From: Lachnospiraceae bacterium
Lineage (GTDB): Bacteria; Bacillota; Clostridia; Lachnospirales; Lachnospiraceae
DNA: 64,000 nt
Direction: 5' to 3'
Assembly (NCBI GenBank): GCA_023664345.1
Contig: JAMPFQ010000003.1
Span: 170,653 to 234,652, forward strand
Shown: in pieces, positions 1 to 64,000 of the stretch
Layout: each line of letters opens with the position of its first letter
How positions within the stretch are numbered: position 1 is the stretch's first letter
Notes under the pieces: model-generated
Told to the model about the DNA's origin: nothing
Database searches by the model: none
Seen by the model: the letters and a program-made list of their open reading frames with translations, nothing else
Made by a program: the position numbers and the translations under genes

Positions 1-867
1 AAGGGCAACGACCAGATCCGTTTTGAACTGGGCATCAAGGCCCTGGCTCCCGATATCAAGATCATCGCCGCATGGAGGAATGACAAGTGGACCATGGATT
101 CCCGGGAGTCCGAGATCGCCTACTGCCAGGCCCACGGCATCCATCTTCCTTTTTCCGCAGATTCTTCCTACAGCCGGGACCGCAACATCTGGCACATCAG
201 CCACGAGGGTCTGGAACTGGAGAACCCCGCCAACGAGCCTAACTTCGAGCATCTGCTGGTGCTGGGGACCACGCCTGAGAAGGCGCCCGATGAGGGCGAG
301 TATGTGACCATGACTTTTGAAAAAGGCGTTCCCACCTCCGTAAACGGCCAGAAGATGAAAGTTTCCGAGATCATCAGCGCCCTGAACGAGCTGGGCGGAA
401 AGCACGGCATCGGCATCATCGATATCGTGGAGAACCGTGTTGTGGGCATGAAGTCCAGGGGCGTTTACGAGACTCCCGGCGGCACCATCCTGATGGAGGC
501 TCACCAGCAGCTGGAGGAACTGATCCTGGACCGCGACACCTACGCGATGAAAAAAGAAATAGGCAGCCGTTTCGCAAGCCTTGTATACGAGGGCAAGTGG
601 TTCACTCCTCTCCGTCAGGCGGAGCAGGCGTTTATCAAGGAAACGCAGAAATATGTCACCGGCGAGGTGAAATTCAAGCTTTACAAGGGCAACATCATCA
701 AGGCAGGAACCACCTCTCCTTATACCCTCTATAATGAGAGCATCGCTTCTTTCACCACGGGCGACCTGTACGATCATCATGACGCGGAGGGCTTCATCAA
801 CCTGTTCGGCCTTTCCTGCAAGGTAAGGGCCATGAAGATGCAGGAGCAGGGCGAGGAACTGTTCTAA
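1..867 (+). CDS. argG: argininosuccinate synthase, C-terminal part (5' end outside window)
   Basis: The open frame runs in from the left edge and ends at a TAA at 865-867, giving 288 residues of a family that is usually about 400 long, so roughly the first 115 residues are missing. The first residues read KGNDQIRFE, the conserved stretch of argininosuccinate synthases that precedes the citrulline/aspartate-binding part, and later stretches such as GRNIWHIS-like SRDRNIWHIS, VENRVVGMKSRG and YETPGG match the family. The enzyme joins citrulline and aspartate with ATP in arginine synthesis in the cytoplasm. Whether argH or other arg genes lie upstream cannot be seen; none follows. Confidence 0.95.
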   Translation, partial: KGNDQIRFELGIKALAPDIKIIAAWRNDKWTMDSRESEIAYCQAHGIHLPFSADSSYSRDRNIWHISHEGLELENPANEPNFEHLLVLGTTPEKAPDEGEYVTMTFEKGVPTSVNGQKMKVSEIISALNELGGKHGIGIIDIVENRVVGMKSRGVYETPGGTILMEAHQQLEELILDRDTYAMKKEIGSRFASLVYEGKWFTPLRQAEQAFIKETQKYVTGEVKFKLYKGNIIKAGTTSPYTLYNESIASFTTGDLYDHHDAEGFINLFGLSCKVRAMKMQEQGEELF

Positions 868-965
868 GCTAAATGGATACCGGCGTATCCGCCCGCCTCA
901 TTGCCGCAGGAATAAGCGGTGAATGTGGCAACATACGCTAACCGTGTGTATTTAGGGATATTGAT

Positions 966-1247
966 ATGATTTTTACGATACTTCTGGGAGGATATCTCCT
1001 TGTAACCAACCTGATCGGTTATATCATGATGGGCGTGGATAAAAAAAGAGCCATCCGGGGTGCCTGGCGCATCTCGGAGGCTTCTTTATTTACCGTCGCA
1101 CTGCTGGGCGGCGCATTGGGGTGTACCCTTGGCATGAACCATTTCCGCCACAAGACGAAGCATTGGTATTTTAAGTACGGAATGCCCGCGATCTTTGTGG
1201 CGCAGGCCTGTGTGCTGGGGTATCTCCTGTGGAAAGGGTGGCCCTGA
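966..1247 (+). CDS. DUF1294 family small membrane protein
   Basis: A 93-residue protein with the DUF1294 pattern: an N-terminal hydrophobic segment (about 3-22), the DKKRAIRGAWRISE stretch, a second hydrophobic GALGCTLGMNHF region, the basic HKTKHWYFKYG turn and a last membrane segment (about 72-90). The family is widespread and has no established function; it is predicted to be a small inner-membrane protein. The start has only a weak ribosome binding site. It ends 4 bases before the convergent DegV gene, with no room for a terminator between them. Confidence 0.85.
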   Translation: MIFTILLGGYLLVTNLIGYIMMGVDKKRAIRGAWRISEASLFTVALLGGALGCTLGMNHFRHKTKHWYFKYGMPAIFVAQACVLGYLLWKGWP

Positions 1248-1251
1248 CGCG

Positions 1252-2088
1252 CTAGGTCGTCACGATCACCCCGCCATCATTGGCGTACATACTGCTGATG
1301 CCCCGCATATCCATCACAACACATTCTTTAAATTTCCGTTTGGCCAGGATAATGTCTTTCACCATTTCCGCCCTGGAAAGTTCGTTGCAGTGGGTGATGA
1401 TCAGGCGGCGTTCCTCGGAATTTTCCACCTCCGCCGCAGCGAATTCCGCCATCTTCACCAGCGCTTTCCTGATACCGATGGACTGGCTTTTCTGCTCAAT
1501 CTTCCCCTTGACACCTATCATCACGGGCTTGATGTTCAGGCTGGACACCGCCAGAGCCTTGATGCCCGATATCCTGCCGTTTTTAATGAACGTATCCAGA
1601 TTGTCCAGCACAAAATAGGTGTGCACGCTGTCGCGGTATTTCTCAATCTGTTTTACGATCTCCTCAAAGGGCAGTCCCGCCTCTTCCAGTTCGATCAGCT
1701 TCAGCGCCAGCTGTGTCTCACCGCCGCTGGCGGATTCCGAATCTATCACATGAATCTGTTTATCGCCATATTTTTCCCGGAAAAGATCCATTCCCAGCTT
1801 AGCGCTGTTGTAGCTTCCGCTGAGATGGGACGACAGGGTTACGGCATATACATGATCGGCCTCTCCGCAATAAGCCTCCATGAAAAGTTCCGGCGAAGGG
1901 CAGGATGACCTGGGACACTGGGGAGATTCCGCCACCTTTTTCAAAAACTCTTTCTGATTAAAATCATCATCATCCAGGATCCTGTAATCCCCCACCTCAA
2001 TCCCCAGGGGCACACGCACGAAGCGAGGATCATCCAGCAATTCTTTCGGAAGTTCACAGCAACTGTCTACCACTATCTTGTAACTCAT
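1252..2088 (-). CDS. DegV family fatty-acid-binding protein
   Basis: A 278-residue DegV-type protein beginning MSYKIVVDSCCELP, where the family has an aspartate-serine motif near the N terminus, followed by VTLSSHLSGSYNSA (the TSS-like fatty-acid-binding loop) and VIDSESASGG. Members bind a fatty acid in a cleft and some (FakB) deliver it to the kinase FakA for phospholipid synthesis; no fakA is visible here. The start at 2088 is preferred because AGAGGAAAT precedes it; an in-frame ATG four codons earlier (2100) is possible. Convergent with the DUF1294 gene. Confidence 0.9.
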   Translation of the reverse strand: MSYKIVVDSCCELPKELLDDPRFVRVPLGIEVGDYRILDDDDFNQKEFLKKVAESPQCPRSSCPSPELFMEAYCGEADHVYAVTLSSHLSGSYNSAKLGMDLFREKYGDKQIHVIDSESASGGETQLALKLIELEEAGLPFEEIVKQIEKYRDSVHTYFVLDNLDTFIKNGRISGIKALAVSSLNIKPVMIGVKGKIEQKSQSIGIRKALVKMAEFAAAEVENSEERRLIITHCNELSRAEMVKDIILAKRKFKECVVMDMRGISSMYANDGGVIVTT

Positions 2089-2143
2089 ATTTCCTCTCAT
2101 TCCGCCGCATAAGCGACATGGTAATTACTTTTCGTAACCAAAA

Positions 2144-2184
2144 ATGCTATCACATATGGTTTTCATTACCATATATGATAGCAT
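2144..2184. repeat. 17-bp near-perfect inverted repeat upstream of degV
   Basis: Two 17-base arms (2144-2160 and 2168-2184) pair with one mismatch around a 7-base loop. The stem is AT-rich. Read on the minus strand it is followed by a short T-run, so it may be a second terminator behind the DUF2335 gene, but its position 56 bases upstream of degV also fits an operator. The sequence alone does not decide. Confidence 0.6.
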
Positions 2185-2254
2185 CCAAGATGCAGTATGT
2201 AAAGCATATTATTTCCATATTGGGGATTTTTTACAACTTTTTCTCTTTAGATAG

Positions 2255-2284
2255 AAAAACAGTCTCTTTTTCATGACTGTTTTT
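2255..2284 (-). terminator. intrinsic terminator of the DUF2335 gene
   Basis: A perfect 10-base inverted repeat (AAAAACAGTC / GACTGTTTTT) whose 5' arm on the minus strand contains the last codons and stop of the DUF2335 gene. The following U-run (TTTTTCTAT on the transcript) supports termination. Confidence 0.75.
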
Positions 2285-2852
2285 CCTTTTCGCTATTTTT
2301 TCCCTCTTTATTCTGTTTTCGCGTATTTTGCAGAAAAGCTGTTATAATGGCACTGATTCCTGTAACCCCTAAAACAGACCCGCATATAGCCCCTGCCGCA
2401 TTAGGCACATTTATCACCATGATTACACACGCTGCAAGGCATCCCATCCCCAGCATAAAAGCAAAAATCACGCCAAGCAAACTGTCTCTGCTTTCTGCCC
2501 TTACTTGAATTGCTTCCATGCTTTGTCGATGTCCTGATTGCTTTTCCGCCATTGCTATGATCCTATCTGTAGCTCCAGGCATGATATCCTCGTAACCCGA
2601 CATAATATCAGGTGACGGGATTGGTCCATGGAATTCTCTTTCGATCACTTTTGCCACTACTCTGGCCATCTTTTCAGGATTATCCAGATTGACAGCATCC
2701 GGTTCTGACCGCATGACATTTTCTTCTGTTTTCTGCGCTTCTAAAGCAACATCTTCCATATGTTTGACTGACTCAGTTCCAACTTCTTTATCACTTGCAT
2801 CTTCAAACTCTGGGACAGCTTTGAAACTCTCTTCTAATGGCTTTTCCAACAT
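2271..2852 (-). CDS. DUF2335 family membrane protein
   Basis: A 193-residue protein with a hydrophilic N-terminal half (acidic, about 1-75), then the DUF2335 signature GPIPSPDIMSGYEDIMPGA with AEKQSGHRQSME, and two membrane segments (about 124-144 and 150-170), ending in a lysine-rich tail. DUF2335 proteins are small membrane proteins found on chromosomes and prophages; their role is not established, although a holin-like topology is apparent. The gene overlaps the upstream small gene by 50 bases, implying coupled translation. Base composition is more AT-rich than the flanking housekeeping genes, which suggests transfer. Confidence 0.75.
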   Translation of the reverse strand: MLEKPLEESFKAVPEFEDASDKEVGTESVKHMEDVALEAQKTEENVMRSEPDAVNLDNPEKMARVVAKVIEREFHGPIPSPDIMSGYEDIMPGATDRIIAMAEKQSGHRQSMEAIQVRAESRDSLLGVIFAFMLGMGCLAACVIMVINVPNAAGAICGSVLGVTGISAIITAFLQNTRKQNKEGKNSEKEKQS

Positions 2853-2985
2853 CTTCCCAATCGCTCCTCAGGGCCTCGTAATCTCTGCTCATACTGTCTG
2901 TGATCTTCGGCCATTCTTTTGTTCCGCTCAAATCCAGCGTTCTTGCAAACCCTCTAATGAAGTCTGCGCTAATCTCTCTCTTCAT
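2803..2985 (-). CDS. small protein, partner of the DUF2335 gene
   Basis: A 60-residue protein starting MKREISADFIRGFARTL. The start at 2985 is favoured over an in-frame ATG at 3009 because AAAGGA lies 8 bases upstream. No known domain is recognised; the protein is charged and has no membrane segment. Its 3' end overlaps the DUF2335 frame by 50 bases, so the two are almost certainly co-translated. Promoter signals in the 185 bases upstream are not clear. It may be a cytoplasmic partner of the membrane protein, but nothing in the sequence shows what it does. Confidence 0.65.
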   Translation of the reverse strand: MKREISADFIRGFARTLDLSGTKEWPKITDSMSRDYEALRSDWEDVGKAIRREFQSCPRV

Positions 2986-3170
2986 CCTTTGATTCCTTTC
3001 TTGATCCAAACGAGTCTGATGTTATTGAATATTAACACATCTGCATCGAACACGCAACCGAACAAATTTTGAATTTATAAGAGTACACATCCTTACTTTA
3101 TTATACCGCTCACTATAAGTTTTGTCACTCATTTTGAAAATTATTCTTCTGACAGATTTTTATGATCCAT

Positions 3171-4097
3171 TCACATTTTCCCAAATCCCTCTTTCACTTC
3201 TCTGTCATTTGCCAGGATGAAATGGCCGGGGCGGATTTCCTGCCATTTAGGCGGATCTTTATCATAGTCGTGGACGGACGGGTCATAGACCGTCAGTTTC
3301 TTCTCCCGCTCCCTGATGGGATCGGGCATGGGGATCGCGGAAAGCAGCGCCTTTGTGTAAGGATGGGCAGCATGGGTGATCAGTTCCTCCGTCTCCGCCA
3401 GTTCCACGATACGCCCCTTATACACTACCGCGATCCTGTCGGAGAAATATCGCATCACCGACAGATCGTGGGCAATGAAGATATAGGTGATCCCACGGGA
3501 TCTCTGCAGAGAGGCCAGCAGGTTCAGCACCTGGGCCCGTATGGACACATCCAGGGCGGAGATGGGCTCGTCCGCGATGATGCACTCCGGCTCCATGATC
3601 AGGGCCCGGGCAATGCCGATCCTCTGCCTCTGTCCGCCGGAAAATTCATGGGGAAAACGGCTGGCAAACTCCGGCAGCAGCCCCACTTCCGCCAATGCTT
3701 TCTGCACCCTGTCCATCCGCTCCTCATTGCTGATCTTCTTGTTCAGGTTCAGCAATCCCTCGCTGACGATATAGTCCACCTTTGCGCGTTCGTTCAGGGA
3801 GGCCATGGGATCCTGGAATATCATCTGGATCTCCTGGATGATCTGTCTGTCCAGCTGGCGGCTGATCTTGCCGTTGATCCTGTTTCCCTTATAACGGATC
3901 TCTCCCGCCGAAGTGGGGTGGATCCGCATGATGGCGCGTCCGATGGTTGTCTTGCCGGAGCCGGACTCTCCCACGATGCCGAAAGTCTCCCCGCGATATA
4001 CCTGAAAACTTACGCCCCTGACCGCCTCGAAAGCTTTTTTGCCGTTTCCGAAAGTGACGTGTAAGTCCCTTATGTCCAATAACACTTCTCTCTCCAT
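3171..4097 (-). CDS. oppF: oligopeptide ABC transporter, ATP-binding protein OppF
   Basis: A 308-residue ATPase with Walker [10 protein letters not shown] (about residue 45), Q-loop, ABC signature [10 protein letters not shown] and Walker B IIADEP, followed by the C-terminal extension typical of the peptide/nickel subfamily. It powers uptake together with OppD at the cytoplasmic face. The start at 4097 is chosen because GGAGG is 5 bases upstream; an ATG at 4109 is in frame but poorly placed. An 8-bp GC hairpin (4110-4128) separates it from oppD. Last gene of the opp operon. Confidence 0.93.
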
Positions 4098-4109
4098 ACT
4101 AACCTCCAT

Positions 4110-4128
4110 GCCGCCGCTCTGCGGCGGC
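4110..4128. repeat. 8-bp GC-only hairpin between oppD and oppF
   Basis: Perfect inverted repeat GCCGCCGC-TCT-GCGGCGGC lying exactly between the oppD stop and the oppF ribosome binding site. There is no U-run on either side, so it is more likely an mRNA-stabilising or translation-tuning hairpin than a terminator. Confidence 0.7.
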
Positions 4129-5175
4129 TCAAATCCGGATGATTTCCAGATTCTTCAGATTACGGATACTCTCAGGAGGCTCCAGTTTCGGCGCCCTGGG
4201 GTCTAAGAGCCAGGTCTTCGCTTTATGGGTCTCGCTGATCTCGAAATAGGGCGGCGCCATCAGGAAATCAATCTTCAGCGCTCTGGGATTCCTGGGTGCG
4301 AAAGCGTCTCCCTCTATGGTCTTATACAGGCTGGGAGGCGTCCCCTGGATGGTAAACAGTTCCTCTCCTTTCTGCCCCAGCTGGGGAAGCGAGGAAAGCA
4401 GCGCCCATGTGTAGGGATGCCTGGGATCGTAGAACACATCCTCCGCCGTCCCGATCTCCACAAAGTCCCCGGCGTACATGACTGCCACCCTGTCCGCGAT
4501 ATTGGCCACCACACCAAGGTCGTGGGTGATAAAGATGATGGTCAGGTCATACTTTGTCTTTAACTCTTTTAACAGGCTCATGATCTGAGCCTGGATAGTC
4601 ACGTCCAGCGCCGTGGTGGGTTCGTCGCAGATCAGTATCTTCGGATCGCAGGCCAGGGCGATGGCAATGACCACACGCTGCCGCATTCCCCCTGAGAACT
4701 CGTGAGGATACTGTTTATAGCGTCTCTCCGGCTCCCGGATGCCCACATCCCGCAGATAGGAATACACCTTGCTTTTCACCGCTTCCCTGCCTTTTATATC
4801 CGGCTGGTGGAGGCGCACCGCCTCGGCGATCTGTTCCCCGATGGTCTTCAACGGATTCAGGCTGGTCATGGGATCCTGCATGATCATGGCGATCTCTCCG
4901 CCCCGGATCTTCTGCCATTCCTTTTCCGTCTTATATTTCGCCAGATCCTTGCCGTCATAAAGGATTTCTCCCGAGGAGATGAATCCGTTTCCGTCCAGCA
5001 GCCCCATAAAGGACTTGGTCAGCACCGACTTGCCGGAGCCGGATTCCCCTACCACCGCGATGCTCTCGCCCCTGTACACGTCCAGGGACACATTCCTGAT
5101 GGCGTGGAGCACCTGTCCCCGCAGGGTAAATTTGATATTCAATTCCCTGACCGATAACATTACTTCCTGGTTCAT
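4129..5175 (-). CDS. oppD: oligopeptide ABC transporter, ATP-binding protein OppD
   Basis: A 348-residue ATPase: Walker [10 protein letters not shown], signature FSGGMRQRV, Walker [13 protein letters not shown] and the C-terminal oligopeptide-transporter extension, which normally carries four cysteines for an iron-sulfur cluster in some members but lacks them here. The frame is open 31 codons further upstream, but the start at 5175 ([12 protein letters not shown]) has AGGAG nine bases upstream and aligns with the family; the extra residues would be encoded by the intergenic hairpin. Works with OppF in energising peptide import. Confidence 0.93.
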
Positions 5176-5212
5176 ACTCTTTATCTCCTCTATCAAGTCC
5201 ATCTGCACCTGA

Positions 5213-5304
5213 GAAGAATCGTGCCAACGATTCTTCGGTGTGAGACTTAGAACTTCTTGGCGTCCCATCCCATGATGGGACGTCTTTAGAAGTTCTTCTC
5301 ACAC
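5213..5304. repeat. tandem large hairpins between oppC and oppD
   Basis: Two structures in the oppC-oppD gap. The first is a perfect 10-bp stem (5213-5222 with 5227-5236, loop GCCA). The second is a nested stem-loop from 5238 to 5304: GTGTGAG/CTCACAC at the base, AGAACTTCT/AGAAGTTCT in the middle and CGTCCCATC/GATGGGACG at the tip. Both are transcribed in the opp mRNA and lack U-runs, so they probably protect or tune the message between permease and ATPase genes. Confidence 0.75.
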
Positions 5305-5306
5305 TG

Positions 5307-6329
5307 TTAACGGTGGTTTTTGGGATCCGCCGCGTCAGAGAACGCATTTCCCACAATGTAAAAGGAGATTGTCACAATGGACAGGATCACCGTAGGATAG
5401 ATCAGCTGATATCGCTGGGATACGTTCATCATCACCGCCCGCCCCGCGTCGATCAGGTTCCCCAGGCTGGGCGTGGACGTGGGCAGACCCAGGCCTATGT
5501 ATGTGACAAACACCTCGTTGCCGATGGCTCCCGGGATGGACAGCGCCATGCGCAGCATGATCACGGAGACCAGATAAGGCAGCAGATTCTTCAGTACCAG
5601 CCTTCTGGTAGGCGTTCCCAGACACCTGGATGCCAGGTTATAATCCCTGTCGCGGATGATCAGGATCTGGTTGCGGATGAACCGCGCCATGCCGATCCAG
5701 CCCGTCAGGGACATGGCGAAGATCAGCGTCTTCACGCTGGGGGATAAAATATATGCCACAAGAATCAAAATAATGGTCTGGGGAATATTGTCCAGCACAT
5801 TGTATAATTCCGTAAAGAAGAAATCCAGTTTCCGCAGATACCCCCACAGAACACCCATGGTGATGCCCACCGCCGCCTCTATCATGGCCACCGCGAAACC
5901 GATCAGGATGGAAGTCCTTGTTCCTGCCCAGATGCGCGCCCAGAGATCCTGCCCGATATTGTTGGTGCCGAAACGGAATGTCTCATTGGGGGGTACATTC
6001 CGCAGCGCCATGGAGGTGTTCGGATCGTTATTCACCGTATTGGGGTCGAACTGCCCCGGCAGATGGGGCTGGATAAAGGTAAACAGCAGGATGGCAAGCA
6101 TTAACAGCATCACCGCCACCGCGCCTTTATTCTTAAAGAACATCCGCACCGTGCTGCCCCAGTAGGAATAATTGCTGTAGCCGGTCTTCTCCGCCTCTTT
6201 CTCATCATATCCGGCATAGGAAAAGAGTTCCTCATCGCTGATGCCCGCCGTTTTATCCACTTCAGCCCTGATCTGCGCTTCCGCAGCCTCCTCCAGATTT
6301 TTAGAAAGCTTATCTTTCAAAGAAAACAT
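5307..6329 (-). CDS. oppC: oligopeptide ABC transporter, permease OppC
   Basis: A 340-residue permease with an N-terminal cytoplasmic extension of about 65 residues, a first membrane segment (about 69-90), the periplasmic FGTNNIGQDLWARIWAGTRTS stretch in shortened form (FGTN...GQDLWAR), and the core of five further segments. The EAA-like loop RDRDYNLASRCLGTP contacts the ATPases. Pairs with OppB to form the channel. Its start overlaps the oppB stop by one base (TGATG), so the two permeases are translationally coupled. Confidence 0.94.
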   Translation of the reverse strand: MFSLKDKLSKNLEEAAEAQIRAEVDKTAGISDEELFSYAGYDEKEAEKTGYSNYSYWGSTVRMFFKNKGAVAVMLLMLAILLFTFIQPHLPGQFDPNTVNNDPNTSMALRNVPPNETFRFGTNNIGQDLWARIWAGTRTSILIGFAVAMIEAAVGITMGVLWGYLRKLDFFFTELYNVLDNIPQTIILILVAYILSPSVKTLIFAMSLTGWIGMARFIRNQILIIRDRDYNLASRCLGTPTRRLVLKNLLPYLVSVIMLRMALSIPGAIGNEVFVTYIGLGLPTSTPSLGNLIDAGRAVMMNVSQRYQLIYPTVILSIVTISFYIVGNAFSDAADPKNHR

Positions 6330-7270
6330 CAGCGTCCGCCCTCCTTCCTGCCAAGACTGATCCTGGGATCTAAGACCGTCATCATGATGTCGCCCAGCAG
6401 CAGACCTATGACGCCCACCGTGGCGTATAACAGGACAATGGCCTGAACCATGTTGTTGTCATTATCCTTGATCACCGTTACCAGCAGACCGCCCATACCG
6501 GGGATGCTGTACAGGGATTCCACATAGATGGAACCAATCACCGTATTTAAAAAGGATGATGGCAGATACTGCACCATGGGCACAAAGGCATTCCGAAAAA
6601 TATGGCGGAACATGATCCTGTTGCCGGAAGCGCCCTTCGCCTTGGCCAGGCTCACATAGTCCTTATTACTCTCATCCACCATATAACGCCTCAGCCACAT
6701 GCCATAATAGGCGATATTGCCCAGGGACATGGAAAGCACCGGCAGGATCCAGCTTCTCCAGTTGTTCGGGTTAAAAAGCAGTGGAATGTTCAGCAGCGTA
6801 GTCCCGTACATCTGGATGAACAGATAATAGACCGCCGCAGGCACCGCCTGGATGAATACGATAAAGAGCGTGCCGAATTTATCAAAGAATCTGCCCTTAT
6901 ACCGCGCCATCAGCGTCCCCAGCGGAATGCCAAGACACATAGCCGTAAGGATGGACAGGCAGCCCAGCCTGATGGATACGGGCAGCTTATCTTTCAGAAT
7001 CTCCGTCACGGGAACATTGACCCGGTAGCTGTGGGACACACCAAAATCCCCCTTGAACATATCCCGGAAGAAATGCACCAGCTGCACCGGCAGGGGATCT
7101 AAAAGTCCCTGCTCCCTTAAGCCCGCCTGGATCTGCGCGTCTGTCAGTTTGTCAAAATTCTGGAAATAACCCTCGATGGGCATCTGGCGCATCAGGATAA
7201 AGACGATGCATATGATCAGCGCCAGCGTCAAAAAGGATCTTCCGATTCTCTTTATCAGGTATTTTGCCAT
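6329..7270 (-). CDS. oppB: oligopeptide ABC transporter, permease OppB
   Basis: A 313-residue integral membrane protein with the OppB/DppB layout: first membrane helix at about 10-27, a large extracytoplasmic loop, and five more helices; the coupling loop reads NKDYVSLAKAKGASGNRI, the EAA motif that docks on OppD/OppF. It is the first permease gene behind oppA, from which it is separated by about 250 bases with a terminator and further hairpins, an arrangement that usually lowers permease expression relative to the binding protein. Confidence 0.94.
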   Translation of the reverse strand: MAKYLIKRIGRSFLTLALIICIVFILMRQMPIEGYFQNFDKLTDAQIQAGLREQGLLDPLPVQLVHFFRDMFKGDFGVSHSYRVNVPVTEILKDKLPVSIRLGCLSILTAMCLGIPLGTLMARYKGRFFDKFGTLFIVFIQAVPAAVYYLFIQMYGTTLLNIPLLFNPNNWRSWILPVLSMSLGNIAYYGMWLRRYMVDESNKDYVSLAKAKGASGNRIMFRHIFRNAFVPMVQYLPSSFLNTVIGSIYVESLYSIPGMGGLLVTVIKDNDNNMVQAIVLLYATVGVIGLLLGDIMMTVLDPRISLGRKEGGR

Positions 7271-7381
7271 AATATCATAATCTCCAAGATGAAGTCAATA
7301 ACCCCGCTGCAAGCAACGGGGCATGGAATTTGAAGCGCTGCAAAGCAAAATGTGCTCTTTGAGCACATGGGTATTGACCCT

Positions 7382-7435
7382 CGCGGCATTCGCCAAATGT
7401 CCATGCAAGCATGGCCGTTTGGCTCATTGCTCGCG
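7382..7435. repeat. long imperfect palindrome in the oppA-oppB gap
   Basis: About 25-base arms (7382-7406 and 7409-7435) pair imperfectly around the core ATGCAAGCAT (7403-7412). The rest of the 250-base gap holds other small hairpins (CCCCG...CGGGG near 7303-7322 and ATGTGCTC...GAGCACAT near 7351-7369). A weak open frame on the plus strand crosses it but is not believed. It looks like a REP-type intergenic palindrome. Confidence 0.55.
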
Positions 7436-7443
7436 GGAATAAA

Positions 7444-7480
7444 AACGGACAGGTACAGGAACCCCTCCTATACCTGCCCC
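7444..7480 (-). terminator. intrinsic terminator/attenuator behind oppA
   Basis: On the minus strand GGCAGGTATAGGA pairs with TTCCTGTACCTGTC and is followed by CGTTTTTATT. It lies 45-80 bases after the oppA stop and before oppB, so partial read-through would give more OppA than permease. Confidence 0.75.
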
Positions 7481-7485
7481 CTACT

Positions 7486-7514
7486 ATCTTATTCTAATGT
7501 ATTGCGCCTGTCAA
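7486..7514 (-). promoter_or_regulatory. candidate promoter between oppA and oppB
   Basis: TTGACA (7509-7514) and TAAGAT (7486-7491) are 17 bases apart on the minus strand directly behind the oppA stop. A transcript from it would begin at the terminator-like hairpin, so it may be fortuitous or part of an attenuator. Confidence 0.35.
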
Positions 7515-7523
7515 GATTTTTGG

Positions 7524-9458
7524 CTATTTATGCTCCGCCATAGAAGCCTCGAACTCCTCCATGGAGATCGGCTGGTCGTACAGCTTCTGTCCCTTATAAC
7601 GGAGATTGGATACGCCGAACGCGGCATACTGTCCCTCCCAGGGATTCAGCCTGGAAACCACGAAGTCGCTGACCGTCACGCCGTAAGGCACCGCAAGGGC
7701 ATGTTCGATCAGATAACTCTCCGCCTCCGCGAATGCCGCGTAACGGGCTGTTGTATCATCAGTGATGGCCTTGGCAGCCTCCACCAGAGCAAAGTACTCT
7801 TTCACTGTCTCGGCGGAAGCAGTGTTATCTTCAATAGCATATGCCATATAAGCGTATCTCATGCCGCGGTTGTAAGTGCCGTCGCTGTTAGCGGACTGAT
7901 AGAAAGGATCCGTCCATGTCTCGGGATCGGCATAGTCCGCGCCCCAGTTGCAGAGGAGCAGCATGTAATCGCAGGAACGGCGCACATCCGTCAGGAAGCT
8001 GTCGGAGGGACCCGCCTCCACGATGATGTCAATATAATCCGTGCCCAGAACACTCTCCAGCTGCTGCTCCAGTACCACACATTCTTCCTCCCAGTTGGTA
8101 GTGGAGGGATTATAACGGACCAGTGTCTTTACAGGGAAAGTAACACCCTGGGAACCCAGTTCCGACATGGCAGCCTCCTTGTAAGCCACCGCCGCGTCAG
8201 GATCGTAGAAATCTTTGGATGTAATGTCCGCAAACGCCTCCTGCTCCGTGTAATCCTTTCCGGTGGACTCATCCACGGAGAATCCCGCGGGCGTGATGGT
8301 ATTCTGAATGTAATTGGCGGGATCCGCGTAATCGCCGGTGCTGATATATACGGTGCTGGTGCGGTTGATGGCGTGCATGATGGACTGGCGGAAATTCTCG
8401 TTGTTCACGGCGATCTCCCAGTTTGCGGGCTCATACTTCTCATCGATGCTGTAGCCGGTCATGCCATCCCTGTAGAAATCTTCGTTTAACGCGTGTACGT
8501 TAAAGTTAAAGCAGTAAAAATAGTCAAAATCGATCTTAGGCCTCTGCATGCTGACCATATTGCTGGTAGCGGGATCGCTCATCCACGCGTCAACAATGTC
8601 GGAACCCAGGGTGGTCTGGTCAATCTCGCCCCTCTTTGCCATCTCTGCGCCAATGGTGTCAGCTTCTGCATTGTAGGTTCTCTGGATGGCATCGATGTAG
8701 ACATGCTCCGCGTCCCAATTGTTGGGATTCTTGGTCAGGACCATCTGTACCTGGGGCTCGAAAGCGGAAATGTAATATGCGCCGCAGTAGTACATGGTGT
8801 CCGCAGTGGTGGCAAAATTCGTGCCCTGCTCCTCCAGCTGGGGGCCATAGGCGGGCATGAAGCACACATAGGTCAGCATGGACAGGAAATAAGGACACTC
8901 CGCCGCCAGGGTATACTGCAAGGTGGTGGCATCCACAGCCTTTACGCCCACCTCGGAGAAGTCGATCTTAGCCGCGCCCTCCTCTCCCGCAAGGCCGTTG
9001 TAATACTCTTCCGCGTTCTTGATGGTGCCGAACAGGTTGCTTGCGGTAGCGCTGTTGTTGGCAGGATCCAGCACATATGCCATGGCGTCCACAAAGTCCT
9101 GCGCGGTCACATCCGCAACCGCCGCGCCGGTATTGTCCACCCACTTCTGCCCCTCACGCAGGGTAAAGGTCCAGGTCATGGATGCTTCGTCATAACTCCA
9201 CTCCGTTGCCAGGCCGGGCTGCAGGTTCGCGAAGTTATCGTATTCAACCAGGGTATCGATCACATTTGCGCCGATCTGGTATTCATTGGTAGTTGCGGTG
9301 ATCAGGTAATTCAGCGTGGAAACCTCGCCGGAATACAGGACGCGGTACACGCTGCTGCCGTTTCCGGAAGCGCTTGCCGACTGACCGTCTCCGCAGCCCG
9401 TCAGCATGGCTGCTATCATTGCCGCAGACAGAGCCATGGAAAGCCATTTCTTCTTCAT
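7524..9458 (-). CDS. oppA: oligopeptide-binding lipoprotein OppA (solute-binding family 5)
   Basis: A 644-residue extracellular solute-binding protein. The N terminus is a lipoprotein signal: basic start, hydrophobic stretch and lipobox LTGC with the lipidated cysteine at about residue 22, followed by a serine/glycine-rich linker. The family-5 pattern follows (LNYLITATTNEYQI..., LATEWSYDEASMTWTFTLREG in shortened form, and a C-terminal Trp-rich region binding the peptide backbone). Ribosome binding site GGAGGAG seven bases before the start. First gene of the opp operon, with its own promoter at 9559-9586. Captures peptides at the cell surface for OppBCDF. Confidence 0.95.
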   Translation of the reverse strand: MKKKWLSMALSAAMIAAMLTGCGDGQSASASGNGSSVYRVLYSGEVSTLNYLITATTNEYQIGANVIDTLVEYDNFANLQPGLATEWSYDEASMTWTFTLREGQKWVDNTGAAVADVTAQDFVDAMAYVLDPANNSATASNLFGTIKNAEEYYNGLAGEEGAAKIDFSEVGVKAVDATTLQYTLAAECPYFLSMLTYVCFMPAYGPQLEEQGTNFATTADTMYYCGAYYISAFEPQVQMVLTKNPNNWDAEHVYIDAIQRTYNAEADTIGAEMAKRGEIDQTTLGSDIVDAWMSDPATSNMVSMQRPKIDFDYFYCFNFNVHALNEDFYRDGMTGYSIDEKYEPANWEIAVNNENFRQSIMHAINRTSTVYISTGDYADPANYIQNTITPAGFSVDESTGKDYTEQEAFADITSKDFYDPDAAVAYKEAAMSELGSQGVTFPVKTLVRYNPSTTNWEEECVVLEQQLESVLGTDYIDIIVEAGPSDSFLTDVRRSCDYMLLLCNWGADYADPETWTDPFYQSANSDGTYNRGMRYAYMAYAIEDNTASAETVKEYFALVEAAKAITDDTTARYAAFAEAESYLIEHALAVPYGVTVSDFVVSRLNPWEGQYAAFGVSNLRYKGQKLYDQPISMEEFEASMAEHK

Positions 9459-9497
9459 AATATTCTCCTCCTGTTATGATCTACCTCGGCATAATGA

Positions 9498-9534
9498 CAA
9501 AAATGGGGTAGCATTCACATTGAAGCTACCCCAT
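9498..9534 (-). terminator. hairpin with U-run between the transglutaminase gene and oppA
   Basis: Perfect 10-bp stem (ATGGGGTAGC/GCTACCCCAT, 9503-9512 with 9525-9534) followed on the minus strand by TTTTTG. It can end transcription from the upstream gene, but it also lies inside the leader made from the promoter at 9559-9586, so it may act as an attenuator for opp. Confidence 0.75.
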
Positions 9535-9558
9535 CGTAACCACTCGCCAATTACTATT

Positions 9559-9586
9559 AGTATACTGTATTCTGCGGGAAAATCAA
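9559..9586 (-). promoter_or_regulatory. promoter of the opp operon
   Basis: TTGATT (9581-9586) and TATACT (9559-9564) on the minus strand with a 16-base spacer, about 100 bases before oppA and just behind the previous stop codon. Confidence 0.6.
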
Positions 9587-9593
9587 GCTTTTT

Positions 9594-11135
9594 TTATTCA
9601 ATTTCCGCTTTCCAGACCATATCCTCGAATCCAAGCCCTCTGTCCTCATACTCCGCCTCGCCCCTCTGGTTATCATAGGGGTCGGCCCGCAGAAAATTCT
9701 TTTTGACATCAAATTCACACTGGAAGCGGGAATTTGCCGCCATACGGAAAGGATCCAGATTGCCGAAATAAAACCTTCTCCCCTCCTCATTGCCCTCCCT
9801 GTGCGCACTCCCCCCAAAGGAACAGTCCACGCATCTCCAGCCGTAGGGAGCGATATAAACCTGCGCCCAGTCATGGCAGCCTGCGGAAAAGGGCGTGGTA
9901 TACAGGCCGGACTGCCACCTGGCGGGAACTCCCGCGATCCGGCACAGGGTGATGAACATCAGCGCCTGGATTCCGCAGTCGCCCCGGCCGCCGATGGCTG
10001 CGTATTCCGCCAGGTTCTCAATGGTAAGATAGCTTCTCACGAAAGAATACTCCACATGGGCAGTGATATAGTCATAAATGCTCCGCGCCCGATCCAGCGG
10101 GTTCTCCAGCCCCTCCGTCAGCTTCCCCGCCAATGTGCGCATATAGGGCGTAAAGCGGATATGGGGCAGCTGCTCCGCCAGGTCCGCCGCAAATTCCGCC
10201 GGGTCTATGGGCTGTACCTCATCCGGATCCATCTCCACATAGTCCGCCCGGTTCACATAGGAATATTCTACCCAAAATTCGTGATTTTCCCGCATATTCT
10301 CCTGAAAACAGACGGCACGCTGGGGACTGTGGGGAGGGGCAAGTTCATAGGGTTCCGGAAAAGCAGCAAGGATCCGGATATCCCGAAGCTGTGCACATTC
10401 CGCCGGGATGGGAATATGTACTTTTACACGGCCTTTCTGAAAACTTTCGTCCCTGATGCGCAGGGATGCCCTGATATGGAAACGGCATTCCGCCGATCCC
10501 TGCTCCCTGATCTGTCGTACCACGTCCAACAGAGCCTGCTTCTCCCGGTCAGCGGGCTGTTGGCTGCTTCTCTCCCGGGAAGCCGCCGCAAGCGCACTAT
10601 CCGCGCTTTTTCTGCCCGTGCGCGTCTTGTCCTCTTCCGCTTTGCCTGCGTGCGGCCTGTCCGCTTCCACTCTGCCCATGCGCGGCCTGTCCGCTTCCGC
10701 TCTGTCTGCGTGCGGCCTGTCCGCACACGCGCTGGCCTCCCTTGCCCTGTCCGCACGCTCTGTCAGGGAGAAATCGACTTTCAGCAGCGTTTCCACAAAT
10801 CGGCCAAAAAACCGCTCCTCCCCGTCCACATAGATCCAGTCTATCCTGCCCTGATCCTGCAAGGCGCGAAATTCCTCTTCCGTCAGATCCGGCACCGCCT
10901 CCCGCAGTTTTGCCAATGCCTCCGCGTATGTATACGGATATTCCCCGGGAAGCCGTTTCAGAATTTCCCGCTCCAGGATCAGCTTTTTCCTGAGTGCGCC
11001 AGGAATATCCCTTTCCAGCCACAGCCCGATCAGCCTGTCCGCTCCCTGAAAGTCCCCGTGCCACTTCCGTTTCAGGATATCCTCCGGAAGTTCCACGGAT
11101 AAGCACTCTATGTACTCGAATCTGAAATCATTCAT
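9594..11135 (-). CDS. transglutaminase-like domain protein with a repetitive linker
   Basis: A 513-residue protein. The C-terminal third carries a transglutaminase/cysteine-protease core: GRGDCGIQ with the catalytic Cys, HDWAQVYI with His and VDCSFGG with Asp. The N-terminal part (about 1-120) is helical and contains residues of unknown family; between them lies a low-complexity stretch (about 125-170) of roughly ten-residue ADRPHA/ADRAEA units encoded by a tandem DNA repeat. The start at 11135 follows AAAGGAA; an ATG at 11171 is in frame. No signal peptide, so it is likely cytoplasmic. Probably a protease or a cross-linking enzyme; the substrate is unknown. Confidence 0.8.
   Translation of the reverse strand: MNDFRFEYIECLSVELPEDILKRKWHGDFQGADRLIGLWLERDIPGALRKKLILEREILKRLPGEYPYTYAEALAKLREAVPDLTEEEFRALQDQGRIDWIYVDGEERFFGRFVETLLKVDFSLTERADRAREASACADRPHADRAEADRPRMGRVEADRPHAGKAEEDKTRTGRKSADSALAAASRERSSQQPADREKQALLDVVRQIREQGSAECRFHIRASLRIRDESFQKGRVKVHIPIPAECAQLRDIRILAAFPEPYELAPPHSPQRAVCFQENMRENHEFWVEYSYVNRADYVEMDPDEVQPIDPAEFAADLAEQLPHIRFTPYMRTLAGKLTEGLENPLDRARSIYDYITAHVEYSFVRSYLTIENLAEYAAIGGRGDCGIQALMFITLCRIAGVPARWQSGLYTTPFSAGCHDWAQVYIAPYGWRCVDCSFGGSAHREGNEEGRRFYFGNLDPFRMAANSRFQCEFDVKKNFLRADPYDNQRGEAEYEDRGLGFEDMVWKAEIE
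10625..10745. repeat. imperfect tandem repeat inside the transglutaminase-like gene
   Basis: Four or so copies of a roughly 30-base unit containing CGGCCTGTCCGC, GC-rich, encoding the ADRP/ADRA-type repeats of the linker. Copy number is likely to vary between strains. Confidence 0.7.
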
Positions 11136-11177
11136 GTACGATTCCTTTCTCCCTGAAAATCGTTTATCCACATTCCC

Positions 11178-11206
11178 TTGACTATCTTCCCCGCAATCAG
11201 TATACT
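11178..11206 (+). promoter_or_regulatory. promoter for the DUF5721-like gene
   Basis: TTGACT (11178-11183) and TATACT (11201-11206) with a 17-base spacer, 35 bases before the start codon region of the plus-strand gene. Confidence 0.65.
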
Positions 11207-11241
11207 ACAGTTAATCACAATTTGAAAGGCATGGTTATAAA

Positions 11242-11745
11242 ATGGTCGCGTTACAGATCACATCCATGAAACAATTTATGAACCAACTGCTGGCCGCGGA
11301 TACGTTCGATATGTTCCTGCTGGAGGAGGCCGTAATCAGCGCCGCCTGCACTTTTACCATAGACGGGCGCATCAACCGGGAATTTTTCAGCGGCGGGAAC
11401 GGGGAGCCCGTGGAACTGCCCTATGACTTCCGTCCCTGGAACGAAGTAAAAGGGCTGTGCTTTGACCTGATCAAAGGAAAGCGCACCCCTTTATTTTTCC
11501 GTTTTGTCCTCCATCTCATGCCCGAAAAGGCTGCTGCCCTGCTGTCAAAGGAAAACAGCGACGTGGATCCCTCTCTGGTGAAAGCGCTGGTGCTAAACAT
11601 CCGCTATGACGGCTCCAGGGCAGTCCTGACCACAGGCACGGCCTATCACACTTTCCTGCTCTCCAAAGAGCCGGAAGCCATCTGGGACAAAGCATTGATG
11701 AAGTATCTGGAGGCAAAAGGCATCCCTACTTCATTTTTGACTTAA
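11242..11745 (+). CDS. DUF5721-like protein of unknown function
   Basis: A 167-residue soluble protein starting MVALQITSMKQFMNQLL. The pattern (short N-terminal helix, DTFDMFLLEEAVI..., then a beta-rich domain with TIDGRIN and NIRYDG) is one I associate with DUF5721, seen in Lachnospiraceae, but no function is known. It has its own promoter at 11178-11206 and a modest ribosome binding site (AAAGG). The last 20 bases overlap the end of the convergent spoVAE gene, so termination of the two messages must interfere or run through. Confidence 0.65.
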   Translation: MVALQITSMKQFMNQLLAADTFDMFLLEEAVISAACTFTIDGRINREFFSGGNGEPVELPYDFRPWNEVKGLCFDLIKGKRTPLFFRFVLHLMPEKAAALLSKENSDVDPSLVKALVLNIRYDGSRAVLTTGTAYHTFLLSKEPEAIWDKALMKYLEAKGIPTSFLT

Positions 11746-12082
11746 ACACCAGGCTGGCCAGATAGCCGAAGATCAAAGCCGCAGAAGTGCCCACCGCGCC
11801 GGCCTTGAAACCGCCCGCGAAGACCCCCAACAGCCCCTGTTCGTCCACGGCTTCTTTGACTCCTTTCATCAGTACGTTTCCAAAACCCAGAAGAGGCACG
11901 CTGGCTCCCGCTCCCGCATATTCCTGAAAGGGCTCGTACCAGCCGAAAAAGCTGATCACTGCCCCCGACACCACCAGCAGCACCATGATCCTGCCCGGCA
12001 TCATCTTGGTCTTTTCCATCAGGATCTGCACCAACGCGCAGATCAGCCCGCCTACCCAGAACGCATTCACATAATCCATCAT
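11726..12082 (-). CDS. spoVAE: stage V sporulation protein AE
   Basis: A 118-residue membrane protein with three to four hydrophobic helices and the family stretches YVNAFWVGGLICALVQIL (start), GAGASVPLLGFGN and AGGFKAGAVGTSAAL. SpoVAE is part of the SpoVA channel of the spore inner membrane that moves Ca-dipicolinic acid in and out. The gene starts with AAAGGAG upstream. In spore formers it usually follows spoVAD directly; here ridA and a small gene lie between them. Expected to be under a forespore sigma factor, but no such promoter could be assigned. Confidence 0.92.
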   Translation of the reverse strand: MMDYVNAFWVGGLICALVQILMEKTKMMPGRIMVLLVVSGAVISFFGWYEPFQEYAGAGASVPLLGFGNVLMKGVKEAVDEQGLLGVFAGGFKAGAVGTSAALIFGYLASLVFKSKMK

Positions 12083-12248
12083 CGCAGACTACTCCTTTAT
12101 ATACCCCTGTTCCAAAGGGCTTTCTTGGAAACAGTATCTGCAGGGGATGCCTGTTTTATGCATGCTTTCGATGATTCTGTCAATACCACGCGTTCATGCG
12201 GCCCCGGCATCCTGAACGGTTCAGCCATCCTATCATCAACTTGCGCCT

Positions 12249-12623
12249 TTACAGCGCTGCTATGACCTCCACCTCGCACAGCACGTTCTTAGGCAGTGTC
12301 CTGACCGCCACACAGCTTCTCGCCGGCTTCTCGGTAAAATACTTTGCGTACACCTCGTTAAATGCAGCGAAATCACCCATATCCGCCAGGAAACAGCTGG
12401 TCTTTACCACATTGGCATAGTCGGTGCCCGCCGCTTTCAAAATCTCACCCACATTCTTACACGCCTGCTCCGCCTGGGCGGTGATATCCGTACCCTGGAT
12501 CTCACCCGTGGCGGGATCGATGGGAATCTGACCGGAGGCAAACAACATATTGTTGACGATGATACCCTGTGAATAAGGCCCGATCGCCGCGGGCGCCTTG
12601 TCTGTTGAAACTTTCTGTAACAT
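12249..12623 (-). CDS. ridA: Rid family reactive-intermediate deaminase
   Basis: A 124-residue RidA/YjgF protein: AIGPYSQGI near the N terminus, LFASGQIPIDPATGE, and the PARSCVAV stretch with the arginine that binds the substrate carboxylate, then CEVEVIA at the end. It hydrolyses reactive enamines and imines released by PLP enzymes such as threonine dehydratase and acts in the cytoplasm as a trimer. Ribosome binding site AGAGGA before the start. It interrupts the usual spoVAD-spoVAE order. About 165 bases to spoVAE hold a small hairpin and no convincing gene. Confidence 0.95.
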   Translation of the reverse strand: MLQKVSTDKAPAAIGPYSQGIIVNNMLFASGQIPIDPATGEIQGTDITAQAEQACKNVGEILKAAGTDYANVVKTSCFLADMGDFAAFNEVYAKYFTEKPARSCVAVRTLPKNVLCEVEVIAAL

Positions 12624-12660
12624 AGTCTTATCCTCTTTTCTGTTTTTCTGTATTACCGTA

Positions 12661-12912
12661 TTATCTGCTCATATCCGCTTCCGGCTCGTCAAATTCCGCC
12701 GTCACATAGAACCCCCTGGCGTTTTCCACCACATCCGTCACTGTTCCCTCCCTGCTCTTAAGCCGGTAACGGAACGGGATATTGGCAGACATGGCAAGCG
12801 CCGGATCGATGGTGTAATAGTAATTGCTGGGCAGCACCCCCTCTGTCACCGTGATCTTCTGTCCCGCCTCCAGCAGTCCGGGGCGCTCCATCTTAAATTC
12901 CATCCGCCGCAT
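12661..12912 (-). CDS. small conserved protein of unknown function
   Basis: An 83-residue soluble protein (starts MRRMEFKMERPGLL) with a beta-rich appearance: repeated short strands around ITVTEG, YYYTIDPA and FYVTAEFD. No family is recognised. It has GTGGGA close before the start and ends 37 bases before ridA, so the two may be co-transcribed. There is no signal sequence or membrane segment. About 160 bases without features separate it from spoVAD. Confidence 0.55.
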   Translation of the reverse strand: MRRMEFKMERPGLLEAGQKITVTEGVLPSNYYYTIDPALAMSANIPFRYRLKSREGTVTDVVENARGFYVTAEFDEPEADMSR

Positions 12913-13074
12913 AGATTCCCACCCTCAGTTTTCTACCGCCGACATTCCTGCGGCATTCACTAAATCCCTGTGCATGCATGACACCCGGCCAGCTGCCCGC
13001 GGGAGTCAATCTGCCCCGCACGTCCGGCACATCGGATATCCGCATATCAAGAATAGCCTAAACGAAAGGGAAAG

Positions 13075-14106
13075 TCAAGACTCCAGTACCAGCGCGTGGG
13101 CGATCCCGGGAACGCTTTTTCCCTCGTTGAAGCTGGTCTTGGAGAGCAGCGCTCCCGTAGGCATGAAAAGGACTCTCTTCCAGTTGCCCTCCTCAAGCTG
13201 TTTCAGGATATAGGCCGACAACGTCACGGCGCTGCAGCCGCAGCCGCTGCCTCCCGCATGGGTATCCTGGGATGCTGCGTCATAGATCTCAATGCCGCAG
13301 TCCATGTGCTGCTCGGAAATGTCGTACCCTTTTTCTCTCATCAGATCGATCAGCACTTTCTGACCCACTTTTCCCAGGTCTCCTGTGATGATCTTATCAT
13401 ATTCCTCCGGTTGACTTTCGAAGTCATTAAAATGCTGTTCCAGCGTGGAAGCCGCCGCAGGCGCCATACAGGCTCCCATGTTCATGGAATCCTTCAATCC
13501 GTAATCCACGATCTTCCCCACTGTCATTCCCATGATCCTCGCCCTGGGCTTATCCCCATAGGCCGACAGCGCCGCCTGGTTTCCCAGCACAAAGGCGCCG
13601 CCTCCCGTGACGGTCCAGGTGGCGGACAGGGGACGCTGGTTCCCATACTCCAGAGGAAAACGGAACTCCTTTTCCGCGCTGGCAAAATGGCTGGAGGTAA
13701 CGCAGACAACTCTTTCCGCAAATCCGCCCGCTATGGCCATGACTCCAATGGTCAATGACTCTCCGCAGGTCGAACATGCCCCATATACACCCAGTAGTGG
13801 TATCTGGAATGTCGATATACCAAATGATGTGGCTATGGACTGACCGAGCAAGTCACCAGCAAAGATGAACCTGACATCCTCCGCCTTTACTTTGGCCTTT
13901 TCCAGGGCCAGCCGGACCGCGGTCTTCTGCAGGCTGCTCTCCGCTTCCTCCCAGCTTTCACAGCCAAACATATCATCGCTGCCCACCATGTCGAAGAGCA
14001 GCCCCAGCGGCCCCTGCCCCTCCTTGGTCCCTACAATGCTGCCGCTGTTTAAAATATAGACCGGCTGCCCCGGTCTTACGCTTGCTTTTCCTAAAATCTG
14101 ATTCAT
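13075..14106 (-). CDS. spoVAD: stage V sporulation protein AD
   Basis: A 343-residue protein of thiolase-like fold beginning MNQILGKASVRPGQPVY, with GACSTCGESL, the GGGAFVLGN stretch and GGSGCGCSA near the C terminus. SpoVAD is the cytosolic-face subunit of the spore SpoVA complex and binds dipicolinic acid. The start at 14106 is fixed by GGAGGG seven bases upstream; an ATG at 14142 is in frame but inside the leader hairpin. spoVAC, normally upstream, is absent; the upstream gene encodes an SH3-domain protein. Confidence 0.93.
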   Translation of the reverse strand: MNQILGKASVRPGQPVYILNSGSIVGTKEGQGPLGLLFDMVGSDDMFGCESWEEAESSLQKTAVRLALEKAKVKAEDVRFIFAGDLLGQSIATSFGISTFQIPLLGVYGACSTCGESLTIGVMAIAGGFAERVVCVTSSHFASAEKEFRFPLEYGNQRPLSATWTVTGGGAFVLGNQAALSAYGDKPRARIMGMTVGKIVDYGLKDSMNMGACMAPAAASTLEQHFNDFESQPEEYDKIITGDLGKVGQKVLIDLMREKGYDISEQHMDCGIEIYDAASQDTHAGGSGCGCSAVTLSAYILKQLEEGNWKRVLFMPTGALLSKTSFNEGKSVPGIAHALVLES

Positions 14107-14113
14107 AAAAATG

Positions 14114-14160
14114 CCCTCCGGATAGAATAATGTTTTAGTCATTATCCCCTGTCCGGAGGG
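14114..14160 (-). promoter_or_regulatory. hairpin that can mask the spoVAD ribosome binding site
   Basis: On the transcript CCCTCCGGA (from 14160) pairs with TCCGGAGGG (ending 14114), which contains the Shine-Dalgarno sequence of spoVAD, and an inner ATAATG/CATTAT stem closes the loop. The structure would block translation unless opened. Confidence 0.65.
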
Positions 14161-14178
14161 AATTCATTCATAAGAAGC

Positions 14179-14201
14179 GGGTGCTTTGTGTGCAAGCACC
14201 C
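14179..14201 (-). terminator. hairpin behind the SH3-domain gene
   Basis: Perfect 8-bp stem GGGTGCTT/AAGCACCC 22 bases after the stop codon; the U-run is poor, so it is a weak terminator or a 3' stabiliser. Confidence 0.45.
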
Positions 14202-14222
14202 ACGCACAGCTTGCAGATCATT

Positions 14223-15335
14223 TTATGGCTGAACTGTATACATATAACTGCTGACCACATACAGAACCTCGCCGTTATATTCCACCCTCGACCATCCCGC
14301 GTCCGGGCTGTATCCTGTCCGGTGCACCACTTCGCCATTGCTGATCTGGCAGCGGACAGTGGTCTCTCCCTCGGAAGTACTGGGCTCCGTCCGCAGGTTC
14401 ACATACTCCTTGGGCGTAATATCATCACTGCAGTCCGTAAAGATGATGATCCGCCCGTCCAGGGTGTTGACCCTGTTGGGATCCGCCGCCTGAACTGGTG
14501 TCTTATAAGTCAGATCGGTAGTCAGATACTGTGACACCGCATACAGCGTCTCCCCATTGTAATCCAGCCTTGTCCAGCCGGTGGCCTCGTTGATGCCGGT
14601 GCGGTTCAATATCTCCCCGTTTTTCGCCTGCACCACGATATTGTCCGCGTTCAGGGTGCTTGGCTCAGAACGCAGGTTGATCACGTCTTTCGGCGTTACA
14701 TCCGCATTATCCTGGGTAAATTCCATGGCCGTCGTTCCCGATACCGGCTCCTGCACAGCCGCGGAGGGCGGCGTAGTCTGGGAAGCCGCAGGCGTGGGCG
14801 TTACCGCGGGAGCAGCGGTGGGTGTGGGGGAAGCAGTGGAAACAGGCGCTGATTCCGGCAGCTCCGTGGGCTCGGATGTGGGTGCGGACACAGATGCGTC
14901 TGATGCCGCTTCCGTGGATCCGTCCGCTCCCATGGAAGTCGATGCGGCATACTCCGAGGAAACGGAAGCAGACGGTCGGGACTCGCCCTCTTCGTCTTTT
15001 GGCTCCAAATGGGTAAAATGCCATAAGACCGCACATATGATGGCCGCCAGCGCTATGACCCCTGCCATTGATACTGCGATCACCCAGGGCTTCACCGAAT
15101 CATTATCATCCTCTTCCCATTCATCCTCCGGTTCCTCTTCCGGGAATTCACCCTCACCGTCAAATCGTTCTCTCGAAATCCGCCCTGAAGTCCGGCTGCC
15201 CGAACGCGATTCCCTGCTTTCCTCCCGGATATCCTCAAACACGATCTCCTCGAGTTCATCCTCCTCATTTCGGCTGATCCTCGATTCCAGTTCCTGCGCC
15301 AGTTCCTCCACGCTCTCGTCTCTCGTCTCTTTCAT
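14223..15335 (-). CDS. membrane-anchored protein with two bacterial SH3-like domains
   Basis: A 370-residue protein: acidic cytoplasmic N terminus (about 1-75, rich in E/R/S), one membrane helix (about 82-105, PWVIAVSMAGVIALAAI), an extracytoplasmic Ser/Thr/Pro/Ala linker (about 115-205) and two related C-terminal repeats of about 70 residues (TPKDVINLRSEPS... and TPKEYVNLRTEPS...), each with GWTRLDYNGE- or GWSRVEYNGE-type motifs. Such SH3b repeats usually bind peptidoglycan or peptides at the cell wall. Type II orientation. It precedes spoVAD on the same strand and may belong to the same transcript. Confidence 0.8.
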   Translation of the reverse strand: MKETRDESVEELAQELESRISRNEEDELEEIVFEDIREESRESRSGSRTSGRISRERFDGEGEFPEEEPEDEWEEDDNDSVKPWVIAVSMAGVIALAAIICAVLWHFTHLEPKDEEGESRPSASVSSEYAASTSMGADGSTEAASDASVSAPTSEPTELPESAPVSTASPTPTAAPAVTPTPAASQTTPPSAAVQEPVSGTTAMEFTQDNADVTPKDVINLRSEPSTLNADNIVVQAKNGEILNRTGINEATGWTRLDYNGETLYAVSQYLTTDLTYKTPVQAADPNRVNTLDGRIIIFTDCSDDITPKEYVNLRTEPSTSEGETTVRCQISNGEVVHRTGYSPDAGWSRVEYNGEVLYVVSSYMYTVQP

Positions 15336-15368
15336 ACCGATAGCCCCGCCTTTCCACTGTTTCCATAT

Positions 15369-16451
15369 CTACCTGTACATTTCACTCTGTGCCCGGATCA
15401 GATCCTGATCTTCAAAGTAATCGATCTTCATGGCGCTCTTCACCTCGGAAAGGGTCTGCGCAGCCACCTCTCTCGCTGCATCACTGCCTTTTTTCAACAC
15501 ATCGTATATGGCGGGAATATCTTTCTCCAGTTCTTTCCTGCGGTTACGGATAGGCTCCAGCGTCTCCTGCATGATATTGTTCAGGAATTTCTTTACTTTC
15601 ACGTCTCCCAGCCCTCCGCGCACATAGTGCGCTTTCAGTTCATCCAGGTTCGGATACTCAGGCAGATACCTCTCAAAATGCTCCGGCCTGCAGAAAGCAT
15701 CCAGATACGTAAACACCGTATTACCCTCCAGATGTCCGGGATCGCTCACCTGCAGGTGCTGGGGATCCGTGTACATGCTCATGACCTTGGTGCGCACCTC
15801 ATCCGCACTGTCAGCCAGATAGATGCAGTTCCCAAGGGACTTGCTCATCTTCGCCTTTCCGTCAATGCCGGGCAGCCGCTTGCAGGCCTCGTTTTCCGGC
15901 AGCAGCGCCGCAGGCTCCACCAGAACGGGCGCGTATACTGTGTTGAATTTATGCACGATCTCCCTTGTCTGCTCGATCATGGGCAGCTGATCGTCGCCCA
16001 CGGGCACGGTGGTCGCCTTAAATGCCGTGATATCGGAAGCCTGGCTGATGGGATAGGTGAAAAAGCCCACCGGTATGCTGGCCTCGAAATTGCGCATCTG
16101 TATCTCGCTTTTTACCGTAGGGTTCCTCTGCAGTCTGGCCACAGTGACAAGATCCATATAATAAAAGGTCAGCTCACAAAGTTCGGATATCTGGGACTGT
16201 ATGAACAGAACGGACTTCGCCGGATCCAGGCCGCAGGACATATAATCCAATGCCACTTCGATGATATTCTGCCTCACTTTTTCCGGATTTTCGATATTAT
16301 CCGTCAATGCCTGCGCATCGGCGATCATGATATATGTCTTCTTATATTCTCCCGAATCCTGTAATTCCACTCTCCGGCGCAGAGAGCCCACATAATGCCC
16401 CACATGCAGCCGTCCTGTAGGTCTGTCCCCTGTTAAGATTATCTTATCCAT
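15369..16451 (-). CDS. trpS: tryptophan--tRNA ligase
   Basis: A 360-residue class I aminoacyl-tRNA synthetase. The HIGH motif appears as HVGH at residues 16-19 after TGDRPTGRL, and the KMSKS loop as KMSKSLGN in mid-protein; [15 protein letters not shown] is the typical ATP/Trp site region. It charges tRNA-Trp in the cytoplasm. Ribosome binding site AAAGGAG. No T-box leader precedes it: only about 130 bases separate it from the divergent PqqD/HPr-kinase-like gene. Confidence 0.96.
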
Positions 16452-16478
16452 TTTTTTACTCCTTTATCATCCTGTTCA

Positions 16479-16536
16479 TTGACAGCAAAAACTTCACCCG
16501 TCTATTGTAGCATTTTCTTTGAGAGAATGCTATAAT
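16479..16536 (+). promoter_or_regulatory. divergent promoter region with a dyad over the -10 area
   Basis: On the plus strand TTGACA (16479-16484) and TATTGT (16503-16508) are 18 bases apart; a second TATAAT is at 16531-16536. A 7-bp dyad TAGCATT/AATGCTA (16508-16514 with 16526-16532) lies between them and could be an operator for the downstream PqqD/HPr-kinase-like gene or for trpS. Confidence 0.4.
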
Positions 16537-16582
16537 AATCTTATGTTTGGACGAAACAGTATTGCACATAAGGATGGGGAAC

Positions 16583-17893
16583 ATGCGGCGAAGCAATGAT
16601 TTTTCACTTTTTTATATAGCGGACGTGCCTTATCTGCTGCCTTTCGGACAGGGCATAGCGGATTTAAGGAGGGGCATCCAGATCAATGATACCGGAGCGT
16701 ATCTCTGGACGCTTTTGGCGGAAGAGCGCTCGGAGGACGAACTGCTCTCCCTCTGCACCGCACATTATGAAACCCCTGATCCTCAGCTGCCGCAATTGAA
16801 ATCTGACCTGCTGCAGTTTCTCCATATGCTGGATATTTTCGGGATGCTGGATTGGTCTGATGACCTGGCCCGTTCCAATGCCAAATCTGATCCCTCCAGT
16901 CATGATACCGGAAATATCTCCCTTTCGGACACCGATAACGGCCTCGCTTCCCCCGACGGCACAGGCGCACAGGGCAGTCCGGGAACTGCTCCCGTCCATT
17001 CTGCCGCTGTAAGGCGTTATCTGTCCATCGGCGGCCTTATGCTTCTGCTCCGTGGATCCGCCGAGGCATTTTCGCAGGAATTTGACGCTTTCGAGATCTT
17101 TCCGGAACCTGATCCGGCTGGCATCCCTGCATCAGGCGATGCCGTTCACGTTGACCAGACGGTCATCGTCACAGAACTTGCGCCCGAAGTCCGCCCCGAA
17201 AGCAAAACCTTGCTGCAAAATCACGAACTGACTGTTATGGAAAGCGATCTGCAATATATCTTCCTGTTTCCTGCATCGCCGGGGATCCGGGAAGCACGGC
17301 TGACAAAGGACGGGACGGATGCACGTTATCATTGCTGCCCACCCTATACCGAGAGCCTGCGGCATGACTTATTCCACGCCATCAGACTTTCCTTTTTATA
17401 CCTTGCGCAGTTACATGATATGGTCGTGCTGCACTCCGCCTCCCTGCTCTACCGGGACAGGGCATGGCTTTTTTCCGGGCACTCCGGCGCCGGGAAATCC
17501 ACCCATACTAATCTTTGGAAAGAACTCTATGATGTCGCCCTGATCAACGGTGACTTAAACCTGCTGTCCATGGACAACGGACAGCCTCTGGTCCATGGGT
17601 TGCCCTGGTGCGGGACTTCGGGAATCGCTGATACCCATTCCTATCCTTTGGGCGGCATTTTCTTTGTCAAAAAAGCGCCACAGAACCATATCGACGCTCT
17701 TGACGCAAGCCGCGCCCAGCTTCTTGTCGCCCAGCGGCTGATCTCTCCAAGCTGGACGGAAGCTCTGTTACAGAAAAATCTGTGCTTTGTGGCAGAACTT
17801 GCCCCGCATATCCTGATCTGCCGTCTGCACTGCACCAAAGGACCGGAAGCCGCCAAGACGGCGAAGCAGGCGATCGATGACTATCTGGCCTAG
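16583..17893 (+). CDS. PqqD-like (RiPP recognition) domain fused to an HPr-kinase/PEPCK-like P-loop domain
   Basis: A 436-residue protein. Residues about 1-95 have the PqqD/RRE pattern (PYLLPFGQGIADLRRGIQIN, then TGAYLWTLL and DELLSLC). A Ser/Asp/Gly-rich linker (about 100-140) follows. The C-terminal half (about 260-436) contains the kinase-like P-loop FSGHSGAGKSTHTNLW, followed by INGDLNLL and HGLPWCGTSG, the layout of HPr kinase/PEPCK-type proteins found in lasso-peptide and other RiPP clusters. PqqD domains bind precursor leaders, and relatives of the kinase domain phosphorylate precursors, so a leader-binding kinase is inferred for the three small proteins nearby. Start set by AAGGA. Ends overlapping the exporter gene by 4 bases. 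Confidence 0.8.
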   Translation: MRRSNDFSLFYIADVPYLLPFGQGIADLRRGIQINDTGAYLWTLLAEERSEDELLSLCTAHYETPDPQLPQLKSDLLQFLHMLDIFGMLDWSDDLARSNAKSDPSSHDTGNISLSDTDNGLASPDGTGAQGSPGTAPVHSAAVRRYLSIGGLMLLLRGSAEAFSQEFDAFEIFPEPDPAGIPASGDAVHVDQTVIVTELAPEVRPESKTLLQNHELTVMESDLQYIFLFPASPGIREARLTKDGTDARYHCCPPYTESLRHDLFHAIRLSFLYLAQLHDMVVLHSASLLYRDRAWLFSGHSGAGKSTHTNLWKELYDVALINGDLNLLSMDNGQPLVHGLPWCGTSGIADTHSYPLGGIFFVKKAPQNHIDALDASRAQLLVAQRLISPSWTEALLQKNLCFVAELAPHILICRLHCTKGPEAAKTAKQAIDDYLA

Positions 17894-19671
17894 AATCCCC
17901 TCACCATCTCCTCTATCTCCGCATCATCCAGGACGACACACTTCTTATCCCGGATAGCGTATACCCGCGTACAGGCCTCCAGCACCGTAGGCCTGTGAGT
18001 GGTGACGATACAGGTCCTGGGATAACTGTCCTGCATGATATTCCGAAGCACTTTCCTCTCCGTTGCAACGTCAAGGGCGGAAGTGGCTTCATCGAGAAGG
18101 AGCAGCGGAGACTTTCGGAGGATTGCCCGGGCAATGGAGAGACGCTGGGCCTGTCCTTCCGAGAAGCCGCCGCCCCTCTCCTTGATTTCACTGTCGATCC
18201 CGTTTGGCAGTTTCTCCACAAAATCCCATGCGCACGCCAGTTTCAGCGCCTCTATGATCTCCTCGTCCGTGGCATCCTGCTTTACATTCCGCATATTTTC
18301 CGCTATCGTACCCGAAAACATGGTGTTGCCCTGAGGGACATAGGAGAATAATCTTCTGGTGGAAGGGGTCAGGGGGATCTTCTCCGTTCCTGCTTCCCCT
18401 TCTTTTCCGCCGCCGCAAACGACCGCCAGTCCCCCCTGCGTCCGCATAAGGGACAATATCAAGCGAATCAGGGTGGTTTTCCCCTCACCGGAAGGTCCTA
18501 CCAAAGCTACAATTTCATGGGGATAAGCCTCCAGTGAGGCGTGGGAAAATACCTGTGTCCCGGTCATATAGCCATAATCCATATCCGATACCTGCAGACC
18601 AATTCCCTGATTTCTATATTTATCCAAAAAGACATTCACTTCATCATTCTGGCTGTAATCTTCCCTGGGCATCTCCACAATGTCCATCAGCCTCCCGGCG
18701 GAGGTAGTCAGACTGATTGCAGAAGGAATCAGGGAAGTCAGATTATGCAGCGTGCCTGTCAATGTCCCTGACAAACTTAGAAACATGGTCATGGAACCAT
18801 AGCTGATGGCTCCGCTCCAGACACGATAAATTCCCCATCCATACGCGGCGTAAGATACCATCATCCCCACCGTGGACAGTAACAGCGAAGTTCCCATGGA
18901 CATCCTCTGAAAGCTTAAACGCATGCCAATATATTCTTTCTGATATGATTTCAGTTTTTCCACGTAGAGATGTATCAGATCAAAAGCTTTAATTGTCTGG
19001 ATGTTGGAAAAAGTTTCCTGGTTAAATCCCGACATTTTCGCACCCATCGCTGCACTTTTTTTGTTGTTGTTCACCATACGGTTCATGAGGGTTCTGGACA
19101 GAATCAGACTGACAGGCATACCCAGAAAAGCAAAAACCGCAAAGGATGCGTCATGATATACAACCATGGCAAAAGAACTGATAAAACGGAACACATAGAT
19201 GATCATATTAGGTATAAAACTCAATACGCCAGTGGATATGGTTGAAGCATCAGATCCCCATCTGGTCAGCAGATCGCCGGTATGATAGTTGGTGAGGGAT
19301 TCCCAGTCCGTTACCAGGATTTTGGAAAAAATATCGGATTTTATTTCCGCATCCACTTTCATGCTCAAATAACTGGAAGCATAACCCGATACCTGGGACA
19401 GGAAGGTATTTCCCACCCCCAATCCTATCATGATGCAAAATGTCTGAATCACCATCCCGGTCTGATGTCCCGTAATAATATCAACAAGATCTCTGGAAAT
19501 GAGACTGGAAAGTAATGATACCACCGTTGAAACCATTCCCAAAAATGTATAAAAAATCATAACTAACCAGTATTTTCTCACATACTGATAAATCCACTTC
19601 GTCTGTATCCACATTTCCTGGAGACGACCTGCTTTAATACGGCCAATAATGAAAAGCATTTTCTCTTTCAT
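17890..19671 (-). CDS. ABC exporter, fused permease-ATPase (half transporter)
   Basis: A 593-residue type IV exporter: membrane domain with six helices (about 20-320) and C-terminal ATPase with Walker A GPSGEGKTTL, a signature of the form FSEGQAQRLS (glutamate replacing the usual Gly), Walker B LLLLDEATSALD and a switch histidine in TTHRP. It lacks an N-terminal C39 peptidase domain. The start at 19671 (MKEKMLFIIG) has AAGGA upstream and gives the normal family length; 32 more codons are open upstream but have no ribosome binding site. Lies behind three leader-bearing small genes on the same strand and is the likely exporter of their products. Confidence 0.85.
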   Translation of the reverse strand: MKEKMLFIIGRIKAGRLQEMWIQTKWIYQYVRKYWLVMIFYTFLGMVSTVVSLLSSLISRDLVDIITGHQTGMVIQTFCIMIGLGVGNTFLSQVSGYASSYLSMKVDAEIKSDIFSKILVTDWESLTNYHTGDLLTRWGSDASTISTGVLSFIPNMIIYVFRFISSFAMVVYHDASFAVFAFLGMPVSLILSRTLMNRMVNNNKKSAAMGAKMSGFNQETFSNIQTIKAFDLIHLYVEKLKSYQKEYIGMRLSFQRMSMGTSLLLSTVGMMVSYAAYGWGIYRVWSGAISYGSMTMFLSLSGTLTGTLHNLTSLIPSAISLTTSAGRLMDIVEMPREDYSQNDEVNVFLDKYRNQGIGLQVSDMDYGYMTGTQVFSHASLEAYPHEIVALVGPSGEGKTTLIRLILSLMRTQGGLAVVCGGGKEGEAGTEKIPLTPSTRRLFSYVPQGNTMFSGTIAENMRNVKQDATDEEIIEALKLACAWDFVEKLPNGIDSEIKERGGGFSEGQAQRLSIARAILRKSPLLLLDEATSALDVATERKVLRNIMQDSYPRTCIVTTHRPTVLEACTRVYAIRDKKCVVLDDAEIEEMVRGF

Positions 19672-19781
19672 GCCTGTAAATTCCTTCCATGGCAGAAATA
19701 CCTGGTTTGATATCCCGGAACAATTTATCTTCTCGAACACAATAAATGTTTCAAAGAGCAGACCCATAAATGCAGCTACTG

Positions 19782-19818
19782 AAAAACCCTACAGAATTCA
19801 AGCGAATCCTGTAGGGTT
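19782..19818 (-). terminator. intrinsic terminator between the third small leader gene and the exporter
   Basis: Fifteen-base stem AACCCTACAG... with ...CTGTAGGGTT (19785-19799 and 19804-19818, loop AAGC) followed on the minus strand by TTTTTC. It separates the small gene ending at 19841 from the exporter, so the exporter is expressed by read-through or from an unseen promoter. Confidence 0.85.
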
Positions 19819-19840
19819 CAACGCTTACTGTTTTCGTAAC

Positions 19841-20251
19841 TTAATGCTGCCCACAATCATGGTTGCAAATCAGCTGCGCACCGCTGACATCCAAACCTGC
19901 ATCCGACTCAACAATCACATCGCCCAGACCGATATTATCATAATCATTATTATGATAACTATAGTCAATACTTATGGATGCAGTGCCATCACCGCCAGCC
20001 AGTGATCCATTAGAACTCTTGTATGTAACAGCCTGATTAAAATACAGAATCAACGTCTGCTTTCCACTGTGATGACTGTCGCCGGCCGCATGAATTGCAT
20101 CCACCTGAATACGATAATCTCCTCTGCCTGTTTCCGGCTCCTGGTGAATACGAGTTGTTACCGTATAACAGTCGCCACCCGCACCACTGGCAGCATACAC
20201 ACTTTCAGCCAATTCTTCATTGATAAGGACAATCGGTTTTTCATATTTCAT
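19841..20251 (-). CDS. leader-bearing small secreted protein/RiPP-like precursor, copy 1
   Basis: A 136-residue protein starting MKYEKPIVLINEELAESVYA and continuing ASGAGG. This N-terminal leader is shared with the next two genes. The remainder is hydrophilic with beta-strand periodicity (IQVDAIHAAG, LILYFNQAVTYK, ASISIDYSYH), Gly/Asn/Asp-rich turns and three cysteines (one after the leader, two near the C terminus). No hydrophobic signal peptide. The start at 20251 has GGGGGA seven bases upstream. A leader ending in AASG followed by GAGGD resembles the small-residue cleavage sites of peptide leaders; the exporter is next in line. Confidence 0.75.
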   Translation of the reverse strand: MKYEKPIVLINEELAESVYAASGAGGDCYTVTTRIHQEPETGRGDYRIQVDAIHAAGDSHHSGKQTLILYFNQAVTYKSSNGSLAGGDGTASISIDYSYHNNDYDNIGLGDVIVESDAGLDVSGAQLICNHDCGQH

Positions 20252-20331
20252 TTTTGATTCCCCCATTTCCACACTGCCAAATACCACAAAAACTGCCTTT
20301 GTTGTACTTTTGCAACTTAAGAAATCTGCTT

Positions 20332-20697
20332 TTAATATGCCAGGCCATTCTCATCGTTTACCATATGATCCTCAGCAAATCCCTCACTCTCCCATGTAGG
20401 CATCCGCTTGCCATTGTCCACATCATAGCTGGTAGCTCCGTCCAGATACGCCTGGTCAATCTGTAACCCGCAACCTTCCTCACGATATGCCGGGCATCCT
20501 ATACAACCATAATGTTCCTTTACAGTGTTATTCCACCCGCCCTGATAATGCTGGTAAATCCCAGCCATATACTTGCTGTCACAGCCGGGTCTGCCATTGC
20601 TGCCATCTGAATTACTGATGACTGCGCCGCTGGCAGCATACACTCCTTCCGCCAATTCCTCATTCGCCAATACTATCGGCTTTTCATAGCTGCTCAT
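20332..20697 (-). CDS. leader-bearing small secreted protein/RiPP-like precursor, copy 2
   Basis: A 121-residue protein beginning MSSYEKPIVLANEELAEGVY then AASGA, the same leader as its neighbours. The cargo differs from copies 1 and 3: it contains four cysteines (PGCD, YGCIGC, EEGCG), several Gly/Tyr-rich turns and an acidic C terminus. Start at 20697 is set by GGAGG eight bases upstream; a longer frame exists but lacks a site. It has its own strong promoter at 20759-20787, and copy 1 follows after 80 bases without an evident terminator, so copies 2 and 1 are probably one transcript. Confidence 0.75.
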   Translation of the reverse strand: MSSYEKPIVLANEELAEGVYAASGAVISNSDGSNGRPGCDSKYMAGIYQHYQGGWNNTVKEHYGCIGCPAYREEGCGLQIDQAYLDGATSYDVDNGKRMPTWESEGFAEDHMVNDENGLAY

Positions 20698-20758
20698 TGC
20701 TATACCTCCCATCTCCAAATACATTATAACAGTAAATATACCCACATCTACTATAATT

Positions 20759-20787
20759 ACTATAATACAATTTTATTGTAACGTCAA
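20759..20787 (-). promoter_or_regulatory. promoter of leader genes 2 and 1
   Basis: TTGACG (20782-20787) and TATAGT (20759-20764) on the minus strand, 17-base spacer, in an AT-rich stretch 60 bases before the start of copy 2. Confidence 0.75.
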
Positions 20788-20844
20788 TATAAAAGGCTTT
20801 TTGCTCTTTAATTCAATCTATTCAGAAAATTCATATAAACTGTC

Positions 20845-20890
20845 AAAAAAAGCGAAGACGAGTACGGAAAAGAAACCCATACCCATCTTC
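20845..20890 (-). terminator. intrinsic terminator of leader gene 3
   Basis: A 14-bp stem including G-U pairs (20854-20867 with 20877-20890) followed on the minus strand by seven U residues. Lies 44 bases behind the copy 3 stop. Confidence 0.85.
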
Positions 20891-20933
20891 TCAATGTAAA
20901 TAACCTGATAATTCCAGGCATTTGCTTACAATA

Positions 20934-21347
20934 TTACATATGATGCTTTGTGACAATCGACGTATATCTCAAATCGGTCGCACCCTCTCCGCTGATCCAG
21001 ACACCCTCATAAGAACAGCCCGAATCAGAAGGAATAACGCTTGCTTTCTCCACAATAACCTTATTGCCGGAAATAGTACCATTGATACCATTATCCAACT
21101 TTACGGTAGCGGGCAGATCCGCAGCAAAAGTAATCTCCACATAAATATTGTTCCAGTTTTCCTCTGCGATATGTGTACGGCTTGCATCCTGAACGATTTC
21201 AAAATACAGCCAGTATCTTCCGCCACTGTTCGGAGTTTCACGGATATTCTGAATCTCAAAACAATCACATGCCGCCACACTGCCGGAAGCCGCGTAAACG
21301 CCTTCAGACATTCCCATATCCAAGATCTGAGGTTTTTCGTAGCCCAT
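20934..21347 (-). CDS. leader-bearing small secreted protein/RiPP-like precursor, copy 3
   Basis: A 137-residue protein starting MGYEKPQILDMGMSEGVYAA then SGSVAAC. It shares YEKP, the acidic residue and VYAASG with the two genes downstream. The cargo resembles that of copy 1 in length and in strand pattern (YWLYFEIVQ, NIYVEITFAADL, ATVKLDNGINGTISG) and looks like a small beta-sandwich, perhaps of the carbohydrate-binding-module kind; this is inference. Three cysteines. Very strong ribosome binding site AAGGAGGGG. Own promoter at 21398-21426 and own terminator, so it is a separate transcript. Confidence 0.75.
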   Translation of the reverse strand: MGYEKPQILDMGMSEGVYAASGSVAACDCFEIQNIRETPNSGGRYWLYFEIVQDASRTHIAEENWNNIYVEITFAADLPATVKLDNGINGTISGNKVIVEKASVIPSDSGCSYEGVWISGEGATDLRYTSIVTKHHM

Positions 21348-21397
21348 AAGTTTCCCCTCCTTTCTGGTGACATTCCAATAGTTACCTGTCTGACTTT

Positions 21398-21426
21398 ATT
21401 ATACGTTGTATGACTGGAAAAAGCAA
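21398..21426 (-). promoter_or_regulatory. promoter of leader gene 3
   Basis: TTGCTT (21421-21426) and TATAAT (21398-21403) on the minus strand with a 17-base spacer, 50 bases before the start codon. Confidence 0.7.
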
Positions 21427-21458
21427 ATATAAAAACATAATAATTTCCATTTTTATAC

Positions 21459-21498
21459 AAAAAGAGCCCGAAACACCCTACTTCAAGGTTTCCGGACT
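21459..21498 (-). terminator. intrinsic terminator of the tRNA pair
   Basis: Stem AGTCCGGAAAC with GTTTCGGGCT (one bulge) followed by TTTTTG on the minus strand, 10 bases after tRNA-Met. Confidence 0.8.
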
Positions 21499-21507
21499 TC
21501 TTTCAAA

Positions 21508-21581
21508 TAGCGAGAGGGGGATTTGAACCCTCGACACCACGGGTATGAACCGTGTGCTCTAGCCAACTGAGCTATCTCGCC
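21508..21581 (-). tRNA. tRNA-Met (anticodon CAT), elongator type
   Basis: A 74-base cloverleaf on the minus strand: acceptor GGCGAGA with TCTCGCT plus discriminator A (G1-U72 as in other elongator tRNA-Met genes), TA at 8-9, D arm AGCTCAGTTGGCTAGAGC, anticodon loop TTCATAC, and T arm GGGTTCAAATCCC. The 3' CCA is not encoded. Confidence 0.95.
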
Positions 21582-21585
21582 AAAA

Positions 21586-21658
21586 TGGAAGTTATAGGGC
21601 TCGAACCTATGACCCTCTGCTTGTAAGGCAGATGCTCTCCCAGCTGAGCTAAACTTCC
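21586..21658 (-). tRNA. tRNA-Val (anticodon TAC)
   Basis: A 73-base cloverleaf on the minus strand: acceptor GGAAGTT/AACTTCC plus A, D arm GCTCAGCTGGGAGAGC, anticodon stem CTGCC/GGCAG-type around loop CTTACAA, and T arm TAGGTTCGAGCCCTA. CCA not encoded. Four bases separate it from tRNA-Met. Confidence 0.95.
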
Positions 21659-21701
21659 ATTCTGTCGGCTGCCAGCCGTCACAACCACAACCGACTTGTT
21701 T

Positions 21702-21730
21702 AGTATACAATGGACGGGTATATTTGTCAA
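21702..21730 (-). promoter_or_regulatory. promoter of the tRNA-Val/tRNA-Met operon
   Basis: Consensus TTGACA (21725-21730) and TATACT (21702-21707), 17-base spacer, minus strand, in the gap between argS and tRNA-Val. Confidence 0.85.
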
Positions 21731-21746
21731 CAACTTTTTTCAGTGA

Positions 21747-23513
21747 TCACATCCTCTCCGGCGCGGAGAATCCCAGCACATCTATGCAGGCCTCCAGCAC
21801 GGCCCTGGTCAGATTAAGCAGCGCGATCAGTCCGGTGCGCCTGATCTCGTCCTCCTCGCCCAGGATCCTGGTCTCATGATAAAAGTGGTTGAACGCATTG
21901 GCAAGGTCATAGATATACGCGCACACCTTATGGGGCGCGATCTCCTCCGCGGCGTTCTGCATCATGGCATTGAATCCGGCAAGTTCCATCATCAGCGCTT
22001 TTTCCGACTCATTGCCCGCCTCCCGGAGCACAGCCTTTTCCACCTCACCGCCCTGCTCCCGGTATTTGCCCAGGATGGACTTGATGCGCACGATGGTATA
22101 GAGGATGTAAGGGCCCGTGTCCCCCTCAAAAGAGGTAAACCGGTCAATATCAAACACATAATCCTTGGATGCCTGATTGGACAGGTCTCCGTATTTGAGT
22201 GCTGCTACCGCGACGATATCCGCCACTTTCTCCGCTTCCTCCAGGGGCATTTCACGGCCCTCTTTGATCTTCCGGAGCATCTCTTCCCTCGTATCCCGGA
22301 TCAGGTTCTCCAGACGCATCACGCCGCCGTCCCTGGTCTTAAAGGGCTTGCCGTCGCTTCCGTTCATGGTGCCGAATCCCACAAACTTCAGTTCCGTCTC
22401 GGGATCCACCAGCTTCGTCTTCCTTGCGCAGCGGAATACCTGTTCAAAATACAGATCCTGACGCTTGTCCACCACATAGATGATCTGGTCAGGCCGATAC
22501 AGCCTCATGCGCTCCATGATGGTTGCCAGGTCTGTTGTATTATACAGGGAAGCGCCGTCTGATTTTAAGATCATGCAGGGCGGGATCTCCCTGGTGTCCG
22601 TCTCCTCTTTCACATCCACCACCAGGGCTCCCTCGCTGATATACGCATAGCCATTATCTTTCATATAAGCGACCAGTTCCGGGATCAGTTCGTGGACGTC
22701 GCTCTCCCCTTTCCAAAGGTCAAACTCCACATTCAGGCTGCCGTAATTTTTTTTCAGGTCCGCTACGGACACGTCCATCATATGCCTCCAGAGGGCGCGA
22801 TATCCCCTGTTCCCGTTCTGCAGTTTGAAAGTCGCTTCCATGGCGCGGGCCTTGTAGGCGGGGTCTTCCTTGGATCTCGCACTGGCGGCGGGATAGATCT
22901 CTTCCAGTTCAGAAATGGTAAAGGGTGGCTCCTTGGGATACTCTCCCTGATAGTCCTCATCAAAATACACCATTGCGGGATCACGATCCTGCAGTCCGGT
23001 GATGATCAGTCCCATCTGCAGCCCCCAGTCCCCCAAGTGCACGTCGCCGATCACTTCATTTCCCGCATAACGACAGATCCTCTTGATGCTCTCCCCGATC
23101 ACCGCCGAACGGATGTGACCCACATGAAGGGGTTTCGCCACGTTCGCACCGCCATAATCGATGATGATCTTTTTGGAAACAGCGGCTTTCTCCAGTCCAA
23201 ACTTCTCGGCTGCCGCCATCTCTTTTATATACTCCAGCAGAAAGCCTTCCGCGATCTTCAGGTTCAGGAAGCCGGGAGCCACTGCCGCCGCCTCTTTGAA
23301 CACTCTGCTGTCCGCCAGCTTCTCCGCCACCTCATTGGCAATCATGATCGGCGCTTTGTGGTACTGCTTTGCCCCCGCCATGGCGCCGTTGCACTGGTAC
23401 TCGCAAAGATCCGGGCGGTTGGACACGGTGACTTTCCCCAGAGTCCGGTCATAGCCCGCGGCCTCAAATGCCCGCGCTATTTCTTCTGATAACAGATCCA
23501 ATAATTTTTTCAT
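21747..23513 (-). CDS. argS: arginine--tRNA ligase
   Basis: A 588-residue class I synthetase. N-terminal Add-1 domain (about 1-110), HIGH motif as HVGHIRSAV after VAKPL, catalytic Rossmann domain with the Arg/ATP loops, and the helical anticodon-binding DALR domain at the end (ALLNLTRAVL). The KMSK loop is degenerate (KPFKTRDGG), as in most ArgRS. The start at 23513 follows GGGAGG; 22 extra codons are open upstream but belong to the leader. Cytoplasmic, charges tRNA-Arg. Upstream lies a structured repeat rather than a T-box. Confidence 0.96.
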   Translation of the reverse strand: MKKLLDLLSEEIARAFEAAGYDRTLGKVTVSNRPDLCEYQCNGAMAGAKQYHKAPIMIANEVAEKLADSRVFKEAAAVAPGFLNLKIAEGFLLEYIKEMAAAEKFGLEKAAVSKKIIIDYGGANVAKPLHVGHIRSAVIGESIKRICRYAGNEVIGDVHLGDWGLQMGLIITGLQDRDPAMVYFDEDYQGEYPKEPPFTISELEEIYPAASARSKEDPAYKARAMEATFKLQNGNRGYRALWRHMMDVSVADLKKNYGSLNVEFDLWKGESDVHELIPELVAYMKDNGYAYISEGALVVDVKEETDTREIPPCMILKSDGASLYNTTDLATIMERMRLYRPDQIIYVVDKRQDLYFEQVFRCARKTKLVDPETELKFVGFGTMNGSDGKPFKTRDGGVMRLENLIRDTREEMLRKIKEGREMPLEEAEKVADIVAVAALKYGDLSNQASKDYVFDIDRFTSFEGDTGPYILYTIVRIKSILGKYREQGGEVEKAVLREAGNESEKALMMELAGFNAMMQNAAEEIAPHKVCAYIYDLANAFNHFYHETRILGEEDEIRRTGLIALLNLTRAVLEACIDVLGFSAPERM

Positions 23514-23604
23514 AAAAGCCTCCCGTAAAAGTTTCGCTCCTCCATCATATACCGACGGCCAGTGACCGCCGGCCGCCATGCATGCTGGTTTGAATCTTGT
23601 GTCA

Positions 23605-23765
23605 ACATTGTACCTTGTTTCCGCAAGTCACAGGGCAGAGACCCTGAACACCGTTGGTGTCCAGGGTTCGCTTCGCTCGTCAAATGGCCAAAGAAACAGC
23701 TGCTCGAGCAAGCTCGGCATCTGCTTCTTTGCCCACTTGACTCTGCCCTTTGCGGACATTGTACC
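23605..23765. repeat. structured repeat flanked by 10-bp direct repeats
   Basis: ACATTGTACC occurs at 23605-23614 and 23756-23765. Between them an outer stem (CCGCAA 23621-23626 and AGGGCAGAG 23632-23640 with CTCTGCCCT 23741-23749 and TTGCGG 23750-23755) encloses two hairpins: 23641-23667 (ACCCTG...CAGGGT) and about 23688-23730. The element abuts the queH stop codon. It looks like a miniature palindromic mobile element or a structured RNA. The remainder of the 250-base queH-argS gap (23514-23604) holds only a GC-rich hairpin near 23550-23576. Confidence 0.65.
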
Positions 23766-24407
23766 CTACTTTTCCCTGTCGCGCAAGGAGTATCCGCATC
23801 CGCAGTGATCCTGCCTGTACAGTTCATACTCCGCAGACAGTTCCACAGAACGTTTATAACCGTTCCTTTTCTTAAAATCGGAGGGCAGCCAGGGCACTCC
23901 GTATTCCCGGGATAACGCCATGCCGATCTCGTTCAGCTTCCCGGCGTTTTTCAACGGACTGATGGTAAGGGTGGTACAGAAGAAGTCCGCTCCTGCTTCT
24001 TTCGCTCTCTTTGCCGTCTCCCGCAGGCGCAGGCCATAGCAGCGGAAACACCTTTCGCCGCCCTCCGGACAGTCCTCATACCCCTTTGCCGCCTGATAGA
24101 ACCTTTGGGGTTCATAGTCTCCCTCCAGGATCTCTATGGGATATCCTTTCCGCACGCCCGCCGCCATCTCTTCATTGTAGGCACGGATCAGGCGTTTCTG
24201 TTCCTCCGCTCTCTTACGGTATTCCCCGGAGGACGAGATATTGGGATTAAAATAAAACACAGTGATGTGAAAATAACCGCACAGGTACTCCAGCACATAG
24301 CTGCTGCAGGGCGCACAGCAGCTGTGGAGGAAAAGGCCCGGCGCAGGTCCATCCTCCAGCCTTATCAATATTTTTTCCAGTTCTTTCTGATGATTTATCG
24401 CGTTCAT
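23766..24407 (-). CDS. queH: epoxyqueuosine reductase QueH
   Basis: A 213-residue protein with the QueH (former DUF208) pattern: LHSCCAPCSSY near residue 30, VFYFNPNI, EILEGDYEP, then CPEGGERCFRCYGLRL, TTLTISP, and a C-terminal DHCGCGYS. The paired cysteines hold an iron-sulfur cluster and a further metal. It performs the last step of queuosine synthesis, removing the epoxide oxygen from oQ34 in tRNA, as a non-orthologous replacement for QueG. The start at 24407 is the family start but has only a close GGAG; other in-frame ATGs upstream run into the sodA terminator. No other que gene is visible. Confidence 0.9.
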   Translation of the reverse strand: MNAINHQKELEKILIRLEDGPAPGLFLHSCCAPCSSYVLEYLCGYFHITVFYFNPNISSSGEYRKRAEEQKRLIRAYNEEMAAGVRKGYPIEILEGDYEPQRFYQAAKGYEDCPEGGERCFRCYGLRLRETAKRAKEAGADFFCTTLTISPLKNAGKLNEIGMALSREYGVPWLPSDFKKRNGYKRSVELSAEYELYRQDHCGCGYSLRDREK

Positions 24408-24444
24408 ATCTCCATCTTCTGTTAATTGTGCTATTTTGTCAAGC

Positions 24445-24480
24445 AAAAAAACTTCCCATGAACCGGTCATGGGAAGTTTT
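24445..24480 (-). terminator. intrinsic terminator of the superoxide dismutase gene
   Basis: Perfect 14-bp stem (AAAACTTCCCATGA / TCATGGGAAGTTTT) with a run of U on the minus strand, 18 bases after the stop. Confidence 0.9.
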
Positions 24481-24497
24481 CCGTTCTCATATCCTGT

Positions 24498-25130
24498 TTA
24501 TCGTCCGATCGCTTCCTCATAGCGTTTCTGCGCCTTGCGCCAGTTGATAAGGGTGAACCAGCCGTCCACATAGTCGGCCCTTCTGTTCTGGTATTGCAGA
24601 TAATAGGCATGCTCCCACACATCCACCAGGAAAAGCGGGATGGATTTATCCAGATCCGGCACATCCTGGTTTGCCGTCTGCACAATGGAAAGCTTCCCGT
24701 CCTTGTCCGTCACCAGCCAGGCCCAGCCGGAACCGAACCTGCCCACAGCCGCCTGTTTCATCTGCTCTTTCCACTGCTGAAAAGAACCGAAATCCCTTTC
24801 AATGGCTTCCAGGAGCAGGCCGGAGGGTTCCTGACCCACAGGACTCTTCATGGCGTCAAAATAGAGTTCGTGGTTATAGACCCCGCCGCCGTTATTGCGC
24901 ACAGGCGTCTGTATGGCCGCCGGAAGATGGTCGATCTGACGCAGCAGATCCGACAGCCCCAGCTTCTGCAGTTCCGGATAGTCTGACAGCGCCGCGTTGA
25001 GATGATCCACATAAGTCTTGTAATGCTTATCATGGTGGAAATGCAGCGTTTCCTGATCCAGCACGGGCACCAGGGCGTCATATTCATAGGGCAGCGGTTT
25101 TGCTACAAAAGGATATGTTTCTTCTTTCAT
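24498..25130 (-). CDS. sodA: superoxide dismutase, Fe/Mn type
   Basis: A 210-residue enzyme with the four metal ligands expected of the family: His in HFHHDKHYKTYV (residue about 32), a second His in the VYNHELYFDAM stretch, and Asp/His in DVWEHAYYLQYQNRR. GSGWAWLV is the usual active-site aromatic segment. It removes superoxide in the cytoplasm, notable for a strict anaerobe but common in the family. The start at 25130 follows GGGAGA; 19 further codons are open upstream. Flanked by terminators on both sides, so it is a single-gene transcript. Confidence 0.94.
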   Translation of the reverse strand: MKEETYPFVAKPLPYEYDALVPVLDQETLHFHHDKHYKTYVDHLNAALSDYPELQKLGLSDLLRQIDHLPAAIQTPVRNNGGGVYNHELYFDAMKSPVGQEPSGLLLEAIERDFGSFQQWKEQMKQAAVGRFGSGWAWLVTDKDGKLSIVQTANQDVPDLDKSIPLFLVDVWEHAYYLQYQNRRADYVDGWFTLINWRKAQKRYEEAIGR

Positions 25131-25147
25131 AATCTGATTTCTCCCAA

Positions 25148-25194
25148 TAAAAAAGAAAAGTTTACATGTCGAAATTATTTTATGCAAACTTTTC
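25148..25194 (-). terminator. intrinsic terminator of the pyrF-thrH transcript
   Basis: Thirteen-base stem GAAAAGTTTGCAT / ATGTAAACTTTTC (one G-U pair) followed by TTTTTTATT on the minus strand. It sits directly upstream of the sodA ribosome binding site, so an operator role cannot be excluded. Confidence 0.75.
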
Positions 25195-25212
25195 CATTTT
25201 ATACTTGATATG

Positions 25213-25812
25213 TCACAATACCGCCCTGATCGCCGCCATCAGTTCCTCGTAAGTCTCAAACGCGGGCAGATCCGGATTATCCGCCTTGATCTTATCGGTG
25301 CTCTTAAACAGGAATCCGGCCTTACTTGCCCTGATCATGCCAAGGTCATTGTAGCTGTCACCGCTGGCGATGGTCTCATAGCCGATGGACTGCAGCGCTT
25401 TCACGGTGGCCAGCTTGGAATCCTCTATACGCATCCGAAAGCCCGTGATCTCTCCGTCCTCCGCCGCCTCCAGGGAATTGCAGAAGATGGTGGGCCATCC
25501 CAGTTTCTCCATCAGAGGAGTGGCAAACTGCGTGAACGTATCACTGATGATGATCACCTGTGTCAGGGAACGGAGTTCGTCCAGAAACGCTTTCGCCCCA
25601 GGCATGGGATCGATCTTCGCGATAGTATCCCGGATCTCATTCAGCCCCAGGCCATGTTCTTTCAAAATGCCAATGCGCCACTTCATCAGTTTATCGTAAT
25701 CCGGCTCGTCCCGGGTGGTCCTTTTTAATTCGGGGATCCCGCTGGCCTCCGCAAAGGCGATCCATATTTCGGGCACCAATACCCCTTCCAGATCTAAGCA
25801 TACTATGTTCAT
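25213..25812 (-). CDS. thrH: ThrH-like HAD phosphatase (phosphoserine phosphatase/homoserine phosphotransferase)
   Basis: A 199-residue HAD-family protein beginning MNIVCLDLEGVLVPEIWIAF. The first motif reads DLEGV, the hallmark of ThrH, instead of the usual DxDxT; motif II is IIISDTF, and GDSYNDLGM supplies the Mg-binding acidic residues. ThrH proteins hydrolyse phosphoserine and can transfer phosphate to homoserine. The start at 25812 has AGAGG eight bases upstream. It begins two bases after the pyrF stop, so it is co-expressed with pyrF. Confidence 0.85.
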   Translation of the reverse strand: MNIVCLDLEGVLVPEIWIAFAEASGIPELKRTTRDEPDYDKLMKWRIGILKEHGLGLNEIRDTIAKIDPMPGAKAFLDELRSLTQVIIISDTFTQFATPLMEKLGWPTIFCNSLEAAEDGEITGFRMRIEDSKLATVKALQSIGYETIASGDSYNDLGMIRASKAGFLFKSTDKIKADNPDLPAFETYEELMAAIRAVL

Positions 25813-25814
25813 AT

Positions 25815-26750
25815 TCAAAACCTCTTCTCCAGTGCGGAAGCAATATCCTCTTTCATAGCGAGCACCGCCGCCCTGGAAGCTTCCGCGTAATCTTTCTCCC
25901 CGTACTTCGCATACTGCTCCTGCTGATAAGCCGCAATGATGCCCCTGGAGGAATTGACGATGGCGCCCAGGCCGTCCTCGTTAAAGAAATCCACCAGATC
26001 CGCGCCCTTTCCGCCCTGTGCGCCGTAACCGGGAACCAGGATGAAACTCTTCGGCATCACTTTCCGCATGAGCCTGCCCTGTTCGGGATAGGTAGCGCCC
26101 ACAACAGCGCCCACATAACTGTAACCGCCCTCATCAGGCATGCATTCCTCCGCCCAGGCCGCCACCTGTCCGCCCACATGCTCATAGAGGGGCTTTCCGT
26201 CGATCAGCCTGTCCTGAAGCTCGCCGCTGCTGGGATTGGACGTCTTGACCAGCACGAAGATGCCTTTCTTCTCCTCCGCGCACACTTTCAGGAACGGTTT
26301 CACGCCGTCGGAGCCAAGATAGGGATTGACCGTGGCGAAATCCTCGTCAAAAGCGCTGTATGCCTTACTGCCCACCTGCACTTTTCCCAGATGCGCCACC
26401 GCATAGGCCTCGGAGGTGGAACCGATGTCTCCCCGCTTGACGTCGCCGATCACGACCAGCCCTTTCTCCTTACAGTAATCCACCGTTCTCTTAAATACCG
26501 TCAGCCCGGGAATCCCGAACTGCTCATACATCGCAATCTGGGGCTTCACTGCGGGGATCAGATCCCACACCGCGTCTATGATCCCCTTATTATACTGCCA
26601 TACCGCTTCCGCGGCGCCCAGCAGGGTCTCTCCATACTCCGCGAAATTTGCCGCCTTAATGTATTCCGGCACAAATTTCATCATGGGATCCAGCCCCACC
26701 ACAATGGGGGCGTTGGTCTTTTTGATATTGGCGATCAGTTTATTGATCAT
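25815..26750 (-). CDS. pyrF: orotidine 5'-phosphate decarboxylase (type 2)
   Basis: A 311-residue type 2 OMP decarboxylase: VGLDPMMKFVPEY near the N terminus, the catalytic VIGDVKRGDIGSTSEAYA segment (Asp-x-Lys-x-x-Asp), and FILVPGYGAQGGK with the phosphate-binding loop. It makes UMP in pyrimidine synthesis. Good ribosome binding site AGAGGA. No other pyr gene is present in the window, so the gene is separated from the pathway operon. Followed directly by thrH. Confidence 0.95.
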   Translation of the reverse strand: MINKLIANIKKTNAPIVVGLDPMMKFVPEYIKAANFAEYGETLLGAAEAVWQYNKGIIDAVWDLIPAVKPQIAMYEQFGIPGLTVFKRTVDYCKEKGLVVIGDVKRGDIGSTSEAYAVAHLGKVQVGSKAYSAFDEDFATVNPYLGSDGVKPFLKVCAEEKKGIFVLVKTSNPSSGELQDRLIDGKPLYEHVGGQVAAWAEECMPDEGGYSYVGAVVGATYPEQGRLMRKVMPKSFILVPGYGAQGGKGADLVDFFNEDGLGAIVNSSRGIIAAYQQEQYAKYGEKDYAEASRAAVLAMKEDIASALEKRF

Positions 26751-26768
26751 ATGTTATTCCTCTCTGCC

Positions 26769-29159
26769 CTACAGTGCCTGGGCCACAGCCGTCTGGTCAA
26801 TATACTTCCTGATATTGGAAACATTCACATACTTTTTATGCTTCTCCCCGTCCACCACGACCAGCGTGGGTGCCTGCATCACGCCGTAACGCGATGCCAG
26901 CTCCATATTTTCCTCCGCGTCCAGGGGCACATATCTCACATCTTTCAAAAGTTCTTTGGCGATCTTACAGTTGGGACAGGTCTTCGTAGTAAACAGATAC
27001 CTGATATTCCTTGGCTCCTCCACGCTGACCTCCACATCTTCCCCGTGATTGGAAAGGGTCACAACGCTTCTGGCAGGACGCTTCAGCACGGAATGCGCCA
27101 CATCATACTCCTTGCGGTTTTCGTACTCCTGCAGCTTGCCATCGTTCCAGTTCTGCACGGGGCGGTAATAGCCCGTGATCCGGCTGTACACTTCCGTCTT
27201 CGCGCCGCAGTGGGGGCAGACCTTTACCTCCCCCGCCAGATAACCGTGCTCCTTACAGATGGAGTAGGTAGGCGACAGGGTGTAATAAGGCAGCCTATAA
27301 TTGTAAGCAATGGCCTTCACCAGGGAAGCCGCCGCTTTCCAGTCGGGCAGCTTCTCTCCCAGGAACGCATGAAACACCGTGCCCGAAGTATATAAAGTCT
27401 GCAGTTCGTCCTGGATATCCAGTGCGTCAAAGATATCCGCAGTATAATCCACCGGCAGGTGGGAGGAGTTGGTATAATAAGGGGTATCCCCCTGCTTTCC
27501 CGCCGTCCGGATCGCAGGCCATCTCTTCCGGTCATGCTTTGCCAGGCGATAAGCAGTGCTCTCCGCGGGCGTGGCCTCCAGATTGTAAAGGTCTCCGTAC
27601 TGCTCCTGGTAATCGGACAGGCGCTCCCTCATATGGTTCAACACCTTTTTCGCAAAAGCCTGCGTCTTCTCACCGGTCATATCAGCCCGAAGCCAGTTGG
27701 CGTTCAATCCCGCCTCGTTCATGCCGATCAGGCCGATGGTGGAAAAATGATTGTCAAAGGAGCCCAGATACCGTTTCGTATAAGGATACAATCCCTCCTC
27801 CAGCAGCCTGGTGATCACGTCGCGCTTGATCTTCAGGGAACGGGCCGCGATATCCATCATGTGGTTCAGCCTTGCGAAGAACTCGTCCTCGTTGGCGGAC
27901 AGGTAGGCGATCCGGGGCAGATTGATGGTGACCACACCCACGCTCCCGGTACTCTCGCCGGAACCGAAAAACCCTCCCGTCTTCTTTCTCAGTTCCCGCA
28001 GATCCAGCCGCAGGCGGCAGCACATGCTGCGCACGTCTCCCGGCTCCATATCGGAATTGATATAGTTGGAAAAATAGGGCGTGCCATATTTTGAGGTCAT
28101 CTCGAACAACAATCTGTTGTTCTCCGTGTCAGACCAGTCGAAATCCCTCGTAATGGAATAAGTGGGAATGGGATACTGGAAGCCCCTGCCATTGGAGTCT
28201 CCCTCGATCATGGTCTCGATAAAGGCCTTGTTGACCATGTCCATCTCTTTCTTACAATCCTTATATTTAAAGTCCATTTCCTCGCCGCCCACGATGGCAG
28301 GCAGTTCCGCCAGATCGTCAGGCACGGTCCAATCCAGCGTGATGTTGGAAAAGGGCGCCTGGGTCCCCCAGCGGCTGGGCGTATTCACGCCGTAGATAAA
28401 GGATTCCACACACTTTTTTACGTCATAATAGCTTAAATGATCCGCCTTTACAAAAGGCGCCAGATAGGTGTCAAAGGAAGAAAACGCCTGAGCGCCCGCC
28501 CATTCGTTCTGCATGATTCCCAGAAAGTTCACCATCTGGTTGCACAGCACGGACAGATGCTTTGCGGGAGCGGAAGTGATCTTGCCGGTGATGCCGCCCA
28601 GGCCTTCTTTGATCAGCTGCTTTAAGGACCAGCCCGCGCAGTAGCCGGTGAGCATGGAAAGGTCATGGATATGGATATCCGCGTTCCGGTGAGCCGCCGC
28701 GATCTCCTCGTCATAGATCTCAGAAAGCCAGTAATTGGCAGTGACAGCGCCGGAATTGCTGAGGATCAGACCGCCCACGGAATAGGTGACGGTGGAATTT
28801 TCTTTCACGCGCCAGTCTTCCACTTTCACATAGCCGTTGACCACTTCCTTGTAGTCAAGGATAGTGGAGGCCATGGTGCGCATCTTCTCCCGCTGCTTGC
28901 GGTACAGGATATAAGCCTTTGCCACTTCCTCATAACCTGCCTGTCCGAGAACCCGTTCCACGCTGTCCTGGATATCCTCCACATAGATGGATTCCTCTTT
29001 CACCTTATCCTGAAAGTCAGCGGTCACGCGCAGCGCCAACAGGTCGATGATGTCGTTGGTGTAGCTTTTCTGTGTGGCGGTAAAGGCCTTCATGATCACG
29101 TCGTTTATCTTAGTCAGCGTAAACTCCGCCTTTTCCCCATCTCTTTTGATCACCTGCAT
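26769..29159 (-). CDS. nrdD: anaerobic ribonucleoside-triphosphate reductase with C-terminal glutaredoxin-like domain
   Basis: A 796-residue class III reductase. Residues about 1-90 form an ATP-cone (MQVIKRDGEKAEFTLTKIND). The catalytic barrel follows, with the glycyl-radical segment RITGYYRPVQNWN near residue 660-675 and a zinc site CKEHG...CPHCG just before it. The last 80 residues add a thioredoxin-fold unit (FTTKTCPNCKIAKELL, MQAPTLVV with a cis-Pro, and a C-terminal helix), which makes the protein longer than the usual 700 or so. It could reduce the enzyme or deliver electrons. Its activase NrdG is not in the window. Promoter and candidate NrdR box upstream. Confidence 0.95.
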   Translation of the reverse strand: MQVIKRDGEKAEFTLTKINDVIMKAFTATQKSYTNDIIDLLALRVTADFQDKVKEESIYVEDIQDSVERVLGQAGYEEVAKAYILYRKQREKMRTMASTILDYKEVVNGYVKVEDWRVKENSTVTYSVGGLILSNSGAVTANYWLSEIYDEEIAAAHRNADIHIHDLSMLTGYCAGWSLKQLIKEGLGGITGKITSAPAKHLSVLCNQMVNFLGIMQNEWAGAQAFSSFDTYLAPFVKADHLSYYDVKKCVESFIYGVNTPSRWGTQAPFSNITLDWTVPDDLAELPAIVGGEEMDFKYKDCKKEMDMVNKAFIETMIEGDSNGRGFQYPIPTYSITRDFDWSDTENNRLLFEMTSKYGTPYFSNYINSDMEPGDVRSMCCRLRLDLRELRKKTGGFFGSGESTGSVGVVTINLPRIAYLSANEDEFFARLNHMMDIAARSLKIKRDVITRLLEEGLYPYTKRYLGSFDNHFSTIGLIGMNEAGLNANWLRADMTGEKTQAFAKKVLNHMRERLSDYQEQYGDLYNLEATPAESTAYRLAKHDRKRWPAIRTAGKQGDTPYYTNSSHLPVDYTADIFDALDIQDELQTLYTSGTVFHAFLGEKLPDWKAAASLVKAIAYNYRLPYYTLSPTYSICKEHGYLAGEVKVCPHCGAKTEVYSRITGYYRPVQNWNDGKLQEYENRKEYDVAHSVLKRPARSVVTLSNHGEDVEVSVEEPRNIRYLFTTKTCPNCKIAKELLKDVRYVPLDAEENMELASRYGVMQAPTLVVVDGEKHKKYVNVSNIRKYIDQTAVAQAL

Positions 29160-29206
29160 ATAAGTAGGCCCTCCCTCTGCCTGATAAATTTTACCCGATT
29201 AGTATA

Positions 29207-29258
29207 AATTTATCATCCCTTAGGGGAAAAGTCAATGTATACATACTATATATGGTGT
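29207..29258 (-). promoter_or_regulatory. nrdD promoter with candidate NrdR box
   Basis: TTGACT (29230-29235) and TAAATT (29207-29212) are 17 bases apart on the minus strand. Directly upstream, 29241-29258 is similar to the NrdR palindrome (consensus-like ACACTATATATAGTGT, here with two differences). A second box at the usual spacing was not found. Confidence 0.5.
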
Positions 29259-29285
29259 TTTACAGTAACAGTTCAGCTTTCCGTT

Positions 29286-30326
29286 TTATATGAGTTTTCC
29301 AAAAAACGGTATCTTTTTAACAATATTTGAAAGAATCATTCCCAGGACAAGGCTGCACGCTATCCAGACAAAGACCGCCGGATAAGTGCCGATCCCCGGC
29401 AGCAGCGCATCAAATATCGGGCGGCACACTCCCCTGAGCTGTTCATCGATCAGATAACAGCCAAAAGTTCCGGCCCCCATGAAGCTTATCACCTTTTGCG
29501 CCATTGCCGGTATCTGAGATCTCGTGCACAGATAGCGCACATCCACAAACAGGGTCATTGCGGTGACCAGCGCAAATTCCCCGCCAAAGGCCATAATGCT
29601 CCCGTCCCGCAGCAGTGCGGTATGGTTCAGGCATGTCTCTAACAGGAGCAAGGCAAAAGCCGCCACATTCAACAGCAGGATATTCCGCGCTTTCATAAAA
29701 GTATCACCGGAAAGCTGCTCCACATAGTACCCCGCCATCGCGCAGACCACATAGGGGCCGAACATGGGAATCTCCAGAGGTGTCCTTGTCCACTGCATGA
29801 AATATTCTACGATAGGCAGCGCCCCGTTCAGGAAAAGATATAAGATAAAAAGATAATGGAACCACGCTTTTCCGGGGATCGCTCTCACCAGCTTCTGCAG
29901 AAAAGGCAGGATCAGCAACACGGAGATGTAGGTATACAGGAACCACTGCTGCGGCCAGCCCGTCCCGGAATACAGCAGATAAAAAAAATCATACAGTCCG
30001 GCCTGTCCTCCACCCAGTACCCTCAGGCAATACATGAACCCCATCGTCAGCACGATCACAACAGCCATGCGGAGTACACGATGCCGCAGCACATAGCCTA
30101 TGCTTTCCTCTTTCTTCAGCAGCAAGGCTCCTGTGATCATGAAAAAAAGGGGAACGCAGTGCTGGGACGCGGTAGCCATAAAAGTCCCGATCCAATACCC
30201 GGCCTGAGAGGAAGCGTTCAGATAATAATGTATGCCTGCATCTCCAGTATGGATGAAAAAGACGGTAAAGATAGCAATGACCCTCAATATATCCAGATAG
30301 GCAACCCTCTTTTTCTGCACATTCAT
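29286..30326 (-). CDS. acyltransferase 3 family membrane protein
   Basis: A 346-residue protein with about ten membrane helices and the OafA-type N terminus RVAYLDILRVIAIFTVFFIH, whose His is a conserved catalytic residue, then HCVPLFFMITGALLL. Members O-acylate surface polysaccharides or peptidoglycan. The start at 30326 is given by AGGAGAAAGG; the longer frame overlaps the upstream gene. It begins 37 bases after the TPR-lipoprotein gene and is probably in the same transcript. No polysaccharide genes are nearby, so the acceptor is unknown. Confidence 0.88.
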   Translation of the reverse strand: MNVQKKRVAYLDILRVIAIFTVFFIHTGDAGIHYYLNASSQAGYWIGTFMATASQHCVPLFFMITGALLLKKEESIGYVLRHRVLRMAVVIVLTMGFMYCLRVLGGGQAGLYDFFYLLYSGTGWPQQWFLYTYISVLLILPFLQKLVRAIPGKAWFHYLFILYLFLNGALPIVEYFMQWTRTPLEIPMFGPYVVCAMAGYYVEQLSGDTFMKARNILLLNVAAFALLLLETCLNHTALLRDGSIMAFGGEFALVTAMTLFVDVRYLCTRSQIPAMAQKVISFMGAGTFGCYLIDEQLRGVCRPIFDALLPGIGTYPAVFVWIACSLVLGMILSNIVKKIPFFGKLI

Positions 30327-30363
30327 ACTGTCCTTTCTCCTAACTGCGATTCCGCTGCCCCTG

Positions 30364-31419
30364 TCACCGGGTCGATAAAAAATCCAATTCCCTCTTTGCC
30401 TGCTCATCATCAGGATAATTCTTCATATAATTTGTCAGCAGCGCGTATGCCTGTTGATAATCGCCCAGATATTCATATGCCACGACCTCGTTAAAGGCAA
30501 GAGACTGCAGCACCGGATTATCTTCCAGCTGCATGCCCGCCTGAAAAGCGGCCAGAGCGTTCTGGTACTCTCCCTTGGTCAGTTCGCACAGACCCAGCTG
30601 GTTATAGATCTCCGCATTTCCGTCATACCGGGACAGATAACTGTTATAGACATTCGAGGCGTAATTATAGTCGCCTGTGGCTTCGTATGCGCGGCCCAGA
30701 TAAAGGTAACTGTCAACGCCGCCCTTGTCCTTCGCCTCTTCCAGGGCCAGATAAGCTTTCTGATATTCGCCCAGATAATAGTAGATCCTCCCCGTGATAT
30801 AGGTGTCCATGGACTTGTCGCCGGAATCCAGCGCCGCCTGCAGATAGGCCTGCCCTGTCTCCTTGTAGCCAAAATCCTCCAGCACCTCATAAATCTGGAT
30901 CACCCGGTCATAATTTTTAGGATCCATCCCGATCACTTTGTCAAAATCCGCTTTCGCCCCCTCAAGATCTAAGAGATGCAGGCGCGCATTCCCCCGCAGG
31001 AAATAAGCTTCTTTCTCATTGCCCCGCAGATCCAGTATCGCGTTATAGGTATCCTCCGCCTCCTGATACCTGCCACTCTTCATATAGGCCGCCGCCATAT
31101 AATAATTCAGGTCAAAATCCACATTTTCCACAAGACCGTTGCTGGAGGAGAGAGCCTGCCGGAAACAGGCCACCGCCTGCTCATAGTCCGTCAGCCCCAT
31201 GTACGCGATCCCCCTCCCCCGCTCCACCAGCCTGCTGTCAGCGCCGCTTTCCTCCGCTTCCTCAAACTTCGCCAAGGCTTCCTCGTAATCAAGAGACTGG
31301 ACCAGCGCCATGGCATCCTGCAGCGCCTCATTCTTCTCCCCGCATCCGGTCAGAGTGACCGCCAGCATGACACATGCCGCCGTACATATCCATTTTTTCC
31401 CTAATGTGCTTCTCTTCAC
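30364..31419 (-). CDS. TPR-repeat lipoprotein
   Basis: A 351-residue protein that starts at a GTG (31419) with GGAGG seven bases upstream. N-terminal lipoprotein signal with lipobox LTGC (Cys about residue 26). The rest consists of about seven tetratricopeptide repeats (for example DYEEALAKFEEAEE, DYEQAVACFRQAL, DLEGAKADFDKVI). Anchored on the outer face of the membrane, it is likely a scaffold for protein contacts. No partner is evident; it lies between mscL and an acyltransferase gene on the same strand. Confidence 0.85.
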   Translation of the reverse strand: MKRSTLGKKWICTAACVMLAVTLTGCGEKNEALQDAMALVQSLDYEEALAKFEEAEESGADSRLVERGRGIAYMGLTDYEQAVACFRQALSSSNGLVENVDFDLNYYMAAAYMKSGRYQEAEDTYNAILDLRGNEKEAYFLRGNARLHLLDLEGAKADFDKVIGMDPKNYDRVIQIYEVLEDFGYKETGQAYLQAALDSGDKSMDTYITGRIYYYLGEYQKAYLALEEAKDKGGVDSYLYLGRAYEATGDYNYASNVYNSYLSRYDGNAEIYNQLGLCELTKGEYQNALAAFQAGMQLEDNPVLQSLAFNEVVAYEYLGDYQQAYALLTNYMKNYPDDEQAKRELDFLSTR

Positions 31420-31456
31420 TGCCAACCTCCGTGCGGAGCCGTCCGCATTGCGCCTT

Positions 31457-31894
31457 TTACTCGTTTTCCAGCTGCGAAGTGCAGTGAGGACAGCGGGTCG
31501 CGTCAATGGCGATCTCGCTCTTGCAGAACGGACACTTTTTGGTAGTGGGCGCCGCAGGCGTTTCTTTCTTATGGGAAAGCTTGTCCCCGATAGCATTGAT
31601 CCCTTTGACCAGCAGAAAAATGACCAGAGCCGTGATCAGGAAGTTTATCACCGCGGTGATGAAATTTCCGTAGCAGAGTACAGGAGCGTTCTCCCCGCTT
31701 CCCAGCGTCAGATACAGATTGCTGAAATCCGTTCCGCCGAATATCCCCAGCAGCGGGGTCAGTATATCCTGGTTCAGGGAAGTCACGATAGAGGTGAACG
31801 CTCCTCCTACGATAACACCCACTGCCATATCCATTACATTTCCGCGCATGATGAACTTTTTAAATTCCGCGATCAGGCCTTTTCCTTTGTTCAT
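31457..31894 (-). CDS. mscL: large-conductance mechanosensitive channel with C-terminal zinc ribbon
   Basis: A 145-residue MscL: N-terminal helix KGLIAEFKKFIMRGNVMDMA, first pore helix VGVIVGGAFTSIVTSL, periplasmic loop and second helix (about 77-100). Instead of the usual short C-terminal helix bundle it ends in a double CxxC zinc ribbon (CPFC...CPHC, residues about 121-137). It opens under membrane tension to release solutes on osmotic downshift. Ribosome binding site AGGGGA. Divergent from the DUF4317 gene. Confidence 0.95.
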   Translation of the reverse strand: MNKGKGLIAEFKKFIMRGNVMDMAVGVIVGGAFTSIVTSLNQDILTPLLGIFGGTDFSNLYLTLGSGENAPVLCYGNFITAVINFLITALVIFLLVKGINAIGDKLSHKKETPAAPTTKKCPFCKSEIAIDATRCPHCTSQLENE

Positions 31895-31990
31895 GTCAGC
31901 ATTCCCCTTTCTTATCCATTGGCGTTCATGACGATCTGTTCCGAGACTTTTTTTAATAGTAACACAAGAATCTGTACTTCACAAGAGTGC

Positions 31991-32019
31991 TTGCCCACTT
32001 TTCAAAATTGGTTTATACT
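31991..32019 (+). promoter_or_regulatory. promoter of the DUF4317 gene
   Basis: TTGCCC (31991-31996) and TATACT (32014-32019) with a 17-base spacer, 28 bases before the start codon. Confidence 0.65.
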
Positions 32020-32046
32020 AGGGTGGAAAGGACGGTACATATCATT

Positions 32047-33192
32047 ATGATAAAACAGGAAATATCCGAGATCAAAAAACTCCTCACCCAGCGGAACTGC
32101 TCCATCACCAGGATCTGCGGCTGTTATGTGGACGGCGAGAAGAATAAGAAGACGGAATTCCGGCAGGCTTTTCTGGCGCTGCCGGAGGAGGAGATGTTCA
32201 AATATTTTGAGATCCTGCGCAAGACGCTCTCCGGCACTTTGGGCAAAAATCTGCTGACGCTGGAATTTCCTCTGGCAAGCGAGGAAGAGGGCGGCACACA
32301 GGAGTTCCTGCTGCGCCTCAGGGACAGCAAGCTGAAAGACGACGTGCTTTTGGAGGAATTTTACGACAAGATCATCTCTGCCTATGAATATGTGGGAAAT
32401 TATCTGATCCTGCTGGTGCATGACGCCTATGACGTGCCGGGAAAGGCCTCCGATGGGCTGGAGATGGAGGACGCCTCCGACGAGGTGTATGAGTATCTCC
32501 TTGCCTGCATCTGCCCTGTGGAACTGTCCAAGCCGGGCTTAAGCTACAACGCGGAGGAAAATATATTCCAGAACCGGGTCCGCGACTGGGTGGTAAGCCT
32601 GCCTGAGACAGGCTTCCTGTTCCCCGCTTTCAATGACCGCAGTTCCGATATCCACAGCGCCCTGTATTACAGCAAGGATGCGGAAGAGTTAAGGGAAAGC
32701 TTTGTGGAACAGCTGCTGGGCTGCCCTCTGCCCCTGACCGCAGGCAGCCAGAAAGAGACTTTTCAGGCGCTCATCGAGGAAACGCTGGGGGAAACCTGTG
32801 ACATCGAGATCGTAAAGAATATCCATGATACCCTCACCGAGATGGTGGAGGAACATAAGGAAGAGCCCGCGCCCCTGGTATTGGACAAGAACGAATTCAA
32901 GACCATCCTGGCGAACAGCGGCGTCACGGACGAAAAACTGGAGCAGTTCGATCGGCACTATGACGAGACCGCCGGGGAACAGACCTCTCTTCTGGCAGGC
33001 AATGTCATGAACGCCAGGACTTTTGAGGTCAAAACTCCCGATGTGGTGGTCAAAGTAAGCCCCGACCGCACCGACCTGATCGAGACCCGCAATATCAATG
33101 GCCGTGACTGTCTGGTCATTGCGCTGGACGGCAATGTGGTGGTCAACGGCATCAATGTGCGTCCCGCTCCGCAAGCCGAAGGATCAGAATGA
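32047..33192 (+). CDS. DUF4317 family protein
   Basis: A 381-residue soluble protein starting MIKQEISEIKKLL and carrying the DUF4317 pattern (ITRICGCYVDGEK near the N terminus, NEFKTILANSGV and VKVSPDRTDLIETR towards the C terminus). The family is largely confined to Clostridia; its role is unknown. Cytoplasmic, no membrane segments. The chosen start has AAAGGA somewhat far upstream. Its last 41 bases overlap the end of the convergent S-component gene. Confidence 0.8.
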   Translation: MIKQEISEIKKLLTQRNCSITRICGCYVDGEKNKKTEFRQAFLALPEEEMFKYFEILRKTLSGTLGKNLLTLEFPLASEEEGGTQEFLLRLRDSKLKDDVLLEEFYDKIISAYEYVGNYLILLVHDAYDVPGKASDGLEMEDASDEVYEYLLACICPVELSKPGLSYNAEENIFQNRVRDWVVSLPETGFLFPAFNDRSSDIHSALYYSKDAEELRESFVEQLLGCPLPLTAGSQKETFQALIEETLGETCDIEIVKNIHDTLTEMVEEHKEEPAPLVLDKNEFKTILANSGVTDEKLEQFDRHYDETAGEQTSLLAGNVMNARTFEVKTPDVVVKVSPDRTDLIETRNINGRDCLVIALDGNVVVNGINVRPAPQAEGSE

Positions 33193-33676
33193 CCGGTATG
33201 ATCAATATCCCGCAGAAAAAGTTGCTGACCCCATGGATAAGATCCCATGGCAGTCCCGCGATGATCCATGCGATCATTCCCCTAAGGCTCAATCCGTACA
33301 GGATGGCTTGCGCCGGGGCGTAGAGGGTGCCGAACAGGAATCCGTGAGCGGCGCACACTGACATATAGACGAGGGGACGCGCCTTTTTGGGCATTTCTTT
33401 CGGAAGAAGCATGACCGCGCCCCACAGGATCGTCCACAGGTACAGATAAGGGATCCACCACGCGGCGAAACCACAGAAGATGCCGTTCAGAAGGACGTAG
33501 ATATAAATGGGGTACAATGCCTTTTTCCTGTAGACAACGGTAAACGCTACCGTAAACACGCCAAGCAGATGGACGTTCGGCAAGATCTCCATCACAAACT
33601 TGGAAGCGTACATGACCGCTCCCAGCATTCCGAACACGGCAATCTCCCTGACCGTAAGCTTCTTATCGGCTCTCAT
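33152..33676 (-). CDS. ECF-type transporter S component (substrate-binding membrane protein)
   Basis: A 174-residue membrane protein with five to six helices and the layout of S components of energy-coupling-factor transporters (basic N terminus MRADKKLTVREIAVFGMLGA, short helices, and a YIYVLLNGIFCGFAAWW membrane segment). These bind a vitamin or metal and dock on a shared EcfAA'T module, which is not in this window. The DUF4430 lipoprotein directly upstream is a common neighbour of such genes and may bind the same ligand outside. The ligand cannot be told from sequence. Confidence 0.7.
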   Translation of the reverse strand: MRADKKLTVREIAVFGMLGAVMYASKFVMEILPNVHLLGVFTVAFTVVYRKKALYPIYIYVLLNGIFCGFAAWWIPYLYLWTILWGAVMLLPKEMPKKARPLVYMSVCAAHGFLFGTLYAPAQAILYGLSLRGMIAWIIAGLPWDLIHGVSNFFCGILIIPVILILRLAERDAH

Positions 33677-33692
33677 ATCATTTATTCCCGCG

Positions 33693-34160
33693 CTATTCCA
33701 CTTTAAAAGAGTAGCTGTCCCCCTCTGTCACCGCTGTGGCATCCACACCGGTAGACGCATATTCTCCGTTGATGTAAAAGGCCCAATATACGCCGTCCTT
33801 GTCGTAATCGGCGGTTATCCCGTTGACCGTTTTGACATACAGGCCGTATTCGCTTTCGTCACCGGCGATCAGTCCCACTTCCAGCAGGGCTGCCCCCACC
33901 GTGTCCTTATCCGTGTGGATCTCAAACGGAGTTTCGCTGCCGTCTTTGTCCACTACCGTGAACAGAAAGACTGTACTGCCCTCTCCCAGCTGCTCCGGTT
34001 CCGCCTGGGTATCGGCTCCCGCCGTGCCGCCTGCGGAGGGAGTCCCGCCGTTCTCATTTCCCGTACTGCCGCTGCATCCGGCGGCAAACAACGCCATAAC
34101 CGCAAGGAGCGCCATACAAAGGATGAGTGATGATAAGTTCCTGTTATATTTTGTCCGCAT
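33693..34160 (-). CDS. DUF4430 domain lipoprotein
   Basis: A 155-residue lipoprotein: signal peptide with lipobox AAGC (Cys about residue 29), a Gly/Ser/Ala-rich linker, and a DUF4430 domain ending YWAFYINGEYASTGVDATAV, the hallmark of transcobalamin-like binding domains. Start at 34160 has GGAG eight bases upstream. Likely displays a ligand-binding domain on the cell surface and works with the S-component gene 16 bases downstream. Confidence 0.85.
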   Translation of the reverse strand: MRTKYNRNLSSLILCMALLAVMALFAAGCSGSTGNENGGTPSAGGTAGADTQAEPEQLGEGSTVFLFTVVDKDGSETPFEIHTDKDTVGAALLEVGLIAGDESEYGLYVKTVNGITADYDKDGVYWAFYINGEYASTGVDATAVTEGDSYSFKVE

Positions 34161-34229
34161 GTTTACATCTCCTTTGTCCATATCCTTATTTTATCCTGGC
34201 GGCACTGTCCCATAGCAGGATATATACGG

Positions 34230-34871
34230 TTACTCATAATCACCGCTCCATACCATGTCCTCACCGTCTCCAGTATCATCCGGTTCAGGCTCCGGCTCAG
34301 GTTCCGGTTCTGATACAGGAGTTCCGCCATCGTCATCATCGTCATCATCATTATCATCATTATCAGGAACATCATTTACAGGAGCAGCACTTGCAGATAC
34401 CGTTGTCTCTGCCGCCGCAGGCGCTGCAGGTCGGATCACAGCAGCTGTCTGCGGCCGTGCAGTCACGATTTCACCCACCAAAAGGCCGGTTCCGTTCCTC
34501 CCCCATGATGCCAGTTCCTCTGCGTATTCTACTGCACGGGTCTCAGCAAGCCGATCTGCCACTGTCTGCCATTCCCCGGAAGGACAGACAATAGGATCTG
34601 CCTCCATATAAGCATCAATCTTTCCCGCATGATTCCATCGCACACCATCATACCATTCCAGATCACCGCCATATACACGCAGCTGTAATCCGCTGTCCGC
34701 AATATCATCATCAACATTTCCCGACTGGCTCCCGTCCTCCAGAGGATCCGACATCGCCGTTTCGGCAGCGGGCCTTATCCTATCATGCACCCGGCATGCC
34801 GATACCCCGACTGCAACACCTATGAAAAACAAGGCAAATGCTGCCATGATCTTTATTATGATATTTTTCAT
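34230..34871 (-). CDS. membrane-anchored hypothetical protein with acidic repeat tail
   Basis: A 213-residue protein with one N-terminal membrane helix (about 6-25), an extracytoplasmic domain of about 110 residues (QLRVYGGDLEWYDGVRWNHA, then PSGEWQTVADRLAE), and a low-complexity tail of Asp runs and EP repeats encoded by (GAT)n- and (GGTTCAG)-like tracts, which could slip. Start at 34871 has AGGAG six bases upstream. It lies 38 bases behind the M6-like protease gene, so they are probably one transcript. No family recognised. Confidence 0.65.
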   Translation of the reverse strand: MKNIIIKIMAAFALFFIGVAVGVSACRVHDRIRPAAETAMSDPLEDGSQSGNVDDDIADSGLQLRVYGGDLEWYDGVRWNHAGKIDAYMEADPIVCPSGEWQTVADRLAETRAVEYAEELASWGRNGTGLLVGEIVTARPQTAAVIRPAAPAAAETTVSASAAPVNDVPDNDDNDDDDDDDGGTPVSEPEPEPEPEPDDTGDGEDMVWSGDYE

Positions 34872-34909
34872 CCGCTTCTCCTGTTTCCTCCAATCGCTGC
34901 TTCTGGTGA

Positions 34910-37900
34910 TCAATTCCGTCCCTCCACAGCATTCACGATACTCTTTACATAATTGTATCCGCTGCTGCCCGGCTTGAACTCTCCTGCCGCCAGTATCTGT
35001 TTTGCCACCGTGTATATGCTGCGGGCTACGGGCGGGCCGTAAATGACCAGTTGCTCTCCATCACCGCCCTGCAGGACCGCGTAACTGCGGAACACAAGTT
35101 CAGTAGCATACTGCTTTGCCGGAAGCCTGGTGAGCACTGAAGCAAAACGATACCGGCCATCCACCGTTTCAAAGATCCTGTCGTTCACAACACCGTTTTC
35201 TGTCCAGTACGACCGCCCTCCGCTCACCATTTCGCCACCTCTGACCAAGGGGTAACGCTGCAGGTAAGAATCAGGAATGAACAGCGTGCCATACTCCGTA
35301 AGATGATACCCATCCACTCCGCTGCCCAACAGCTGGGCTCGCTTTTGGATATTAATACCGGATTTAAAACGCAGCCCGGAATACCCTTTCACCCGGATGG
35401 AAAATCCGTGATAACTGAGCAGATCCTGGAGTCCCGGCATCGGAGTGGCAATGCAGGTGTCTCCCTGATAACTCAGCCGCCACACATACATGCCCTTGGG
35501 CACATTCCGTTCATTATAGTAATACATGACCGCTGTCCTGCCTGTTTTATCTGGAAGCTGCAAGGTATAACTGCTGCCACTTTTTGTTGCGGTATATTTA
35601 ATCCCGTCGATATAAACGTCAGCATTGTCATAACCTTCCGGAGGCGTCAGGCTTATAGTAAGGGGAGGAGGCGTGACAATGGGATCTGATTCCACTTTCT
35701 GACACCGCACCGTCACTGAAGTACCTGACCGGGACGCCACATACACCTGGTCGCCCACCGCCGCTGCCTCAAGTTCATCCGCATTGCCATTCAGCCCGTC
35801 ATAGCAGGATACAAAACTTCCTCCCTGGAAGCGCAGCATCCCGACCTGCTTTGATATATTATCCAGATACACCAGATACACCGTTTCGCCAGCCGTCAGC
35901 AAAGATACGTCATAGTACCGTGACATCTGCGGAACCGCTGTTTTAGTCCACGCACTGCCATCCCACACAGACAATACCGGGGTAACCTGTGCTTCCCCCG
36001 GAATCGTTCCCATTCCGGATAAACCATACAGCTTCGTCCCCTGACGGTGCAATAGGTTTACATTGCCACATGCACCATAATCAAGCACGGTCTTCCAGGT
36101 TCCTGTCACAGTATTATAGGAATCGATCCTCGCCGTATTCGGATAATCCCCATATGCCACGTAGAACAGATCTCCCTGTTTTACCACTCTGGGATTGCTG
36201 AAATCTCTGGCGGTGCGGTCATTGGTCACAAGGGTTCCGTTCAGGTTCCGTATGACCAGCCTTTTCTGATTTCCCTCTGCCACCTCATATGCGGCATAGA
36301 CCTCACTGCCCTCCACCACAAGCTGCAATGAATTGGGCGTTGATACTGTATCTATCCGGGCGGCCGCGCTCCAACCGCTGCCATTCCAGACAGAATAGAC
36401 CGGATAGTGCTCGGAACCGTTACTCCAATACGCCACATACAATTGACCGTTGCAGTCGGCCATCGCCACAGAAGAATTGTTCCCAGCAGGAAGCGTATCT
36501 CCCATCTGCTTCCAGACGTTGGCAGTCTGATCCCACCTGAGGATCCGTACCTGCTTTGATGTATTGATATAACCCAAATACAGGGTTCCATCGGAATCTG
36601 CATGTAATGTAACATCCGAAAGCGCATCGTTGGCTGCCACTCCTCCCAGAGCCTGCCAGTCATCTCCATACTCCGCAAATTCCACATCGAAAGTGATCTC
36701 CGTCTCATCCGAAGAGAGCCGCAGGTTGCTGATCCGCACGCCGCTGTTGCTGCCATCGGCATAATGGAGAGTATCCTCCGAAACAGCAGCGGACAGATCC
36801 GTGCTGCCATATGAAGTTTCTCCGGCTGTGACGTCCAAAGCGGCCTCCACTGTAGCTGTTCCGCATTCATTGGCAGTTGCGCACCCCGGACGATATACAT
36901 AAATGTAATTTTCTCCTTTGATATTGGTATGATCCTGCACCATATCATCCACCCGGTACATCAGCAGACCTCCGTACACCAGATGATCATACTCCCCGGC
37001 GGGCATCGCTCTGCGGTACTCCAGACAGATTGTTTGTGATTCCCCCTGGGGCAGCGTGGGGGATATGGTGTAGAGCCTTACGCCCCCCGCAGTGTCAGGC
37101 TGGCTGACGGCTGACAGCGTATATGTGCCGCCCGTGGCGATCTCCGCAACACTGCTCCCCTCCAGCCAGCCTTTTTCTTTCCTCAGATATCCCATGACAT
37201 ACTGGGGCGAGGGACCGCCCGCAGATGCCATGACGTCCCATATGCCCACCGGTCCCGACGTGACTGCCGCATCGCTGCTCCCATTCAGGCTGTACAGATC
37301 AGGCAGCCCCAATGTATGCAGAAATTCATGAAGATGTACACTCTTATAAAACAACATCTTAGACGGCAAAGCGTTATAGCAACGGACATAAAGACCGTTG
37401 ATACTTTCATTCCCGCCATAATCGGCCTTAAAAGAATGATATTCTCCATTGATGTCATCCCCCTGAACGATAACGGTCAGATTATCCACGCAACCGTCCC
37501 CGTTACGGTCCAGGAACTGATCTCCTACATACAGAGGATCTCCCGGCTGCGCATTCCCGATCTCCCTGATCACTTCCTGCACCATGGCATCGTCCGTATC
37601 ATATCTTTCCTGCGACAGTTCCAGAATCCCGATCCCGCGGCTCTCGCCACTGCGCATGTACTCCTGCGGAAAGATATTGGTAACTGATACTTTCCCGCAG
37701 GTAATGACGGATACATAATCCGATAAAGAATTTTCCCCATCGTACATATCCCTGATCACTTTCCAATTGTCTGTGACATAAGTTCCATGTGATGTGATCT
37801 CGTCAAACACATTTCCTTCCGCACCATGCATCTTCACAAAGACGACCAGATTCGCCAACTCTGTCACGGCTCCCGCAGCGCTGGCTTCCGGCGCATATCC

Positions 37901-37981
37901 TGTAAATGCCAGACCGAAGCCAAGCAATACGGCAAGCAGTATATTGCGGATCCTCTTCCCTGTTTGTCTCATCTTTTTCAT
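34910..37981 (-). CDS. secreted M6-like metalloprotease domain protein with propeller-like repeats
   Basis: A 1023-residue protein with a signal peptide (cleavage near ASAAGA, residue about 36). The protease part (about 40-330) contains the zinc motif HEFLHTLGLPD and a DRNGDGCVDN calcium-type loop, as in M6/immune-inhibitor-A-like peptidases. Residues about 440-770 are made of beta-rich repeats (for example YLGYINTSKQVRILRWD, LYVAYWSNGSEHYPVYSVWN) that resemble a beta-propeller; the last 250 residues are of unknown type. It would be exported to degrade or bind an external protein. Ribosome binding site AGGAG. Followed by a small membrane-anchored gene. Confidence 0.8.
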   Translation of the reverse strand: MKKMRQTGKRIRNILLAVLLGFGLAFTGYAPEASAAGAVTELANLVVFVKMHGAEGNVFDEITSHGTYVTDNWKVIRDMYDGENSLSDYVSVITCGKVSVTNIFPQEYMRSGESRGIGILELSQERYDTDDAMVQEVIREIGNAQPGDPLYVGDQFLDRNGDGCVDNLTVIVQGDDINGEYHSFKADYGGNESINGLYVRCYNALPSKMLFYKSVHLHEFLHTLGLPDLYSLNGSSDAAVTSGPVGIWDVMASAGGPSPQYVMGYLRKEKGWLEGSSVAEIATGGTYTLSAVSQPDTAGGVRLYTISPTLPQGESQTICLEYRRAMPAGEYDHLVYGGLLMYRVDDMVQDHTNIKGENYIYVYRPGCATANECGTATVEAALDVTAGETSYGSTDLSAAVSEDTLHYADGSNSGVRISNLRLSSDETEITFDVEFAEYGDDWQALGGVAANDALSDVTLHADSDGTLYLGYINTSKQVRILRWDQTANVWKQMGDTLPAGNNSSVAMADCNGQLYVAYWSNGSEHYPVYSVWNGSGWSAAARIDTVSTPNSLQLVVEGSEVYAAYEVAEGNQKRLVIRNLNGTLVTNDRTARDFSNPRVVKQGDLFYVAYGDYPNTARIDSYNTVTGTWKTVLDYGACGNVNLLHRQGTKLYGLSGMGTIPGEAQVTPVLSVWDGSAWTKTAVPQMSRYYDVSLLTAGETVYLVYLDNISKQVGMLRFQGGSFVSCYDGLNGNADELEAAAVGDQVYVASRSGTSVTVRCQKVESDPIVTPPPLTISLTPPEGYDNADVYIDGIKYTATKSGSSYTLQLPDKTGRTAVMYYYNERNVPKGMYVWRLSYQGDTCIATPMPGLQDLLSYHGFSIRVKGYSGLRFKSGINIQKRAQLLGSGVDGYHLTEYGTLFIPDSYLQRYPLVRGGEMVSGGRSYWTENGVVNDRIFETVDGRYRFASVLTRLPAKQYATELVFRSYAVLQGGDGEQLVIYGPPVARSIYTVAKQILAAGEFKPGSSGYNYVKSIVNAVEGRN

Positions 37982-38040
37982 AACCAGTCTCCTGTTCTAA
38001 CATCGCTTCATGCGCCTGATCCCTGTTTAACGGCTGCTTC

Positions 38041-39057
38041 CTATTCCCAGATATCCATATGGGGCAGCCCTATCGTCAGATAATCCATGCGAAACGTATC
38101 TGTCGTGGTCTCGTTTTGATAGAGATAACGGCTGCCTCCCTCCTGATACGCATATACCACACCGCCGGCCTCAGTTACCTTTTCCTGCTGCCGTTCTGTG
38201 GTTGCTCCATCTTCTCCCAGTGTTCCTTGATAAGGTATACCCTCATACTCCACAAAAATGGAATCCACGCAGACATCGTTGCGCAAAACCGCCTGATATT
38301 TTTTATATACCGTATTCTCCGCATCAAACCAACAGACCTCCGCGTCCCCGTTATAAGCGCCATCCGTATATACGGCGGATGCGATCAGGCTCCCGGCATC
38401 ATTCACACGCCCGTACAGGCACGTGCCGTCTGCGGCAAGCAGGAGCACCTCTGTCGCATAAGCATCGCTTACGATCTGCGCCGTCAATTCCCCGTCCGTA
38501 TAACGAGTGCGGGTGGCATAGATCTCCGGTGCCTCCTGAAAAGTTTCCTGCCAGCTGTCACCTGCTATCGCAGCACGCAAGGCAACGGCATCCCGCTCCG
38601 ACAGAGCCTGTTTCACAGCCATGGCTATTCCTGCAGCCTGCTCTTCATCCGCAGTCCGCTGAACCACCAGTTCCTGCAGCTGCCGGGCATATTCCTCACT
38701 GGGATACAGGCGGAATGCCCACCAGAGCATGCGTCTCTGAGCAGCCGTATCACCCATATCGGCATACAACCGTGACATTTCCTGATAATCCTCCTCCCGG
38801 CACAGATCCCTGGCCAATAATTCTTCATAAAATGCAAGCCTTTGAGCCTGCGCATCCGGCTTATCCCGCAGAGCCGCCAGACCCTCACGCAATTGGGCTT
38901 CCGTCTCCATCTGCGCAGGAATCACGATATTCTCCTGCCGAACAGGATCTGTGGATGCTTCCTGCGACGAACCGTCACTTTCACCGCTAACGCCGCAGGC
39001 GGTAAACAAACTTACAGTCAGCGTTATGATCAGCGCTACAGATGATATTTTCCGCAT
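38041..39057 (-). CDS. lipoprotein of unknown function
   Basis: A 338-residue lipoprotein (lipobox FTAC, Cys about residue 21). The middle is helical with TPR-like spacing (residues about 55-125), and the C-terminal part is beta-rich with repeated short strands (CLYGRVNDAG, IFVEYEGIPYQGTL). MORN-like features are hinted at but not convincing. Good ribosome binding site. It precedes the M6-like protease gene by 59 bases, suggesting co-expression of surface proteins. Confidence 0.7.
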   Translation of the reverse strand: MRKISSVALIITLTVSLFTACGVSGESDGSSQEASTDPVRQENIVIPAQMETEAQLREGLAALRDKPDAQAQRLAFYEELLARDLCREEDYQEMSRLYADMGDTAAQRRMLWWAFRLYPSEEYARQLQELVVQRTADEEQAAGIAMAVKQALSERDAVALRAAIAGDSWQETFQEAPEIYATRTRYTDGELTAQIVSDAYATEVLLLAADGTCLYGRVNDAGSLIASAVYTDGAYNGDAEVCWFDAENTVYKKYQAVLRNDVCVDSIFVEYEGIPYQGTLGEDGATTERQQEKVTEAGGVVYAYQEGGSRYLYQNETTTDTFRMDYLTIGLPHMDIWE

Positions 39058-39158
39058 AAATAAAAGCTCCTATTATTTTTTACAGTTTTTGATCGTATTT
39101 TCAAGATAGCCTGGCCATCGGTCAGATCCCTGCGTATTACTTCCTCTGGAATGCCTGC

Positions 39159-40628
39159 CTATGGAGCATCACTTTCGTCCTTTTGCCTGGCAGTCCGCAA
39201 TATCCAGTCCACCGCCGCCTCGGCGTGGGTGGGCAGATCACCGGGAAAGCGATCGTCTGCCCCGGTTTCCGGATCCTCCGTTCCTCCATAAAAGGCCTGC
39301 AGGGCATATCTGGCCAGCAATCCCGAAACACGCCCCCGCTCTATATTATCCTCCGTCCCCAGAACGATCACCACCAGGTCATGTTCCATGGCCCCATCAT
39401 CCGCAGCCAGGGATGTGACCAGACAGGCTCCGGCTTTGTTGGTGGTCCCGGTCTTCAGGCCGGTGACGATTCCGGGCAGATTCTGCAGAAGCGGGTTGGT
39501 ATTGCGCACTTCCAGATTCAGCGATTCCAGCATGGCGGTCTCCATGGAAGTGATGTCCGTGACCTGGGGAAATACTTTCAAAAGATAAGACGCCAGCCGG
39601 AACATATCCTCCGCGCTCATACGATTCTGACACTTTGCGGGAACAGGATCCTCCGTGTAGGCGGGCAGGCCGTTGCTGTTGAAAAAGACCGCCTGGGAAA
39701 GTCCCAGTTCCAGTGCTTTCTGATTCATCCTCTGCACGAAAGCCTCCTCCGAACCGGCGATCCTCTCCGCCAGAGCCAGCGCGCATTCGTTGCTGGATGG
39801 CAGGAGCGCCCCCAGCAGAAGCTCCCGCAGGGTGATCCGCATCCCTGCTTCCAGAGGGATCACGCCATCATCCGAATCCGCCAGCTGCCAGACCGCCTCG
39901 GAAACAGTGACCTGCTCCTCCAGAGCGATCTGTCCCGCCGCAAGCGCCTCCATGGCCAAGAGACAGGTCATCAGCTTGGAAGTGCTGGCTATGGGGTAGG
40001 ATATGTCAGACTGATACCGATAATAAACCTCCCCGGTGGTGGCGTCTCCCACCAGCACGCCGTTCACTCCGTAAAAATACCCTGCCTGCTCCAGGGCGGC
40101 GGGAGACACACGGAAGGGTTCCTGTGTGTGCATCTGCAGAAAACCCGCTCCGGGAACGGTGATGTCCACATCCAGTATCATGGCCAGATCCGCCGCCATC
40201 ATGAAACAATCATAATAGCCGGAGGGCAGCTTCATGATCAGCGTATAGTAGGACATCTCCTCTCCGTTTACCTTAAACTCGTTCCGCCGCAGGGCGATAT
40301 CGGGATTCCCGCTGTCTTCCCAGGGCGCATTCTCCGCCCCCGCAGGCGCGTAAACGCCTCCCGGGTTCAGCGAGACCGTGTTCCTTGTGATCTCAAGAGA
40401 GAAAGATTTGTCCGTATCTTTCAGAACCATAGCCAGGTCGCGCAGGGAAAGATAGGTATTATGGCCGTAGCCATAGTCCAGGGTCTTGACCGTGTGCACC
40501 GCACCGGCATCCGCCTGCACCTGGCAGATTCCGGGGATCTCATAGTTGGATGCCATGACAGGCATATTGGAACATAGCAGCGCTGCCGCTATGATAAAAG
40601 GGCTGATTTTCCGTAAGACTGCTTTCAT
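39159..40628 (-). CDS. serine-type D-Ala-D-Ala carboxypeptidase (S11) with an N-terminal copper-amine-oxidase-like domain
   Basis: A 489-residue exported penicillin-binding protein. Signal peptide (about 1-27), then a stalk-like domain (LSLRDLAMVLKDTDKSFSL, about 60-160). The transpeptidase-fold core shows SxxK as STSKLM, SxN as SSNE and KTG as LKTGTT. It trims peptidoglycan side chains. Its start overlaps the stop of the upstream gene by four bases (ATGA), so it is the last gene of a three-gene operon with two small envelope proteins. Confidence 0.93.
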   Translation of the reverse strand: MKAVLRKISPFIIAAALLCSNMPVMASNYEIPGICQVQADAGAVHTVKTLDYGYGHNTYLSLRDLAMVLKDTDKSFSLEITRNTVSLNPGGVYAPAGAENAPWEDSGNPDIALRRNEFKVNGEEMSYYTLIMKLPSGYYDCFMMAADLAMILDVDITVPGAGFLQMHTQEPFRVSPAALEQAGYFYGVNGVLVGDATTGEVYYRYQSDISYPIASTSKLMTCLLAMEALAAGQIALEEQVTVSEAVWQLADSDDGVIPLEAGMRITLRELLLGALLPSSNECALALAERIAGSEEAFVQRMNQKALELGLSQAVFFNSNGLPAYTEDPVPAKCQNRMSAEDMFRLASYLLKVFPQVTDITSMETAMLESLNLEVRNTNPLLQNLPGIVTGLKTGTTNKAGACLVTSLAADDGAMEHDLVVIVLGTEDNIERGRVSGLLARYALQAFYGGTEDPETGADDRFPGDLPTHAEAAVDWILRTARQKDESDAP

Positions 40629-41374
40629 GGATTCTCCTTTCCCGCCCCATCAGGCTGCGCCAATGTATATATCACAGGGTAGCGGTCGAAAAAAGAACCT
40701 GCATTGACCGAACCGGTCTCTTCGGACAGAATCAGACTGGAACCCTGCCGGATATAGCGTTCCGCCTCTGTCTCCACAGGCCCGCCTGCGTCAAACTGCC
40801 TGGTCAGGATTCCCTCCGCCGCTTCATAAGTGCCGCTGCCCTCATACCCGGCCTGCAGTTCCTCCAGAGAAGGCAGCAACGCGGGGCCGTACGCCATCAG
40901 ATAGGCCACCGTGGACATACCGAATGTCTCCGTCACAAGCGCTTCCACGGCTTCCTCGTCCGTTCTCCCCGTATAGCCCGCCATGTGAAGCCGCTCTGCC
41001 AACAGTTCCCGGAATGCCGCAGCCAGGGCTTCGTAGGCCGCCTGCCTGCAGGCATCATAACTTTCCGGCGGCACATGGCAGCGGAATGTTCCCCCAGAAC
41101 GGGCTGTCTGCTCCAGAGTCATATTGACCTGTATGGTCAAATCCTGCATGTAAAGCTGCATATCTTCCAGGGAGACAGAGACCGCTTCCATATCCTGCAG
41201 CCAGCTGAAAGCCATGACAGCGGCCTGCTCCGTCATATCCAGTTCCGCGCTCCACTCCCCGGAAAGATTCCTGTCGCCCGCTGCAAAAAAGTGCAGATAC
41301 GCCGTCAGGGCGGCTGCGACGCCCAGAGTCAGGATCAACAGGGCGAGTATGACATTTTTTATGTTTGTTTTCAT
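40625..41374 (-). CDS. membrane-anchored hypothetical protein
   Basis: A 249-residue protein with one N-terminal membrane helix (about 8-30) and an extracytoplasmic helical domain with few recognisable motifs (EWSAELDMTEQAAVMAFSWL, then ESYDACRQAAYEALAAAF). Overlaps by four bases the genes on both sides, so it is translated together with the lipoprotein before it and the carboxypeptidase behind it. No family recognised; a role in cell-wall maturation is inferred only from context. Confidence 0.65.
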   Translation of the reverse strand: MKTNIKNVILALLILTLGVAAALTAYLHFFAAGDRNLSGEWSAELDMTEQAAVMAFSWLQDMEAVSVSLEDMQLYMQDLTIQVNMTLEQTARSGGTFRCHVPPESYDACRQAAYEALAAAFRELLAERLHMAGYTGRTDEEAVEALVTETFGMSTVAYLMAYGPALLPSLEELQAGYEGSGTYEAAEGILTRQFDAGGPVETEAERYIRQGSSLILSEETGSVNAGSFFDRYPVIYTLAQPDGAGKENP

Positions 41375-41781
41375 AGGGGAGCCTCCCCGGAGACCCCCAT
41401 AAAGCGCTCCCCGTCAGCGACTTTGATATATATGAAGTTATCGGAATCTTCCGCAAGAAAGATCAGGTTATCTCCATCAACCTTAAAACGGTTCACACAA
41501 GGGTATCCTACCTCATTATCATCTGAAAGGATCAGGATATCATCCTCCAGTGCCCAGCTTCCGATCCCGATGTAACTGCTGAGCCCGCCCTCATAGTATT
41601 GAAAGGTACCGTCGCTGCTGATCATGATGAAAAATTCCCCGCCAAAGCCCCCTTTTTCATATGTGAATGTGCGGTCGGAGACTGCGGCCCGTATGGTTTT
41701 GCCTTCTTCCGCCTGCGGGGCGCAGGATGTCACGAGCAGAAAACTGATGGTAAGCAGAACAATAACAATAGATTTTTTCAT
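41371..41781 (-). CDS. small lipoprotein
   Basis: A 136-residue lipoprotein: MKKSIVIVLLTISFLLVTSC carries the signal and lipobox; the rest is a compact beta-rich domain (GTFQYYEGGLSSYIGIG, DNLIFLAEDSDNFIYIK) of the lipocalin-like or DUF-type stress lipoprotein kind. Start at 41781 has AAAGGG; 29 more codons are open upstream but without a site. First gene of the operon that ends with the carboxypeptidase. Confidence 0.75.
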   Translation of the reverse strand: MKKSIVIVLLTISFLLVTSCAPQAEEGKTIRAAVSDRTFTYEKGGFGGEFFIMISSDGTFQYYEGGLSSYIGIGSWALEDDILILSDDNEVGYPCVNRFKVDGDNLIFLAEDSDNFIYIKVADGERFMGVSGEAPL

Positions 41782-41848
41782 AAAGAGAACCCTTTCCCAA
41801 AATAGATGTTTATGAAATCGACTGTGAACAGTAACAAATTTCCTTACT

Positions 41849-42161
41849 TCAACCGATCCATTTCGCATTGCAAAAATCAGATGGCTTTAACTCGTAATCA
41901 ATCGAAGTCTGCGGCTCTCCCAACTGATTTTTCCATGAATTTTCATGTATCGCAGTTTTTTTGGATCCTAACAGTTCATAGACATGCTGCGCCCTTGTAT
42001 TCTTTAGATCAGTATCTAAAAAAATACGTTCATACCCCCTGCTGAACAGTTCCTCGATCAGCATGCGCCATCACATTTCCGTCATTCCACCAGGCTGCAA
42101 GCTGCTCACAATCCCTTCCCTCGGCGTTTCTAATACACAAATTATGATGGACTATTTTCAT
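41849..42161 (-). pseudogene. GNAT acetyltransferase, internal deletion
   Basis: The start (42161) gives MKIVHHNLCIRNAEGRD and WWNDGNVMAHA, the N terminus of a common Firmicute GNAT family, and then hits a stop. A second frame from 42064 gives LIEELFSRGYERIFLDTDLK and ENSWKNQLGEPQTS, its C terminus. The middle 70-80 residues, including the acetyl-CoA-binding core, are missing and the frame is shifted. The intact promoter at 42216-42244 remains. Confidence 0.7.
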
Positions 42162-42215
42162 TTTCCGCTTCTCACTCAAATTCCAACTCCCGATTTGTCA
42201 AACTCAACCGAACCC

Positions 42216-42244
42216 ATTATAACACGCCGGCAACCGCCAATCAA
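42216..42244 (-). promoter_or_regulatory. promoter of the GNAT pseudogene
   Basis: TTGATT (42239-42244) and TATAAT (42216-42221) on the minus strand with a 17-base spacer. Confidence 0.65.
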
Positions 42245-42323
42245 TTCTTTTTATCAGCCATAAGCCGCCAGACACCATCGTGGCCGAACTTTTACACTAA
42301 TGGTTTTTGAAGCTTTAAAATCC

Positions 42324-42353
42324 TTGCATTTGTAGTGTGTATTCACTTATAAT
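42324..42353 (+). promoter_or_regulatory. promoter of the EAL phosphodiesterase gene
   Basis: TTGCAT (42324-42329) and TATAAT (42348-42353), 18-base spacer, just before the ribosome binding site. Confidence 0.65.
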
Positions 42354-42374
42354 GGAAATACATGGAGGGTGAAA

Positions 42375-45311
42375 ATGAAGAGGATACGGAAAAGCAAAAC
42401 AGGCAGGACGAGCAGATTTTCAGCATTACGGTTTGGATTCGCGCTGTTGTCCGTGATCGCGCTCCTGGCGGCGCTGCCCGCCGGGAACCTGAAAACGGTG
42501 CATGGGGCGGAAAAGCGCACGGTCCGGGTGGGATTTTTCCCCATGGACGGTTACAACGAATTCCGGACGGACGGCAGTCACGGTGGCATGGATGTGGAAT
42601 ATCTGGAAGCCCTGTGCGATTATGTCAGCTGGAATATTGAATATGTGGAGTGCGCAAGCTGGGGCGATGCCCTGGACATGCTCCTGAACAGGGAGATTGA
42701 CCTTGTGGGCTCGGCGCAGTATTCCAGGGAACGGGCAGAACTGTATCGATACGCGGATCTGGCCAGCGGCTACACGTTCGGAGCGGTGGCGGTAAACAGT
42801 GACAGCACGCTTGCCTATGAAGACTTTGACGCCATGGAGGACGCTACGTTCGGAGTGGTGGGCAGTTACATCCGGAAAGACGAGTTCTATGAATATCTGG
42901 CTGACCATGGCATTCTCAGCCCGAACGTAAGGGAATATCAGGACACGGCAGCCCTGCAGGCGGCCCTGGATAAGGGCGAGATAGACGCCCTGGTGCATTC
43001 CCTGACGGAGATCCGGGAGGGACAGCGGGTGATCGGCCGGTTTGCGCCCATGCCCTTTTATTACATATCCTGGCTGGGCAATGACGACCTGATGCGAGAG
43101 CTCAACCAGGGCATCGCGGACGTGAAGATGAACCGCCCGGAACTGGAAAATGAACTGATGGTGAAATATTATGACAGCAGGCTGGATCAGACCATACTGC
43201 TGACCAATGACGAGAAGCAGTATATCGCCGCCCGGGAGGAACTGACCGTAGGCTATCTTGACGACTACTATCCTTTCTCCTATGAGAGCGGCGGAGAATA
43301 CATGGGCCTTGCCAGACAGGTTCTGGAGGAGGTCTCCGTGAGCACAGGCATCCGCTTTGACTATGTGCGCCTGGATGGCATGGAAGATGCGAAAGCGGCG
43401 CTGAAAGATGGAAGCATCGATATCTTAAGTTACTGCGGGGAAGCCTCCAAAAGCCTGAAAGCAGAGGGGCTTGCGGTCACAAAGGTATACGCTCAGGTGC
43501 CCCAGGTCATCATCATGAGGCGGAACAGCAAGTCCGATGCCATCACCACTCTGGCTGTGGAGGAAAGCGGCGCATTGGAGGCGGCGGTACAGGATTTTAC
43601 GGAGGAGGGTACAAGGCTTCTGCCTTTCCCCTCACAGCTGGAAAGCCTGTATGCCGTGAAGGATGGATCTGCGGACGCGGCCATGTGTGACGGATACCTG
43701 GCAGAATATCTGCTGGGCTCACAGCTTCGCTTTAACAAGATGGAGATCCACAGTGTTCTCAGCGATGTCCATGATATCTATATGGTCGTAGCCTATGACG
43801 AGGAGTCTCCTCTGCTGGGCATCCTGAACAAGGAACTGCTTGAAGTCAGCGACAAGATGGTCAACGACTATATGCTCCAGGACAATTTCTACTCCAAGAT
43901 GAGTCTGGCGAACTTTATCAGCGACCATAGCATTCCCATCCTCCTGATCCTTTCGTGCTGCGCCGTGGCTGTGATCCTGGTGCTGTTCTTCCTGCTGCGC
44001 AACAGCATACGGGTCCAGAAACTGATGTACAAGGATACGGAATTTGATGTATGGAACCTCAACTACTTAAGATACCGGGCAGCGAAAAAGCTGGCCGCGG
44101 ATAAGGGCCACAATTACGCCATCGCATACACGGACATCGGACAGTTCAAGAGTTACAACGCGCTGTATGGCTGGAGCGCGGGGCAGAAAATATTGGAGAT
44201 CGTCATAGAAACACTCTCCCAGGAGGTGGACAGCGGACAGGAACTGTATGCCCGAAGCTACGGAAGCCATTTTGTGCTCTTTGTAAGGTATGAGGATGTC
44301 GATTCCTTAAAGAAACGGCTGATGGGCATAGCGGACAGGATATCCGCCCGGATCCATGCGGAAACAGGGATCCATATGTATCTGTCCATGGGCGTGGGCT
44401 GTCTGGAGGATGGAGATAACGGCCTTAGGCGCGCCCTGTCGGAATGCATACAGCTGGGGGATTCCCTGAAAAACAGTTATGGGAACACCGTACAGATCTA
44501 TGACGACAGGCTGCGGGCAAAGCTGAAAGAAGACCATGAGCGGGAGAAACTGTTGGAATCCGTGGACATCAACAAGGATTTCGTGGCGTTCTATCAGGCC
44601 AAGGTGGATATCCGCAACGAAAGGATCGTGGGCGCGGAAGCGCTGGTGCGGTTCAAGGATCCCACGGCGGGAGGCGCGATCCGCGCTCCGGGCTTCTTTG
44701 TACCCTATTACGAGCGCACCGGCAGGATACGGGACATCGATTTCTTCGTCATGGAGAGCGTGTGCAAAATGCTGCGCAGGCGGCTGGACGCAGGCCAGAA
44801 CGTGGTGCCGGTTTCCTGTAATTTCTCCCGGATGCACTTCATCGAGGACAGCTTCCCGAAAAAGTTCGAGGCCGTGATAGACAAGTATCAGGTGCCCAAG
44901 GAACTGATCGAAGTGGAGATAACGGAAACCCTGGTAGTGGAGGAAGTACAGCAGCAGAAAGTCAAAGAGATCGTGGATACCCTGCGGGAAAAGGGGGTAC
45001 GTCTCTCCATAGACGATTTCGGCTCCGGCTACTCTTCCCTGGGTGTGTTCGAACAGATTCCGGCCTCCGTGATCAAGCTGGACCGTTCTTTCCTTCTCAA
45101 TAACGAGAACCGCACCAGGCAGGTGAGCATTATGAAGAATATCGTCAATCTGGCCAAGGACCTGAACGCGCAGGTTGTCTGTGAAGGAGTGGAGACGGAG
45201 AACGACACAGAACTCATGATGGAGATCGGGGCTTACGTGGCCCAGGGCTACCGCTACAGCAAGCCCGTGGCGGAGGATGTGTTTGAGGCAATGCTGAACA
45301 AAGGGAACTGA
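42375..45311 (+). CDS. transmembrane receptor with two solute-binding domains, degenerate GGDEF and EAL (c-di-GMP phosphodiesterase)
   Basis: A 978-residue signalling protein. Signal/first helix (about 15-40), two family-3 solute-binding domains outside (about 45-270 and 285-530), a membrane helix (about 540-562), a GGDEF domain in which the active-site motif is replaced by YGSHF (inactive), and a C-terminal EAL domain with EALVRF, NFSRMHF, EITET, DDFGSGYSS, KLDRSF and CEGVET, all needed for phosphodiesterase activity. It should lower c-di-GMP in response to an external small ligand. The start at 42375 is fixed by GGAGGG five bases upstream; a GTG lies in frame two codons earlier. Ends two bases from the convergent potD. 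Confidence 0.9.
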   Translation: MKRIRKSKTGRTSRFSALRFGFALLSVIALLAALPAGNLKTVHGAEKRTVRVGFFPMDGYNEFRTDGSHGGMDVEYLEALCDYVSWNIEYVECASWGDALDMLLNREIDLVGSAQYSRERAELYRYADLASGYTFGAVAVNSDSTLAYEDFDAMEDATFGVVGSYIRKDEFYEYLADHGILSPNVREYQDTAALQAALDKGEIDALVHSLTEIREGQRVIGRFAPMPFYYISWLGNDDLMRELNQGIADVKMNRPELENELMVKYYDSRLDQTILLTNDEKQYIAAREELTVGYLDDYYPFSYESGGEYMGLARQVLEEVSVSTGIRFDYVRLDGMEDAKAALKDGSIDILSYCGEASKSLKAEGLAVTKVYAQVPQVIIMRRNSKSDAITTLAVEESGALEAAVQDFTEEGTRLLPFPSQLESLYAVKDGSADAAMCDGYLAEYLLGSQLRFNKMEIHSVLSDVHDIYMVVAYDEESPLLGILNKELLEVSDKMVNDYMLQDNFYSKMSLANFISDHSIPILLILSCCAVAVILVLFFLLRNSIRVQKLMYKDTEFDVWNLNYLRYRAAKKLAADKGHNYAIAYTDIGQFKSYNALYGWSAGQKILEIVIETLSQEVDSGQELYARSYGSHFVLFVRYEDVDSLKKRLMGIADRISARIHAETGIHMYLSMGVGCLEDGDNGLRRALSECIQLGDSLKNSYGNTVQIYDDRLRAKLKEDHEREKLLESVDINKDFVAFYQAKVDIRNERIVGAEALVRFKDPTAGGAIRAPGFFVPYYERTGRIRDIDFFVMESVCKMLRRRLDAGQNVVPVSCNFSRMHFIEDSFPKKFEAVIDKYQVPKELIEVEITETLVVEEVQQQKVKEIVDTLREKGVRLSIDDFGSGYSSLGVFEQIPASVIKLDRSFLLNNENRTRQVSIMKNIVNLAKDLNAQVVCEGVETENDTELMMEIGAYVAQGYRYSKPVAEDVFEAMLNKGN

Positions 45312-45329
45312 CTTTAAGCCAGTTCCCTT
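45301..45329. terminator. bidirectional terminator between the EAL gene and potD
   Basis: AAGGGAACT (45301-45309) pairs with AGTTCCCTT (45321-45329); the stem contains the stop codons of both convergent genes and has short T-runs on both sides. Confidence 0.65.
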
Positions 45330-46525
45330 TTCCGTTTCTGTCGTTTATAGAGCAGGATGGCGATATACACTCCCAGAAACCCTAAGATGATCAGTACCAG
45401 CACAATGGATTCCCCGGGTCCGCCCATCTTTACTTCCGCCCACAGGCTGTCCACCAGCTTGCTGGTGCTCTCCGGCAGATTGACGAACACCTGGGTCCGT
45501 TCCAGTATCTCATCACCAGGATAATATACAGGGCTTTCCACCATTTCCTGATCGATATACTCTTTTGCGGCGCTTTCCGGCGTGGAATAGCCCACATAAT
45601 CCATGTTCGCCCCGGCGATCTCAGGATCGCAGAGAAAATTGATATACGCCTCCGCTTCCGCCTTGTGGCTGGAAGTGGCGGGAATGCACATGGCATCCAC
45701 AAAAAAATTGGTTCCCTCCTCCGGCACCACAAACCGGATGCTGTCGCTGTTCTCGACCAGGATCGCCGCGTCCCCGGCATAATAGGGCGCGATCCATGCC
45801 TCGCTGCTCTCCATCTTGTCAAAGATCCGATCCATGACATAGGCCTGCACCAGAGGCTTCTGCTGCTTCAAGAGAGCCGCCGCTTCCGCCCAGTCGTTCT
45901 CATCTGCAGTGTTCACCGACTGCCCCAGCATAAACTGCGCTATGGCGAAAGAATCCCTGGGATTGTCAAACATCAGTATCTTCCCTGCATAGCGGTCATC
46001 CCACAGGGCGGACCAGCTGGTGATCTCCTCCTCGATATAGTCCGTATTGTAAAATAACCCCACCACTCCCCAGGTATAGGGCACCGAATAACGGCTGCCC
46101 GGATCATAGTCCGGATCCCGGAAACGCTCGTCAATGTACTGAAAATTGGGGATATTGGAAAAGTCCAGTTCCGCCAGCATATTTTCCTCGATCAACTTCG
46201 ACACCATATAGTCGGAGGGAATGATCACATCATAATCCGCGCCGCCCCCGACCAGCTTGGAATACAGCGACTCGTTGCTGTCAAAGGTAGTATAGTTCAC
46301 CTTGATCCCCGTGCGCCGGGTAAATTCCTCGTTCACATCCGGCGAGCCATCGGTGCCGTTGGCGATATACTCGCCCCAATTGTAGACATTTATGGTAACG
46401 CCCCTGTCAGGAGCCGCCCCCTCGTCGGCCAGGACCCTCTGCACCGGAACCAGCCAGAGCGCCAGGCAAAGGGGCGCACAGAGCGCCGCCCGCAAAGTGA
46501 AATATAAAAAACGATCTTTCATCAT
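45314..46525 (-). CDS. potD: spermidine/putrescine-binding protein with a C-terminal membrane anchor
   Basis: A 403-residue PotD-type binding protein. N-terminal signal (cleavage near VLADE), then INVYNWGEYI, the typical start of the mature domain, TFDSNESLYSKL, YDVIIPSDYMV and WAPYYAGD-like SEAWIAPYYAGD, all of the family. It lacks a lipobox and instead ends with a membrane helix (about 372-392, ESIVLVLIILGFLGVYIAIL) and a basic tail, so it is probably tethered at its C terminus. Binds polyamines for PotABC. Last gene of the operon. Confidence 0.93.
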   Translation of the reverse strand: MMKDRFLYFTLRAALCAPLCLALWLVPVQRVLADEGAAPDRGVTINVYNWGEYIANGTDGSPDVNEEFTRRTGIKVNYTTFDSNESLYSKLVGGGADYDVIIPSDYMVSKLIEENMLAELDFSNIPNFQYIDERFRDPDYDPGSRYSVPYTWGVVGLFYNTDYIEEEITSWSALWDDRYAGKILMFDNPRDSFAIAQFMLGQSVNTADENDWAEAAALLKQQKPLVQAYVMDRIFDKMESSEAWIAPYYAGDAAILVENSDSIRFVVPEEGTNFFVDAMCIPATSSHKAEAEAYINFLCDPEIAGANMDYVGYSTPESAAKEYIDQEMVESPVYYPGDEILERTQVFVNLPESTSKLVDSLWAEVKMGGPGESIVLVLIILGFLGVYIAILLYKRQKRKRELA

Positions 46526-46539
46526 AGATATACCTCTTT

Positions 46540-47334
46540 TTATACGTTATCCCGTTCCTTTACATTCCTGGCATTGATGATGATCAGCAATGCCATCACC
46601 ACCGCGAAAAGCACTGTGGACAGTGCATTGATCTCCGGGCTGATCCGCTTTCGGGTCATGGAATAAATGTAGATCGGCAGCGTCTGGGTGGTCCCGCTGG
46701 TAAAATAACTGATCACAAAATCGTCAATAGAGAGCGTGAACGCCATGATCAGCCCCGTAATGACCCCGGGCATGATCTCCGGCAGCACCACTTTCAGGAA
46801 CGCTTTCAGCGGAGGACACCCCAGATCCTGCGCCGCTTCATACAGGTTGGGATCCATCTGGCGCAGCTTCGGCAGCACGGACAGGATCACATAGGGCAGG
46901 CAGAACGTGATATGGGCCGCGAACAGCGATCCCATCCCCAGGCTCCTCCCGCCGAACAGCCTGACCGCGGACACAAACAAAAGCATCAGGGACACGCCGG
47001 TGACAATCTCCGGATTGACCATGGGAAAATTGGTAATGTTCATCATGATCCGTCTGGGCAGACGTTTCATGGAATTGATGCCGATGGCCGCCATAGTGCC
47101 CAGCGCCGTGGACACCGCCGCCGACACCACCGCGATCAGCAGCGTATTGCATAACGCTTCCAGGATCAGCCGATCCTCGAAAAGCTTCTGATACCAGCGC
47201 AGGGAAAAACCGCCCCATACCGTGTGGCTGGCAGTCTCCGAGCCATTAAAAGAGAAAACGATCAGCACCAGGATAGGGGCATACAAAAACAGGAAAACGA
47301 GAAAGGTGTAAATACGCGCACCAGCCTTTTTCAT
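46540..47334 (-). CDS. potC: spermidine/putrescine ABC transporter, permease PotC
   Basis: A 264-residue permease with six membrane helices and the coupling loop EAAQDLGCPPLKAFLKVVLP, the EAA motif that contacts PotA. The N-terminal IYTFLVFLFLYAPILVLIVFSF is typical of PotC. Overlaps potB by four bases (ATGA) and precedes potD by 14 bases. Confidence 0.94.
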   Translation of the reverse strand: MKKAGARIYTFLVFLFLYAPILVLIVFSFNGSETASHTVWGGFSLRWYQKLFEDRLILEALCNTLLIAVVSAAVSTALGTMAAIGINSMKRLPRRIMMNITNFPMVNPEIVTGVSLMLLFVSAVRLFGGRSLGMGSLFAAHITFCLPYVILSVLPKLRQMDPNLYEAAQDLGCPPLKAFLKVVLPEIMPGVITGLIMAFTLSIDDFVISYFTSGTTQTLPIYIYSMTRKRISPEINALSTVLFAVVMALLIIINARNVKERDNV

Positions 47335-48158
47335 ATCAGGATACCCCCTCCCCCGGCAGCCTCGCCGTCGTCAAACTGATTCATGATGCCCATGCAGATC
47401 AGGATGATCACCATCAGCACCAGGGACACGGCGGAACCCAGATTTGGATTGTAGGCGCTGCCTAAAAACTGCATGTCGATCAGGTCGCCGATCAGCAGAT
47501 TCCCGCCGCCTCCCAGCATTTTCGAGATAATAAAAGTGCTCACCGCCGGAACGAACACCATGGTGATCCCGGAGATCACGCCGGGCATGCTCATGGGAAG
47601 CACCACTTTCAAAAAGACTTCCCTGCTGTCAGCGCCCAGATCCTGCGCCGCTTCTATCACGCTCTTATCAATCTTGGTCAGCACCGAGTACAGCGGCAGG
47701 ATCATGTACGGGATATAGTTATAGACCATGCCCAGCACCACCGCTCCCGCGGTATTGATCATATGTACCCTGGGCAGTCCGACCGCCGCCAGCGCCGAAT
47801 TGATCAGGCCGTTATCCTCCAGCAGCGTCATCCAGGCATAAGTGCGCAGCAGGAAATTCATCCACATGGGCAGCATCACCAGCATGACCATCACATTCTG
47901 GCGTCTGGCGCTCATCTTCGCGATGATATAGGCCAGAGGATAACCCAAGCCCAGGGAAACCGCGGTGGCCACCGCCCCCAGCCAGATGGATCGCAGGAAT
48001 ACATTTGAGTACTGCCCCACGCTCAGGATATTTTCCAGGGTAAAGCTGCCTGACTTATCCGTAAAGGCAAAATAGCCTACCAGCAGCATGGGCAGCACGA
48101 TAAAAATGGTCATCCACACCGTGTAGGGGGCGGAAAGAAGTTTGGAATCAGATTTCAT
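47331..48158 (-). CDS. potB: spermidine/putrescine ABC transporter, permease PotB
   Basis: A 275-residue permease with six helices; the coupling loop reads [21 protein letters not shown] glycine-rich tail (GEAAGGGG) follows the last helix. Forms the channel with PotC. Overlaps potA and potC by four bases each, so the whole operon is translationally coupled. Confidence 0.94.
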
Positions 48159-49297
48159 TGCCGTTCCCCCCCTTCCTCCGCCAGCGCCTCGCTGGAAGCA
48201 CTCTTATCTTCTCCCATTTCATCGCTGAAAGTACTGTAGTCGCCGAACATACCGGAATATTCCGACTTGGCCATAACATGGATATCGTTAGGGGTAAGGG
48301 ATAAGCCTATACGGTCGCCCGGCTGGCGGCATTCCGTGGACTGTATCATCCACTTGAATCCGTCCACGTCCACGATGATCTCATAGTGCACGCCCTTAAA
48401 GGTCACGGCCGTGACGTCCCCGGTGATCAGGGTAGAATCCGGCTCCACCACCTTGATATCCTCCGGGCGTATCACCACGTCCACAGGCGTATTCTGTCCG
48501 AATCCGGCATCCAGGCAGCGGAAATCATGCCCCGCAAACTTCACCGAATAGTCCTCCAGCATCACGCCGTCCAGTATGTTGGATTCCCCGATGAAATCCG
48601 CCACAAAGGCATTCCCGGGCTCGTTGTAGATATCCATGGGTGTGCCGATCTGCTGGATCACGCCCTTATCCATCACCACCACGGTATCGGACATGGACAG
48701 AGCCTCTTCCTGGTCATGGGTGACGAACACAAAAGTGATCCCCGTCTGCTGCTGTATCTTTTTCAGTTCCACCTGCATATCCTTGCGCAGCTTCAGATCC
48801 AGCGCCCCCAGGGGCTCGTCCAGCAGCAGCACCTTGGGCTCGTTGGCCAGTGCCCTGGCGATAGCTACTCTCTGCTGCTGCCCGCCGGAAAGCTGGCTGA
48901 TGCCCCGGTGGGCATAGCCGGACATATCCACCATGGCCAGCATCCTGTGAACGGTCTCCCTGATCTGCTTCTCACCGCATTTTTTCAGGCGCATACCGAA
49001 AGCGATATTGTCGTACACATTCAGATGCGGGAACAGGGCATACTTCTGGAAGATCGTGTTGACCTCCCTCTTATGGGGAGGCAGATGGGTAATGTTTTTG
49101 TCATAGAAAAAGACATCTCCCGCGTCCGGTCTGATAAAACCGGCAATGGTGCGCAGCGCAGTGGTCTTGCCGCAGCCGGAGGGACCAAGCAGGGTAACAA
49201 ACTCCCCGTCGTGTATCTCCAGGTTAAAGCCTCCCAGAACCTGCTCCCCATCATAGGACACAGTGATGTCTCTTAAGGAAATAATAGTATTTTTCAT
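48155..49297 (-). CDS. potA: spermidine/putrescine ABC transporter, ATPase PotA
   Basis: A 380-residue ATPase: Walker [10 protein letters not shown], signature LSGGQQQRV, Walker [13 protein letters not shown], switch region VTHDQEEAL, then a C-terminal TOBE-type regulatory domain (about 250-370). The start at 49297 has AAAGGAG ten bases upstream; 21 extra codons of open frame belong to the leader. First gene of potABCD, which imports polyamines. Confidence 0.95.
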
Positions 49298-49500
49298 ATT
49301 GATGCATCTCCTTTGCGGTGGCGCTAAGCGCCAGTATAGCTGCGTGTCTATGTTATTCACACATAACCCGGCCCGGTTTTTTTCTGATTGCCTCCCGCAA
49401 AGGATGGTATGTAGAACCGTGGCAAAGAAACCAGGCCGCTTTTATGGCCGTGCCGTCCTCCGAGGGCATGACCTTTTTCAGATGCAAACGCAATGAAATA
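49298..49500 (-). promoter_or_regulatory. 200-base untranslated leader of potABCD
   Basis: From the promoter to potA the transcript has about 200 bases without a gene. It contains GGCC...GGCC pairing near 49437-49456, a TGGCGC/GCGCCA hairpin (49319-49333) just before the ribosome binding site, and a segment near its 5' end (TGCATCT, about 49480-49486) that is complementary to AGATGCA at the ribosome binding site. It does not match a riboswitch I can name. Confidence 0.5.
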
Positions 49501-49529
49501 ACTATAAGGGATAACAGGGGCTTTGTCAA
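49501..49529 (-). promoter_or_regulatory. promoter of potABCD with an overlapping dyad
   Basis: Consensus TTGACA (49524-49529) and TATAGT (49501-49506), 17-base spacer, minus strand. ACAGGGG/CCCCTGT arms (49514-49520 and 49536-49542) flank the -35 element and can also act as a plus-strand terminator. Confidence 0.8.
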
Positions 49530-49549
49530 TCGTTTCCCCTGTTTTTTTC

Positions 49550-51901
49550 TTAACTGTTCTCACTCACATACAATTGGATCCTGTTCTGTATGACGTTTAC
49601 CACATCATCTATCCCTTTCTGCCCGCTGTAATAGCCGGAAGCCTCCTCATTGATGATATTGATCACATCATCCTTTTCCACGGAGAAAGCGGGCGTCGCC
49701 TCTTTCAGCAGATCCAGTATCACATCGATTTCCTCCCGGGTAACGGCGTGATACTGGAAATACCATCCGTCCTCCTCATAGATGGCAGCGTGGAACCTGT
49801 CGCTTGGGCGCTGGCTGTCGCTTGCCATCTTGTATGCTGTCATCGCATCCCATGTGCCCTTTAAAACGGGGAATCTGCTGGGAAACGTATATTCCATATA
49901 AATCTCCTCCCCGCTCATCCCGTCCGGTTCTATCCGGGTCAGGACGTCCTCTATAAATTCCCATGCCCCGTCCTTGTTCTCCGACACCGCAGTGATCCCA
50001 TAGGCATTCTCCGCAAACAGCAGCGCCTTTCCCTTTCCGTCCCGGGCAGGAAATCCCACACAGGCCGCATTTTCCCCAAAGATTCCCTGATAAAGCTGGA
50101 AATCATCCAGGCGCCGCAGATCCGCCAGGGCGAACAGCACCTGGCCGTTCTGAACCTTTGTTGGCATGGAAACGTCTCCCTTTCCGGCTCCCAGGGAATC
50201 CGGGAAGCGGCTCATGTACTCCAATACATCCTTGAACTGCTGTGAATCAAAATGGCACTCCCCCGCCTCCCAGTCGATAAAGGCATCCTCGTTGAACATC
50301 ATGAGATACCGCATCATCTCTTCTCTCGTCATCCCGTCAAAGGGCAGCGCCCCGGGATTTCGGTCTGCCGCCGCAAGCAGCCCCTCCAGGGACAGGGCGG
50401 TCCCGCCTCCCAGAAGCGTACTGTCCGCCGCCACGGTCTGCAGCGTAAAGGAATCCGGGATCCCGGTCAGCGTACCGTCAAAGGTGTATGCCTCCAGGAT
50501 CCCCTCCAGGAAATCAGCAGTGTCAAACGCTTGTGACTGTTCCAGGTAAGGGGCCAGGTCGGCGAAGACATCCTGTCCGGCAAGCTTTTCCACATCCACT
50601 CCGGACAGGTCGATGATGTCTATGGTCTCTTTCGCCAGCAATGCATTGTACAGATCTGTCAGGGAATCATAATTTCTCACCGTCAGATGGTACCGGTCGC
50701 TGCTCCTGCCAAACCCCACCGCCAGGGCGGACAGACTGCCTCCCCCGCCCACGGTGGCAAGGACCAGGTTCTCCCGTTTCGGAGCCTCCTCCGCTTTTGT
50801 TTTGGTCAGCAGCACAATGCCCAGATCCTCATGCTCCCAATCCTCCACCGTGCAGAAGTATCTGCCATCCTCCAGCACGCCGAACTTTTCCACAAAATAA
50901 CCGTTGACATCGCTGTCCCCCCAGGCGAACAACTCTTCCGCCGCCTCTTTCTGTGCGGAAAGGTCATAGCCATACGCATGGATATCATCATACAGCAGGA
51001 GATCGTACTGCCCCGCCGGGTCTGCGGAAATGCCGCTGACATCCGGAAACTCTTTTGTCAGTTCCACCAGCTGCCCTTTCTCAAATTCCACTTCCATCAG
51101 CGTGCACAGGCCCGAACCATCCCTCGGACCGACGCAGGCATAGAACCTGCCATCCTTTCCCTCCGCAGTTCCCCTGATCAGGACATTTTCCGCAGATCCA
51201 AACCGCACGGAGCCATGATAGCTTCCATCCGCCGTATACAGCCAGATGCCTGCCTCATCCGTATATGCGTCAGTGTAGATATAGAGCCGCCCCTGGCTGT
51301 CAGTCACTATGGCTTCTATGGAAATGTCCCGCCCCAGCTGTTCCGTGACCTCCTGGGAAAACAGACTTTTTCCCTCCGGGTCGAACTTGCACAGATATCT
51401 GCTCAACTTGCTGTAATCCGCAGGATAAGCGTTTACGATCAGCCATACGCTGCCATCCTGGTCAAAGACGTAAGCGCAGATCTCCCGCTGAGGCTCCGCC
51501 AGGGTCCATTGGATGGCAGTGCGGCTCAACTCCCTGTCGGTCAGGGAATACCGACAGATGCTCTGCGCTTCCCCTTCCGCCTCCCCGCTCATTGAAATAT
51601 AGCAGGCATCGTTGCCAACCTGCTGCATCCCGCCGTAATCGGCCCGGTTGTCATCCACCGTGATCGGTTCAGGCACATAGACATATTCCGGCCCCTGAAC
51701 AAGATCCACAGCAGCCAGATCGCTTCCCGCAGATACATTGCTATCGCTGCGGGCGGCGCCGGCTGCGCTGCCATCAGCTGCGCTCCCCTGACCGCAGGCG
51801 GTCAGGAGCAGGGCTGCGCACATCGCCAGACAACATACCAGACGGCCCGGTCTGCCATGCCTGCCGTGAACCGGAAACTCTTTTCTTCTCATCCTACTCA
51901 T
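49550..51901 (-). CDS. lipoprotein with an N-terminal propeller-like part and a C-terminal solute-binding domain
   Basis: A 783-residue lipoprotein (lipobox LTAC, Cys about residue 36). Residues about 75-375 are beta-rich repeats (VGNDACYISMSGEAEG, LYIYTDAYTDEAGIWLY, RFYACVGPRDG) like a beta-propeller; residues about 385-783 look like a family-1 extracellular solute-binding domain (DSLTDLYNALLAKETIDIIDL, DGTLTGIPDSFTLQT, and NKDGAWEFIEDVL). Start at 51901 overlaps the stop of the anti-sigma gene. No permease lies nearby, so it is more likely a sensor than part of a transporter. Confidence 0.75.
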   Translation of the reverse strand: MSRMRRKEFPVHGRHGRPGRLVCCLAMCAALLLTACGQGSAADGSAAGAARSDSNVSAGSDLAAVDLVQGPEYVYVPEPITVDDNRADYGGMQQVGNDACYISMSGEAEGEAQSICRYSLTDRELSRTAIQWTLAEPQREICAYVFDQDGSVWLIVNAYPADYSKLSRYLCKFDPEGKSLFSQEVTEQLGRDISIEAIVTDSQGRLYIYTDAYTDEAGIWLYTADGSYHGSVRFGSAENVLIRGTAEGKDGRFYACVGPRDGSGLCTLMEVEFEKGQLVELTKEFPDVSGISADPAGQYDLLLYDDIHAYGYDLSAQKEAAEELFAWGDSDVNGYFVEKFGVLEDGRYFCTVEDWEHEDLGIVLLTKTKAEEAPKRENLVLATVGGGGSLSALAVGFGRSSDRYHLTVRNYDSLTDLYNALLAKETIDIIDLSGVDVEKLAGQDVFADLAPYLEQSQAFDTADFLEGILEAYTFDGTLTGIPDSFTLQTVAADSTLLGGGTALSLEGLLAAADRNPGALPFDGMTREEMMRYLMMFNEDAFIDWEAGECHFDSQQFKDVLEYMSRFPDSLGAGKGDVSMPTKVQNGQVLFALADLRRLDDFQLYQGIFGENAACVGFPARDGKGKALLFAENAYGITAVSENKDGAWEFIEDVLTRIEPDGMSGEEIYMEYTFPSRFPVLKGTWDAMTAYKMASDSQRPSDRFHAAIYEEDGWYFQYHAVTREEIDVILDLLKEATPAFSVEKDDVINIINEEASGYYSGQKGIDDVVNVIQNRIQLYVSENS

Positions 51902-53126
51902 TTTCAGATAACTCCTCCTTATCCTCCATCTTTTCAAAAAACAATTCAACCGTAATCTCCTCCTTACGTCCGTATTCCTCCCTCCATTGCGTCGATTTCT
52001 TTATCTTTTCATATTCCTCCTGCCAGGATGAGAACAGGTACTTCTGAAAACGGCGGAAAGTTCCGTCCCAGGAATATTCCATGATAAACGCGCTGCTGCC
52101 CTCATCCACAAAATAGAACGTGACCGTGGAATGCAGAACATCGTTGACGGTGTAATACGCGGGGTAAACATCCTCATAAGCCATCCCCAGCCGTTCCTTT
52201 GCAAAAGAGGCCGCCGTCCGCGCCAGCCCCGGCAGAAGGGCCTCCGCTTCCCCGATGTCCCACTGCGTTTCCTCCCCGCTTTCATCATATCTCCCCGCAC
52301 TGTCCAGACTGCCATCCTCTACATCGATGTGGAGAGCATAGTAGGGCTGATTCTCACTGCCCATATAAAGCATCCGGTAAAATACCTGTTTATCCCCTAT
52401 GGGCACATTCTCCGAAAGGAAACTCTGGCATTCCAGGCTGTCTGCATGCACGCCGTATATCTCCAGAAGCCATTCGTCCGCGATCTTCCTCGCTCCCTCC
52501 TCCGAGAGCCCGCCGTCTGCCACAATCTCCTCTTTCTTCTGCTCCAGATCCCTCTTCGGATCCACGATCCATTCCGGATGATTTTCCTCCACATACTGTC
52601 TCAGCGCATAATCTCTTTTCACATAAAAATCGATGACCCGCAGCATTTCTTCCTCCGTCAGTTCCCGGTCAGGCAGATAAAACCTGCATATCGGTATCAG
52701 AAAGCAAACTCCCAGCTTTTCCGCCTCCTCCTCAGTTTCCACCTGGGCCAGTTCACCTTCGGGGAACCTGCCCTCCTTATATTGGGCGAAAAGTTCCTTA
52801 AATTTTCTTTTTTCCTCTTCCGTGTAAGGCCTGGTCTGGCTGTCCGCGTTTACCGTTCCGCGATTCAGATTGTCCAGCATAGTCGTCCGCTCTTCTTCCG
52901 TCATATCTTCCACCCGCGCCTGCAGGAAAGACTGTACAACCGCCCGCCCCGGAATGCTGACCGTCCCCAGCAGGAGAAGTGCCAGCGCGGCTGCGGCTGC
53001 CCTGGGGAAACGACGCCTTTTCCCCTTTACTCCCGCTTTTACATTCCGGATGATCTCCCTCTGCATGGTCTCCGAAATGTGTATGGAATTGACTGCATCC
53101 TGCAGATCTTTTACCTTTCTCTGCAC
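51894..53126 (-). CDS. membrane-bound anti-sigma factor candidate
   Basis: A 410-residue protein: short cytoplasmic N terminus (about 1-40, basic), one membrane helix (about 43-62, AAAAALALLLLGTVSIPG) and a large extracytoplasmic domain of unknown family. It starts at GTG with AAAGGA nine bases upstream, 32 bases behind the sigma gene, and overlaps the next gene by eight bases. Position and topology are those of a membrane anti-sigma factor that releases its sigma on an envelope signal. There is no zinc motif, so recognition is by context. Confidence 0.7.
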   Translation of the reverse strand: MQRKVKDLQDAVNSIHISETMQREIIRNVKAGVKGKRRRFPRAAAAALALLLLGTVSIPGRAVVQSFLQARVEDMTEEERTTMLDNLNRGTVNADSQTRPYTEEEKRKFKELFAQYKEGRFPEGELAQVETEEEAEKLGVCFLIPICRFYLPDRELTEEEMLRVIDFYVKRDYALRQYVEENHPEWIVDPKRDLEQKKEEIVADGGLSEEGARKIADEWLLEIYGVHADSLECQSFLSENVPIGDKQVFYRMLYMGSENQPYYALHIDVEDGSLDSAGRYDESGEETQWDIGEAEALLPGLARTAASFAKERLGMAYEDVYPAYYTVNDVLHSTVTFYFVDEGSSAFIMEYSWDGTFRRFQKYLFSSWQEEYEKIKKSTQWREEYGRKEEITVELFFEKMEDKEELSENE

Positions 53127-53157
53127 AACATCACATCCTTTCTCTGATTCATCCGCG

Positions 53158-53604
53158 TTACAACATCAACCTCAGTTCTTCCCTGCCCCTCTGCATACGC
53201 TTTTTGACCGCCTGGACGGATATGCCCAGCATTTCGGCGATCTCGGAACATTGATACCCCTCGATGTAATGCAGATAGATCACGATCTTCAGCTTGTCCG
53301 GCAGCCTGACCAGGGCTTCCAGCACCTCGCTCTGTTCCGGCATCTCGCAGGACGCGGTAATCTTTTCCAGGTCGGTGCAGGGATGCCTCATCCGCTGCCT
53401 GTGAATGTCACGGCAGCGATTGGTCGCCACTTTGATCAGCCATGCTTTCTCATGTTCCCTGTCATGAAAATCCACCGCTTTTTCCATATAACGGCAGAAC
53501 GTATCCTGTAATACGTCCTGTGCGTCCTGTTCATTGCACAGCATCACCATGCAGATCTTAAAGAGCATATTGCTGTACTCCATCACCAGGTTCTCTACTG
53601 ACAT
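53158..53604 (-). CDS. ECF-type RNA polymerase sigma factor
   Basis: A 148-residue sigma factor with region 2 (NEQDAQDVLQDTFCRYM, then KAWLIKVATNRCRD) and region 4 (YLHYIEGYQCSEIAEMLGIS and VKKRMQRGREEL, the helix-turn-helix). Region 3 is absent, as in ECF sigmas. Ribosome binding site GAGGTGAGG. It leads an operon with a membrane anti-sigma candidate and a lipoprotein. An ECF-type promoter at 53721-53750 suggests autoactivation. Confidence 0.93.
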   Translation of the reverse strand: MSVENLVMEYSNMLFKICMVMLCNEQDAQDVLQDTFCRYMEKAVDFHDREHEKAWLIKVATNRCRDIHRQRMRHPCTDLEKITASCEMPEQSEVLEALVRLPDKLKIVIYLHYIEGYQCSEIAEMLGISVQAVKKRMQRGREELRLML

Positions 53605-53659
53605 GTCCTCACCTCTATATCACAAATCTTCGATTTATGATCGTCATCCGCCGCTCACC

Positions 53660-53677
53660 GAACATGCAAGCATGTTC
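53660..53677. repeat. palindrome with ATGCAAGCAT core upstream of the sigma gene
   Basis: GAACATGC-AA-GCATGTTC, perfect 8-bp arms, between the ECF-type promoter and the sigma-gene start. The same ten-base core is found in the oppA-oppB gap. Sits in the sigma operon 5' UTR. Confidence 0.55.
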
Positions 53678-53720
53678 TCCTCGCTAACGCTCATTATCTC
53701 ATATAAACTCACACTATCAT

Positions 53721-53750
53721 ATACACGCGGGAACGGAGCGAAAGGTGACA
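53721..53750 (-). promoter_or_regulatory. ECF-type promoter of the sigma operon
   Basis: TGTCACC (53744-53750) and CGTGTAT (53721-53727) are 16 bases apart on the minus strand, resembling promoters read by ECF sigmas in Clostridia and unlike sigma-A sites. About 115 bases before the sigma start codon. Confidence 0.45.
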
Positions 53751-53836
53751 AAAATTTCGACATCTTTATTGCATTTTCCCAAAGCATCCGTTAAACTATA
53801 TATTACACCAGACTTACACAGGAAGCACATTATATT

Positions 53837-54502
53837 ATGAACGAAAGAAGCTATGGACAATACAAAAGGAACCGGCTCCGTGAACAGAAGAAACGCGAAG
53901 GCTTTCTGGACGGAAAGATCCAGCTGATAGCCGGGATATGCCTTTTGCTGTATACCTTTTGGATACTCCCGTTCCACGCGGACAACATCAGCGCGATTTC
54001 CGGGGATGAGGTGAAAGCCGGGGATGATTATGCCCCAAGGCAGGTCTATCATATTGAAAACCTGCAGCTTCTGTGCGCGGATACGGATGAGGACGAGATC
54101 TACTGCATCGCAAGATTTCTCGACTGTGGCCAAAATGACTGGATCGTCTGCTTTACTCCCGGTCGAAACAAAGAACTGGCGGCGCAGATCAGGCTGGCGG
54201 CCCTGGACGGCAGGGAGATCGACCTGACCGTCAGCGGATATTTCCAGATGAGGGATCTGGATGATCTTCCTTTCTCGGCGGATTCGTTCCTTTCCGTATA
54301 TGGCAGGAAGTACGCGGATGCCGATGCCGGGAACCTGTTGGAAATGGACGCGGAATACCTGTGTGAAGGGGACGACAACTATACCCTGCGGACGCTCCTG
54401 CGCCCCGGCATCCCTCTCGCCAGCATTCTGGTGGGCGCAGGCGGAGTGCTATACGGCGGGATTCTGCTGATCCGGAACCGGTCGCAGAAAGCTTTTATAT
54501 AA
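53837..54502 (+). CDS. membrane protein of unknown function
   Basis: A 221-residue protein with one N-terminal helix (about 27-45) and one C-terminal helix (about 193-212) and an extracytoplasmic domain of about 145 residues between them (HIENLQLLCADTDEDEIYCIA, DGREIDLTVSGYFQM). It is divergent from the sigma operon. No family recognised; a similar second membrane gene follows on the same strand, and both may share a transcript. Confidence 0.7.
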   Translation: MNERSYGQYKRNRLREQKKREGFLDGKIQLIAGICLLLYTFWILPFHADNISAISGDEVKAGDDYAPRQVYHIENLQLLCADTDEDEIYCIARFLDCGQNDWIVCFTPGRNKELAAQIRLAALDGREIDLTVSGYFQMRDLDDLPFSADSFLSVYGRKYADADAGNLLEMDAEYLCEGDDNYTLRTLLRPGIPLASILVGAGGVLYGGILLIRNRSQKAFI

Positions 54503-54542
54503 CAAAATAGAATGCCGCTTGTGCGGCGGAATGGAGAACAAA

Positions 54543-55247
54543 ATGATCGCATCTACAGAACACAAAGATTATCAGGCATTATTGAAGAAAGGGAAGGGAA
54601 GCATCCTGCAAGCCCTCCGCGCCGACAAGGGCGGCGGAAAGGGTCTGATCGCCGGAGGGATCGTTCTCTTAGGCGCCGGACTCCTGCTCAGCCTTTTCGG
54701 ATTGTTTTTCGTCTTTGGGGTCCCGGGGCTTATACTTCTTGTGCTCGGCATTGTACTGAAAAACAAAAGAGATTCTTCCTGGATTTCCTATTATCGGGAA
54801 ACCACCGGTTATTCGGAGGGGGAAATACAGCAGATCGACCGCGAACTGGCTTCGCCCTCCGTTACCCTGGTTGTGACGCCCAGCGCCTCGGTAAACAACT
54901 GCGTATCCTGCTTCTTCACGGAACACTATCTGGTCATGAACGGCATGGAACCCTATGTCCGCCGTCTGGAGGACTTCATCGCCGTGGCGTTCTCTGACAG
55001 TACGGACCGCTGGTATATGGCCAGTCTGACAAAACAGGACAAAGAGACCAGGGCAGTCGGCCTTTTTACCGACACTGACAAAAAGCCCACTCTCTGCAAG
55101 GAGGTCATGGAGGAACTGTGCCGACGCAATCCGGATGTGCTCTGCGGTCAGGCGATCGTCTGCGAGGGCAGGAACTACATATTGGAGCGCGATGGCGCAC
55201 AGATCCTTCGTCTGTATCAGGAAGGGCGCAAACTGGAACTGGCATAG
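54543..55247 (+). CDS. membrane protein of unknown function
   Basis: A 234-residue protein starting MIASTEHKDYQALL, with two adjacent membrane helices (about 36-52 and 54-72) and a cytoplasmic C-terminal domain of about 160 residues (VTLVVTPSASVNNCVSCFFT, FTDTDKKPTLCKEVMEELC). The start at 54543 has GGAG six bases upstream; a TTG further up is in frame. No family is recognised. It follows the other membrane gene by about 40 bases. Confidence 0.7.
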   Translation: MIASTEHKDYQALLKKGKGSILQALRADKGGGKGLIAGGIVLLGAGLLLSLFGLFFVFGVPGLILLVLGIVLKNKRDSSWISYYRETTGYSEGEIQQIDRELASPSVTLVVTPSASVNNCVSCFFTEHYLVMNGMEPYVRRLEDFIAVAFSDSTDRWYMASLTKQDKETRAVGLFTDTDKKPTLCKEVMEELCRRNPDVLCGQAIVCEGRNYILERDGAQILRLYQEGRKLELA

Positions 55248-55290
55248 CAAAAAGACCGCCCCGGTCTCGCATGAAGGCTGGGGCGGTCTT
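55247..55290 (-). terminator. intrinsic terminator of the SIR2-like gene
   Basis: Eleven-base perfect stem AAGACCGCCCC/GGGGCGGTCTT with TTTTTGC on the minus strand, 43 bases after the stop. It also sits just behind the convergent plus-strand gene and can end both. Confidence 0.8.
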
Positions 55291-55333
55291 CCCGGTTTCC
55301 AAAGACACATCTATCTCACACTACCGCTTTTCT

Positions 55334-57877
55334 TTAATAACTCTCAACTAAAATATCTTCATCATTTTCATCATTGCCTAACATTTTTTGTTGATTTAAA
55401 GCATTCCAGTACGGATCCCCCGGCTTGAAATTGATCATGTCCACTTTGTTGTTATCCTTGAGCAACAATACAAATGCTTTCAGAAGACCCTTTATATAAT
55501 CATCCTTAGTATGCAAAATGGAATCGATCCATCTTTTCATTCGTCTGATCTCATCATTGCTGATCTTCCTGTTATATTTGTTCAAAAAAGCTATCTTTTC
55601 CAAAATATAGCAATGTATGGAGAAATTCCTGGCTTTATCTTTATAATGCTCATGACTATTGATCAGTTCCAGCATTTTCTCCTCGCCTATTTTAAACAGT
55701 GCGTCTGCTTCTGCAATATCTTTGACATAATTTGCCTGTTTCAGATAATTTCGGGCAATAGCATGCTGTATCTGATAAGCATAAGGACGTATGCTGTTTG
55801 CCATCTTCAGATGGTTCAGCGCTTTCACATAATCCTTTTTTTTCTGCTCAGCGATCCCCATCTGCAGCCAATAATAGCTTATGTCCCCATATTCTTCTTT
55901 TAAACGATAAAACAACGATAAAATATCTTTCAAACCAAAATCTAATTTGTCTATCAGAATATCTACCTTTAAAAGGCTCTCAAAGATCACCCTCCAATAA
56001 TTATTATCATTTTCAGAAACATACGGAGCGATATAGTGCAAGATACCATATACGATCTCCTGCTTTTCCCTGATCGTTGTCAATTTCCAGACCTGCTCCA
56101 AAATGATCTTATTCTTTAAAGAAACTCCTTCCCTGTCGATCCTGACAAAGTCAACGATAGCTGCCTCGCTAGCAGATATCTTTTCTGCGTCTTTATTAAA
56201 GCAATTAAAATCGATAGAATAGCGGGCTGTGAGTATTTCATTCGGATAATACGGCACATCTACCTTTTCAAAGAGTGTCAGTTCCTTAAATAATCTGATC
56301 CCCTGCTCACTGTAGTCCGTCAACAGATCATTTAAAGATGCATCCACACGCTTCTGGAAATTTTCTCCATATGTGATCGCTATAAACAGATTCGATAATA
56401 TCTTATGTCTGGTGATCTCCGCACAACCCTTAGTCTCCTCCCTTGATAATTCTCCAAGATATCCTTTCTCGGATATTTTCTTGTATATGATCTGTGCATA
56501 TTTATAATCTAATTTATCCCTGACCTCAAATTCTTCATACGGATTTCCCTCCAGGTAATACCTTTTCTTAAGATGGTAATAATTGCGGGACGTTGTCAGT
56601 ATCAACAGTTTCTTATTCGTATCATTTTCCTCAAACATCCGCTCAATGATCTTATAATAGAAGCTGGCATCCTCTATCAGAAGCGCATAACGCTTCCCCG
56701 TATCATTTCGCATAAAATCAAATAATTTACTGTAATCAAGACTTTTCCCTCTGAACTCAAGAACAGTATAACCCTTTTTGTCAAGCCAGACCCCTGCCTG
56801 TTTCAGCATACAGCCTTTTCCCACCAGACCCTTGCCGTATAATGCAATACAATAAGTATCACCATCTGCATATGAGATCTGCTCCATGCGTTTCCTCAGT
56901 CCTTCAAAATAAGGGCTTTCAAACAGCCAGCCGTCCAACACATCCCGCCATTCACAATTATATCCCTCATACAGCTTGCTTTCATATGTTTTCACTGACT
57001 CAATATTATTCACAATATCATTGTATAAATATATCCCCGAATAATTGAGACGCTTGATACACTTTTCCAGTTCGTCCGGCTTATAATGAACAGTATCCAA
57101 AAACTCCATGAACTGCTCTGTTGTCCATTCCAGCAGTATCCCTGAAAAGGAATTGACTCGATTCCGAATTTTCATTTTCGGTTTCGGATCCACAAAGATC
57201 ATTCTGCCCTTGCGGAAATATCCTGCCTGCTCATATTTTATGATATAAGAATCGATATCAGCCTCATCCATGCTGGCCCCAATGAATATAAAAGTCTCCC
57301 GCTGGATATCATGGCCCAGGTCGTTCAGTTTAAAATTCATTCTTCCGCTGATCAGATCATTATACTCTTTCCGGCTAAATACCAATCCACTTGTGGGACC
57401 ATATACACATCCGTGCAATTTCATATATTCCAGGCTATGATCTCCCGTCTTCTGCTTCGCCTGATTCTGGACTAACAGGGTATTCTGACTCTTTCTGTAT
57501 ACCACTTCTACCAGATTATCAATATTTACCGTATAGATCTTTTTCCATGGATAGTTTGTCAGATTGTAATGAAACTCCGCCGGCTTCACATTTCCTAATC
57601 TTTTCACCAAAAATTCACGCAATTCCGTATATTGTTTCAGAGACTCATCCACAAATTCGCATACATCCTGCAGTTCATAATGTTCAATCTCCCTGATCGC
57701 CTCTTCGTCCACATTGCCTCGGATAAATATATCGATGATCTCCTGTTTTAATGTATCCCCCAACGGAATATCGCCATATTCATTGGTTGCCCCCAGTGAG
57801 AAACCCGCGCCCAGGAACAACATTGGCGGCTCATTCTCCATGATACGCCTCACTTCTTCAATACTCGCTTTATCCAT
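55334..57877 (-). CDS. SIR2-like domain, P-loop NTPase and TPR-like protein (candidate anti-phage defence)
   Basis: An 847-residue protein. Residues about 15-270 form a SIR2-like NAD-binding domain: LFLGAGFSLG (23-27), TVNIDNL with Asn at 118, LHG with His at 155, and FIGASMDEAD. A P-loop follows (ALYGKGLVGKGC, about 346-356) with LLIEDAS as a Walker B-like strand, then a helical region (about 450-650) and TPR-like repeats (ALNHLKMANSIRPY, about 740-790). This SIR2-STAND-TPR order is that of abortive-infection NADases. The start has AAAGGAG; 57 upstream codons are open without a site. The gene is much more AT-rich than its neighbours, and it stands alone with its own promoter and terminator, both signs of a transferred defence gene. 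Confidence 0.8.
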   Translation of the reverse strand: MDKASIEEVRRIMENEPPMLFLGAGFSLGATNEYGDIPLGDTLKQEIIDIFIRGNVDEEAIREIEHYELQDVCEFVDESLKQYTELREFLVKRLGNVKPAEFHYNLTNYPWKKIYTVNIDNLVEVVYRKSQNTLLVQNQAKQKTGDHSLEYMKLHGCVYGPTSGLVFSRKEYNDLISGRMNFKLNDLGHDIQRETFIFIGASMDEADIDSYIIKYEQAGYFRKGRMIFVDPKPKMKIRNRVNSFSGILLEWTTEQFMEFLDTVHYKPDELEKCIKRLNYSGIYLYNDIVNNIESVKTYESKLYEGYNCEWRDVLDGWLFESPYFEGLRKRMEQISYADGDTYCIALYGKGLVGKGCMLKQAGVWLDKKGYTVLEFRGKSLDYSKLFDFMRNDTGKRYALLIEDASFYYKIIERMFEENDTNKKLLILTTSRNYYHLKKRYYLEGNPYEEFEVRDKLDYKYAQIIYKKISEKGYLGELSREETKGCAEITRHKILSNLFIAITYGENFQKRVDASLNDLLTDYSEQGIRLFKELTLFEKVDVPYYPNEILTARYSIDFNCFNKDAEKISASEAAIVDFVRIDREGVSLKNKIILEQVWKLTTIREKQEIVYGILHYIAPYVSENDNNYWRVIFESLLKVDILIDKLDFGLKDILSLFYRLKEEYGDISYYWLQMGIAEQKKKDYVKALNHLKMANSIRPYAYQIQHAIARNYLKQANYVKDIAEADALFKIGEEKMLELINSHEHYKDKARNFSIHCYILEKIAFLNKYNRKISNDEIRRMKRWIDSILHTKDDYIKGLLKAFVLLLKDNNKVDMINFKPGDPYWNALNQQKMLGNDENDEDILVESY

Positions 57878-58019
57878 TTGCCTCTCCTTTTCCGGTTCTT
57901 TTGTCCTTTTCCCGCGCCCGGTCATTACAGCCGTCCGCTTCTTTACCGCCGATACCACATGCATCAGATCCAGTATCGCCTGATAATCTGATTTTATATC
58001 AATATTTTTTTCAAAATAT

Positions 58020-58048
58020 ATGATAGCAAAATATCCTTTATGCATCAA
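58020..58048 (-). promoter_or_regulatory. promoter of the SIR2-like gene
   Basis: TTGATG (58043-58048) and TATCAT (58020-58025), 17-base spacer, minus strand. The rest of the 358-base gap to the LysR gene (57878-58235) shows no gene and no clear terminator. Confidence 0.65.
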
Positions 58049-58235
58049 GCATGTTTCATGGATTTTTATGATGTATGATCAAAAAAGGTTCCCTGATCGT
58101 ATAAATTTTCAATATTTCCTCACCTGGGCAGGCTGGAACTGACACAGAGTCCGCCCCAGTTCACCCTTGCATTTGGGTACTCCGGCTCCCTGTGCCCTGC
58201 TGTCAGATAAGGACTGAACATTTCTATCAACCCGT

Positions 58236-59147
58236 TTATAAAGCTTTCTTATCCAGCATTTCCGGATATTCCTTAGAAAATTGTTCTTTCATTTCTTTTA
58301 ACAGTAATTCTGCTGCAGGTGAGAACATCTGGTATTTTTTCCAGATCACATACATTTTTGTTTCTAAGACAGGACTTAACGGGCGGAAACACAGTCCGCT
58401 GTCAGGGCTGGTATCTACCAGTTTATCGAAACTGAACGCATATCCCAGCCCTTCCCGCACCAGGATAGCGGCGTTGTAGACCAGATTGAAGGTTGCAACC
58501 ACATTCAGGGCATCTACTTTTTCTCCAAAAAACTTGGGATAATCCACAGCCATGCCCTGCCGGGAGCAGATCAGAGGCAGGTCTAACAGGTCTTCCGCCT
58601 GTATCGCTTTCTTATCTGCGAGGGGGCTGTCCTGACGCATGATAATGCCCCATATGTCAGAATGCGGCAGTTCTAAGTAGTTATATTTTGACAGGTCTAC
58701 GTTCTGGGCGATGATGGCAAAATCAAGGATGCCTTTGTCAAGCCGTCCGGCGATGTCTTCCGTATTCCCGCTGTGCAGATGGTATCGGATGCCGGGATTG
58801 ACCTTATGCAGGGTATCCAGGCATCTGGCCAGATGTTTGATCCCGTCGGATTCGGCACAGCCGATATGGATGTCTCCCCTGATATCCATATCAAGCGACT
58901 GGAATTCACTGGCTGTCTTGTCTACCATGTCCAGAATGTCCTCTGCCCGTTTCCGCAGCAGCATCCCTGCCTCCGTTATGCGGATGCTGTAGTTTGTGCG
59001 TGTGAACAGTTTCTGTCCTAATTCATCTTCCAGATCTTTTAGCTGTTTTGAAAGTGTGGGCTGCGAGATATGAAGACGCTCTGCCGCCCTCGTGATGCTT
59101 TCTTCCCTGGCAGCTTCCAGGAAATAGCGCAATACCCGGATCTCCAT
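58236..59147 (-). CDS. LysR-family transcriptional regulator
   Basis: A 303-residue regulator. The N-terminal winged helix-turn-helix reads MEIRVLRYFLEAAREESITR with AAERLHISQPTLSKQLKDLE; the C-terminal ligand-binding domain is of the periplasmic-binding type. Start at 59147 has AAGGAGG. It is divergent from a small protein and a hydrolase gene and has dyads of LysR-type in the gap, so it most likely controls these genes and itself. The ligand is unknown. Confidence 0.92.
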   Translation of the reverse strand: MEIRVLRYFLEAAREESITRAAERLHISQPTLSKQLKDLEDELGQKLFTRTNYSIRITEAGMLLRKRAEDILDMVDKTASEFQSLDMDIRGDIHIGCAESDGIKHLARCLDTLHKVNPGIRYHLHSGNTEDIAGRLDKGILDFAIIAQNVDLSKYNYLELPHSDIWGIIMRQDSPLADKKAIQAEDLLDLPLICSRQGMAVDYPKFFGEKVDALNVVATFNLVYNAAILVREGLGYAFSFDKLVDTSPDSGLCFRPLSPVLETKMYVIWKKYQMFSPAAELLLKEMKEQFSKEYPEMLDKKAL

Positions 59148-59176
59148 TCTGATACCTCCTTGTCTTGATATAAAAA

Positions 59177-59218
59177 AGTATATCAGCATCAGATATTCTG
59201 TTCAAGAATAACTTGTTA
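59177..59218 (-). promoter_or_regulatory. lysR promoter with overlapping dyad operator
   Basis: TTGAAC (59200-59205) and TATACT (59177-59182), 17-base spacer. The dyad TATTCT-N5-AGAATA lies on the -35 element. The 29-base segment 59190-59218 recurs at 59392-59420. Confidence 0.65.
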
Positions 59219-59391
59219 TAGAGAGAAAAAATTTGTGGGTCAAATGTGTGCACAAGCACGCCCGCTTGCCCTGCGTGTAACAAATTTGAGGTCACAGTCT
59301 GGACGGAATGCGAAATCAAAATGAACGGGGAGGCAGAAAATTCGCATTAATCATCTTGGCTTCTGTTCGTGTCCTGTGCCGGCATGGAAAA

Positions 59392-59463
59392 CAGATATTC
59401 TGTTTTGGAATAATTTGATACAGAAAACAAGTATTTGATATTTCCTTTTAGAGGGATTACAAT
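59392..59463 (+). promoter_or_regulatory. promoter of the small protein/hydrolase operon with upstream dyad
   Basis: TTGATA (59435-59440) and TACAAT (59458-59463), 17-base spacer, plus strand. The dyad segment 59392-59420 (TATTCTGTTTTGGAATA core) lies at about -45 to -70, the classical position for LysR activation. The stretch between the two dyad copies (59219-59391) holds no gene. Confidence 0.65.
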
Positions 59464-59484
59464 CAGGGCAATGGAGGTGATGAT

Positions 59485-59724
59485 ATGGCAGAAGCAACAG
59501 ATGCCCAGGGTATTCTCCATGAAAATCTGCTGGATGCCGGATGTGACAGTGAGCTTACGGAGCGGGTTATGGAACTTTTGAATACCGGGCATATCAGGGA
59601 AGGGCTGTTGCTGCTCTCCAGACACCGGAAAACCGTCCTGGAAAGCTGCCACGCGGAACAGAGGAAAATGGAGTGCCTGGACTACCTTATCTATCAGTTA
59701 AAGAAACAAAAAACAGAAATGTAA
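59485..59724 (+). CDS. small conserved protein
   Basis: A 79-residue helical protein starting MAEATDAQGILHENLLDAGC, with SELTERVMELLNTG and CLDYLIYQLKKQ. It has a very good ribosome binding site (GGAGGTGAT). Proteins of this kind occur in Clostridia next to oxidoreductase or hydrolase genes, usually under a divergent regulator; their role is unknown. Ends 14 bases before the hydrolase start and is certainly co-transcribed. Confidence 0.7.
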   Translation: MAEATDAQGILHENLLDAGCDSELTERVMELLNTGHIREGLLLLSRHRKTVLESCHAEQRKMECLDYLIYQLKKQKTEM

Positions 59725-59738
59725 AAGGAAAGGATGGA

Positions 59739-60737
59739 ATGAGTATGGACAATCTGAAACTGGAAATGGAATGGGATAAGACTTTCCCGAAAAGCGACAA
59801 AGTAAACCACAGGAAGGTGACTTTCCACAACCGCTACGGCATCACGCTTGCGGCGGATCTGTATGAGCCGAAAGAGGCTGCCGGAAAGCTGGCTGCTATT
59901 GCGGTGTGCGGTCCCTTTGGAGCTGTAAAGGAGCAGGCAGCGGGGCTGTATGCACAGACTATGGCGGAGCGCGGGTTCCTGACGATCGCCTTTGACCCCT
60001 CTTATACCGGTGAGAGCGGCGGTGAACCCCGCTATATGGCATCCCCTGATATCAACACGGAGGATTTCCAGGCGGCGGTGGATTTCCTTTCTGTGCAGGA
60101 CAATGTTGATTCGGAGAGAATCGGCATCATCGGTATCTGCGGCTGGGGCGGCATGGCGCTGAATGTGGCGGCATTGGATACCCGCATCAAGGCAACGGTG
60201 GCGTCCACCATGTACGATATGACCCGTGTCAATGCGAACGGCTATTTTGATTCCGAGGCTTCTGCGGATGCAAGGTATGAGAAAAAGAAAGCCATGAACG
60301 CACAGAGGATTGTGGATTATAAGAATGGCACTTATGCGCTGGGCGGCGGCGTTGTCGATCCGCTCCCGGAGGATGCCCCGTTCTTTGTGGCCGATTATCA
60401 CAATTATTATAAGACGGACCGCGGCTACCATAAGCGCTCCCTGAACTCTAACGGGGGCTGGAATGTGACAGGGTGCCTGTCTTTTATGAACCAGCCGATC
60501 TTAAAGTACAGCAATGAGATCCGCAGCGCGGTTCTGGTGATGCATGGGGAAAAGGCGCATTCCTGTTATTTCAGCCGTGACGCCTATGCCGACATGGTAA
60601 AGGATAATCCGTATGCGGACAACAAGGAGCTGCTCATCATCCCGGATGCCGTCCACACCGACCTGTATGACGGCGGCGGAAAGGATGCGATCCCGTTTGA
60701 CAAGCTGGAACAGTTTTTTGGAAAATATCTGAAATGA
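59739..60737 (+). CDS. alpha/beta hydrolase
   Basis: A 332-residue hydrolase. The oxyanion strand reads AIAVCGPFGA, followed by GLYAQTMAERGFLTIAFDPS; the nucleophile elbow is GICGWGG, i.e. a cysteine as in dienelactone-hydrolase-like members, and the catalytic histidine sits in PDAVHTDLYD near the C terminus. Start at 59739 has AAAGGA upstream; an earlier frame overlaps the small gene. Substrate unknown; probably cytoplasmic. Confidence 0.85.
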   Translation: MSMDNLKLEMEWDKTFPKSDKVNHRKVTFHNRYGITLAADLYEPKEAAGKLAAIAVCGPFGAVKEQAAGLYAQTMAERGFLTIAFDPSYTGESGGEPRYMASPDINTEDFQAAVDFLSVQDNVDSERIGIIGICGWGGMALNVAALDTRIKATVASTMYDMTRVNANGYFDSEASADARYEKKKAMNAQRIVDYKNGTYALGGGVVDPLPEDAPFFVADYHNYYKTDRGYHKRSLNSNGGWNVTGCLSFMNQPILKYSNEIRSAVLVMHGEKAHSCYFSRDAYADMVKDNPYADNKELLIIPDAVHTDLYDGGGKDAIPFDKLEQFFGKYLK

Positions 60738-60780
60738 TGTGGCAGGGATTTTGTAAAAGGGCACTCCTGGCTCGGAGCTA

Positions 60781-60819
60781 AATCAAAGACCCCGCAGCAA
60801 GCTGACGGGGTCTTTGATT
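60781..60819 (+). terminator. intrinsic terminator of the hydrolase operon
   Basis: Fourteen-base perfect stem AATCAAAGACCCCG/CGGGGTCTTTGATT, 44 bases behind the hydrolase stop; weak U-run. The minus-strand fragment below reads through it. Confidence 0.7.
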
Positions 60820-61094
60820 ACCCAGAACCTGTCAAACCGCACCCATATCTCATCCACTACGATACCGTCATACCAGTTCATCGTCTCAAGGAAAACAACC
60901 GCACGGATGAACGCTTCCCTAAAGTCGGAAATGCCGCTCCAGCATCCGATAAACACCACCGGCAGAATCACAATTTCCAAAACAAGCACGGCAAAGAATA
61001 TCCTTTTTCGTCTTTTTGCTTCTTCCTCCGCAGCCAGTCCCATCTCAAAAGCCCGCCGCTGTATCGGCTTCGGATCAAAGAAAATCCGGCGCAC
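60783..61094 (-). pseudogene. fragment of a membrane protein
   Basis: A 103-residue frame starting from GTG: RRIFFDPKPIQRRAFEMGLA, one membrane helix, then ETMNWYDGIVVDEIWVRFDR and FWVIKD. I read it as the middle of a larger membrane-protein family that normally has helices before it and a WWIIPGTED-like continuation. The last nine residues are encoded by the terminator at 60781-60819, so the 3' end is a chance fusion; the N terminus also lacks the expected helices and a ribosome binding site. Confidence 0.6.
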
Positions 61095-61136
61095 ATGGAA
61101 TCACAAGTTGACACAATGCTTTTCTGTGTCAACATT

Positions 61137-61875
61137 TTACCATAAATCCGCAGACAGTCCCGGTTTCCCCGCTGCTTTCTTCGCCTTTTTCAGCGAATGT
61201 GCGTGTGCCTTTTCCACTTCTTCAAGGGAACGGTCAGGATGCTCGCCCGCAAGCCCGCCATGCCCCACGTCCTTGAAGAGTCTGAGTGTAAATTGATGCC
61301 CTGCATCCTGAAGCTGCTTTATATTCTTTGCGAGCCTGCGCTCTACCGTGCTATTAATGCCATACCATATGTACATATCCGTATCTTTGAACGCTTCGCA
61401 GTCCGTCTTGTGTCCGATCAGACAGCGATCCCGATTGCGCCAGCTGTTCCATGTGGCTTTGGTATAAACCAGCCGCTCGGCTTCCTCATAAGTCCTTCCG
61501 GTGATTTTGGCAGGGAACTTCTTGCGCCGTTTTCCTGCACGCCCCATGATGAGATAAAAAATCCGGTAAAGAAAAAACAGTACAGATCTTTGCCCCACTC
61601 GCTTTTGATGTCCGGATACTCACGCGTGGAAAAACCGTCTGCGATCGTCGTGGTTATCGTAAGCCGCTTATCCCGCAGCACTTCATTGAGTACGCGGCAG
61701 CCATAGGATACCCCATACAGCACATCGATTTTTCCACCATATTTTTCAGGACATACTCAGCAATCTGCTTCTCTTCATCCATAACAGATGTAAATTCCTT
61801 CTCCGGCTCGGACGGATTGAAGCCATCGTATGTCACCAGCACAACGTGGAATTCTTTCGCCACGCAATCTGTCAT
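61137..61875 (-). pseudogene. alpha/beta hydrolase broken by frameshifts
   Basis: Three overlapping frames make up one protein: EFHVVLVTYDGFNPSEPEKEF (61654-61875), then LYGVSYGCRVLNEVLRDKRL with the GxSxG nucleophile (61418-61723), then MGRAGKRRKKFPAKITGRTY to the catalytic histidine KDVGHGGLAG (61137-61598). The shifts fall near 61735 and 61580, the latter in A-rich runs. The first 20 or so residues, normally carrying the HGG oxyanion loop, are missing. Confidence 0.7.
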
Positions 61876-62036
61876 TTTTTATAAACATACTTTTAGCGCA
61901 AGAGGCTTTTTAGGAACGGCTCTGCCCATTCCTTGGTATCCTCACCGCTTCCACTTATTCCATTCTCCCCGGCACAGCTGGGGAGAATGGTTTTCATTTA
62001 GCTTCATACTATTTTTATATGCAGCTACATACTATA

Positions 62037-62097
62037 CTGCAGACCGCCAGGATTTACAGTAATGCAATCGAGAAAGTGCTTGGCTGGCGGTCTGCAG
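62037..62097. repeat. perfect 14-bp inverted repeat
   Basis: CTGCAGACCGCCAG at 62037-62050 and its complement at 62084-62097, with a 33-base interval. No U-run follows on either strand. Could be the ends of a small element or a recombination site. Confidence 0.65.
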
Positions 62098-62352
62098 TCG
62101 GTTCATATTGTAGATTCAAGCGGTGTGCAGTATAAATTAAGAAATTCCATGCTCAAATTTCATGGCTGGGCATTTCATCATCCGTAACCGGGACTTCGTG
62201 CCTTAATCCTCCAGATGCAATCCCATAACTAAGAAAATAAGATGTACCATTGTGTGTCAGAAACTTTCAGCCTTCCAACTGTCATATTCCTGATCCTGTA
62301 CATCTCCACAAAACACCAGCTTCCCCGCTCCTTCCTGTACATATACTTGTTG

Positions 62353-62487
62353 CTATCTAAATTTTATGATATCCTCTTTTTGCGCCCCTCTTTTCTTTAT
62401 CGCCCTTGAAGCCTTATGAAATTCTTCCGTAATGACGGGGGCGTGCATACCGCTGACACAGATCCTTTCCTCATCAGGCACACGCTT
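62353..62487 (-). pseudogene. possible remnant of a large serine recombinase
   Basis: The minus frame reads KRVPDEERICVSGMHAPVIT then EEFHKASRAIKKRG before a stop, similar in pattern to the stretch of large serine recombinases before the zinc ribbon; another frame just downstream gives GKLVFCGDV, like the first zinc-ribbon cysteine strand. No start, no catalytic serine domain. Recognition by eye only. Confidence 0.35.
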
Positions 62488-62698
62488 TCAGTCCATAGTC
62501 CTGTTCCCCTTCCTCTGCTCCCCAATCGAATATTTGCCACCCTCGAACGGAGCGTAAGTTCTGGTCAGCTTACTGAGGAAATTGTACTCATACTTTGCGG
62601 TATTTCACATAGCGTCAGTCTGGCTTTTCAGCATCCTCAACCTTGTATAGTCACTCTGCTTGAAAATGAAAAAATCCGGCGAGCAAAAACTACGTTTA

Positions 62699-64000
62699 TT
62701 ATGTATTTTGTTGCAACAATTTCTTATTGTTTATCACATACCTTATCTCTTGGCACAGTTTATCCATATCCACAGGTTTTGCGACATGACCGTCCATTCC
62801 GGCGGCGAGGCAGGCCTCAATATCCTCGGCAAAAGCATCCGCCGTCATAGCTATGATTGGAATATTCTTAACATAATCCCGGGATGATCTGCGTATTTCC
62901 ATCGCCGCTTCCCTGCCGTTCATGACGGGCATTTGAACGTCCATTAATATAATGTCATATTTGCCGTCATCTGCGCTTTGTATCATGGATACGGCTTCTT
63001 TCCCGTTTTCCGCATGGTCGGAAGCGATTCCGTACATATCGAGCAGTTCTCTTATAACCTCCCAGTTAATGTCGTTGTCTTCGGCTACCAGCGCGTTCAG
63101 CCCCCTGAGATCGCTGTTCCCAGCTTCATCCGCATCGCTTTTCCTATCCTCATCATTGGCTGCAAGCCCTATCTTTTCGGATAAGTATGATTTAAACAAT
63201 GGCTTGCTGATAAATCCATCGGCGCCGCTGTTTTTGGCATCGTCCTCTATATCGGACCAGTCATAAGCGCTTACGAGGATGATAGACGTATCCGACCCAG
63301 CGATGCTGCGTATAGCCTGTACAGTTTCCGCGCCGCTCATCCCAGGCATTTTCCAATCAACTACCGCAATGTCATAATCTCTGTTCATTTCGTGCCGCTT
63401 TTTTACAAGTTCGAGTGCTTCCTCTCCGCTGCATGCCGTTTCCGCATTCGCACCCATTTCCTCTACCGTATCTTCCGTTATAGCAAGGAATATTTCGTCA
63501 TCGTCCACAAACAGGATATCTATCGGGGGAAGCGTATAGGTCCGGCTTGCATCCTCTCCTATGGGAAGCTCAAGTTTTACCGTGAACATAGTTCCCTTAT
63601 CCGGTTCGCTGTCGCAGTCTATTGTGCCGTTCATAAGCGTGACCATCTGCCTGACGATCGCAAGGCCAAGCCCTGTACCCTGTACTTTATTTGTGCGGCT
63701 GTCATCCGCACGGGTAAATGTATCATACATATGTTCCATATATTCACGGCTCATGCCAATGCCGTTGTCTTTTACGATATAGGTAAGGCGTATCGTCTGC
63801 CCGTCTATGCATTCCTCATAGAGGTCGAGTATGATTTTGCCCCCGTTGGGCGTATATTTTACGGCGTTGCTCAGAATATTGATAAACACCTGGCTGATAC
63901 GCAGTTCATCACCATACAGCATCTCATAATTTACATTATGAATGCGCACATCGAATTCCTGCTCCTTGGATTTTATCATAGGGCGTACAATATTAACGAG
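62699..64000 (-). CDS. hybrid sensor histidine kinase, C-terminal part (5' end outside window)
   Basis: The frame enters from the right edge and gives 433 residues. First the ATPase domain: N box FINILSNAVKYTPNGG, G1 DNGIGMS, G2 GTGLGLAIV. Then two receiver domains: FVDDDEIF, DWKMPG (phosphoacceptor Asp) and KPL, and AEDNDIN, LMDVQMPVMNG (phosphoacceptor Asp) and KPV. No Hpt domain. The sensor and dimerisation parts are not visible. The tail ends in YVINNKKLLQQNT. It should autophosphorylate and relay to the receivers; its output partner is not in the window. Confidence 0.93.
   Translation of the reverse strand, partial: LVNIVRPMIKSKEQEFDVRIHNVNYEMLYGDELRISQVFINILSNAVKYTPNGGKIILDLYEECIDGQTIRLTYIVKDNGIGMSREYMEHMYDTFTRADDSRTNKVQGTGLGLAIVRQMVTLMNGTIDCDSEPDKGTMFTVKLELPIGEDASRTYTLPPIDILFVDDDEIFLAITEDTVEEMGANAETACSGEEALELVKKRHEMNRDYDIAVVDWKMPGMSGAETVQAIRSIAGSDTSIILVSAYDWSDIEDDAKNSGADGFISKPLFKSYLSEKIGLAANDEDRKSDADEAGNSDLRGLNALVAEDNDINWEVIRELLDMYGIASDHAENGKEAVSMIQSADDGKYDIILMDVQMPVMNGREAAMEIRRSSRDYVKNIPIIAMTADAFAEDIEACLAAGMDGHVAKPVDMDKLCQEIRYVINNKKLLQQNT

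Follow-up and report, generated by a model that had tools for sequence, protein, structure and literature searches.

A shared leader, a PqqD-kinase fusion and an ABC exporter suggest a leader-directed export route for small proteins tied to Pel-type loci in Lachnospiraceae

Introduction

Three adjoining genes in a Lachnospiraceae genome encode small proteins that begin with nearly the same short leader and continue into dissimilar cores, and the question they raise is what reads this leader and where the proteins that carry it go. Leader recognition of the RiPP type is known for peptides that mature into natural products, and in NHLP systems one leader serves many cores. The genes lie in a 64,000-nucleotide stretch of genomic DNA (the window), for which an earlier sequence-only reading had proposed a leader-directed export or RiPP-like system. 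The explanation that we favor, with somewhat more confidence than doubt, is leader-directed export of small proteins that is tied to a Pel-type exopolysaccharide. The same reader logic would then apparently serve protein-size cargo and be linked to a locus for a biofilm polysaccharide in a gut-associated family.

Results

The leader genes adjoin an exporter and a PqqD-kinase fusion

The locus comprises the following features, given as positions in the window.

16547..17893, plus strand: PqqD-kinase fusion of 448 residues, N-terminal domain PqqD/RRE-like and C-terminal domain HprK-like kinase, P-loop SGHSGAGKSTHT
17890..19767, minus strand: ABC exporter with fused membrane and ATPase domains (PF00664, E 2e-31; PF00005, E 4e-23)
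19841..20251, minus strand: cargo protein A, leader plus type A core, 136 residues counted from the leader ATG; MKYEKPIVLINEELAESVYAASG
20183..20251, minus strand: leader of cargo A, 23 residues
20332..20697, minus strand: cargo protein B, leader plus type B core, 121 residues; MSSYEKPIVLANEELAEGVYAASG
20626..20697, minus strand: leader of cargo B, 24 residues
20934..21347, minus strand: cargo protein C, leader plus type C core, 137 residues; MGYEKPQILDMGMSEGVYAASG
21282..21347, minus strand: leader of cargo C, 22 residues

As the sequence-only reading had claimed, the three open reading frames share a leader and differ in their cores, and the exporter and the PqqD/kinase-like gene, which are convergent, adjoin them. 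A Shine-Dalgarno-like sequence lies within 20 nt upstream of the leader ATG in all three genes, so that the leader is very probably the N-terminus. On one side the locus is flanked by a Trp-tRNA synthetase gene and on the other by tRNA-Met and tRNA-Val. When one 35-residue leader was used to query the source genome, it retrieved itself, the second leader at E 6e-7, the third at 0.06 and a fourth, on contig C9, at 0.03, with no further match at E of 10 or below. The fourth leader gene sits between a gene for an S26B-type peptidase and a second fusion/exporter pair, and the grouping of leader, fusion and exporter therefore occurs at two places in one genome.

The same gene order, with all three cargoes present, was found in a Blautia sp. 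MAG (L013), the single relative recovered from a scan of genome contigs. Measured against their L013 counterparts, the three cargoes have dN/dS values of 0.12, 0.24 and 0.12 and are therefore under purifying selection. A terminator-like hairpin of 15 pairs followed by a T tail (20854-20890, minus strand) lies between cargo C and cargo B; such hits occur in this region at chance level.

The leader combines a YxxP box with a fixed end

We collected 45 leader proteins from 23 genomes and MAG L013, leaving out the decayed leader of genome G096. Their leaders are 22-28 residues long and follow the pattern Y-x-x-P-x-[IVL] ... E-x-[VI]-[YF]-x-x-S-G, with an end that mostly reads EGVYAASG. The YxxP box is present in 44/45 leaders, with x-[VIL] always next (V 31, I 10, L 3), and the E-x-[VI]-[YF]-x-x-S-G end in 45/45; profile A3 and the regular expressions were derived from leaders already found, so that these fractions describe the collected set and not an independent one. 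The Ser that precedes the final Gly is the sole hydroxyl residue common to all 45 leaders, the Tyr of the box being found in 44. Ahead of the last three leader residues stands Ala in 37 of the 45 and Met, Leu or Thr in the remaining 8. The sequence-only reading had also noted the absence of a hydrophobic signal peptide, and this extends to the whole set: no hydrophobic core of the Sec type occurs near the N-terminus of the 45 proteins, in which the highest mean hydropathy of any 19-residue window within the first 40 residues is 1.22 (Kyte-Doolittle).

A YxxPxL box is reported in lasso leaders from Actinobacteria and from the bsf cluster, according to the accessible portions of PMC6784204 and PMC10368454, respectively. 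Two further frames resemble the leader proteins in part. At L118, which lies on the contig of the relative L169 and about 19 kb away from it, a 74-residue frame starts with KMKNYARPELKANEERMENVALYSG and has a Cys-containing core. At L186, a 56-residue peptide (3596-3766), MEKKVYITPDVEVIEFEVEDIMMTSG..., has a YxxP box and an SG end and lies near an ABC exporter gene; its sequence perhaps points to a wider class of such leaders.

Leader, fusion and exporter occur together

Among 397 Lachnospiraceae genomes, a 26-row leader profile, built from leaders already found and applied at a threshold (E of 1e-6 or below) that was fixed after the lists were known, matched 23. The fusion was found in 25 genomes and both in 22 (Fisher p 7e-32, with genomes taken as independent; about 19 genera are represented among the 23 leader genomes). 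Alternative ways of counting give p 1e-29, when G213 is left out, and 1e-31. The leader count leaves out three of 26 matching genomes, whose matches are weaker than 1e-6 (G047, 0.002; G143, 0.004; G221, 0.008), and the fusion count, for which the cut-off was likewise chosen with the list in view, leaves out four of 29 (G007, G047, G221 and G346), each with a kinase frame of 285-321 residues that lacks the PqqD half; G023, G049 and G213 were kept in the fusion count though doubtful. The first profiles, run on 200 family genomes, likewise placed leader and fusion together. Because the source genome alone matched the leader profile at E of 0.001 or below among 398 phylum-wide genomes, the leader seems confined to Lachnospiraceae.

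The two genes are also close to one another. In 19 of the 22 shared genomes a leader gene lies at most 3 kb from the fusion; the distance is about 36 kb on the same contig in G135, and in G240 and G389 the genes are on different contigs. G146, a 68% complete assembly with three leader genes and PelG, is the sole leader genome in which no fusion was found. Conversely, G023, G049 and G096 have a fusion and no leader match, and in G096 a decayed leader gene between fusion and exporter keeps EGIYAGSG and has lost the YxxP box. At the 25 fusion loci (two from the source genome, one from the MAG and 22 others, excluding the orphans of G023 and G049), searched with neighborhood families that were built from the first loci, we found the exporter at 24, a leader gene at 21, the S26B peptidase at 18, a nucleotidyltransferase at 14 and, within the stretch taken, PelG at 8.

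The sequence-only reading had staked its proposal on co-occurrence with the exporter and the PqqD-like gene. The leader does not occur mostly without either of them: 22 of 23 leader genomes have the fusion, and the exporter accompanies nearly every fusion locus. As far as gene content can tell, a tie of the leader to one machinery is strongly supported. With regard to mobile elements, cargo A gave no phage match and no fusion relative was confirmed in viral contigs; one plasmid record (Butyrivibrio) matches 42% of the fusion.

The fusion is a candidate leader reader

The fusion of the window matches PF05402 at E 4.7e-8 over residues 43-96 (Pfam), and with the fusion itself present in nearly all leader genomes an RRE-like domain is coupled to the conserved leader. 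Searched against PDB sequences, fusion profile A4 matches the lasso B1 protein TbiB1 best (E 0.0028), with TfuB1 at 0.06. In the kinase half the P-loop and the NGD residues are conserved across 15 aligned members, and the match of the window's fusion to TIGR04352 (HprK_rel_A) is at E 0.003, far under the cut-off of the model.

We count against our preferred explanation the weak PqqD matches of divergent members, which do not concern the window's fusion. Among ten divergent fusions, PF05402 is above its cut-off in three (G389, G255 and G240), below it in three (G359, G363 and G391) and unmatched in four (G213, G023, G049 and G304). The fusion profile spans the whole protein of G304 despite this non-match; in G213 it covers the kinase half only, and the N-terminal half is PqqD-like by eye only. 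G023 and G049 hold orphan PqqD-kinase-like proteins (L166 9245-10351 and L167 9246-10442, respectively), which have no adjoining exporter, no normal P-loop and no PF05402 match and which, from their sequences, are perhaps decaying or repurposed copies.

In the bsf lasso cluster, where RRE, kinase and nucleotidyltransferase are separate, the RRE greatly boosts the action of the kinase on a YxxPxL precursor, as described in the available part of PMC10368454. Because RRE and kinase form one protein here, leader-guided phosphorylation is a natural guess.

Lasso proteases and cyclases are absent from the loci

Lasso clusters with a kinase and a nucleotidyltransferase (paeninodin for the kinase, pseudomycoidin and bsf) likewise have a YxxPx[LIV] box, a PqqD-type RRE, an HprK-like kinase, a nucleotidyltransferase and an ABC exporter, as the accessible sections of PMC10368454 and PMC8498205 describe them. 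In contrast to those clusters, the loci considered here have RRE and kinase fused, an S26B peptidase in place of the transglutaminase-like B2 enzyme, and cargo of protein size. In the 24 genomes searched, PF13471 (B2 peptidase) was over its cut-off in two (G096 and G213) and weak in three, including the source genome, with no match on a fusion contig. PF00733 (cyclase) had no match in the source genome; a match occurs somewhere in 23 of the 24 genomes, at its closest 19 kb from a fusion (G304) and in the rest on other contigs or far away, in assemblies that are fragmented. We rejected membership of the lasso peptides and do not file the system with them because the B2 protease and the cyclase are missing from the loci, though nearly all leaders have the lasso-type box. 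By analogy, the leader-reading step seems to work like that of a lasso system. In G096, contig C2 (198013-206703) has asparagine-synthetase-like and PF13471 matches within 9 kb; judged by sequence, this pair is likely a true lasso cluster. G096 is the one genome with a decayed leader that no longer has the YxxP box, and neither PelG nor an S26B gene was found in it.

An S26B-type enzyme is the likely leader peptidase

No C39 peptidase domain is among the 25 Pfam families matched in the window's exporter. Since the exporter is without a peptidase domain, the S26B enzyme is the likely leader peptidase. In 21 aligned rows, two of them from the cousin loci described below, S44, M45, P47, H84, R85, G98 and D99 are invariant in the family boxes S-M-x-P, H-R and G-D, which we take to mark a peptidase of the Ser-His type. 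The nearest families are the archaeal-type signal peptidase, the Ni-SOD maturation protease, SipW and SEC11; TIGR02228 matches at E 1e-12, under its cut-off, and the best PDB matches are SEC11A/C (E 0.009-0.011). An S26B-like gene was found genome-wide in 22 of 24 genomes, G389 having a weaker split match only, and in G096 and G146 a genome-wide search did not find one. Near the window locus the gene is missing, the single copy of the source genome being the one at the C9 locus. As judged by eye, the S26B proteins have no N-terminal membrane segment; both points count against our preferred explanation.

As to where the leader might be cut, which is a guess, a VxA|ASG cut fits a -3/-1 rule for the 37 leaders with Ala, and a cut after the invariant SG, where the sequence-only reading had placed it, fits equally well. 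The Met, Leu or Thr found at that position in the other 8 makes for a poor fit to one signal-peptidase rule.

SipW of Bacillus is an S26B-type peptidase dedicated to the matrix proteins TasA and TapA, which have Sec signal peptides and are exported by Sec. The system described here resembles it in the type of peptidase and differs in a leader without a hydrophobic core and in an ABC exporter. Another small S26-family protease is the one of TIGR02754, which we take to be the nickel superoxide dismutase maturation protease and which three of the S26B proteins match at E 5e-7 to 0.03, all below the cut-off. In contrast to Ni-SOD maturation, the residue after the leader varies and Cys has no constant position. 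A nickel-hook reading that followed from this likeness was dropped: from the end of the leader to the first Cys there are 0 to more than 100 residues, and 4/45 cores have no Cys.

Small residues at the leader end and an adjoining ABC exporter could also indicate a plain leader of the double-glycine kind, with the PqqD-kinase fusion acting on another target. We rejected a double-glycine C39 system, given that the exporter matches no C39 family and that all 45 leaders end in SG and not GG; the near one-to-one occurrence of leader and fusion and the resemblance of the YxxP box to RRE-read leaders also argue against this reading, which we regard as extremely unlikely.

The cores are diverse and of protein size

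The three window cores fall in separate similarity clusters. Type A is a single-linkage cluster of 21 cores and type B one of 10 with four conserved Cys, and type C is found only in the window and L013. Core length ranges from 53 to 138 residues; Cys occurs in the cores of 41/45 leader proteins, and types B and D have 4-5 Cys per core. A Pfam/NCBIfam search of the three window cores gave no family above cut-off, and for the type A cores neither a Pfam family above cut-off nor a PDB sequence was matched. A match of type B to a lectin (E 0.52) was disregarded, and an hhalign comparison of types A and C gave a probability of 12.6%.

Models of cargoes A and C, made from two-row alignments, are of low confidence (mean pLDDT 51 and 60) and mainly beta, and CBM2-type domains, which bind cellulose or chitin, are their top structural matches, with no Foldseek match at E 0.001 and Z scores below 8, a middling value on the scale of a tool by which unrelated folds score 6 to 7. 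CBM2-type domains thus head the matches of two cargoes that are not clearly similar to each other, in models of low confidence. The RiPP-like part of the sequence-only reading fits leader recognition, with its YxxP box and lasso-B1-like domain, and fits less well with cores of this length, several of which resemble beta-sandwich domains more than short modified peptides.

The leader genomes share a Pel-type locus

A recurrent set of genes surrounds the fusion, comprising the S26B peptidase, fusion, exporter, leader genes and a PF14907 nucleotidyltransferase, followed by a flippase, Stealth, DUF4874/4832, glycosyltransferases and PelG (Pfam names from L078). PelG was found in 23 of 24 genomes checked, the exception being G096, and all 23 leader genomes therefore hold it. 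In the set of 200 family genomes, PelG is over its cut-off in 35, namely in 13/13 with the leader and 22/187 of the others (p 2e-11). The peptidase, the nucleotidyltransferase, the second copy of the locus and this genome-wide link to a Pel-type locus had all escaped the sequence-only reading.

In the source genome itself the Pel-type locus lies on contig C2, away from the contig of the window, which counts against our preferred explanation. It contains a stand-alone PqqD protein, an epimerase-family gene like the extended PelD of Gram-positive loci, a PF11997 protein, which is presumably PelF-like, PelG and the nucleotidyltransferase. Stand-alone PqqD-like proteins of 87-119 residues are encoded at L182 (5857-6126, the C2 locus) and also at L080, L084, L093, L077 and L155; in L182, L080, L084 and L093 the gene directly precedes the epimerase-PelD-like gene of the Pel-type locus. 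Gram-positive Pel loci with an epimerase-PelD and DUF4832 accessories have been described (PMC7112168, in the part available), and the PelD with an epimerase domain, PelF, PelG and DUF4832 accessory of such pelDEADAFG loci are also found here. The accessories named in that part of PMC7112168 are CotH, polyphosphate polymerase and DUFs, and PqqD is not among its terms.

The link to PelG bears on a reading in which a RiPP-type system secretes the cores as antimicrobials or signals, those of the Cys-rich types B and D above all, and the Pel association is incidental. One leader with diverse cores, the 4-5 Cys of types B and D, and a leader box, RRE, kinase, nucleotidyltransferase and ABC exporter such as occur in some lasso clusters would suit a bacteriocin or signal; the presence of PelG in 23/23 leader genomes as against 35/200 in the family, the gene order shared with polysaccharide genes at many loci, and cores of 53-138 residues, two of them modeled as mainly beta, speak against it, and we hold it to be unlikely. 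In passing, no gene for immunity or a bacteriocin was noticed.

The same strong tie to Pel would be expected if the cargo did not leave the cell and regulated Pel synthesis under the control of phosphorylation, the exporter carrying something else. The kinase fusion and the lack of a classical signal peptide are consistent with such regulators. The exporter at 24/25 fusion loci, the peptidase at 18/25, the Cys in 41/45 cores and the CBM-like matches of the low-confidence models are not, and this reading is in our view very improbable.

Finally, the kinase-nucleotidyltransferase pair could be central, the cargo being phosphorylated and then glycosylated, with export of a glycoconjugate as what matters. 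A protein of the NTP_transf_5 family (PF14907) is encoded at 14/25 loci, the kinase motifs are retained, and a kinase-then-nucleotidyltransferase route is already described (review PMC8498205, as far as accessible). Phosphorylation followed by glycosylation is reported for the lasso peptide pseudomycoidin. However, the nucleotidyltransferase is beside neither fusion locus of the source genome and sits at its C2 Pel locus, and no acceptor conserved over all cores was seen, which makes this reading quite unlikely.

Discussion

In the mechanism that we favor, small proteins would be made with a leader of 22-28 residues, the PqqD (RRE-like) half of the fusion would bind the YxxP box in the way that the B1 proteins of lasso systems bind their leaders, and the substrate would thereby be brought to the HprK-like half, which probably phosphorylates it. 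The S26B-type (SipW/SEC11-like) peptidase, whose gene lies beside the second copy in the source genome, would trim the leader at the VxxSG end, and the ABC exporter would carry the core out, where many cores may become part of a Pel-type matrix as small carbohydrate-binding-like proteins. The link between leader and machinery is well supported by the genomic evidence. Binding by the RRE, kinase and peptidase activity, and export are what family knowledge leads us to expect, and sugar binding is a guess.

A more elaborate version, which is also a guess and to which we give little credence, would couple secretion to phosphorylation and tethering. The RRE-kinase would phosphorylate the leader Ser, S26B would cut at VxA|ASG to leave a phospho-Ser near the new N-terminus, and the nucleotidyltransferase would join a sugar or polymer end to it, so that the exported protein would be anchored covalently in the Pel-type matrix.

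Taken together, the findings suggest an export route for carbohydrate-binding-like proteins into the biofilm, of which the literature searched gave no account; that search covered titles and the beginnings of abstracts, with few subscription journals. In the portions of two RRE surveys (PMC12710340 and PMC7470986) that were available, the terms kinase, HPr and polysaccharide did not appear. If the proposal is correct, it would describe a way of secretion that does not depend on Sec and uses a portable tag of about 24 residues; many small proteins without a name would gain a role, and the reader-kinase, the peptidase and the exporter would have substrates that can be tested directly.

The system can be set beside other families that have parts in common with it. 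It is like NHLP systems in having one leader and many cores and differs in the length of the leader; NHLP leaders are atypically long and structured (PMC12455567, in the part accessible). The HprK-like proteins of the window and of a related locus weakly match HprK_rel_A and ScmC, far below their cut-offs, which recalls the SynChlorMet/HPr-rel-A cassettes of NCBIfam. In contrast to those cassettes, a radical SAM protein was not noticed at the fusion loci; one is present at the cousin loci. At L169 (6752-14373), L118 and L168 (6243-9600) there are relatives in which the PqqD, kinase, S26-like and ABC genes are separate.

At three cousin loci (L187 6714-12400, L188 6397-9379 and L189 6641-10347), an S26-like peptidase and an HprK-like kinase lie near a radical SAM protein, which was recognized by Pfam for L187, by NCBIfam for L187 and L189, and from the sequence for L188. 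A nucleotidyltransferase is also found at L187 and L189. To judge from these genes, the cousin loci seem to form a related leader system that uses radical SAM chemistry. L187 and L188 also encode a PqqD-like protein and a protein of 127-135 residues with NEY[VI]AACGDSG near its start.
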